Below are positions 1 to 37,751 of a DNA stretch of 37,751 bases, piece by piece (position 1 is the stretch's first letter; the number at the start of each line of letters is the position of its first letter). Origin of the DNA: a bacterium (GTDB lineage: Bacteria > Hydrothermota > UBA3073 > JACQXS01); contig JAUVIV010000015.1 in NCBI GenBank assembly GCA_030592575.1, positions 1 to 37,751 of the forward strand. Reading direction: 5' to 3'. The translations under genes were made by a program, and so were the position numbers. The notes beneath the pieces are model-generated. The model had not been told where the DNA came from, made no database searches, and saw only the letters and a list, made by a program, of their open reading frames with translations.

Positions 1-547
1 GATTTACTACAAATTTTAAAGTTGGAGTATGGTAGTCCCAAAAAGCCATAAGTTCAAAATTCTTATTTTCCATTGCCTCAATTTTTATAGGGTCTATAGT
101 AGCTCTCATTATTACTGTAATATCTTTACCGGTAGAAGCAAATTGGCGAGTTATTACTATATTGAATTCATTCATAAATTTCTTAATTTCTTTAATATCC
201 TTCACTTTTACAGGAGAATCTTTTCTGTCCTGACAATACGAAACAAACAAAAAAGTTTTATCTGCAAGGTCGTATTTTACCCGATGTATTATTTCTTGAT
301 TTAAAGCAGTATCCTTGGTTGAACAAATAGTTTTCAACCTTATAGTTACAGGCGTTCCGCTTAGTATTATCTTCTCAAGTTCTTTTGGAAAACTATTTTT
401 TAAAGTAGTATTTATAGAGATACTATCGGAGATAGTGATCTCCGGTTTAGTAAAAGTCACATCCGATTGTTTCGCTCCTAACAGTGCTACAACACCAATT
501 AATGCGGCTACTGCCTTAGTGGCTACAAACTGAAGCAATATTTCCAT
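1..547 (-). CDS. DUF4390-like hypothetical protein, partial (runs off the left edge)
   Basis: Reverse strand is open from ATG at 547 to the window edge (MEILLQFVATKAVAALIGVVALLGAKQSDVTFTKPEITISDSISINTTLKNSF...). It is absent from the ORF track because no stop lies inside the window. Two plus-strand ORFs here (29..304, 315..533) look like antisense artefacts. The DUF4390 assignment is tentative. Confidence 0.75.
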   Translation of the reverse strand, partial: MEILLQFVATKAVAALIGVVALLGAKQSDVTFTKPEITISDSISINTTLKNSFPKELEKIILSGTPVTIRLKTICSTKDTALNQEIIHRVKYDLADKTFLFVSYCQDRKDSPVKVKDIKEIKKFMNEFNIVITRQFASTGKDITVIMRATIDPIKIEAMENKNFELMAFWDYHTPTLKFVVN

Positions 548-617
548 CTATTTATAAAGGCTATTACATAAACTCATAATGTCAAATTTTTTTATTAATA
601 GAGAAATGGATATTTTT

Positions 618-1397
618 TTAAAAATAAAACTCAGGACGACGATCAATTATAATGTTATTGCGGGCAGTAATATTTTTATCAAGTGCTTGAGCAGGATCTA
701 TATCTACTACTTTAACACATTCTTCAAAAGTATTGGCTTTTAAAAGCACTTCCCCTTTTGGACTCACGACTTGAGAATTTCCTGTAAATTTGAGAGTTCG
801 CTCCTTACCCGTGCGATTTGCAGTTATTATAAATACACGATTCTCAATAGCTCTTGTTTGCATCGCAAGTTGACAATACGGAAGTACAAGATTGGCAGAA
901 TGACAAATAATTTGTGCTCCTTTTAAAGCTAAAGTTCTTGCCGACTCAGGAAATATCCAATCAAAACATATAAGGAGACCGAGTTTTGTTGATTGGGTAT
1001 CCCCCACTTCTACGGCTTGAAAGAAAAGATTACCGGGAGCAAAAATTAATTTTTCATAGTCAAACAAATGGATTTTCCTATATTTGCTAAGCTTACCATC
1101 CTTTGATATAAAAATAGAGGAGTTATAAATAGCAGTTCCATCTCTTTCGGCAATTCCCACAACAAGCCAAATCCCTTTGCTTTGTGCAAGTTTCGTAAGT
1201 CTTTCAGTGGTTGGTCCGGGAATTGATTCCGCAAATGGAAGTAATTCTTCTTTTGACTCAAACGCATAGCCAGTGGTTGCAAGTTCAGGAAGAACTAACC
1301 CATCAGCTTCTATTGAACTTATTAATTTCTCTATTTTGGTAAGATTAATTTCCGGAGATTTAAACTCTGGGGCAAATTGTAAAAACCCGACTTTCAC
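618..1397 (-). CDS. carbon-nitrogen hydrolase (nitrilase superfamily, omega-amidase-like)
   Basis: Motifs LPELATTGY (Glu), KYRKIHLFDYE (Lys) and LLICFDWIFPE (Cys) form the nitrilase Glu-Lys-Cys triad. Confidence 0.92.
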   Translation of the reverse strand: MKVGFLQFAPEFKSPEINLTKIEKLISSIEADGLVLPELATTGYAFESKEELLPFAESIPGPTTERLTKLAQSKGIWLVVGIAERDGTAIYNSSIFISKDGKLSKYRKIHLFDYEKLIFAPGNLFFQAVEVGDTQSTKLGLLICFDWIFPESARTLALKGAQIICHSANLVLPYCQLAMQTRAIENRVFIITANRTGKERTLKFTGNSQVVSPKGEVLLKANTFEECVKVVDIDPAQALDKNITARNNIIIDRRPEFYF

Positions 1398-1819
1398 TTT
1401 AGATAAAAATGAATACCAAATGGCACGAACAAATCCATTCCACCTGTATCTATTACTAATCCGATTCCTATTTCAAGAGAAAGTGGTACTTCCTCAAGAT
1501 TAGGGAAAAACTCAAATTCGTAAAACCCTTCTCCCACAATTTTAATATTTGATTTTTCTGTATCTTTATAAGTATGACTATGAATACCTGCTCCAACTCC
1601 TACAAGATGAGTATATTGAACAACTTTGCCACTTCCTTTTCCTATTCCAAAAAGAGCTCTTCCTCCAATTGCCAATGTATTACTTCCTGTACCAAGTGTA
1701 AATTGTAGAACAGTCTCAGGAGTGTAATGAAATTTCATAGAAAGTAGCCCACTTGGGTAATTCCCAATCCCAATCCCAAAATTATTAGAGCTACCTATAA
1801 AAAATAACAATAAAATCAT
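1394..1819 (-). CDS. small outer-membrane beta-barrel-like hypothetical protein
   Basis: Signal-like N-terminus, alternating Gly/aromatic strands, terminal FGIHFYLK; overlaps the start of the nitrilase CDS by 4 nt. Confidence 0.6.
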   Translation of the reverse strand: MILLLFFIGSSNNFGIGIGNYPSGLLSMKFHYTPETVLQFTLGTGSNTLAIGGRALFGIGKGSGKVVQYTHLVGVGAGIHSHTYKDTEKSNIKIVGEGFYEFEFFPNLEEVPLSLEIGIGLVIDTGGMDLFVPFGIHFYLK

Positions 1820-1993
1820 AATAGTTTATTTATTATACTTAAGAACAATATTTAAATTTATGCTGTCTTTTTCTAAAAGTCAAGAGAAACTATAGTTTTT
1901 TAGGAGTTTTTTGCCACTTAATAAATATATCAGGTGTGTTTTTAATTACAATTTTATCTTTACATATACCACTTTACACTTTAGGTTTTAAAT

Positions 1994-3259
1994 ATGAGAT
2001 TTAAAAGAGAAGTTCTTCATACCATCTCAACCCAGATGCTCTGCCTTATTTTTGGAGTTGGGATAAGTATCATTTTAAATAGGACTCTTGGACCTACTTT
2101 AAAAGGAGAACTTGTAACAATTCTCTTAATCCCACAACTCGTTGTCTCTTTTATAAATTTAGGACTTGGAACAGCGGGCTCTTATTTTATAGCCAAACAA
2201 GAATATTCCGATGAAGAAATAGTAAAAACAAATCTCTTTGCCGCTTTACTACTTGGAGTTATAGGAATAGGAATTGGGTGGTGGATTTTTACAAAATTTT
2301 TTCCAAGTATCTCTTTGTTACTGAAAATCATTCTTTTATCCCTTATAATATGGGACTTATGGCTTTGTTATGTACCAGGTTTTTTTATTGGCAAAGGACT
2401 CATAACTCAGTACAACAGATGGAATCTCAGCCAATATATAGGGAAGTTTCTCTTAATTGCTATATTTTTTATAATCTTCGCAGATAAACTGAATGGGGTG
2501 ATTGTAGCTATTGCTTCTCTCGGTTTAATTTCGTTTTTGATTAGTTTTCCTGTCCTCTCAAGATGGATAAAATTAAAAGGTAAAGTAGTAATAAATTTCT
2601 CTTATTTCAAAAAAGGTTTAAATTTTGGGTACAAGGTATTTATTGCGAATGCACTTGCATTTTTAAATTATAGATTTGATATATTAATGTTAAGATGGCT
2701 ATCGGATGCAACTCAAGTTGGATATTATTCCACAGCTGTTGGACTTGTAGAGAAATTCTGGCTTATTCCAGGCTCTATATCACTTGTCCTTTACTCAAAA
2801 ATAGTAACTCATAAGCTAAGAGATAGTAAAGATGTAGCACAAATAACAAGAATATCTTTATGGATAGTTCTTGGATTTGGCATTATATCAATTGCTTTTA
2901 TAAAACCCATAATAATATTATTTTATTCAACTAAATTCCTGCCTGCTATGATACCATATCTCATTCTCTTGCCTGGGGTAATTGGCTTAACAGTTCCTAA
3001 ATTGTTAACTGCCGAGACCGTGGGAGGTTGGGGAAAGCCAGAAATTTCAATAGCAGGAATGCTACTTGTAGTTATTGTAAATATTGGACTAAATTTTTGG
3101 CTAATTCCAAAACTTGGAATGAATGGTGCAGCTCTTGCATCAACCATAGCATATATAGTTCAGTTGATATTTTTTATAAGTGTATATATTAAATTTACTC
3201 ACTTAAAAGTAAAAGATTTGCTTTTGTTAAAAAGGAGAGATATATGCCACCACGAGTAA
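1994..3259 (+). CDS. polysaccharide biosynthesis / O-antigen flippase (MATE/Wzx-like)
   Basis: Polytopic membrane protein with flippase-like segments (NRTLGPTLKGEL, GYYSTAVGLVEKFWLIPGSISLVLYSKIV); followed directly by a glycosyltransferase. Confidence 0.88.
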   Translation: MRFKREVLHTISTQMLCLIFGVGISIILNRTLGPTLKGELVTILLIPQLVVSFINLGLGTAGSYFIAKQEYSDEEIVKTNLFAALLLGVIGIGIGWWIFTKFFPSISLLLKIILLSLIIWDLWLCYVPGFFIGKGLITQYNRWNLSQYIGKFLLIAIFFIIFADKLNGVIVAIASLGLISFLISFPVLSRWIKLKGKVVINFSYFKKGLNFGYKVFIANALAFLNYRFDILMLRWLSDATQVGYYSTAVGLVEKFWLIPGSISLVLYSKIVTHKLRDSKDVAQITRISLWIVLGFGIISIAFIKPIIILFYSTKFLPAMIPYLILLPGVIGLTVPKLLTAETVGGWGKPEISIAGMLLVVIVNIGLNFWLIPKLGMNGAALASTIAYIVQLIFFISVYIKFTHLKVKDLLLLKRRDICHHE

Positions 3260-4149
3260 TAATAATCTCTAAATATGAACTCTCTGGAAAATATGTAGTA
3301 GATATGCTTGATAAGGCAGGAATAAAAGCAGAACTTTTGATTGCCTCAAGAATCGGAATAGCTCCAAAAAGGATAAAAAAAATTACCGAGCTAATCAAAA
3401 AATTTGATATTATTCACTTAATTTCCGGAAATCAAAGAATAAAGTTACTTGTCTGGCTCCGTTTACTTGGTAAAAAAACCATTAATCATTGGATTGGAAC
3501 AGATGTATTAAAACTTTTAGAAAATACTAATTCTTGTTTACTTGCTCGCATTACCGATAAGTTAATTGATATTCAATTTGCAAAACTCCCCAAATTAGTT
3601 GCGGAACTCAAAACAGCAAGGATTAAAGCAGATTATCTGCCAACTGTTCCTCAGATTAACCACCAATTGTCAGTCACTTATAAGCAAGGAGTTCTTATAT
3701 ATATCCCATGGGACAGAGTTGATTTCCATCGTGGCTCTGAACTTCTTGAACTTGCAAAAATGTTTCCAGATATAAACTTTCATATAATAGACAATGAAGG
3801 AAAAGGACTTCCCTCTTTGCCCAATGTTTATTATCACGGATGGGTTAACAATATGGACGAAGTATGGAAAAATATATCTATACTCGTCAGATTTCCAAAA
3901 CACGATGCACTTTCTTTTATGGTTTTAGAAGCACTTGCAAGAGGGAAGCGAGTTATCTGGAATCAACATTTGCCACATTGCTCTTATATTCGGGAAATAG
4001 AGGATATTCCCCAAGAACTTAAGAAACTTTTAGCTAAAAAAATGCCAAACATAGAAGGTAGAAAATTTATTCTATCTGAATTTGACCCCAAAAAGATTGG
4101 TGAAAAATATGTAAAAATTTATAATTCTATGGGTACATCAAGAGTTTAA
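3244..4149 (+). CDS. glycosyltransferase family protein
   Basis: GT-B-like C-terminus (VRFPKHDALSFMVLEALARGKRVIWN); overlaps the flippase by 16 nt. Confidence 0.75.
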   Translation: MPPRVIIISKYELSGKYVVDMLDKAGIKAELLIASRIGIAPKRIKKITELIKKFDIIHLISGNQRIKLLVWLRLLGKKTINHWIGTDVLKLLENTNSCLLARITDKLIDIQFAKLPKLVAELKTARIKADYLPTVPQINHQLSVTYKQGVLIYIPWDRVDFHRGSELLELAKMFPDINFHIIDNEGKGLPSLPNVYYHGWVNNMDEVWKNISILVRFPKHDALSFMVLEALARGKRVIWNQHLPHCSYIREIEDIPQELKKLLAKKMPNIEGRKFILSEFDPKKIGEKYVKIYNSMGTSRV

Positions 4150-4484
4150 AGATTACGGTTACACTACGTAGTATATTCACAATACCAAAAAACACTGAAG
4201 ATAATCTCAATAATATGGGATAGACATTGAGCTAAGAGAATGCCTACATAAAATAATTCTTGAACTCTACTTCAAGCTCTTAAATATAGGACTCTGGAGA
4301 ATTGAAGAACCCCGTAGGCGGGATTGGAGTTTATCCCACAAAATGCGGGTGCTCTAACAAACTACAGGGAATGTGCTCGCTATTGCGGTCCAAGATGCTT
4401 CTTTTGAACAACTCGTTGCCTATCTGCAAAAGATGTTGCAAGCTTAGATTCCGAGAACTCAGATAACAAAAAATAGCAGGTTTC

Positions 4485-5759
4485 TTATTTCAAAATTATA
4501 CATCTTTTGGTCTTTATAAATTCTTCGGCTTTAAGCTGACAAAAGTAAATTCCCGATGTTACTTCTTTTCCCTTACTATCTCTGCCATCCCATGCCACAG
4601 AAAGTTGAGAGTTCAGAGTTGAAAGTTCAGAGTCAAAAAGAGTCTTGACCAACTGCCCTGTCAAATCATAAATTTTGAGCGAGACTGTAGGGACGTTAAA
4701 TTCAACACTCTTACTCAAGTCTGGCAACTGATAACTAATGGTAATGGCACGATGCATCGTGCACCTACATATATTCGGATAAACTTGTAACTTGCAACCT
4801 GTAACGTGTAAGTCCTTATCTTCCTCAATTTTTGGTTCTATCGGGCCAATATATTCTGTGGCAATAACAATATCATCAAATAAAACACTATCAATCTGTC
4901 CATTGGGACCATCGGTCATATAAAATTCAAGCCAAAAATAATTCACAACAAGTTCTTCGACAGTCCGCCACTGGAATCCCTCAAAAGGAGCGCTGTCAGG
5001 ATCAGGATGAAAATGGTCCCATACCCAATAGCCATTTGGAAATCCTTCACCCAGATGTTGTTTCAATTCTCCATTTACCCAGAAAGCTTGTTCACCATTG
5101 TAAGAAGTTACCGGATCATTACACTTTATCATAAATTCAACACAAATCCATTCACCTCGTGTTATTGAAGCAGGTGGCTCAGGGTTGAAATAATTTCCCC
5201 AGTATTTTGTACCCGGATTAGTTCTCATATGCATCCAATAAGTATAAAAATCCCAATGCCAACCATCACGAGTAAAAGGTTCTATCCCTGTGGAGAAACG
5301 TTCGTTACCAACAGGTCTTGTCCCAGCACGTGGCCATGGCCAGTTTGTCGGAGGATTATGCCCACCCAACCACACAAAATGATGCACAGTATGACAGGTA
5401 GGTACAAATTTTACATAGAAACGTGCATATAGTGTATCATAACCATTCAACCGTTTATAGAGATGCCCGCCCGTATTCTGCCCAATAATTGAAGTCATCT
5501 GGAGAGATTGAGTACCAGCACTAACTGACGGCACATCTGATTCCAGTGACATTCCTTCAAGATTTACAACCTCGTTCCAGCGTATCGCAACATCATTCAG
5601 TGTAGCTTCTTCGAAATCTTCGGTAAATACTACAGCTTTATCATTTTTTATTCTTTTGTCGTATGGATATTTTACCGCAATCCCTGACTGTCCAGCTTCC
5701 AAAAATATTTCCCCCGAGAAGATACTACAAATTATCAAGTATAATAATTTTTTTACCAT
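4485..5759 (-). CDS. secreted polysaccharide-lyase/concanavalin-like protein with C-terminal sorting (FlgD Ig-like) domain
   Basis: Signal peptide; Trp/Tyr-rich jelly-roll-like body; C-terminus SLKIYDLTGQLVKTLF...VAWDGRDSKGKEVTSGIYFCQLKAEEFIKTKRCIILK typical of T9SS type A sorting domains. Confidence 0.8.
   Translation of the reverse strand: MVKKLLYLIICSIFSGEIFLEAGQSGIAVKYPYDKRIKNDKAVVFTEDFEEATLNDVAIRWNEVVNLEGMSLESDVPSVSAGTQSLQMTSIIGQNTGGHLYKRLNGYDTLYARFYVKFVPTCHTVHHFVWLGGHNPPTNWPWPRAGTRPVGNERFSTGIEPFTRDGWHWDFYTYWMHMRTNPGTKYWGNYFNPEPPASITRGEWICVEFMIKCNDPVTSYNGEQAFWVNGELKQHLGEGFPNGYWVWDHFHPDPDSAPFEGFQWRTVEELVVNYFWLEFYMTDGPNGQIDSVLFDDIVIATEYIGPIEPKIEEDKDLHVTGCKLQVYPNICRCTMHRAITISYQLPDLSKSVEFNVPTVSLKIYDLTGQLVKTLFDSELSTLNSQLSVAWDGRDSKGKEVTSGIYFCQLKAEEFIKTKRCIILK
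4602..4633. repeat. two tandem 14-bp units (GTTGARAGTTCAGA) inside the CDS
   Basis: aa-GTTGAGAGTTCAGA-GTTGAAAGTTCAGA-gt, translated on the minus strand as SELSTLNSQLS. Confidence 0.8.
4741..4768. repeat. GTAG-headed palindromic (REP-like) element inside the CDS
   Basis: gtaatgGCACGATGCATCGTGCacctac contains a perfect 16-bp palindrome and closely matches the intergenic palindrome at 27231-27258. Confidence 0.8.
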
Positions 5760-5929
5760 TTTTTCCTCCTTATTTGAAAATAATTTTCAAATATAAATAT
5801 AATTCTAAAATCCTGTTTGTCAATCCATATTTTATACTTGACTTTCTTGCCCTATCATTTAAGCTACGGGAAAAGAGGACTTTTGGGTTGTCTTTTAATT
5901 CTACCGCACTTTAGTGCAGGGTTTAAATG

Positions 5930-6052
5930 AATATAGTCAGAAAATCAGAATACCAGAATGAGATACTCAGAGAATCAGAATATTAGAGACTTTTTTTATC
6001 TGACTTTCTGATGTCTGAATTCTTCATCTGATAATCTGGTATCCTGATGCAC
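5930..6052. repeat. degenerate CAGAAT/ATCAG repeats forming an imperfect inverted repeat
   Basis: tcagaaaatcagaataccagaatgag...cagagaatcagaatat followed by tctgactttctgatgtctgaat...ctgataatctggtatcctgatg. Confidence 0.55.
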
Positions 6053-6101
6053 TTTTCAAGATTAACCATCGACTAAAGTCGTGTAGAAAAGAGATTCTTA
6101 T

Positions 6102-7250
6102 ATGAAAAATTTTGTATTCCATAATCCTACAAAGATTGTCTTTGGCAAAGACAAGGTACTTGAAATTGGCAAGGAAATTAAATTTGCAGGATATAAAAAA
6201 GTGCTTCTTGTCTATGGGCAGGGTAGCATAAAAAAGATCGACACATACGATAAAGTAATAACTTCTTTGCAAAAAGAGAATATTCAATATGTAGAGTTAA
6301 GCGGAATAAAACCAAACCCTGTTTTTTCAAAAGTACTTGAGGGAATTGAAATATGCAAAAGAGAAAATATTGAAGCTATCCTTGCAGTTGGTGGTGGCAG
6401 TGTAGTAGATAGCGTAAAAGCAATTGCCGGAGGCGTGTTTTTTGATGGCGATTTCTGGCAAGTATTTCAACGCAAGGCACGAGTGAAGAAAGCATTACCT
6501 ATATTTGTTGTGCTAACCTTATCTGCAACCGGATCTGAGATGAATCCGTCAACAGTTATAACAAACGAAACCACGAGAGAAAAATTTTATTTTACATCTA
6601 CTGCGGTTTATCCAAAAGTCTCTATACTTGACCCTGTGCTGCAATTTACTCTTCCTAATTATCAAACTTCAGCTGCTGCCTCTGATATCATTGCTCATAT
6701 CTTTGAATTATATTTTTGTGGTGAGGATGAAACGGAATTACAAGATGAGTTTTCGGAAGGAATTTTAAGAACGGTGATTTCCTTTACTCCTATGTTACTT
6801 GAAAAACCAGATGATTACCACGCACGAGCTCAAATTATGTTGTCCGCATTATTTGCACTCAATGGAATAAATGGGATAGGTAGAGAATCTGGTGATTGGT
6901 CAGCACATATGTTGGAACATTCTCTAAGCGGTATTCATCCGGAGATCGCACATGGAGCAGGACTTGCTATAATTTTCCCTGCATGGCTTAAATATATGAT
7001 GCCTTACATAGAAAAAAAGGTAATAAGATTCTCTCAAAAAATATGGGAAATGGATAGTCCCGATGCAGGAATACGAAACTTAAAAGAGTGGTTCAACTCC
7101 ATAGGATTAGAATCCTCGTTTAAAAACTTCGGCATAGAAAAAAAGGAAATCCCTATCTTCACAGAGATGGCTATGCGTATGTCTCCTTTAGGCAGTTTAA
7201 AACCACTTACTGCCAAAGATGTAGAAACCATATTTTCCAATTGTTTTTAA
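6102..7250 (+). CDS. iron-containing alcohol dehydrogenase (YqhD/BdhA-like)
   Basis: MKNFVFHNPTKIVFGKDKV N-terminus; AVGGGSVVDSVKAIA cofactor motif; metal-binding HMLEHSLSGIHPEIAHGAGLAI. Confidence 0.95.
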   Translation: MKNFVFHNPTKIVFGKDKVLEIGKEIKFAGYKKVLLVYGQGSIKKIDTYDKVITSLQKENIQYVELSGIKPNPVFSKVLEGIEICKRENIEAILAVGGGSVVDSVKAIAGGVFFDGDFWQVFQRKARVKKALPIFVVLTLSATGSEMNPSTVITNETTREKFYFTSTAVYPKVSILDPVLQFTLPNYQTSAAASDIIAHIFELYFCGEDETELQDEFSEGILRTVISFTPMLLEKPDDYHARAQIMLSALFALNGINGIGRESGDWSAHMLEHSLSGIHPEIAHGAGLAIIFPAWLKYMMPYIEKKVIRFSQKIWEMDSPDAGIRNLKEWFNSIGLESSFKNFGIEKKEIPIFTEMAMRMSPLGSLKPLTAKDVETIFSNCF

Positions 7251-7329
7251 TCATTAAGACCTTATATTTACCGCAAAGACGCAGAGAAAAGAAAAATCAA
7301 AAAGTGGAGAGGTAGGAATAAAAAGTTTC

Positions 7330-7360
7330 AACACGAACCAAACACGAACCAAACACGAAC
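7330..7360. repeat. short tandem repeat, 11-mer AACACGAACCA x 2.8
   Basis: AACACGAACCA|AACACGAACCA|AACACGAAC. Confidence 0.85.
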
Positions 7361-7619
7361 TTTCTTGCAGATTTTTTGAAAAAAAGGTCTTTGTTCGTAT
7401 AATGTTCAAAAGGTGTTCGTGATAAGTTTGTGCTTATTGTTTTTTCTGTGTTAACCTGTTTTATTTGTGTACATCTGTGTGCAATATTTTTAACCGCAGA
7501 GACGCAGAGTTCGCAAAGATTAATTTGCCACGAAAGCACGAAAATATTAAATTCCACTAAAATTATAATATAATACAATTTTAATTTCGACATGACATAA
7601 ATAATCATTTCGTACCTTC

Positions 7620-7803
7620 CTGTCATTCCTTCGCTTCCGCTCAGGACAAGTCTGAGCTCTTCGACAAATATCACCATGAACCCTTCCTCTGTCATTCTGA
7701 CCCCTTCGACAAATACCACCCTGAAACCTTTCTCTGTCATTCTGAGCGGAGCGAAGAATCTCAAAGAACTCAGGGTAAACTCTGTGAAGAATCTCAAAAA
7801 TCA
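7620..7803. repeat. dispersed TGTCATTCTGA / GAAGAATCTC repeat cluster with a 44-bp direct duplication
   Basis: 7657-7700 and 7702-7745 are near-identical; 7734-7803 is an inverted homologue of sequence near 23799-23895. Confidence 0.75.
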
Positions 7804-7862
7804 GTATCAATCAAGGTATTGTAGTCTTCGTCAAAAGAATTACCCGACAAACCAAAAAGAAT

Positions 7863-7890
7863 TTGACTTCTGAAATAAAATCGGTATATT
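7863..7890 (+). promoter_or_regulatory. sigma70-like promoter TTGACT-16-TATATT
   Basis: Lies upstream of the 7940 start; near-duplicate of the element at 10104. Confidence 0.55.
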
Positions 7891-7939
7891 TTAAAAATTG
7901 AACAAATCTTAATCAAATATGAAAGAGGAAAATAATAAA

Positions 7940-9349
7940 ATGAAAATGTCCTTGAATTCCACATTTAGATGGATAACTGTTTTTCTACTGGTAATTCTTT
8001 TGAAAAATGAAGTGAAATCACAGGCTCAGATTTGGTTCGCTCCTAACCTTGCCAGCGTAGATATGTTAAACCTATTTAGCCAACCGGAACAATGGGACTC
8101 TGCCAGATCGAAAATAGATGTGTTCAAGTTCTATCTCGTACAAGCAGGTACCGGAGGTTGGAGCGGAGTCGACCATCCAGCCTACAACATCGGCGATAAT
8201 CACCTTGAAAACTTTGTAGATGTTCAGGCATTCTCCAAGTTGGGACAATGGGGGATTGATATCGCCATCGAGTCCTTTTTTGCCGGGCCCGTCAAGTCTT
8301 ATGACCCGCTGGAATGTTCTACAGCCGAATATGTATTTAACCTTACGCTAGATGGGTCAATAAATGTTATACAAAACATTGGGGCAAATGGTGGGACGGT
8401 TCGCTACTTAGCGATGGATGAACCAATTAGGCGCTGGTACCCTCTATATTATTATATCTATACCGAGCAAACAGACCCGAGACCCTGTCTCGTTGATTCG
8501 TTGGGCAGTTTGGCTGATCATGTAGCCGCTTATATTTTACAAATGAAAGAATGGTATCCTTCGGTTTCCATTGGACATATCGAACTATACCCGGAAGTAG
8601 GAGTTGCTCAGTTCAAAGAATGGATTATTGCCCTTGAGGCAAGAGGTGTTTCACTTTCGTTCTTACACATAGATGTTCATGGACCCCGAGTTGATGAATA
8701 CATCTCACTCGGAATAAACATAGATGTAGCAGCTGATATGGCAGAATTAAAAACATTTCTTAACGCACATAATATTGATTTTGGTATAATTTTCTTTGAT
8801 ACTTATTATGATAGTCAGTATTGGGAGCCCGATGAGTATAACGATAGTACATATTACGCCGGAACTATGAATTGGGTCAACTCTGTCCACGATGCAAATC
8901 TGAAGCCCAACCACAGCATTTTCCAAAGCTGGGTATTCCCATACTACACTACGGGAATTGGGCCCAATGAGATTCCTGTCAATCTGCCTGACAATGACAG
9001 CTCTATTTACAGCCACACACGACTAATCAACGAAGCAGTGAGCATCCTTATGGATGTTGAAGAACCTTTCTTGATCGATTTACCGGTAAGTTATAGACTT
9101 TATCAGAATTATCCGAATCCGTTTAATCCGGTAACAACTATTGAATACTTTGTTTTGAAGCCAAGTTGGGTTTCGCTTACTATTTATAATGTTGTAGGTA
9201 AGAAAATCAAAACATTTGATGAAGGCAAAAAAAATGTTGGAAGTTATAAAATACAGTTTAACGGCCAAAATCTTCCAAGTGGAATTTACTATTATAAATT
9301 GACATCCGATAAATACTCAGTAACAAAATCAATGATGTTGATAAAATAA
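7940..9349 (+). CDS. secreted TIM-barrel/glycosidase-like protein with T9SS-type C-terminal sorting domain
   Basis: ORF opens at 7919; the ATG at 7940 has an upstream GAGGAA and yields a cleaner signal peptide (MKMSLNSTFRWITVFLLVILLKNEVKSQA). C-terminus YRLYQNYPNPFNPVTTIEYFV...GIYYYKLTSDKYSVTKSMMLIK. Confidence 0.8.
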   Translation: MKMSLNSTFRWITVFLLVILLKNEVKSQAQIWFAPNLASVDMLNLFSQPEQWDSARSKIDVFKFYLVQAGTGGWSGVDHPAYNIGDNHLENFVDVQAFSKLGQWGIDIAIESFFAGPVKSYDPLECSTAEYVFNLTLDGSINVIQNIGANGGTVRYLAMDEPIRRWYPLYYYIYTEQTDPRPCLVDSLGSLADHVAAYILQMKEWYPSVSIGHIELYPEVGVAQFKEWIIALEARGVSLSFLHIDVHGPRVDEYISLGINIDVAADMAELKTFLNAHNIDFGIIFFDTYYDSQYWEPDEYNDSTYYAGTMNWVNSVHDANLKPNHSIFQSWVFPYYTTGIGPNEIPVNLPDNDSSIYSHTRLINEAVSILMDVEEPFLIDLPVSYRLYQNYPNPFNPVTTIEYFVLKPSWVSLTIYNVVGKKIKTFDEGKKNVGSYKIQFNGQNLPSGIYYYKLTSDKYSVTKSMMLIK

Positions 9350-9380
9350 AACTTCACATTAAAAGAGCTGTTATAACTAT

Positions 9381-10022
9381 TTCAATGCCCCAAAGGGGCA
9401 ATAGCAACAACATAGGGCAACGCCCTATGAATAAGAACGAATAACATACATTAGCCCTGAAGGGGCGAAAGCAAAAAACTATGCCACAATCATTGTCAAA
9501 AGTCTATGTACATATAATATTTAGCACCAAAAACCGACAAAACCTCATTGATGCTAATATTGAAATCTCATTATATGAATATTTGGGTGGTATTTGTAAA
9601 GGATTAGAATGTAACCCCATCAAGGTAGGAGGACATAAGAATCACGTTCATGTATTGTGTTTACTATCGCGTAAAGTTACTCAGATGAAATTGTTGGAGG
9701 AATTAAAAAAACAATCCTCAAAATGGATTAAAACAAAAGGACAGGTCTATTCCAATTTTTATTGGCAGAGAGGTTATGGAATTTTTTCAATTAATCCTAC
9801 AGAAATTGATAAGGTCATAGATTATATACAATCACAACATGAACATCATAAGCATAAAAGTTTCCAGGAGGAGTTCAAAGCTTTTCTAAAGAAATATAAC
9901 GTTGAATACGATGAACGATATGTTTGGGATTAGGCTTACGCCCTTTCAGGGCTTAAATTTTTGTTATACTAAGATTCACAGGGCGTTGTCCTGTGCTACT
10001 TCTTATGCCTTTTCAGGGCAAA
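9381..10022. mobile_element. IS200/RAYT-like element with mirror-image triple-hairpin ends
   Basis: Hairpins 9387-9399, 9411-9429, 9454-9466 upstream and 9940-9952, 9977-9995, 10007-10019 downstream of a Y1 transposase; the downstream end is an inverted homologue of the upstream end. Confidence 0.8.
9481..9933 (+). CDS. REP-associated tyrosine (Y1_Tnp, IS200-like) transposase
   Basis: HIIFSTKNRQNLI..., GGHKNHVHVLCLLSRKV (HUH-like), WIKTKG...FYWQRGYGIFSINPTEIDKVIDYIQSQHEHHK. Confidence 0.93.
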   Translation: MPQSLSKVYVHIIFSTKNRQNLIDANIEISLYEYLGGICKGLECNPIKVGGHKNHVHVLCLLSRKVTQMKLLEELKKQSSKWIKTKGQVYSNFYWQRGYGIFSINPTEIDKVIDYIQSQHEHHKHKSFQEEFKAFLKKYNVEYDERYVWD

Positions 10023-10103
10023 ATAGATTAAGGTAAAATCTGTTCATAACACAATGTATACTGTATTAAAACACAGCACACACTTACTGATATTCATTAA
10101 AAA

Positions 10104-10131
10104 TTGACTTCTGTAATTAAATCGTTATATT
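10104..10131 (+). promoter_or_regulatory. sigma70-like promoter TTGACT-16-TATATT
   Basis: TTGACTTCTGTAATTAAATCGTTATATT, homologous to 7863-7890. Confidence 0.5.
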
Positions 10132-10163
10132 TTAAAGAACTAAATAAATGTTAATCAAATAAA

Positions 10164-10208
10164 TTAGTTTATGTTGCTGATATATGGAACATAAACTAAG
10201 GTTATGTT
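10164..10208 (+). promoter_or_regulatory. leader with two mutually exclusive hairpins
   Basis: TTAGTTTATGTT(10164-10175)/AACATAAACTAA(10188-10199), or AACATAA/ACTAAGG loop/TTATGTT (10188-10208). Confidence 0.55.
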
Positions 10209-10226
10209 TTACAAGAGAGGTTATAA

Positions 10227-10931
10227 ATGAAACAGAATTTAGAAATATACAATCAAGTAGATTGGTGGAACCCAAAGCATTCGCTTAAGCAAATGGTTCC
10301 TGTCAGATTTGATTATTTCACTAAACAAATTGGCAATCTTAAAGGTTTGAAAATTTTAGACCTTGGATGTGGTGGTGGTCTTCTATCTGAAGAGTTTGCC
10401 AAAAGAGGCACTGAAGTTATAGGAGTAGATATTTCAGAAAATTCTATAGCAATTGCTAAAACCCATGCTTTAGAAAATAATTTAACTATTGATTATAAAA
10501 GTGGAACTGCCGAGAATATTCCTGCAAATGACAATACATTTGATGTTGTTATATGTGCTGATTGTCTTGAACATGTTGATAATCTTGAAAAAGTAATCGG
10601 TGAAATTTCCAGAGTAATTAAGAATGATGGGATGTTTTGTTATGATACAATTAATAGAACTTTGTCATCAAAAATTACTGTATGCTGGATAGCAAATAGA
10701 ATTTTAAGATGGCAAAATAAACATTTAGATGTTTCGGAAAAAAGTTATGCTGTCCATGACTGGAATAAATTCATCAAACCGGTAGAACTTTATCAATTGA
10801 TGAATAAATATGATTTTAAAAATATAGAAGTAAAAGGAATTCAATTTGCTGGGATAAAAAATGGTAGTTTTAAAGCCAGAATTGGAGAAAATATAAAAAT
10901 AGCATACATTGGTTATGCACGGAAAAAATAG
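10227..10931 (+). CDS. class I SAM-dependent methyltransferase, UbiG-like
   Basis: Motif I ILDLGCGGGLLSEEFAKRG; FDVVICADCLEHV; CYDTINRTLSSK...HDWNKFIKPVEL typical of UbiG. Confidence 0.85.
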   Translation: MKQNLEIYNQVDWWNPKHSLKQMVPVRFDYFTKQIGNLKGLKILDLGCGGGLLSEEFAKRGTEVIGVDISENSIAIAKTHALENNLTIDYKSGTAENIPANDNTFDVVICADCLEHVDNLEKVIGEISRVIKNDGMFCYDTINRTLSSKITVCWIANRILRWQNKHLDVSEKSYAVHDWNKFIKPVELYQLMNKYDFKNIEVKGIQFAGIKNGSFKARIGENIKIAYIGYARKK

Positions 10932-10966
10932 TTTAGGTTGTTAAAATAATCCTATTTGATTGTTCT

Positions 10967-10994
10967 ATTAGTACATCTAAACTAATGTTAGATG
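10967..10994 (+). promoter_or_regulatory. leader hairpin(s) related to 10164-10208
   Basis: CATCTAA/ACTAATG loop/TTAGATG (10974-10994); alternative ATTAGT/ACTAAT pairing (10967-10986). Confidence 0.5.
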
Positions 10995-11007
10995 CTAAAA
11001 AAACTAT

Positions 11008-11982
11008 ATGAGAATAATTCCTGAATACGAACCAGTAGGAAAGCTATATCTCAGTTTTGTTCGAAAGTTTTTCCATACAAGGTTCAAATACGGCAATACA
11101 ATCTGTAGAATCGCAGAAGTAATAGCTAATAAGGTTTCCGTTGAAGTATTTGTAAGCAAAGATGATGCTGAATACTTTATAGAGCTAATAGAACAGAGCA
11201 ATATTGGGCAAGATGCAATTTCTATAAACTATGATTCTCCGAAAAGGGGCATAATCCAAGAATACTTCCCAATCTTTGCTGAAAAGGAACAAGGCATTGG
11301 ACTTGGTCTTCTCTTCCGCAATGAAAAACTGGATAATCCAGATAGTCTTCGTTGTTTTTCAGCTCGAGTTCTCAATTCTATTGGACTTTCTGCTCTCATT
11401 ATGAATAATAGCTTCGGAACTGCAGCTATTTCCGTCAATGAGGATCTCTGTTTGATTGCAGATGATATGGCAAGTGGTGATTCAGGATTGCAAAGACTGA
11501 ATTTTCTCAGAAAGAATTTTCCTAATCAGACTTTCATACCTGTACCTACACTTGAAGGAGATACAACTAAAGACCTTGATATGTATTTATGGCCAATCAA
11601 ACCTGGAAAATGGCTGGTATCCAAATACCCTGAAAACTCTATTCAAGAGCAATCCGTACAACCTGCAATATGCAAAATCATAAAACATGGTCATGAGGTA
11701 ATCAGGATACCCGGATTAGATAAAATCAGGTACGATGATATTAACACTATGCCGAATTATGCCAACGGCATTTTAATCAATAATTACGCATTATATCCTT
11801 CTTACTGTCGACCGGAGGATGAAATAGTTGGCGAGATACTTGAAAAGAATGGATTTAATGCAATACCGATTGATTGCACTAATATAATTCTATCAAACAG
11901 CGGATTGCATTGTATAACCAAAACAGTACCTAAAGGAATCATGACAGATAACAAAAAAAGTATGAACCACAACAAACAATAA
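11008..11982 (+). CDS. agmatine/peptidylarginine deiminase-fold protein, probably degenerate active site
   Basis: IPEYEPVGKLYLSF N-terminus and NYANGILINNYALYPSYC...GLHCITKTVPKG C-terminus as in the PAD_porph/agmatine deiminase family. Confidence 0.7.
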   Translation: MRIIPEYEPVGKLYLSFVRKFFHTRFKYGNTICRIAEVIANKVSVEVFVSKDDAEYFIELIEQSNIGQDAISINYDSPKRGIIQEYFPIFAEKEQGIGLGLLFRNEKLDNPDSLRCFSARVLNSIGLSALIMNNSFGTAAISVNEDLCLIADDMASGDSGLQRLNFLRKNFPNQTFIPVPTLEGDTTKDLDMYLWPIKPGKWLVSKYPENSIQEQSVQPAICKIIKHGHEVIRIPGLDKIRYDDINTMPNYANGILINNYALYPSYCRPEDEIVGEILEKNGFNAIPIDCTNIILSNSGLHCITKTVPKGIMTDNKKSMNHNKQ

Positions 11983-12081
11983 ACACGTATCTTGTTTGCG
12001 TTTTATGCTCGACGTCAAGACGGCTAAATACATATTTTGCAAATTGCTATCTATAAGTTATATGTTAAATTTTAAAAAAAG

Positions 12082-12111
12082 TTGACAAACCCACAAAGAT
12101 TCTACTATATT
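12082..12111 (+). promoter_or_regulatory. sigma70-like promoter TTGACA-18-TATATT
   Basis: The TTG used as ORF start in the supplied track coincides with this -35 box. Confidence 0.5.
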
Positions 12112-12153
12112 ATTATAGAAGTATTAAAGAAATTATCTAATAGACAAATACTT

Positions 12154-13680
12154 ATGAGGTACAATTTACCAAAATTAAGATTACTGCAAAAAATTACAAT
12201 ATTATTGCTTTGCAGTTCAATCGGATTTTCTGATGAATTGAAACCAGGAGCGATTGAACTTTCTATAACTAATGAAAATAAAGCAGAGATTACTTTCCAG
12301 TTAAGTAATGAAATAAGCAAACCTATTTCAATTAGAATAATGCGTAAATGGGAACGTGAAGGAACTCATCAAAAGATTATTGAGTTAGTAGATACATCAA
12401 TAATTGTATTCCAGCCGAATAACAAAGAATATTCATTACCTCTCACATCAGGGAATTATGTGCTTGAATCTTGCGCAGAAGGTGAAGAAGTTGCCATAAA
12501 AGTTGACAAAAAAATCATTAATGTTGAACGGAATATGTATATCAAAGATGGTAAATCTTTTTACGCAAAGCCCGTTATCATAACCCTTGAAATAGGTTAT
12601 ATTCTTATTAAAGGTGAAATTCAAGGTAATACCTCAATCATCGAAACAGCTCAAGAATTATGGGTAAATAAACAAGAAAAATATCAGTCAGGAGAAAGTT
12701 ATAAACTTAAAGTTAAAAATGGGAAAATAGAAGGTAAGCTCAAAGAAGAAGGTGATTATACCATTAAACTGCTTTTAGTTAAAGCTCCGGTACTTAGACA
12801 AGAAACTGCTACCGCACAAGTTGAATTCACACCTAAATCTTTCTCTGTGAAAAGGAATGCCTCAAATTATCTTAAAGTTAAAGTAAATCCTACTATTAAA
12901 AAAACAAAAGTATCTTCTAAGGTAGCAGAAACTTATTTAATAGAAAAACCAGGTAGCAAAACTTATTATAATTTAAACAAACTAATCCATAACCTATCTC
13001 CTACTATGACAGATGTGCTTTGCTTTTACGCTGTAGAAATCAATTCCGGTGAATGTTTATTAGAATGCGTAAAAGGAGGTACTGTTTATAGAAGAAAAAT
13101 TTGTATTCCTCCTATTTCAAATGTAGATATTGAGCGGTTCAGTGAATGGTTTGATGAGAGTTGTAAGGTAAGTTATTCAATTGCAAAAACCGGTGGAGCT
13201 GGAAAATCAAATAAAATCCTTCATAAAACTTATGATATGCGATTAGCAGGGTCACCTGATTATAAAGATAATATTCCTGTGTTTGCAGATAACAAAAAAT
13301 ATACGCTTAGTTTTGAAGCAAAACGCAATCAAAATGATATTTACTCTCGGTTTTCTGTTGATAATGTAGGATTTACCGTGTTGAATTTAAGAGAGATAGC
13401 TATTTCAAAAAAGAGTGGCAAGAAAGTAAATACTCTTGATGAGTTATACGATAAGGTAATAACTCAGTTTGACGGGAAATCTACCAAGGGACCGGAAGGA
13501 ACTATCATTTTGGAAAAAAGTTTTTATGTTAAATCCTTCAAGATTGACTTTAGAGCTGATTTGAAATTTTATTATGACGGTAAAAACTGGACTGAATTAA
13601 ACTTAGAACATAATAGTATTTCTTATAAAGTTTATCAAACCGGAGTAGAAAAAGGTAATCTGTTAGATTTTTTCAAGTAA
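12154..13680 (+). CDS. secreted hypothetical protein
   Basis: ATG at 12154 gives a signal peptide MRYNLPKLRLLQKITILLLCSSIGFSDE; the 12082 TTG lies in a promoter. No recognised domain. Confidence 0.75.
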   Translation: MRYNLPKLRLLQKITILLLCSSIGFSDELKPGAIELSITNENKAEITFQLSNEISKPISIRIMRKWEREGTHQKIIELVDTSIIVFQPNNKEYSLPLTSGNYVLESCAEGEEVAIKVDKKIINVERNMYIKDGKSFYAKPVIITLEIGYILIKGEIQGNTSIIETAQELWVNKQEKYQSGESYKLKVKNGKIEGKLKEEGDYTIKLLLVKAPVLRQETATAQVEFTPKSFSVKRNASNYLKVKVNPTIKKTKVSSKVAETYLIEKPGSKTYYNLNKLIHNLSPTMTDVLCFYAVEINSGECLLECVKGGTVYRRKICIPPISNVDIERFSEWFDESCKVSYSIAKTGGAGKSNKILHKTYDMRLAGSPDYKDNIPVFADNKKYTLSFEAKRNQNDIYSRFSVDNVGFTVLNLREIAISKKSGKKVNTLDELYDKVITQFDGKSTKGPEGTIILEKSFYVKSFKIDFRADLKFYYDGKNWTELNLEHNSISYKVYQTGVEKGNLLDFFK

Positions 13681-13726
13681 TTTTTTCCTTCTAACAATTT
13701 TCCATAGCAATACAAAAAAGCAAAAA

Positions 13727-13763
13727 CCCCGGAGAAATAATTCATAAAACTGCTTCTCCGGGG
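13727..13763 (-). terminator. rho-independent terminator of the HU gene
   Basis: CCCCGGAGAA...TTCTCCGGGG (10-bp stem), followed on the minus strand by TTTTTGCTTTTTTG. Confidence 0.85.
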
Positions 13764-13771
13764 AAATTTGT

Positions 13772-14044
13772 TTATTTTACTTTATTCTTTAAATCACTTC
13801 CAGGGCGCCATTTCGGATAGTTCTTCTTTGGTATGTTTATCGTGTCACCTGTTCTTGGATTTCTTGCTTTTCTTGCTTTTCTTGTGAGTGTGTAGAAAGT
13901 ACCAAAACCCACCAATGTTACTTTTTTCTTCTTAGCAAGAGCATTTGCAACTCCACTCAATGTAGCGTTTAAGCATAACTGGGCGGTTTTCTTAGTAACG
14001 TTTGCTTCTTTTGCTATAGAATTAATTAAGTCCGATTTATTCAT
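13772..14044 (-). CDS. HU/IHF family DNA-binding protein
   Basis: MNKSDLINSIAKEANVTKKTAQ...VGFGTFYTLTRKARKARNPRTGDTINIPKKNYPKWRPGSDLK. Confidence 0.97.
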   Translation of the reverse strand: MNKSDLINSIAKEANVTKKTAQLCLNATLSGVANALAKKKKVTLVGFGTFYTLTRKARKARNPRTGDTINIPKKNYPKWRPGSDLKNKVK

Positions 14045-14336
14045 TTTACATCACCCCCTTATACAAAAAATGATGCCTATTATACATTTTGTCAAGTTTT
14101 TTTAGAGATTTTATTAAAAAAAATTCATATAGGAAACTAATTACAACTACATAACATTGCGTAGATGCTTTTAAATTCACGAAGTAGAGGCATACCTTCA
14201 TAGTTTTATAATTATAAATTATTTTATATAATATTGATGCAAACCTTTATTATTAAGCTATCTATTCTATAAAATCAGAATTTTCTTCTTGCAATTTTAT
14301 TAAACATCAATAAATTTTAGACTAAAAGGAGAAATT

Positions 14337-15227
14337 ATGAAAATTTTGGGAATAGATATTGGCGGAACTTATATAAAGGCAGGAATGGTAGTAAATCCTC
14401 CGAAAGTTGAGAATTTTAAATCAATAGCTACTCAACCTGAAAATCTCGTTAAACAAATTATTGAGATTGTTGAGGAATTTAAGCCCGAGGTGCTTGGAAT
14501 AGGAGTTCCCGGACTTGTAACAAATGGAGTTTTGTATTCTTCGCCGAATCTTCCTGAAACAAATAATATAAAATTGGAGGAAATACTCAAATCTAAACTC
14601 AAAATTCCTGTTACTGTGGCTAACGATGCAGGAATGATAGCACTCGGTGAATGGAAATACGGAGCGGGAAAAGGAACACATAATTTATTATTGCTTACTC
14701 TGGGAACAGGAATTGGCGGAGGACTAATTCTTAATGATAAATTATATACGGGAGCAGGATTTGCAGGAGAAGTTGGTCATATTATTATAGACCCAAATGG
14801 TACTCCCTGTGGATGTGGAGGGTACGGATGCCTTGAAAGTTTTGTAGGAAACAAAGCAATAGAGCAACGAGCAACTCAAGGAATCAAAATTGGAATAAAA
14901 ACCTCGCTTGCTAAATATGAAAAAATAACACCAAAAATTATTTCGGAAGAAGCTCAAAAAGGAGATGCATTTGCTCACTCAATAATTGAAACAATCGGAT
15001 ATTATTTGGGTATAGGGATTTCAGGGCTTTGTGCAGTATTAGATCCGGAAATCGTTGTGCTTGGAGGAGGAGTATCCAAAACAGGTGAGGTATTGTTTGA
15101 AAAAATAAAAGAAGAAGTAAACCACAGACTTTACTTAAGAAAAAATTTACCTATTGTACCAACCGAACTTGGAGATTATGCCGGCGTATTAGGAAATGCT
15201 TTTTACGCAACAACTAAAACAAAATAA
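14337..15227 (+). CDS. ROK family protein (glucokinase-like)
   Basis: GIDIGGTYIKAGMV; LTLGTGIGGGLI; GHIIIDPNGTPCGCGGYGCLESFVG. Confidence 0.95.
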   Translation: MKILGIDIGGTYIKAGMVVNPPKVENFKSIATQPENLVKQIIEIVEEFKPEVLGIGVPGLVTNGVLYSSPNLPETNNIKLEEILKSKLKIPVTVANDAGMIALGEWKYGAGKGTHNLLLLTLGTGIGGGLILNDKLYTGAGFAGEVGHIIIDPNGTPCGCGGYGCLESFVGNKAIEQRATQGIKIGIKTSLAKYEKITPKIISEEAQKGDAFAHSIIETIGYYLGIGISGLCAVLDPEIVVLGGGVSKTGEVLFEKIKEEVNHRLYLRKNLPIVPTELGDYAGVLGNAFYATTKTK

Positions 15228-15283
15228 CCTTACTTCGTTAATATGCCTATACTTATCTTATTTATTACAGTAATATATTTTTC

Positions 15284-15311
15284 TTGACAGAGGAAGAGTA
15301 AAGTATATATT
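15284..15311 (+). promoter_or_regulatory. sigma70-like promoter TTGACA-16-TATATT
   Basis: Consensus -35 and good -10 upstream of kbl. Confidence 0.6.
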
Positions 15312-15366
15312 TTCTATGAAATTTTCTTATATAACTTTGTTTAGTTAAAATTAAGGAGGTGTAAAG

Positions 15367-16551
15367 ATGTACGGTAAGTTAAAAGAGACTCTGCAAAAGG
15401 AGTTGCAAAAGATAAAAAATGATGGGCTTTACAAAGAAGAATGGGAGATTATCTCTCATCAGGGTGCAGATATAAAAGTAAAAAACGGAGAAGTTATAAA
15501 TTTCTGTGCCAATAATTATCTCGGACTTGCAGGAGACCCAAAGATTGCTCAGTTTGCAAAAGAAGGAACTGAAAAATATGGATATGGGATGTCCAGTGTG
15601 AGATTTATTTGCGGAACTCAAGATATACATCGTGAACTTGAACACAAAGTTGCAGATTTTTTACACACAGATGATTCAATTCTTTATTCCAGTTGTTTTG
15701 ATGCAAATGGTGGATTATTCCATGTATTACTTGATGGTGATGACGCTATAATATCCGATGCTTTAAATCACGCAAGTATTATTGATGGAATCAGATTATG
15801 CAAAGCAAACAGATTTGTATTCAAGCATGCGGATATGGAAAATTTAGAAAAAATATTAAAAGATACACAGAAATATGCTTTAAGATTGATAGCAACAGAT
15901 GGTATCTTCTCAATGGATGGTGATATTGCAAAGCTTGACGAAATATGTGCACTCGCAGAAAAATATGATGCACTTGTGATGATTGACGATGCTCATTCTA
16001 CCGGATTCTTCGGCAAAACAGGTAGAGGAACCCCTGAATATAGAGGAGTAGAAGGCAAAATTGATATAATAACAAGTACATTTGGAAAAGCACTTGGCGG
16101 TGCATCAGGTGGATTTACAACCGGAAGAAAAGAAATAATTGATATACTACGTCAGAGATCAAGACCATATCTTTTCTCAAATACCCTTGCTCCACCAATT
16201 ACATACACAGCACTAAAAGTATTAGATATGCTTGAAAAAACAACCCAACTCAGAGATAAACTTGAGTGGAATACAAAATATTTCCGTAAAGGGTTGAACA
16301 ATCGTGGATTTAAAATTAAAGATGGAACTCACCCCATAATTCCTATTATGCTTGGTGAAGAAAAACTCGCTCATGATATGGCAAGAGATATGCTTACGGA
16401 AGGGATTTATGTAGTTGGTTTTTCATATCCAGTGGTTCCAATGGGACAGGCAAGGATACGAGTTCAAATGTCAGCAGCTCACGATCAAAGTCATCTTGAT
16501 AGTGCACTTAATGCCTTTGAAAAAGTGGGTAAGAAATACAAAGTAATTTAG
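15367..16551 (+). CDS. kbl: glycine C-acetyltransferase (2-amino-3-ketobutyrate CoA ligase)
   Basis: [65 protein letters not shown] ribosome binding site. Confidence 0.95.
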
Positions 16552-16678
16552 AGCCATAAATTACATAGAAGAAAGGCAAGAAGTATTTATCTGAACAGTA
16601 ACAATAAGATAGTACAAAAAGCAAAGCTCAGGTATAGTATTTGAGATTAAATTTATCTCGTAAGTAAAGTAGCAATAA

Positions 16679-17119
16679 ATGGAGCACGAATATTGGATGA
16701 GGGAAGCTCTTAAAGAGGCAGAAGTAGCGAAAGAAGAAAAGGAAATTCCTGTTGGAGCTGTTGTTGTTCTTGATAATAGAATAATAGGACGTGGATATAA
16801 TCGAGTTGAAGCACTTATGGATCCGACTGCTCATGCGGAAATAATTGCTATAACAAGCGCATCACAAAGTGTAAGTAACTGGAGATTAGATGGTGCGAGT
16901 ATTTATGTAACTTTGGAGCCCTGTCCTATGTGTGCAGGTGCGATATTGCTTTCAAGAATCAATCAATGTGTTTTTGGAACGCAAGATACGAGACTTGGAG
17001 CTTTAGGAAGTGTTTATCAAATTAGAGACAAAAAGCTTGAAGTTATATCGGGAATTCTTAAGAGTGAATGTAAGGAACTAATTGATAGTTTTTTTAGAAC
17101 CTTAAGAAGAAAATTATAA
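16679..17119 (+). CDS. tadA: tRNA adenosine(34) deaminase
   Basis: WMREALKEAEVAKEEKEIPVGAVVV; TAHAEIIAI; TLEPCPMCAGAI. Confidence 0.95.
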   Translation: MEHEYWMREALKEAEVAKEEKEIPVGAVVVLDNRIIGRGYNRVEALMDPTAHAEIIAITSASQSVSNWRLDGASIYVTLEPCPMCAGAILLSRINQCVFGTQDTRLGALGSVYQIRDKKLEVISGILKSECKELIDSFFRTLRRKL

Positions 17120-17134
17120 CGATATAATACGAAA

Positions 17135-17458
17135 ATGCTAAAAAAGTTAACTACATTGATAATTATTACCATTATTATGGGATGTAGTACGCCAAAAAAT
17201 TTAAATAAAAAAACTATCAATCAGATATCTGCGGATTTGGCAAATCAGGAATGCGAAAAGATTTATGGAGAACAACCATTTTTACCCGAATCCTATAAAG
17301 CAACTTTTTCTAACGGAAGATGGCAATGGGGATACATAGATCCTTTGGGAGTTAATGGTTATTCAGCAAAAGTATCCTTTAAGAAAAATGGAACTGACAA
17401 AAAGGTTCAAGTTTTTTTAAGTATAGACGTAGTTCCATCAAAACAACGACAGAAATGA
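17135..17458 (+). CDS. small lipoprotein, possibly frameshifted at the 3' end
   Basis: Lipobox-like MLKKLTTLIIITIIMGCSTPKN; an adjacent frame continues for 37 codons to 17546. Confidence 0.6.
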   Translation: MLKKLTTLIIITIIMGCSTPKNLNKKTINQISADLANQECEKIYGEQPFLPESYKATFSNGRWQWGYIDPLGVNGYSAKVSFKKNGTDKKVQVFLSIDVVPSKQRQK

Positions 17459-17578
17459 TAAATTTGTGAGGTGGGAACATACAAAACCAGATGATAAGCA
17501 AGTTATTTTTGGTCTTGAGAAAGTTTCAGAATTTGAAGAAAAATAAATCTCGGTGAAGAATAAGTAATACAAAAAATA

Positions 17579-18337
17579 ATGGAAAGAGAAAAAAATAAAG
17601 TGAACGATTGGATTGAAAATAGATGGAGAGATCAGCTTGAGAATTTCCAAAAAGTTGGATTAAAGGGCTGGGTTAAAGATATTGTTTTTGTTTTGGTAGC
17701 TGTCTTTTTAATCCGAGCTTTTGTAATTAAGGCTTATCGTATCCCAACCGGTTCAATGGAGCAAACTTTACTTGTTGGGGATCACTTATTTGCCTGCACA
17801 TTTTTGTATGGACTTCATATTCCGTTCACTAATAAGAAAATCTTCGAAATACGTAAACCAAAACGTGGAGATATAATAGTATTTAGATTTCCCTACGAGC
17901 GAAAAGATTTTGTAAAACGATGTATAGCTATAGAAGGGGATATTGTTGAAATAAGAAATAAACAAACTTATGTAAACAATAGATTGTTATACGAACCGTA
18001 TGTATGTAATGGAGATCCCGGTATTTATGAAAAGTTAATAATTCCTGGAAATTCTTATCAGAAAGCATGGGAACGCGGGGAATTTAGAAATGTAGGCGGA
18101 ATGGCAAGAGATAATTTTGGTCCGATAAAAGTACCACCAAATCATTTATTTATGATGGGAGATAATCGAGATTATTCATTTGATTCCAGGTTCTGGGGAC
18201 CTCTTGAAAAAAAATGGATAAGGGCAAAAGTTCTTATAGTGCATTTCTCTTGGAATCCGAAACCTCCATTATATAAAATGTTGCATAAAATCTGGAAAAA
18301 AGTAAGATGGAAGAGAATTGGAATTATAGTTCATTAA
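17579..18337 (+). CDS. lepB: signal peptidase I
   Basis: YRIPTGSMEQTLLVGDHL; KRGDIIVFRFP...DFVKRCIAIEGD; MMGDNRDYSFDSRFWGPL. Confidence 0.96.
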   Translation: MEREKNKVNDWIENRWRDQLENFQKVGLKGWVKDIVFVLVAVFLIRAFVIKAYRIPTGSMEQTLLVGDHLFACTFLYGLHIPFTNKKIFEIRKPKRGDIIVFRFPYERKDFVKRCIAIEGDIVEIRNKQTYVNNRLLYEPYVCNGDPGIYEKLIIPGNSYQKAWERGEFRNVGGMARDNFGPIKVPPNHLFMMGDNRDYSFDSRFWGPLEKKWIRAKVLIVHFSWNPKPPLYKMLHKIWKKVRWKRIGIIVH

Positions 18338-18339
18338 GA

Positions 18340-19650
18340 ATGGATACCAAAAAATATAAATTGAAAAAAATAATAAAAATATGTTCTATATGCCCTTTAT
18401 GGGTAAGTGTTCTTATTGGAACACAATCTCCTGAACTTAATATTCCAAAAGTAGTAATCTACGGAGAAAGAAAAATTGAAATAGAAGTTCTTAAAAGAGA
18501 ACTTACCTCCGATACTATTCCCACAAATGAACTTCCAAAACTTAACCCTCCCAAACTTAAATTTGACAAATCTTCTCATCTCTATAGTTATAAACCTCGC
18601 AACTCTCTATTTAACTTAAAAGGATGTGCCGGAGGCTCTGGCACGATTAAAGGATTCTACGGTAGAGAACACTTTTTTACGAGTCTTTCATATTCTAATG
18701 ATGTGAAAGGAATAAAAAATGGGTTTGGGACGAATGTTGGAGGAAACTTTAAAAATATATCTCTGGAAATGGGTTATGGAATTAAGGATTATCATAATAG
18801 AAAAGAGTACAAAGTATTCGAAACAACCGCAGGATATATATTTAAATCTTTTTCTTTAAATGCTAATGGAATTTTTAGCGATTTAGAAGAAAAAAGAGAA
18901 ACAGGATTATCTGTTTACAGTAATTATTTTACCCAATTAAAACAATTTAATACAGAAATAGATTTATGTATAGCTCATAATAATCTATTAGATTCTTTGG
19001 TTCTCTCCATAGAAGGAAAGATTGCCGGTAATTTTGAGGATTGGTTTGTAGAACCCGGAATTAAATTTTTCTCTCAATCACCTTGGATTCTACCGGTTTT
19101 AAGAATAGAAAAACATAAAGTAATGTGGCTGGAATATTCTCCTTACTTCTCGTTAACAACAAGAGATAAAGCATTGAATTATAATCGTTTTACAGGAGAC
19201 AAGGCATACATAAATAAAAGTAAACGAGCAAGAATAGGAGGAAAGTTTAAAAATATTAAATTAAATTTTGACTGGATTCAGAATTATTCTTACTTTGTAA
19301 AATCTGATGAATTATACCACCAAAGTGATACTACACTTTTTGCAATTAACGGAATAATTGGGCAAAAGTTTGGAGCTATTCGATTAAAATACAATGTAAG
19401 TGGAAGTCCGGAATATATTCCTCCATTCCTTTTGGGGTTAGACTTTAACTGGATGGATTATAATTTAAAACTTGACTATGGAGGTCATAGTGATTACACT
19501 TGTCTGGATTGTGAAATTAGTTGGATGTTTCATAAAAATCTAACTTTATTTGTAGACATTAGAAATTTATTTGATGAAGATGACCAAATGTTTGATATAT
19601 ATTATGAATCAAGACGCAAAATTTTACTTGGATTAGATTTAAAACTGTAA
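18340..19650 (+). CDS. outer-membrane beta-barrel protein (TonB-dependent-receptor-like, no plug domain seen)
   Basis: ATG at 18340 gives a signal-like N-terminus; many amphipathic strands; terminal LTLFVDIRNLFDEDDQMFDIYYESRRKILLGLDLKL; followed by exbB/exbD. Confidence 0.7.
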   Translation: MDTKKYKLKKIIKICSICPLWVSVLIGTQSPELNIPKVVIYGERKIEIEVLKRELTSDTIPTNELPKLNPPKLKFDKSSHLYSYKPRNSLFNLKGCAGGSGTIKGFYGREHFFTSLSYSNDVKGIKNGFGTNVGGNFKNISLEMGYGIKDYHNRKEYKVFETTAGYIFKSFSLNANGIFSDLEEKRETGLSVYSNYFTQLKQFNTEIDLCIAHNNLLDSLVLSIEGKIAGNFEDWFVEPGIKFFSQSPWILPVLRIEKHKVMWLEYSPYFSLTTRDKALNYNRFTGDKAYINKSKRARIGGKFKNIKLNFDWIQNYSYFVKSDELYHQSDTTLFAINGIIGQKFGAIRLKYNVSGSPEYIPPFLLGLDFNWMDYNLKLDYGGHSDYTCLDCEISWMFHKNLTLFVDIRNLFDEDDQMFDIYYESRRKILLGLDLKL

Positions 19651-19660
19651 GGAGGAAATT

Positions 19661-20239
19661 ATGACTTTTCTGGAAATTTTATTAAAAGGTGGTTGGTTAA
19701 TGCTTCCGATTCTTATTTGTTCGGTATTTGCTATTATAATTGTTATTGAAAGATTGCTTGTTTTGTCTCATGCTAAGTTACCTTCCGATTTTACAGAAAA
19801 ATGTAAAGCCTATTTAAACAAAGGTGACCGTCAAGGTGCAATTGATTTCTGTGGACTTTATGATTCACCTATTGCAAGAGTTATAAAAGAAGGACTTATG
19901 AATGATGAAAAGGCAATGGAGATAAAAGCAAATGTTGAAGTTATAAAGCTTGAAGCTCATATTAATGCACTTGCGACTATAGTTGGAATTGCACCATTAC
20001 TTGGATTTCTTGGTACAGTTACAGGAATGATGCAAGCATTTATGCGAGTTCAACAACTCGGAGGAAACGTAAATGCATCCGTTCTTGCAGGAGGAATATG
20101 GGAAGCATTGGTTACAACTTCAGCCGGGCTTGCAGTTGGAATAATTGCGTACATATTTTATAATTATATAGTGGGACGTATAAAAGGAGTTGTACAAGCT
20201 ATTGAGAACAAATCATCTGAGGTTTGTAAATGGAAATAA
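19661..20239 (+). CDS. MotA/TolQ/ExbB proton channel family protein
   Basis: LLKGGWLMLPILICSVFAIIIVIERLLVL; LATIVGIAPLLGFLGTVTGMMQAF; TTSAGLAVGI. Confidence 0.95.
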   Translation: MTFLEILLKGGWLMLPILICSVFAIIIVIERLLVLSHAKLPSDFTEKCKAYLNKGDRQGAIDFCGLYDSPIARVIKEGLMNDEKAMEIKANVEVIKLEAHINALATIVGIAPLLGFLGTVTGMMQAFMRVQQLGGNVNASVLAGGIWEALVTTSAGLAVGIIAYIFYNYIVGRIKGVVQAIENKSSEVCKWK

Positions 20240-20631
20240 AAGCAACTCATAAACCATTAAGTTCGATATCTCCTATATCTATAGCAGATGTAGTTTTACT
20301 ACTTCTTATTTTCTTTTTACTGACTTCAACTTATGTTATGGAGCCGGGCATAAGAGTAAAACTTCCATCATCTACTTCAGATGAGGTTGTATCAAAAAAA
20401 GAAATTGTAGTAACAATTACAAAAGATGGAGAACTATTTTTAGGAGGAGAGAGAATTGGACTTCTTGAACTTGCGGGTGGATTAGAAGCGGATTTATCAG
20501 AATCTATTGATAAATTAATAATTATCCGAGCTGAAAAAGAAGTAGAAGTTGACCGTCTTGTAAGAGTAATGGATATAGCAAGAAGTGTAGGTGGAGAAAA
20601 GTTCTTTATTGCCACAAGAAAAGTAATATGA
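20230..20631 (+). CDS. ExbD/TolR family biopolymer transporter
   Basis: ISIADVVLLLLIFFLLTSTYVMEPGIRVKLPSS; overlaps exbB by 10 nt. Confidence 0.93.
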   Translation: MEIKATHKPLSSISPISIADVVLLLLIFFLLTSTYVMEPGIRVKLPSSTSDEVVSKKEIVVTITKDGELFLGGERIGLLELAGGLEADLSESIDKLIIIRAEKEVEVDRLVRVMDIARSVGGEKFFIATRKVI

Positions 20632-20657
20632 GAAATATATTCGAAAATTTTTTAAAC

Positions 20658-20685
20658 TTGACAAGCAAAGACTTCATAGTATAGT
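20658..20685 (+). promoter_or_regulatory. sigma70-like promoter TTGACA-16-TATAGT
   Basis: Sits at the start of a 200-bp intergenic gap, upstream of a long stem-loop. Confidence 0.5.
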
Positions 20686-20703
20686 TTTGACATTAAAATA
20701 AGG

Positions 20704-20796
20704 AAAAAGCCTATAGATTCTTTAAATGTATGTAGTAGTTTTAATTTTATAAGTTTTGTAGAAATGTACATTATAAAGAACAATAGGTTTTTTATT
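20704..20796 (+). ncRNA. candidate structured leader or small RNA (long stem-loop with a terminal U-run)
   Basis: AAAAAGCCTATAGATTCTTTAAATGTA (20704-20730) pairs with TACATTATAAAGAACAATAGGTTTTTT (20767-20793); about 24 bp with small internal loops. Confidence 0.4.
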
Positions 20797-20832
20797 ATAT
20801 GTGCTATAATTTGATATTGAGGGACAACTAAA

Positions 20833-21840
20833 ATGAAAAAATATTTACTTATATTAATTGTTTTATTTTTATTTCCACGAGTTAAAGTTGAAGCAAGTGA
20901 GGCAGGAGCAATTTTCCTTATAATCTATCCTGGAGCAAGACCAAATGGAATGGGAGCTACATTTACTTCTGTTGCTGACGATGCATTAGCTACTTATTAC
21001 AACGATGCAGGGTTAGGATTCCAAGAAAATACTAGTATATCTCTTATGCATGCGAATTGGTTACCAGGTTTGTACGAAGATATGTATTATGAGTTTCTTT
21101 CGTATGCTCACCCAATCAGTAGTGGAGTAGTTGGAGGACATATTATCTATTTAACTACAGGAGAAACAGTTGGAGTAGATGAAAAAGGCACGAAAATAGG
21201 AGAATGGACAACATGGGATGCTTCGGTAAAGATTTCTTACGGAACTAAAATAAGTAAATCTCTGGCTCTTGGAGTAGGAGCGAAATGGATTTACAGCTTC
21301 CTTGCTCCGTATGATATAATTCGAAAAATATTAGGAGACAGCTATAGATTTGGAGGTAAAGGTAATTCGTGGGCTTTTGATGTATCAAGTCTTTATATAC
21401 CTAATGAACTGATTCAACTTGGTCTATCTCTTCAAAATATAGGACCAGATATAAGTTATTTGGAATCAGGAATATCAGATCCGCTTCCATGGACATTGAG
21501 ATTTGGAGTTACTTGGCATGTATTTTCCAGCGAAACAAATAAGCTTACCATTTCAGGAGAACTGACAAAAATCGTAGTTGGAATTAAAGATGATTTAAAA
21601 GAAAAAGAATTTAATTATATTTACCATGATACTTGGAAAGGACTCGGAGTAGAATATGTTATGGCAAAAATGTTTTCTGTTAGAGGAGGATATTTTTGGG
21701 ATGTAGTTGGTTCTCGTGTAGGTCCAACATTCGGTGGAGGAATAAACTTAAAAGGACTCCGATTTGATATAGGAATTGATGCTCCACTTTATGATTTCGA
21801 GACAGAAAACTATCGTTTTTCTTTGAGTTACTCTTTTTGA
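20833..21840 (+). CDS. PorV/PorQ family outer-membrane protein
   Basis: Signal peptide; GARPNGMGATFTSVADDALATYYNDAGLGF; C-terminal FETENYRFSLSYSF. Confidence 0.88.
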   Translation: MKKYLLILIVLFLFPRVKVEASEAGAIFLIIYPGARPNGMGATFTSVADDALATYYNDAGLGFQENTSISLMHANWLPGLYEDMYYEFLSYAHPISSGVVGGHIIYLTTGETVGVDEKGTKIGEWTTWDASVKISYGTKISKSLALGVGAKWIYSFLAPYDIIRKILGDSYRFGGKGNSWAFDVSSLYIPNELIQLGLSLQNIGPDISYLESGISDPLPWTLRFGVTWHVFSSETNKLTISGELTKIVVGIKDDLKEKEFNYIYHDTWKGLGVEYVMAKMFSVRGGYFWDVVGSRVGPTFGGGINLKGLRFDIGIDAPLYDFETENYRFSLSYSF

Positions 21841-21850
21841 GTATATTTGA

Positions 21851-22579
21851 ATGCATGGGTTTCTTCTTGTTAACAAACCTTATTCTTGGACCTCATTTGA
21901 TGTAGTAAAGCACATAAAAAAAGTTTTAAAAAGCAATTCGCAAAATCCCCTCTCAAAGTCCTGCAAAATAAGTAAAGTCGGTCACACAGGCACTCTTGAT
22001 CCTATTGCCAGAGGACTTCTAATTATATGTATCGGTAAATACACCAAACTTTCTTCTTCTATGATGAGCAAAGAAAAAGAGTATCTTGCTACTATTCGCT
22101 TTGGCGAGGCAAGAGATACAGATGATACAACAGGTACAATTATTTCAAAGAGAACAATTCCTGAATTATCAGAAACAACGATAAAAGAAGCACTTCAAGA
22201 TTTTATGGGAGAGATACTACAAATTCCTCCAATGTATTCTGCTCTAAAATTAAAAGGAGTTCCTTTGTATAAATTAGCAAGAAAAGGAAAAGTAATAGAT
22301 AGGAAACCAAGAAAAGTACAAATATTTGAAATAGAGCTTCAGGATTATACTCCTCCATTATTAAAAATTAGAGTTGTATGTGGCAAAGGAACTTATATAC
22401 GTGCTATTGCAAGAGATTTAGGAGAAAAACTTGGATGTGGAGGATGTATGGAAGCACTTACACGTACCAGAATAGGAGAATTTAAACTTTCTCAAGCAAT
22501 TGATCCCAAATCAATATCTTCCTCTCAAGATATAGAGAACTTACTTATATCAGATACAACGATTGAATACGCAATATAG
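21851..22579 (+). CDS. truB: tRNA pseudouridine(55) synthase
   Basis: GFLLVNKPYSWTSFDVV; KVGHTGTLDPIARGLL; GKGTYIRAIARDLGEKLG. Confidence 0.96.
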   Translation: MHGFLLVNKPYSWTSFDVVKHIKKVLKSNSQNPLSKSCKISKVGHTGTLDPIARGLLIICIGKYTKLSSSMMSKEKEYLATIRFGEARDTDDTTGTIISKRTIPELSETTIKEALQDFMGEILQIPPMYSALKLKGVPLYKLARKGKVIDRKPRKVQIFEIELQDYTPPLLKIRVVCGKGTYIRAIARDLGEKLGCGGCMEALTRTRIGEFKLSQAIDPKSISSSQDIENLLISDTTIEYAI

Positions 22580-22585
22580 AAAATA

Positions 22586-23545
22586 ATGAAAGTATTTGAG
22601 AATATAGAAGAATTGAAAAGCTTGAAGGTGAGTTCCGTATCTATCGGCAACTTTGATGGATTACATCTTGGACATCAGGCTATTATCAAAAAGCTCAAAA
22701 ACTCGACACCAAATCTTGTTATAACTTTTGAACCTCATCCAAGAGAAATAATTCCTTCTAAAAACAGCACAGAAAAAACATTTAGTTCTGCTCACAGACT
22801 TACAACTAAAGAAGAAAAAATTATACTATTTGAAGAACTTGGTATAGATAATTTACTAATCTTGAAATTCGACCAAAAGCTTCTTCAAATGTCTGCATCT
22901 GAGTTTGTTAAATGGTTACTGGTAGAACACATAAAACCTAATGAAGTTGTGATTGGATACAATCATCATTTTGGTCAGGGAGCATCAGGCGGTTTTGAAT
23001 TGCTTGTTCATATGGGGGTCCAATTTGGATTTTCTGTTACGAGAGTACTTCCTATGTTCCTTAATGGCTTTCCTGTATCCAGTACGTGGACAAGAAATGC
23101 CCTTGCTAAAGGAGATGCAACCCTTACATCAAAATTACTTGGCAGACAATACTCAATCTTATCTTATGTTATTTCAGGGGAAAAACGTGGAACAACTCTT
23201 GGTTATCCTACTGCGAACTTGGAAGTTCCAAAACAAAAACTAATTCCTAAAAATGGAGTATATGCAGTACGAGCAACTATTTTTTCACCTGCAAGTCAGT
23301 TTGCGATAAACAACAATTACCAGAATTTATCCGGAATGATGAGTATCGGGAATAAACCTACATTCCCTGAATCTAAATTTGGAATAGAAGTTCATATATT
23401 TGATTTTAATAAAAATTTACTTGAGCAATTAATTAAGGTTGAGTTTGTAAAATATTTACGACCTAACCGTCCTTTTGAAAATCAGGAAGCTCTAAAAACA
23501 CAACTCAAGATAGATGAAAGCATCGCAAGGAAAATCCTGATCTAA
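22586..23545 (+). CDS. ribF: bifunctional riboflavin kinase / FAD synthetase
   Basis: SIGNFDGLHLGHQAIIKKL; VIGYNHHFGQGASGG; RGTTLGYPTANLEV; MMSIGNKPTFPES. Confidence 0.96.
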   Translation: MKVFENIEELKSLKVSSVSIGNFDGLHLGHQAIIKKLKNSTPNLVITFEPHPREIIPSKNSTEKTFSSAHRLTTKEEKIILFEELGIDNLLILKFDQKLLQMSASEFVKWLLVEHIKPNEVVIGYNHHFGQGASGGFELLVHMGVQFGFSVTRVLPMFLNGFPVSSTWTRNALAKGDATLTSKLLGRQYSILSYVISGEKRGTTLGYPTANLEVPKQKLIPKNGVYAVRATIFSPASQFAINNNYQNLSGMMSIGNKPTFPESKFGIEVHIFDFNKNLLEQLIKVEFVKYLRPNRPFENQEALKTQLKIDESIARKILI

Positions 23546-23686
23546 TCTCAAAAACCATTTAATTATATTGTCATCTCAATAATCAGAATTTCTACTCTTT
23601 TAAAAAAAATCAACAGGAAATATCATATTTCACAAGATAGAAATTGTTGGTGCTCTGTAGAGACATTCAATTGAACGCTCTTAGTT

Positions 23687-23769
23687 ATTCGCAATACAGA
23701 TTACATTACTATAGGGGCGATACATCACGCCCTACCCATTAAACATTATAATAGTTATCTTGATGTTTG
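23687..23769. repeat. about 82-bp repeat copy 1 with GGGGCG/CGCCC palindrome
   Basis: attcgcaatacagattacattactataggggcgatacatcacgccctacccattaaacattataatagttatcttgatgtttg; matches copy 2 at 27205-27290. Confidence 0.8.
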
Positions 23770-23798
23770 ATAATTTAGACTGATTTATAATATTCTTT

Positions 23799-23895
23799 GT
23801 GGAGTTTATCCTGAACTCTTTGAGATTCTTCACAGAGTTTACCCTGAACAGTATATTTAAGATTCTTCGCTTCGCTCAGAATGACAGAGGAAGGG
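23799..23895. repeat. dispersed GAGATTCTTCACAGAGTTTACCCTGA...GCTCAGAATGACAGAGG repeat
   Basis: Inverted homologue of 7734-7803. Confidence 0.75.
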
Positions 23896-24101
23896 CTGAA
23901 TGACAGAGGGGGAAAGTGAAATGATAAATTGCTCAGAATGACAGATGAAGAGAATAACATGCCTACAGGGATTCCCATTAGAGACAACAAAAAAATAAAC
24001 AAGTCTATAAAATTATTCCTAAACCCTTTCATTTGACCACAGAGTCAGAAAAATTTAAATATAAACTATTCACTTTATTCAAGAGTATTAAGAAGATTAT
24101 C

Positions 24102-24128
24102 TTGACATCTTTTGATAAGGTGTATAAT
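24102..24128 (+). promoter_or_regulatory. sigma70-like promoter TTGACA-15-TATAAT
   Basis: Perfect -35 and -10 boxes with a short 15-bp spacer, 14 nt before the ATG at 24142. Confidence 0.5.
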
Positions 24129-24141
24129 TTTTAAACAGAAT

Positions 24142-25797
24142 ATGAGAGAATATAAAAATTTACAGAAACTCCTAATTATACTTTTTTTCATTTTATCTGT
24201 AGTACCTCTTTTTTTAGTAACTTATCTCTCCTATGAAAGATCTCGGAATTCTTTATACAAAAGCATTACAGAAAACTTAACTCAAATTACAAGAGATAAA
24301 GCTTCTGCTATTAATAATTGGATATTTGAAAGAGTCTCCAATGCAAAGGTAATTTCTAAGTCTCCATGGATAATAGAGATATTAAAACATCCACAAACCA
24401 CATATAAAAGCTCAGAATTAGTTAGTTATTTAAAATTAGCAAAAGAGAGTTACGGTTGTTATGATGAGATATTTATACTTGATGTCAACGGGAATTTTGT
24501 TATTGGCTCAGACAAAAAGGAAGAAAATAAAGCAAATAAAGATTATTTTATAAGTGCTGTAATCGGAAATCCAATAGTTACTGATATAAGAATGTCCGAA
24601 TCTACTGGCAAGCCCACTATGTTTGTATCTTATCCTATTGAAGATAAGAATGGTAAAATAATCGGGGTTCTAATTGAGAGAATCAAATTAGATTTGATAA
24701 GCAAGATAATGGAAGAAATTAAAGTAGGCAAAACAGGTGAGAGTTATTTGTTAAATAAGGAAGGATATTTTCTCACTGAATCAAAATTTGCTCCTAAATG
24801 CATATTAAAAGAAAAAGTCTCTACTAAAGGTTATGAAAACTGTATCAAGAACCATCAAGGAGTAGGAGAGTATATTGATTATAGGAGCAAACCTGTTTTA
24901 GGAAGTTATCTCTGGATACCGGAAAGAGAATGGTGCTTAATAGTCGAACAAGATGTAGAAGAAGCTTTTCTTCAAATATCAAGATTGAGAAATACTACTA
25001 TAGCAATATGCTTAACTGTTGTATTACTTGCCGTATGTGTTTCTCTTCTAATTTCCACCAGAATTGTAAATATTTTAAAGAGAAAAGATGCTAAATTGGA
25101 TATTCAGATGAAAGAACTTTTAAAGGTAGAAAAATTATCAGCTGCCGGCAAACTGGCTGCCGGTATTGCACACGAAATTGGCAATCCGTTAGCAGGGATA
25201 ATAAATTGCGTTAAACTAATTCAAACAGACCAAAATAAAGAAGGCGAAAAAGTTGATAAGTATCTGAACTCAATTTCGAGAGAAGCAATGAGGTGCAACA
25301 AAACCATTAGAAATTTCTTAAATTTCACTCGGGAATCTGAATTAAAAATTGGCAAGGTTGCTATTAACCAGATTATAGAAGATACACTTCTACTCATTAC
25401 ACCTCAGGCATCTGCACAGAATGTAATCATAGATACAAAATTAGATATTATTCCGGAGATATTAGCTGATGGAATTCAACTTAAGCAAGCATTTACCAAT
25501 ATAATATTAAATTCCTTGAGTGCTATGTCGGGTGGAGGTAAATTACACATTCAAACATTAGAGAAAAATGAGTATGTCGAAATAATATTTTCTGATACAG
25601 GAACCGGTATCAAAGAAGAGTATCGTAATAAGATTTTTGAGCCATTTTTTACAACAATGCGAGAAGGAACAGGACTCGGGCTGTCAATCGTTTACAATAC
25701 AGTAGATAAACATAATGGAAATATTGAAGTAGAAAGCGAAACTAATAAGGGAACAAAATTTACAATAAGATTGCCTAATAAAACAGGAGAAATATAA
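24142..25797 (+). CDS. membrane sensor histidine kinase (Cache-like sensor, HisKA, HATPase_c)
   Basis: ATG at 24142 (the track's TTG is inside the promoter); LAAGIAHEIGNPLAGIINCVKLIQ; IFSDTGTGIKEEYRNKIFEPFFTTMREGTGLGLSIVYN. Confidence 0.92.
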   Translation: MREYKNLQKLLIILFFILSVVPLFLVTYLSYERSRNSLYKSITENLTQITRDKASAINNWIFERVSNAKVISKSPWIIEILKHPQTTYKSSELVSYLKLAKESYGCYDEIFILDVNGNFVIGSDKKEENKANKDYFISAVIGNPIVTDIRMSESTGKPTMFVSYPIEDKNGKIIGVLIERIKLDLISKIMEEIKVGKTGESYLLNKEGYFLTESKFAPKCILKEKVSTKGYENCIKNHQGVGEYIDYRSKPVLGSYLWIPEREWCLIVEQDVEEAFLQISRLRNTTIAICLTVVLLAVCVSLLISTRIVNILKRKDAKLDIQMKELLKVEKLSAAGKLAAGIAHEIGNPLAGIINCVKLIQTDQNKEGEKVDKYLNSISREAMRCNKTIRNFLNFTRESELKIGKVAINQIIEDTLLLITPQASAQNVIIDTKLDIIPEILADGIQLKQAFTNIILNSLSAMSGGGKLHIQTLEKNEYVEIIFSDTGTGIKEEYRNKIFEPFFTTMREGTGLGLSIVYNTVDKHNGNIEVESETNKGTKFTIRLPNKTGEI

Positions 25798-27164
25798 TGC
25801 GTATTTTAATTATTGATGACGAAGCTATAATAAGAGAAACTCTTTCTGATTGGTTAGAGAGAGAAGGATATATTATAGAAACAGCAACTACAGGAGAAGA
25901 AGGAATCAAAAAAGAAATAAAGAATAAATTTGATATGGCAATAGTTGATCTTAGACTTCCGGGAATGGACGGAATAGAGATTATCCACAAACTAAAAGAG
26001 ATGTCTCCTAATATATCTGTAATAATGATAACCGCTTACGCAACAATTGAAACCGCTGTTAGTGCAATGAAAGAAGGAGCATCTGATTACTTAACAAAAC
26101 CCTTTAACCTAGAAGAAATTAGTTTGGTTGTAAAAAGAATAGCAGAACATCAAAGATTAATCGCAGAAAATGTTCTCTTAAGGAAACAACTGCAAGAACG
26201 ATATAGTTTTAAAAATATTGTAGGCAAAAGTCCAAAAATGCGAAAAATATTTGAACTGATTGAAAGCATTGCTGATAGCGATTCCACAGTATTAATTCAG
26301 GGAGGAAGTGGAACTGGAAAAGAAGTTATAGCTCGAGCTATTCATCAGAGAAGCCTGAGAGTAAATAATCCATTTGTAACAGTAAATTGTGCAGCAATAC
26401 CTGACAATCTTCTTGAAAGCGAATTGTTTGGTTACAATAAGGGAGCTTTTACCGGTGCTTTACAAGATAAAAAAGGAAGATTTGAACTTGCAAATAAAGG
26501 TACACTATTCTTGGATGAAATAACTGATATGAGCCCTGCAGCACAAATTGATTTACTTCGGGTATTACAGGAAAGAGAATTTAGAAGAGTAGGCGGTTCA
26601 AAATTAATTCCGCTTGATGTTCGGATTATAGCCGCAAGCAATAAAAATATAGAGAAAGAAGTAGCAAACAATAATTTTAGAGAGGATTTATATTACAGAT
26701 TAGATGTTATCTCCATTTACTTACCACCACTTAAAGAAAGAAAAGAAGATATACCATTTTTGATAACTCATTTTCTGAAAAAATATAGTAAAAAAACCAA
26801 AAGAGAAATAAAAGGTGTATCAAAAGAAGCACTTGTCTTACTAATAAGATATGACTGGCCCGGTAATGTTCGAGAATTGGAAAATATGGTAGAACGAGCT
26901 ATAGTACTTGGTAAAGAGGAATTCATAATACCAAATGATTTGCCCGAAAGGATAAAAAAGACTTCGAGTAAACAGGAGCACGTGCTCCCATCTACCCGGT
27001 ACTCTCTTGGTAAATCACTTGAAGAAATAGAGAAGGAACATATAACCAGTATTTTACAAGAAACAAACTGGAATTTTTCCCAAACAGCAAAGATACTCAA
27101 AATAACTCGTACAACACTCTATAATAAAATCAAAAAATACAGGATTAAAAGATTAAAAAATTAG
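25797..27164 (+). CDS. sigma-54-dependent response regulator (NtrC/AtoC family)
   Basis: Receiver ILIIDDEAIIRETLSDWL...VDLRLPGMDG; GGSGTGKEVIARAIHQRS; NKGAFTGAL (GAFTGA); C-terminal Fis-type HTH FSQTAKILKITRTTLYNKIKKY. Confidence 0.97.
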   Translation: MRILIIDDEAIIRETLSDWLEREGYIIETATTGEEGIKKEIKNKFDMAIVDLRLPGMDGIEIIHKLKEMSPNISVIMITAYATIETAVSAMKEGASDYLTKPFNLEEISLVVKRIAEHQRLIAENVLLRKQLQERYSFKNIVGKSPKMRKIFELIESIADSDSTVLIQGGSGTGKEVIARAIHQRSLRVNNPFVTVNCAAIPDNLLESELFGYNKGAFTGALQDKKGRFELANKGTLFLDEITDMSPAAQIDLLRVLQEREFRRVGGSKLIPLDVRIIAASNKNIEKEVANNNFREDLYYRLDVISIYLPPLKERKEDIPFLITHFLKKYSKKTKREIKGVSKEALVLLIRYDWPGNVRELENMVERAIVLGKEEFIIPNDLPERIKKTSSKQEHVLPSTRYSLGKSLEEIEKEHITSILQETNWNFSQTAKILKITRTTLYNKIKKYRIKRLKN

Positions 27165-27204
27165 AAGACAAATAAGCCACACAAAACACAGGGGAAAAAC
27201 AGAG

Positions 27205-27290
27205 ATTTGCGAATTACAGATTACATTATTGTAGGGGCACGATGCATTGTGCCCCTGCCCATTAACATTATAATAGTTATCTTATTGTTT
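27205..27290. repeat. about 82-bp repeat copy 2 with strong palindrome 27231-27258
   Basis: GTAGGGGCACGATGCATTGTGCCCCTGC inside sequence homologous to 23687-23769, same orientation. Confidence 0.85.
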
Positions 27291-27359
27291 AATTTTTATA
27301 CATCTTCGTTAAATCCTTTGTAGTTAAAGCATTCCATAATTATTGTTTAATTTTTATAC
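27282..27359. repeat. 20-bp exact direct repeat TTATTGTTTAATTTTTATAC x2
   Basis: Copies at 27282-27301 and 27340-27359. Confidence 0.85.
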
Positions 27360-27465
27360 GATTTACTAATCAGGAAAACAAGTGTACTTATTCCATTTTT
27401 TCCTTGTGGGTTCCCATTATTAAGACTTTTTTTGTTCTTTGTCACAATGTTTGCTTATAAAATAT

Positions 27466-27687
27466 ATGAAAATGAAAAAGCAAAAAGCACCTTCGAAATG
27501 TCCGTTCTTTGAAGAGATGAGTTTTAGATATTGTAAGGCAATGGCAAAAAGAATAATGATTCCTTCAAGAACAGAAAAAGAAAAATTTTGTGATTGTGAA
27601 AAATATCATGAATGTCTAATTTATAAAGAATGGAAGAAAAATAGGAGGAAAAATGGCTATATATTTGAAAAAAGAAACAAAAAATAA
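27466..27687 (+). CDS. small Cys-rich hypothetical protein
   Basis: KCPFFEEMSFRYCKAMAKRI...EKFCDCEKYHECLIYKEW; ATG at 27466 or 27472. Confidence 0.65.
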   Translation: MKMKKQKAPSKCPFFEEMSFRYCKAMAKRIMIPSRTEKEKFCDCEKYHECLIYKEWKKNRRKNGYIFEKRNKK

Positions 27688-27835
27688 AGGTAAAATTAAA
27701 TGCTCAAGTTGTGATAACGAAATGATGAAGGGAGAAAAAAATTCACATGAAATTGGTAAAAATAAAGAAAGATACTATTTTTGTCCTTATTGTTTTACCT
27801 ATTCTATTGTATCTGAAATAAAAGAGGAGGAATAA
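27653..27835 (+). CDS. small zinc-ribbon-like protein
   Basis: CSSCDNEMMKGEKNSHEIGKNKERYYFCPYC (two CxxC pairs); overlaps both neighbouring genes. Confidence 0.65.
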   Translation: MAIYLKKETKNKGKIKCSSCDNEMMKGEKNSHEIGKNKERYYFCPYCFTYSIVSEIKEEE

Positions 27836-29124
27836 TGTCACCGGAAGAATTAAATCCTTTCAAAATAGCTCAGAAGCAATTCGATGAGGTTGCAACCCAA
27901 CTTAATTTGTCAAAAGATATTTGCGGTATTATCAGAGAACCATTAAGAGAACTTCATTTCAATATTCCGGTAAGAATGGATGATAAATCTATCAAGGTTT
28001 TTCAGGGATTTAGAGTTCAACATAATGATGCAAGAGGACCAACCAAAGGAGGTATTCGTTTCGCACTTAATGAAACAATTGATACCGTTAAAGCCCTTGC
28101 TATGTGGATGACCTGGAAATGTGCTGTTGCCGATATTCCTTTAGGAGGAGGCAAAGGCGGTGTAGTAGTTGACCCTGCAACCCTATCTGACAATGAGAAG
28201 GAAAAACTTTGTCGAGGATGGATTCAACAAACATACAAAAATATTGGACCACTCGTAGATGTTCCTGCTCCAGATATTGGGACAACTCCTCAAATGATGG
28301 GCTGGATGATGGATGAATATACAAAATTGAAAGGGGAATTCTATCCGGGTGCAGTTACCGGTAAACCTGTTGATAGTGGTGGCTCATTGGGCAGAACAGC
28401 AGCAACTGGATTTGGAGTTATTGTTACTGTACGCGAAGCACTTGAATATCTTGACCTTGATGTTAAAAAATGTTGTGCCTCAATTATGGGATTTGGAAAT
28501 GTTTCCCAGTACGCAGCTACCAACTTTGTAAAACTTGGTGGTAAGGTTATTGCCGTATCTTATTGGAATAGAAATGATAAAAAATCTTACACCATAAGCA
28601 AAGCTTGTGGAATTGACCCTTATTTCTTACAATCAATTACCGACCAGTACGGTGCAATAGATAACAAAAAAGCAGAAGCAAATGGCTATAGCATTGAAGA
28701 TGGTAATGCCTGGTTATCAAAAGAAGTAGATGTTCTTATTCCTTCGGCAATAGAAGGAGTAATCAACAGAGATACAGTAAAAAATATTAGTCCAAAGGTA
28801 CGAATTATTGCTGAAGCTGCAAATGGACCAACAACACCAGAAGCTGATATAATCCTTAAGGACAATCCCAATGTTTTTGTTATTCCTGATTTTTTATGTA
28901 ATGCCGGTGGAGTAATTTGCTCATATTTTGAAGGAGTACAAAATAATATGAACTTCTATTGGAGTGAAGAAGAAGTTAATCAGAAATTAGATCAAAAGAT
29001 GGTAAACGCATTCCATCGTGTATTCAAAATGGCTAAAGAAAGAAAGGTTTATACGAGAAATGCCGCCTATATGGTTGCAATAAAGAGTGTTGCAAAAGCA
29101 ATGAAATTAAGAGGTTGGATCTAA
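27835..29124 (+). CDS. gdhA: Glu/Leu/Phe/Val dehydrogenase (glutamate dehydrogenase)
   Basis: VQHNDARGPTKGGIRF; MTWKCAVADIPLGGGKGGVVVDP; DVPAPDIGTTPQMMGWMMDEY; ATGFGVIVTVREAL. Confidence 0.96.
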   Translation: MSPEELNPFKIAQKQFDEVATQLNLSKDICGIIREPLRELHFNIPVRMDDKSIKVFQGFRVQHNDARGPTKGGIRFALNETIDTVKALAMWMTWKCAVADIPLGGGKGGVVVDPATLSDNEKEKLCRGWIQQTYKNIGPLVDVPAPDIGTTPQMMGWMMDEYTKLKGEFYPGAVTGKPVDSGGSLGRTAATGFGVIVTVREALEYLDLDVKKCCASIMGFGNVSQYAATNFVKLGGKVIAVSYWNRNDKKSYTISKACGIDPYFLQSITDQYGAIDNKKAEANGYSIEDGNAWLSKEVDVLIPSAIEGVINRDTVKNISPKVRIIAEAANGPTTPEADIILKDNPNVFVIPDFLCNAGGVICSYFEGVQNNMNFYWSEEEVNQKLDQKMVNAFHRVFKMAKERKVYTRNAAYMVAIKSVAKAMKLRGWI

Positions 29125-29141
29125 CTTCTTATAAACTTTAT

Positions 29142-29810
29142 ATGCCGAAATCCATATTTGTTGAAAACTTAAGTAAAGAAAATTCAAAAAAATTAACTTA
29201 TCTTGTCAATGCCCCTGATAAAGAATTAGGCAAAAGAGCAAAGATAATACTCTTGTCCAGTCAAGGATATACAATCTCCGAAATAAGCAAAAATGTAAGT
29301 ATCCATTATCAAAATGTGAGGAAATGGATATATCGATTTTCAGAAATCGGAGTGAATGGTCTTTATCACGGCAATAAAGGCAAAAAAAACAAACTCAAAT
29401 ATGGAAAAGAAACAAAAAAAAGAATAGCAAAAATAGCAAGATTAAAACCAAATAGCATTGGCTTACCGTTTACCAAATGGACATTAGATAAATTAAAGGA
29501 ATATCTTGTTCAAAAGAAAATAGTAGAGCCGAAAATTGCAATAGAAACAATAAGAAATATACTTATGATTAACAAAATAGACTGGAGAAAAAAAAGAGAA
29601 GAATCTATCAACTTACCTACGAACAAAGTCCTAATTCATCTCGGCAACAAAAGTAAGATCGTAATAGGAAAAAACAAAGAATCCATTTTTGATAGAGAAG
29701 AAAGCTCTATTATGAACCAAGAGATAACTATAAAGAAACCTACCACATTATTCGCCAGCTACGACCCCCTCACAAACAAATTAATCGTAAGACTTCACAA
29801 AAAAATATAA
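29142..29810 (+). CDS. IS630-like transposase-derived HTH protein lacking most of the DDE domain
   Basis: ATG at 29142; HTH KRAKIILLSSQGYTISEISKNVSIHYQNVRKWIYRFSEIGVNGLYHGNKGKK; ends TTLFASYDPLTNKLIVRLHKKI, resembling an internal IS630 DDE segment. Confidence 0.7.
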   Translation: MPKSIFVENLSKENSKKLTYLVNAPDKELGKRAKIILLSSQGYTISEISKNVSIHYQNVRKWIYRFSEIGVNGLYHGNKGKKNKLKYGKETKKRIAKIARLKPNSIGLPFTKWTLDKLKEYLVQKKIVEPKIAIETIRNILMINKIDWRKKREESINLPTNKVLIHLGNKSKIVIGKNKESIFDREESSIMNQEITIKKPTTLFASYDPLTNKLIVRLHKKI

Positions 29811-29892
29811 ATCAAAACCTTTTTCTACCCATCAATATAACCATTCTACACTCATTTTAGTAAATTTATTTAGAGATTTTTGAAATTTTTTC

Positions 29893-29934
29893 TTGACAAG
29901 AATACTAAAATGTATATTCTCGTATCATTATACG
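29893..29934 (+). promoter_or_regulatory. promoter TTGACA-16-TATTCT with an inverted repeat CGTAT-CATT-ATACG at the expected start site
   Basis: -35 29893-29898, -10 29915-29920, inverted repeat 29921-29934, ATG at 29938. Confidence 0.45.
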
Positions 29935-29937
29935 ATA

Positions 29938-30414
29938 ATGGAATTTAATTTAAACAAAGTTGATTCTGTAATTGATAAGCATCCGGCTAAAAGGGATGCG
30001 TTAATTTCTATACTCCAAGATATACAATCAGAATACAATTGGCTACCTCGAGAAGCAATTATTGAAGTTAGTAAAAAGTTAAATATTCCTCTAATTGATG
30101 TTTATGGAGTAGCTACATTTTTTAGTCAATTCAGTCTCAAGCCAAGAGGAAAACATATTATTACAGTCTGTCTTGGAACTGCTTGTCATGTAAGAGGTGG
30201 TCCAAGGATTTTAGATGAATTTTCAAGACGACTTAATATAAAAGCAGGTGAAACAACCGAGGATATGCAATTCACATTAGAAACCGTGAACTGTCTTGGG
30301 TGTTGTGCAATAGGACCGGTGGTAGTTATAGATGGTGAATATTACGGTGGAATGACTTCAAGAAAAATTGATTCTTTATTAGCAAAGCATACGAAAGTAG
30401 ATAGTAACCAGTAA
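29938..30414 (+). CDS. NuoE/HydC-like NAD(P)H-dependent oxidoreductase subunit ([2Fe-2S] thioredoxin-like)
   Basis: YNWLPREAIIEVSKKLNIPLIDVYGVATFFSQF; VCLGTACHVRGGP; TVNCLGCCAIGPVVVIDG. Confidence 0.95.
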   Translation: MEFNLNKVDSVIDKHPAKRDALISILQDIQSEYNWLPREAIIEVSKKLNIPLIDVYGVATFFSQFSLKPRGKHIITVCLGTACHVRGGPRILDEFSRRLNIKAGETTEDMQFTLETVNCLGCCAIGPVVVIDGEYYGGMTSRKIDSLLAKHTKVDSNQ

Positions 30415-30434
30415 ATAAAAGGATTAAAACTTAA

Positions 30435-32294
30435 ATGAATAAGATAAAAAATATTGATGAACTGGGAAAGATAAAAACTGAGATTATTAAAAACCTTTCT
30501 CCAGAGACCCCTTGTATAATAATATCTTGTGGAACTTGTGGACAAGCAAGAGGTGCGTTAAAGATTGTAGAAGCATTCAGGGATGCAATCAAGAAATTAG
30601 AAACAATTCAGGAATTACCTATACAATTACGAATAACCGGATGTCATGGATTCTGTGAAGTTGAGCCAAACATAATTATTGAACCGGAAGGAATATTTTA
30701 TGTAAAACTAAAACCGGAAGATGCAGAAATTATTATAAAAGAAACTATTATTAATAAAAAAATAATTGATAGATTGCTTTATGTTGACCCGGTAACAGGT
30801 AAAAAAATTGCTTACAAAAAAGATATACCTTTTTATAAGTATCAAAATCAACTAATTTCCGGTAATAATTCTCTTATTGACCCCACAAAAATTGATGATT
30901 ATATTGCTATAGATGGCTACAAAGGACTTGCAAAAGTTTTAACTGATATGAGTCCTGAAGATGTAATTTCGGAAGGCAAAAAATCAGGTCTTCGTGGTAG
31001 AGGAGGGGCTGGCTTCCCAACAGGACTAAAGTGGGAAATATGCAGAGCATCAAAAGGCGAAACAAAATATGTAATTTGTAATGCTGACGAAGGAGACCCT
31101 GGTGCTTATATGGATAGAAGCTTACTTGAAGGAAATCCACATTCAATTATAGAAGGAATAATAATAGGAGCTTACGCCATAGGTGCAAAAGAGGGAATTG
31201 TTTATGCAAGAAACGAATATCCTCTGGCAGTAAAAAATGTTGGTATTGCAATTGAGAAAGCAAGAGAATATGGATTTTTGGGAAAAAATATATTTGGAAC
31301 TGACTTTAGCTTTGACATAAAGATAGTAAAAGGAGCAGGAGCATTTGTTTGTGGAGAAGAAACAGCTCTTATTGCCTCAATTGAAGGAAAAAGAGGAGAA
31401 CCACAACAGAGACCTCCATTTCCGGCACAAAAGGGATTATGGGGCAAGCCGACAAATATAAATAATGTAGAAACTTGGGCTAATGTACCTGTTATAATAA
31501 ATAAAGGAGCAGATTTGTATTCTAAAATTGGAATTGGCCGAAGCAAAGGGACAAAAATATTCTCTCTGGTTGGAAAAATAAATAATACAGGATTAGTTGA
31601 AGTACCAATGGGCATACCTCTCCGAGAAATTGTGTATGATATAGGAGGAGGAATCCCCAAGGGCAAAAAATTCAAAGCAGTTCAAACAGGTGGACCTTCC
31701 GGCGGATGTATTCCGGCAGAGTTACTTGATTTACCTGTAGATTACGACAAGCTCACAGAAGTAGGTTCTATTATGGGCTCCGGTGGAATGATAGTAATGG
31801 ATGAAAATACTTGTATGGTAGATATTGCAAAATATTTTTTGAACTTCTTGCGTGACGAATCTTGTGGTAAATGTCTCTCTTGTCGTGAAGGACTTGATAG
31901 GATGTATGAAATTCTGAATGATATTACAGAAGGTCACGGCACTATGGAGCAACTTAATTTACTTGAGGAATTAGCTCCTGTTGTGAAAGAAGCATCTATG
32001 TGTGGACTTGGGCAAACTGCAAGTAATCCTGTCTTAAGCACATTACGATATTTTAGAGATGAATATGAAGCACATATAAAAAGCAAGAAATGTCCGGCTG
32101 GTGTATGTAAAGCTTTAATTGAGTATTCTATAGATCCAGAAAAGTGTACTGGATGTACGGCATGCGTGAAAGCTTGTCCTCAAGAAGCAATTATAGGCGA
32201 AAAAAAGAAACCACATAAAATCAACCAAAACGAATGCATTAAATGTGGAGCATGTAAGGATATTTGCAAATTTGATGCAATAAAAGTAGAATAA
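30435..32294 (+). CDS. NuoF/HydB-like subunit (N-terminal 2Fe-2S, FMN/NADH domain, C-terminal 2x[4Fe-4S])
   Basis: GLRGRGGAGFPTGLKWE; CNADEGDPGAYMDRSLLEGNPH; ESCGKCLSCREG; CTGCTACVKACP and CIKCGACKDICK. Confidence 0.96.
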   Translation: MNKIKNIDELGKIKTEIIKNLSPETPCIIISCGTCGQARGALKIVEAFRDAIKKLETIQELPIQLRITGCHGFCEVEPNIIIEPEGIFYVKLKPEDAEIIIKETIINKKIIDRLLYVDPVTGKKIAYKKDIPFYKYQNQLISGNNSLIDPTKIDDYIAIDGYKGLAKVLTDMSPEDVISEGKKSGLRGRGGAGFPTGLKWEICRASKGETKYVICNADEGDPGAYMDRSLLEGNPHSIIEGIIIGAYAIGAKEGIVYARNEYPLAVKNVGIAIEKAREYGFLGKNIFGTDFSFDIKIVKGAGAFVCGEETALIASIEGKRGEPQQRPPFPAQKGLWGKPTNINNVETWANVPVIINKGADLYSKIGIGRSKGTKIFSLVGKINNTGLVEVPMGIPLREIVYDIGGGIPKGKKFKAVQTGGPSGGCIPAELLDLPVDYDKLTEVGSIMGSGGMIVMDENTCMVDIAKYFLNFLRDESCGKCLSCREGLDRMYEILNDITEGHGTMEQLNLLEELAPVVKEASMCGLGQTASNPVLSTLRYFRDEYEAHIKSKKCPAGVCKALIEYSIDPEKCTGCTACVKACPQEAIIGEKKKPHKINQNECIKCGACKDICKFDAIKVE

Positions 32295-32296
32295 AA

Positions 32297-32998
32297 ATGA
32301 TTACTATAAATTTAAATAAAGTTGATGTAAAAGTAGAAGAAGGTTCAACTATTCTTGAGACATGTAAGTTTTATAGTATTCCAATTCCTACGCTTTGCTA
32401 TCATGAGGGACTTAGTCCCGGTGGTGCTTGCAGACTTTGTATTGTTGAAGTAGGTACACCTGAAAACTTCAAAGTCGCTTCTTCCTGCACTTATCCTGTT
32501 AGAGAAGGATTAGTAGTTCGCACCCATACAAAGCGGATAATTGAAATAAGAAAAATGCTTATTGAGTTGCTTGTAGCATTATGCCCAAGCTCAAAAACAA
32601 TTCAGGACTTGGCATCCGAGTATGCAGTAACTCACGTAAGATTCAAACCGAAAAATAAGGATTGTGTTCTGTGCGGGTTGTGTGTAAGGATGTGTGCCGA
32701 ACAAATGGATGCAAAAGCAATTGGGTTTGTTGGTCGTGGAATCAATAGGGAAATCACTACGGCATTTGATGTAAAATCAGATGTTTGTAGAACTTGTGGT
32801 GCATGTATGTATATTTGCCCTACCTGTCAGATGAGATGCCAGGGACCTGAACCATCAGGAGTTCTTTGTAATAGTTGTTTGAACATTTCTTATCCCTGTG
32901 TGGATGTGCATAATCAGGTAATGTGTTATATGGACCCTTGTGGAGCTTGTTTATTAAAAGAATCAGAAGAAAAAAAGAAAGTAGTCAGTAGCAAGTAA
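32297..32998 (+). CDS. 2Fe-2S/4Fe-4S protein related to the NuoG/HydA N-terminus (no hydrogenase or molybdopterin domain)
   Basis: TLCYHEGLSPGGACRLCIVEV...VASSC; CVLCGLCVRMC; CRTCGACMYICP; extra C-terminal Cys cluster. Confidence 0.9.
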   Translation: MITINLNKVDVKVEEGSTILETCKFYSIPIPTLCYHEGLSPGGACRLCIVEVGTPENFKVASSCTYPVREGLVVRTHTKRIIEIRKMLIELLVALCPSSKTIQDLASEYAVTHVRFKPKNKDCVLCGLCVRMCAEQMDAKAIGFVGRGINREITTAFDVKSDVCRTCGACMYICPTCQMRCQGPEPSGVLCNSCLNISYPCVDVHNQVMCYMDPCGACLLKESEEKKKVVSSK

Positions 32999-33051
32999 GT
33001 AGCGCCGAGGTTTATCCTCGGCAAATAGCGAGAGATAACCTCTCGTGTTAC
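32999..33051. repeat. GTAG-headed double hairpin
   Basis: GCCGAGG-TTTAT-CCTCGGC (33004-33022) and CGAGAG-ATAAC-CTCTCG (33029-33045). Confidence 0.75.
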
Positions 33052-33083
33052 TTAATTAATGTTTAAGAAATAAGGAGGAAAAG

Positions 33084-34664
33084 ATGTCTCTTACGAAAAT
33101 AAATTCTAGTGCAGCTACATTAACAAAAAATAGAACAGAAGATTCGATAATTCCAACATCCGGAATGTGTGCTACCTGTGTCGATGGGTGCATAGGAATG
33201 TGCGAAATAGGAAAGTCCGCTTATAGAGGTGTAGAAGCAATATACCCACAACCGTTTGGAATAATCACGAGTGCAGGTGAGAAAGCTTATCCTGTAGATT
33301 ATTCTCATTTTTCAATAATGGGAACTTGTGTTGGTGCAAAAGGAATTGAACAGGACTCCGATAAAGCTATATTCCCGAATGTTAATCTTGGTGTTAAAAT
33401 AGGGCAGGATAAAGGAATTAAATTAAAACTGCCTCTTATAATTCCCGGTCTTGGAAGTACAAAAGTAGCAAAAATTAACTGGGATGGTTTGGCAATAGGC
33501 GCCGCTCTTGCAGGTGTTCCACTTACTATTGGAGAGAATGTCTGTGGAATGGATTCGGACTCAGAAATTAAAAATGGGAGAATAGTTCGTGCACCTGACC
33601 TTGAGAGAAGAATAAGATTATATAAAGAATGGCAACAAGATGGACACGGAGAGATAATACTTCAAGCAAATATAGAAGATACAAGACTCGGTGTACAGGA
33701 ATATGGAATAGAAAAGCTTGGCATTAATGTTGTTGAACTCAAATGGGGACAGGGAGCTAAAGATATTGGTGGAGAAGTTAAAATTGAAAACTTAGAGAGA
33801 GCACAATTACTCAAAAAACGAGGATATGTTGTTTTACCAAATCCACTTGATAAAGATGTCATAGAAGCATTTAATAGAGGAGCTTTTAAAGAATTTGAGC
33901 GACATTCAAGAGTTGGAATGGTAGAGGAAGAAGGTTTCTTGAAAAGAGCAGAAGAATTACGCAAAGCAGGTGCTAAGTATGTTTTCTTGAAAACAGGAGC
34001 ATATAGACCGGCAGATCTGGCAAGAGCAGTAAAATATGCAAGCAAAGCAAAAATTGACTTACTCACAGTAGATGGAGCAGGAGGCGGAACCGGAATGAGT
34101 CCTTGGAGAATGATGAACGAATGGGGCGTTCCACCTGTTGAGCTTCATTCTTTATTGTATCAATATGTTGATAAACTTGCAAAAAAAGGAGAATATGTTC
34201 CGGATATTGCAGTAGCCGGAGGATTTACTCTTGAAGACCAGATATTCAAAGGACTTTCGCTTGGAGCACCTTATGTCAAACTCGTAGGTATGGCAAGAGC
34301 ACCACTCGCAGCAGCTATGGTTGGAAAAACTATTGGTAAAAAAATAGACGTCGGTGAAGTTCCTGTATATATTGAACGATTTGGAACAACAAAGGAAGAA
34401 ATATTTGTTACAGCCGCTGACCTCAAAAAGGAAATTGGAACTCGTTTCAATAACGTTCCTCCTGGAGCATTAGGGCTTTATACTTATTATCAGAGAATTT
34501 CACAAGGGTTAAAACAGCTTATGGCTGGAAACAGAAAATTCGGATTGGAGCACATTACTCGTGATGATATTTCTGCTTTAACCAAAGAATCAGCCGAAAT
34601 AAGTGGTATTAGTTATATAATGGATGCTGATAAAGAGGAAGCAGAGAAAATACTAAACTCTTAA
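33084..34664 (+). CDS. FMN-binding glutamate synthase-related protein (GltB FMN domain family)
   Basis: ELKWGQGAKDIGGEV; LLTVDGAGGGTGMSPWRMMNEWGVPPVE; IAVAGGFTLEDQIFKGLSLGAPYVKLVGMA; AAGGAGG ribosome binding site. Confidence 0.9.
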   Translation: MSLTKINSSAATLTKNRTEDSIIPTSGMCATCVDGCIGMCEIGKSAYRGVEAIYPQPFGIITSAGEKAYPVDYSHFSIMGTCVGAKGIEQDSDKAIFPNVNLGVKIGQDKGIKLKLPLIIPGLGSTKVAKINWDGLAIGAALAGVPLTIGENVCGMDSDSEIKNGRIVRAPDLERRIRLYKEWQQDGHGEIILQANIEDTRLGVQEYGIEKLGINVVELKWGQGAKDIGGEVKIENLERAQLLKKRGYVVLPNPLDKDVIEAFNRGAFKEFERHSRVGMVEEEGFLKRAEELRKAGAKYVFLKTGAYRPADLARAVKYASKAKIDLLTVDGAGGGTGMSPWRMMNEWGVPPVELHSLLYQYVDKLAKKGEYVPDIAVAGGFTLEDQIFKGLSLGAPYVKLVGMARAPLAAAMVGKTIGKKIDVGEVPVYIERFGTTKEEIFVTAADLKKEIGTRFNNVPPGALGLYTYYQRISQGLKQLMAGNRKFGLEHITRDDISALTKESAEISGISYIMDADKEEAEKILNS

Positions 34665-34677
34665 TATTTATTGAATT

Positions 34678-34704
34678 GTAGAGACATAATTTATTATGTC
34701 TATC
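34678..34704. repeat. GTAG-headed palindrome
   Basis: gtagAGACATAATTTATTATGTCTatc (9-bp perfect stem, 34682-34701). Confidence 0.7.
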
Positions 34705-34710
34705 TTAAAA

Positions 34711-34745
34711 TCCCATCTATTTGATATAGGTGGGACTTTATTTAA
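34711..34745 (+). terminator. rho-independent-like terminator of the FeS/glutamate-synthase-like operon
   Basis: TCCCATCTAT-TTGAT-ATAGGTGGGA followed by a T-rich tract. Confidence 0.65.
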
Positions 34746-34802
34746 TTTCCCATTTTAAAATTTTTGTTGACGACTATCCTCTTTTAAGGCATAAGATAAA
34801 AA

Positions 34803-36704
34803 ATGAACTTTGATTGTATAGTAATAGGAGGAGGACATGCCGGATATGAGGCAGCACTCGCAAGCTCAAGAATGGGGCTCAATACCCTCTTCTTAACTTT
34901 AAACCTTGATACAATTGCTCAACTATCTTGCAATCCATCAATGGGTGGACTTGGTAAATCGCAACTAATTTTTGAAGTTGACAGACTTGGAGGAGAAATT
35001 GGATATGCAACAGACCAAACAGGTATAGGATTTAAAATGCTTAATACAAAAAAAGGACCTGCAGTATGGTCACTTCGGACTCAAATAGATAGAAAGAGAT
35101 ACAGAGAAAATATACGAAAAACCGTTATGAACCAAAAAAACCTGAGCGTGAAACAAGAAGAAGTTACAGAAATTATTCTGGAAGATGAGAACGGAAGTTC
35201 CTTTACGAAAACACAAAAGAGAGCAGGTGTGAATAAAAAGAAGGCAATTGGAGTTAGGACTCGCACTCGTATGGACTATTTTGCTAAAACAATAATAGTT
35301 ACAACCGGCACTTTTCTTAATGGGCTCATTCATATTGGGTTACATCATCATTCGGCAGGTAGAATGGGCGAACTTCCTTCTGAAAAGCTTTCAAATTCTT
35401 TACAGAATATTGGCTTTGAGCTTGGAAGACTTAAGACAGGAACTTCTCCGAGAGTGGATGGTAAGACAATTGATTTTTCACAAACTACTACACAATTACC
35501 AGATTCAAATCCTGCTAATTTTTCACATCTGAGCAAAAACTTTAATCCTCCGAAAATTGCTTGTTATATTACGCATACAAATCAGAAAACACAGGAATTA
35601 ATTTTAAGTAATCTGGACAGGTCTCCTCTTTATCAAGGCATAATAAGCGGAATAGGTCCACGATATTGCCCTTCAATTGAAGATAAGTGCGTAAAATTCA
35701 AGGAAAAAGAGAGCCATCAAGTATTTATAGAACCCGATGGACTTGACACGGACGAATATTATTTGAATGGGCTTGCTACCTCTCTACCGGCAGATATTCA
35801 AATTAAAATATTACATACTATTCCCGGACTTAAAGAAGTTGAAATCATAAGACTCGGTTACGGCATTGAATATGATTTTGTTTTTCCTTATCAAGTTTAT
35901 CCTACTCTTGAGACGAAACGAGTTGAAAATCTCTTTTTCGCAGGGCAGATACTCGGGACTTCCGGGTATGAGGAAGCATCGGCACAAGGTATGATTGCCG
36001 GAATAAATGCAGGATTGAAAGTTAAAAAACACGCTCCATTTATTCTAAAACGAGATGAATCTTACATTGGAGTTTTAATTGACGACCTTGTAACTCAAGA
36101 TATTCTTGAACCTTATCGTATGTTTACTTCTCGTGTAGAGCGTCGTTTGATATTGCGACAGGATAACGCAAGTGAGCGACTTATGAAATATGGTGTGAAG
36201 TTCGGATTAGTAGATAAAACATATTGTGAAAAAATGGAAGAAATTAAAGATAAAGTCAAATTAAAGCTAAAAAAATTCAAGAGTCAGCGAGTAGCTCCGG
36301 AGATTATAAATCCAATTTTAAGAAAACATAAATCAGCTCCTGTTACTCAATCCATTACGATTTTCCAGATTTTAAAGCGTCCGGAAATGAAATGGAAAAT
36401 GATTGAATCAATAATTGAGCCTCTTGAAACAGAGGTTAGTAGCAAAATTGAACTGCATGCAAAATACGATGGGTATATAAAAAGAGAACACGAATTGGTT
36501 AAAAAAGTTAAATCATTTGAAAATTATAAAATTCCTCAAGAGTTTGATTACTTAAAAGTAAGCGGACTTTCTTCTGAGGCTTATGAGAAACTTTCAAAAA
36601 TTCGTCCTATTACAATTGGACAGGCAAATCGTATCTCCGGAGTCCGTTCAGCTGATATTACTCGTCTTCTTGTAGCATTGAAATCAAAAGCTTTAATTAA
36701 TTGA
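34803..36704 (+). CDS. mnmG: tRNA uridine-5-carboxymethylaminomethyl(34) synthesis enzyme MnmG
   Basis: VIGGGHAGYEAALASSRMG; SCNPSMGGLGKSQLIFEVDRLGGEIG; TGTFLNGLIHIG; GTSGYEEASAQGMIAGINA. Confidence 0.95.
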   Translation: MNFDCIVIGGGHAGYEAALASSRMGLNTLFLTLNLDTIAQLSCNPSMGGLGKSQLIFEVDRLGGEIGYATDQTGIGFKMLNTKKGPAVWSLRTQIDRKRYRENIRKTVMNQKNLSVKQEEVTEIILEDENGSSFTKTQKRAGVNKKKAIGVRTRTRMDYFAKTIIVTTGTFLNGLIHIGLHHHSAGRMGELPSEKLSNSLQNIGFELGRLKTGTSPRVDGKTIDFSQTTTQLPDSNPANFSHLSKNFNPPKIACYITHTNQKTQELILSNLDRSPLYQGIISGIGPRYCPSIEDKCVKFKEKESHQVFIEPDGLDTDEYYLNGLATSLPADIQIKILHTIPGLKEVEIIRLGYGIEYDFVFPYQVYPTLETKRVENLFFAGQILGTSGYEEASAQGMIAGINAGLKVKKHAPFILKRDESYIGVLIDDLVTQDILEPYRMFTSRVERRLILRQDNASERLMKYGVKFGLVDKTYCEKMEEIKDKVKLKLKKFKSQRVAPEIINPILRKHKSAPVTQSITIFQILKRPEMKWKMIESIIEPLETEVSSKIELHAKYDGYIKREHELVKKVKSFENYKIPQEFDYLKVSGLSSEAYEKLSKIRPITIGQANRISGVRSADITRLLVALKSKALIN

Positions 36705-36767
36705 ATAGAATACAAAAGCCTATCTTTACCTCAAAATAAAAATCTGCAAAATTACTAAATTTATATC

Positions 36768-36794
36768 TTGACTTCTTAATATATAGGATATATT
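36768..36794 (+). promoter_or_regulatory. sigma70-like promoter TTGACT-15-TATATT
   Basis: Immediately upstream of the thi4 ATG at 36804. Confidence 0.4.
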
Positions 36795-36803
36795 TTCTGG
36801 TCT

Positions 36804-37577
36804 ATGAAACTTGATGATATAATAATTTCAGAAGCAATAATAAAATCATATACAAAAAAATTACTTGATTGTCTTGATTTAGATGTAGCTATTGTAGGAG
36901 CAGGTCCATCAGGACTTACCGCTGCTTATTTCCTTGCCAAGAACAACAAAAAAGTAGGACTGTTTGAGCGTCATCTATCTGTTGGAGGTGGAATGTGGGG
37001 TGGCGGAATGATGTTCAACGAAATCGTTATTCAAGAGGAAGGCAAGGAACTTCTTGAAGAATTTGATGTCCGCACTAAAGAGTTCCAACCCGGATATTAC
37101 ACGGCAGATTCAATTGAGTGCGTAACAAGTATTACAAAAAGTGCCATACAAGCAGGAGCTACAATATTTAATTTAATAAGCGTTGAAGATGTTATGCTGA
37201 AAGATGAAAGAGTTAGTGGACTTGTTTTGAACTGGAGTGCAGTAGAGCTCGCAAAACTTCATATAGATCCATTAACAATAAGAGCAAAATTTGTAGTTGA
37301 AGCAACCGGACATCCGACAGAAGTCATTAGGATTTTAGCAAAAAAAGCAGGGGTAAAACTCAGGACACCTTCAGGAGCTGTAGAAGGCGAGCGTCCAATG
37401 TGGGCTGAAAAAGGCGAGAAGTTAATTATTGAGAATACCTGCGAAATATTTCCGGGAATATGGGTAGCTGGAATGGCAGCAAATGCTGCTTTTGGAAGTC
37501 CGAGAATGGGACCTATATTTGGCGGAATGCTCCTTTCTGGCAAAATCTGTGCTCAAAAAATTCTTGCTGCTCTATAA
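36804..37577 (+). CDS. thi4: Thi4 family thiazole synthase, likely sulfide-dependent (His type)
   Basis: VAIVGAGPSGLTAAYFLAKNNKKVGLFE; GGGMWGGGMMFNEIVI; LNWSAVELAKLHIDPLTI; MAANAAFGSPRMGPIFGGMLLSG. Confidence 0.93.
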   Translation: MKLDDIIISEAIIKSYTKKLLDCLDLDVAIVGAGPSGLTAAYFLAKNNKKVGLFERHLSVGGGMWGGGMMFNEIVIQEEGKELLEEFDVRTKEFQPGYYTADSIECVTSITKSAIQAGATIFNLISVEDVMLKDERVSGLVLNWSAVELAKLHIDPLTIRAKFVVEATGHPTEVIRILAKKAGVKLRTPSGAVEGERPMWAEKGEKLIIENTCEIFPGIWVAGMAANAAFGSPRMGPIFGGMLLSGKICAQKILAAL

Positions 37578-37691
37578 CTCTCTAAAAATCTGTTTCTATA
37601 TCCACAAATTTTGTGAATTGTACTCACAAGTTCAATGACAAAGTGCAACGCTCTGATATAATGACAAGAGAAGAAAGGAGGTCAGAGCAAA

Positions 37692-37751
37692 ATGCACAGG
37701 AAATACAAACATTTAACAAAAGAGGAGCAAGATATACTTGCTGTCCTAAAA
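37692..37751 (+). CDS. IS30 family transposase, N-terminal fragment (runs off the right edge)
   Basis: MHRKYKHLTKEEQDILAVLK resembles the IS30 N-terminus; AAAGGAGG ribosome binding site upstream. Confidence 0.6.
   Translation, partial: MHRKYKHLTKEEQDILAVLK

Follow-up and report, generated by a model that had tools for sequence, protein, structure and literature searches.

How do electrons reach the flavin of a glutamate-synthase-like protein that lacks the [3Fe-4S] cysteines of canonical glutamate synthase (GltS)? The window, meaning the whole stretch of 37,751 nucleotides that was analysed, raises this question with a 526 amino acid protein encoded on the forward strand (33084-34664; ATG at 33084, stop codon ending at 34664), with an AGGAGG-like ribosome binding site just 5' of the ATG. 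A first-pass annotation held that this subunit had lost the canonical cysteines and gained an N-terminal CxxCxxxCxxxC motif, and that electron entry to FMN had been rewired, perhaps through iron-sulfur partner subunits. The protein and its family are called GltL, a name coined in this analysis.

Pfam gave a single match to GltL, PF01645 (47.5 bits), over residues 280-400 only, which represents a partial glutamate synthase barrel. The same search identified no glutaminase, central, GXGXG or Fer4 domain, and no NCBIfam model matched GltL or the relatives tested; neither collection has a model dedicated to the family. Searching the PDB with the GltL sequence produced no match, GltS included, and a GltL profile found only short matches to designed barrels and again no GltS. 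A GltB2 control found GltS structures at 3e-47. Using hhalign, GltL was aligned with GltB2-type glutamate synthase with 98.6% probability over 339 columns. An AF2 model based on 47 family members (pLDDT 86.8, pTM 0.89) was then submitted to Foldseek, which returned FMN-dependent barrels, namely lactate and glycolate oxidases, IDI-2 and GltS (1ofd/7mfm). The best E-values went to the oxidases and IDI-2; of the matches listed, GltS structures scored near the top by query-normalised TM-score (0.47-0.48). Comparison with a viral fold library led nowhere. From its fold and conserved motifs GltL is predicted to bind FMN, and the family comprises widespread, unstudied flavin enzyme subunits.

The N-terminus of GltL contains SGMCATCVDGCIGMCE, in which CX2CX3CX3C occupies residues 29-40 (Cys 29, 32, 36 and 40; codons 33168-33203, + strand) and forms a proposed [4Fe-4S] site. 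The four cysteines are invariant in 87/87 close homologues from many phyla, which led us to reject chance or a sequencing artefact, and the longer pattern SGxCxxCxxxCxGxCE is present in 47/47 GltL family members of 38-79% identity. C399-x5-C405-x4-C410 of GltB2 falls opposite a Cys-free stretch of GltL in the hhalign profile-profile alignment (residues about 411-430; 34314-34373, + strand). Both cysteine observations of the first-pass annotation were therefore confirmed. Its third, a single Cys in GENVCGMD, is present as C154 but carries no weight. C154 and C82 are conserved in just 32/87 and 12/87 homologues and were rejected as extra ligands. In the AF2 model a loop predicted with moderate confidence (mean pLDDT 78) covers the four-Cys segment (31-40) and leads directly into a well-predicted helix (41-51; pLDDT 87).

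The talk of loss and gain did not survive comparison with relatives. In 20 Bacillota regions and one further relative, L129, the N-terminal motif was kept in all and C-x5-C-x4-C was found in none. Canonical GltS/GltB2 proteins, mostly taken from genomes with a GltL of their own, show the reverse: C-x5-C-x4-C was identified in 18/18 readable sequences, and the N-terminal motif was absent from all those checked. The condition that the first-pass annotation set for its own refutation, an N-terminal motif common in characterised GltS, did not hold. L113-L115 were left out of these controls since their longest ORF was not confirmed as the matching ORF. Because of this reversal the motif state appears to be old and the family's own, and a lineage-specific change in the window genome was rejected, the state being common to the whole family across many phyla. 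Judged from sequence, GltL is no rewired glutamate synthase; it belongs to an FMN-barrel family that is old and distinct.

GltL is encoded in an operon with the order bfuC-bfuB-bfuA-gltL, in the window (module 29938-32998) as in relatives. The bfuC gene (29938-30414, + strand), whose start was inferred at an internal ATG of the 29893 ORF, encodes a NuoE/HydC-like protein with a thioredoxin-like [2Fe-2S] domain (PF01257) and is syntenic in relatives. The NuoF/HydB-like BfuB (30435-32294, + strand; 619 amino acids) has an FMN/NADH domain, an N-terminal thioredoxin-like region, a 51K 4Fe-4S domain and two Fer4 domains. PF01512, PF10589 and PF00037 scored over the cut-off, and SLBB scored slightly below it (26.2 bits against 27). 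Among solved structures, bifurcating enzymes are the nearest to BfuB, with a phmmer match of 4.7e-247 to subunit B of a bifurcating NiFe hydrogenase (7t2r). BfuA (32297-32998, + strand) is a short NuoG/HydA N-terminal part with one [2Fe-2S] and two Fer4 clusters (PF13510, PF12838) and no catalytic domain. Judged by these predicted domains, the window operon is a member of the Bfu family.

The cluster cysteines of BfuA are all invariant in 80/80 sequences. The picture for the BfuBC core is mixed: BfuB Cys 477, 480, 483, 523, 553 and 558 are found in 63/63 with both Fer4 sets kept in the window protein, and BfuC Cys 93, 98, 134 and 138 are found in 57-58/59, but N-terminal cysteines vary and one long-BfuB relative has a DPD_II domain instead of the Fer4 sets. 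BfuA also has a C-terminal tail (32822-32995, + strand) with eight extra cysteines (177, 181, 191, 194, 201, 210, 215 and 218), likewise invariant in 80/80, that had no match in Pfam or the PDB. This tail is a proposed Fe-S or Zn link to GltL, and its eight cysteines could bind Zn.

Relatives of the operon differ in architecture. The window BfuB is the short form, and 34/63 relatives have a long BfuB of about 1000-1100 amino acids. In one of these (L072:6138-9314, ~1060 amino acids) a GltD-type Fer4_20/DPD_II plus FAD/NAD(P) module, fused at the end of BfuB, replaces the two Fer4 domains and would give the protein an additional NAD(P)H site. An extra, weakly zinc-ribbon-like C-terminal BfuC domain with eight cysteines occurs in 32/59 relatives (for example L062:5209-6054) and is absent in the window. 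Ten loci encode a small Cys-containing protein of ~100 amino acids and unassigned family just upstream of bfuC (for example L079:4574-4894).

In 79/79 loci extending at least 700 bp upstream of gltL, the gene immediately before it is a same-strand bfuA, usually 0-150 bp away, and the operon is found across Bacteria and Archaea. The 147 genomes of the window's phylum were then scored for GltL (34/147) and the BfuA tail (33/147). Both were present in 32, the tail only in 1, GltL only in 2 and neither in 112 (Fisher 8e-29, kinship ignored). The three mismatches are a partial tail, a GltL at the start of a contig and a relative without Bfu. A second GltL paralogue adjoins the operon at L024, L055, L012, L041, L045 and L016, in some Bacillota and methane-oxidising archaea, the L016 copy being a tandem, shorter ORF; its presence suggests an alternative substrate subunit.

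The family also occurs without the module. 53/200 Bacillota genomes have a GltL family member, and the Bacillota relatives stand alone, often beside IclR-like regulators. Members without any Bfu module keep the four cysteines, and the N-terminal site may therefore have an origin independent of a Bfu complex. Rewired entry through iron-sulfur partners thus stands in part: the partners are Fe-S subunits, with bfuA adjacent throughout and its tail cysteines invariant, but the site belongs to a separate, older family and is shared by Bfu-less members. If GltL-type proteins can work without Bfu, as these members indicate, GltL might be an ordinary ammonia-dependent glutamate synthase served by ferredoxin or NAD(P)H, and the Bfu genes in its operon would encode a separate complex. 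We consider this improbable given the unbroken adjacency, co-inheritance with one specific BfuA tail, and an operon that offers that BfuA no other catalytic subunit.

We favor, at roughly even confidence, a model in which a soluble BfuABC-type bifurcating complex has GltL as its third-substrate subunit, with electron entry through a four-Cys [4Fe-4S] cluster and 2-iminoglutarate/glutamate as the likely substrate. BfuC, BfuB, BfuA and GltL would form one soluble electron-bifurcating complex with GltL as the catalytic subunit. BfuBC would handle NAD(H) and ferredoxin, and BfuA, through its [2Fe-2S] and two [4Fe-4S] clusters and the eight-Cys tail, would pass electrons to the N-terminal [4Fe-4S] cluster of GltL. 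That cluster, standing in for the [3Fe-4S] cluster of GltS, would exchange electrons with the barrel FMN, which would reduce, or in reverse oxidise, a small substrate. The assembly of the subunits into one complex, the type of cluster and its distance to FMN, FMN itself, the substrate, the direction of the reaction and bifurcation are all predictions of the model. Cys spacing alone is no proof of Fe-S, and the four cysteines might instead form a Zn or structural site, with electrons reaching FMN directly from BfuA. One-electron entry into FMN requires a nearby cluster, however, the members checked have no C-x5-C-x4-C motif and the partner is Fe-S-rich, all of which makes a Zn or structural site unlikely.

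Gene neighbours were examined for clues to the substrate. A glutamate dehydrogenase (GDH) gene (27835-29124, + strand; PF00208/PF02812) lies upstream of the operon in the window. GDH was found within 1.2 kb of the operon in 17/86 loci (15 same strand, 2 divergent), before or after it, across several phyla, against a rough chance expectation of 0.3. Farther upstream are a Cache-domain histidine kinase (24112-25797, + strand) and a sigma54-activating response regulator (25797-27164, + strand), and NtrC-type regulators homologous to this pair precede bfuC in 19/45 relatives. A promoter scan gave a weak, one-mismatch sigma54-like site, TGTCACAATGTTTGC, at 27440-27454 between the response-regulator gene and GDH. 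Between GDH and bfuC lies a 231 amino acid ORF with transposase-type helix-turn-helix domains (29115-29810), probably an insertion-sequence fragment parting two genes that lie side by side in relatives.

A Bfu-less GltL relative in one genome of the same phylum (L129:1155-13601), ~46% identical to the window GltL, heads a gltL-asnA-amt-PII-glnA-gltB-gltD cluster. Since this genome also has a complete GltBD, the relative is not simply GltS. PF00310 was not found anywhere in the window's genome, and a glutamine-dependent GltS with its glutaminase encoded elsewhere was rejected. Among 50 sampled GltL genomes, 40 had no GATase_2 domain and 33 had no other strong glutamate synthase domain. GATase_2 is rare throughout the window's phylum (5/147 genomes); its absence there is no marker of GltL, and the idea that it is a GltL-specific property was rejected.

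Together the GDH neighbours, NtrC-type regulators, L129 cluster and missing glutaminase make glutamate/2-oxoglutarate plus free ammonia the leading candidate substrate. The substrate would most likely be 2-iminoglutarate/glutamate with nitrogen from free ammonia, not glutamine, an assignment suggested by remote homology and by the genes nearby. Redox potentials are about -0.12 V for 2-oxoglutarate/glutamate, -0.32 V for NADH and -0.45 V for ferredoxin. NADH-driven amination could thus in principle pay for ferredoxin reduction; in the alternative direction, ferredoxin could pull glutamate oxidation. Counting against glutamate, GDH is adjacent in just about a fifth of loci, a substrate of such high potential as 2-iminoglutarate is unusual for Bfu, and the nitrogen-assimilation context of the Bfu-less relative comes from one genome.

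The same complex and electron path might serve a non-glutamate substrate, such as another 2-oxo or hydroxy acid, an imine, an unsaturated acid or a carrier. Other FMN barrels (glycolate/lactate oxidase, IDI-2) act in this way and are the ones with the best Foldseek E-values. The GltS substrate-loop motif SPxxHxD is replaced by FERHSRxGM in GltL, so its pocket may differ from that of GltS. Several Bacillota relatives lie beside IclR-like, phenylacetate-CoA-ligase-like or aminotransferase-like genes, named by reading their sequences. Set against these points are the hhalign homology to GltS, the high GltS TM-scores and the association with GDH, and we regard a non-glutamate substrate as a real possibility that falls short of probable. 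Glutamate within the preferred bifurcating model is equally tentative: it is plausible, at less than even confidence, that the complex couples 2-oxoglutarate amination or glutamate oxidation to NADH and ferredoxin via the N-terminal [4Fe-4S] cluster. A bifurcating or confurcating glutamate synthase/oxidoreductase of this kind would be widespread in anaerobic bacteria and methane-oxidising archaea.

The pairing of GltL with a bifurcating module points to an unrecognised coupling of amino-acid chemistry to energy metabolism in anaerobes. If this is true, one soluble enzyme ties nitrogen or amino-acid metabolism directly to ferredoxin-level energy conservation in many lineages of uncultured anaerobes, among them ANME archaea and Methanoperedens. 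The Bfu family would gain an amino-acid-type third substrate, and FMN-barrel synthases could be powered via a quite different iron-sulfur entry site.

Comparison with known systems places GltL near, but outside, the glutamate synthases. It shares the FMN-barrel fold and the QGAK.GG, DG.GGTG.SP and GG motifs with GltB/Fd-GltS (1ofd, 1llw, 7mfm), but has an N-terminal CX2CX3CX3C instead of C-x5-C-x4-C and lacks the glutaminase, central and GXGXG domains. GltL may work like glutamate synthase; lacking that cluster motif and those domains, it should not be called one, and 'glutamate synthase' labels on the family are unsafe. GltB2-type proteins (L089, L091) are similar in size (about 490-530 amino acids) and also have an FMN barrel without a glutaminase domain, but they carry an N-terminal CxxCxxCxxxC dicluster ferredoxin and the 3Fe-4S motif, and GltL has neither. 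Passages on F420-linked glutamate synthase gene clusters in a study of ANME genomes contain no bfu-gltL operon (PMC9012536).

A 2022 survey of Bfu lists hydrogenase, Fdh, Nfn, Wor, Bam, Por, Codh, F420, Mbh, Nuo and rubrerythrin types and assigns no function to 17 BfuB clades (PMC9304861). No GltS-like subunit is among the functions it lists, and 'glutamate' is absent from its main text. As that survey describes the Type 2 (Wor-, Bam-, Por-) Bfu (HydABC) enzymes, the window operon resembles them in having a complete BfuB, BfuC, an extra catalytic subunit and a short BfuA with one Fer2 and two Fer4 domains (PMC9304861). Three things set it apart from that description (PMC9304861): the GltS-like FMN barrel that serves as its extra subunit, the eight-Cys tail of BfuA and, in about half of its relatives, the long BfuB that carries a GltD-like FAD/NAD(P) module. 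The Sporomusa-type transhydrogenase Stn, in the account of its subunits, fuses the GltD-like part to a NuoG-like subunit, unlike the long-BfuB relatives, and has no GltL subunit described; what it shares with those relatives is a NuoE/NuoF-like core combined with a GltD-like module (PMC7483475).
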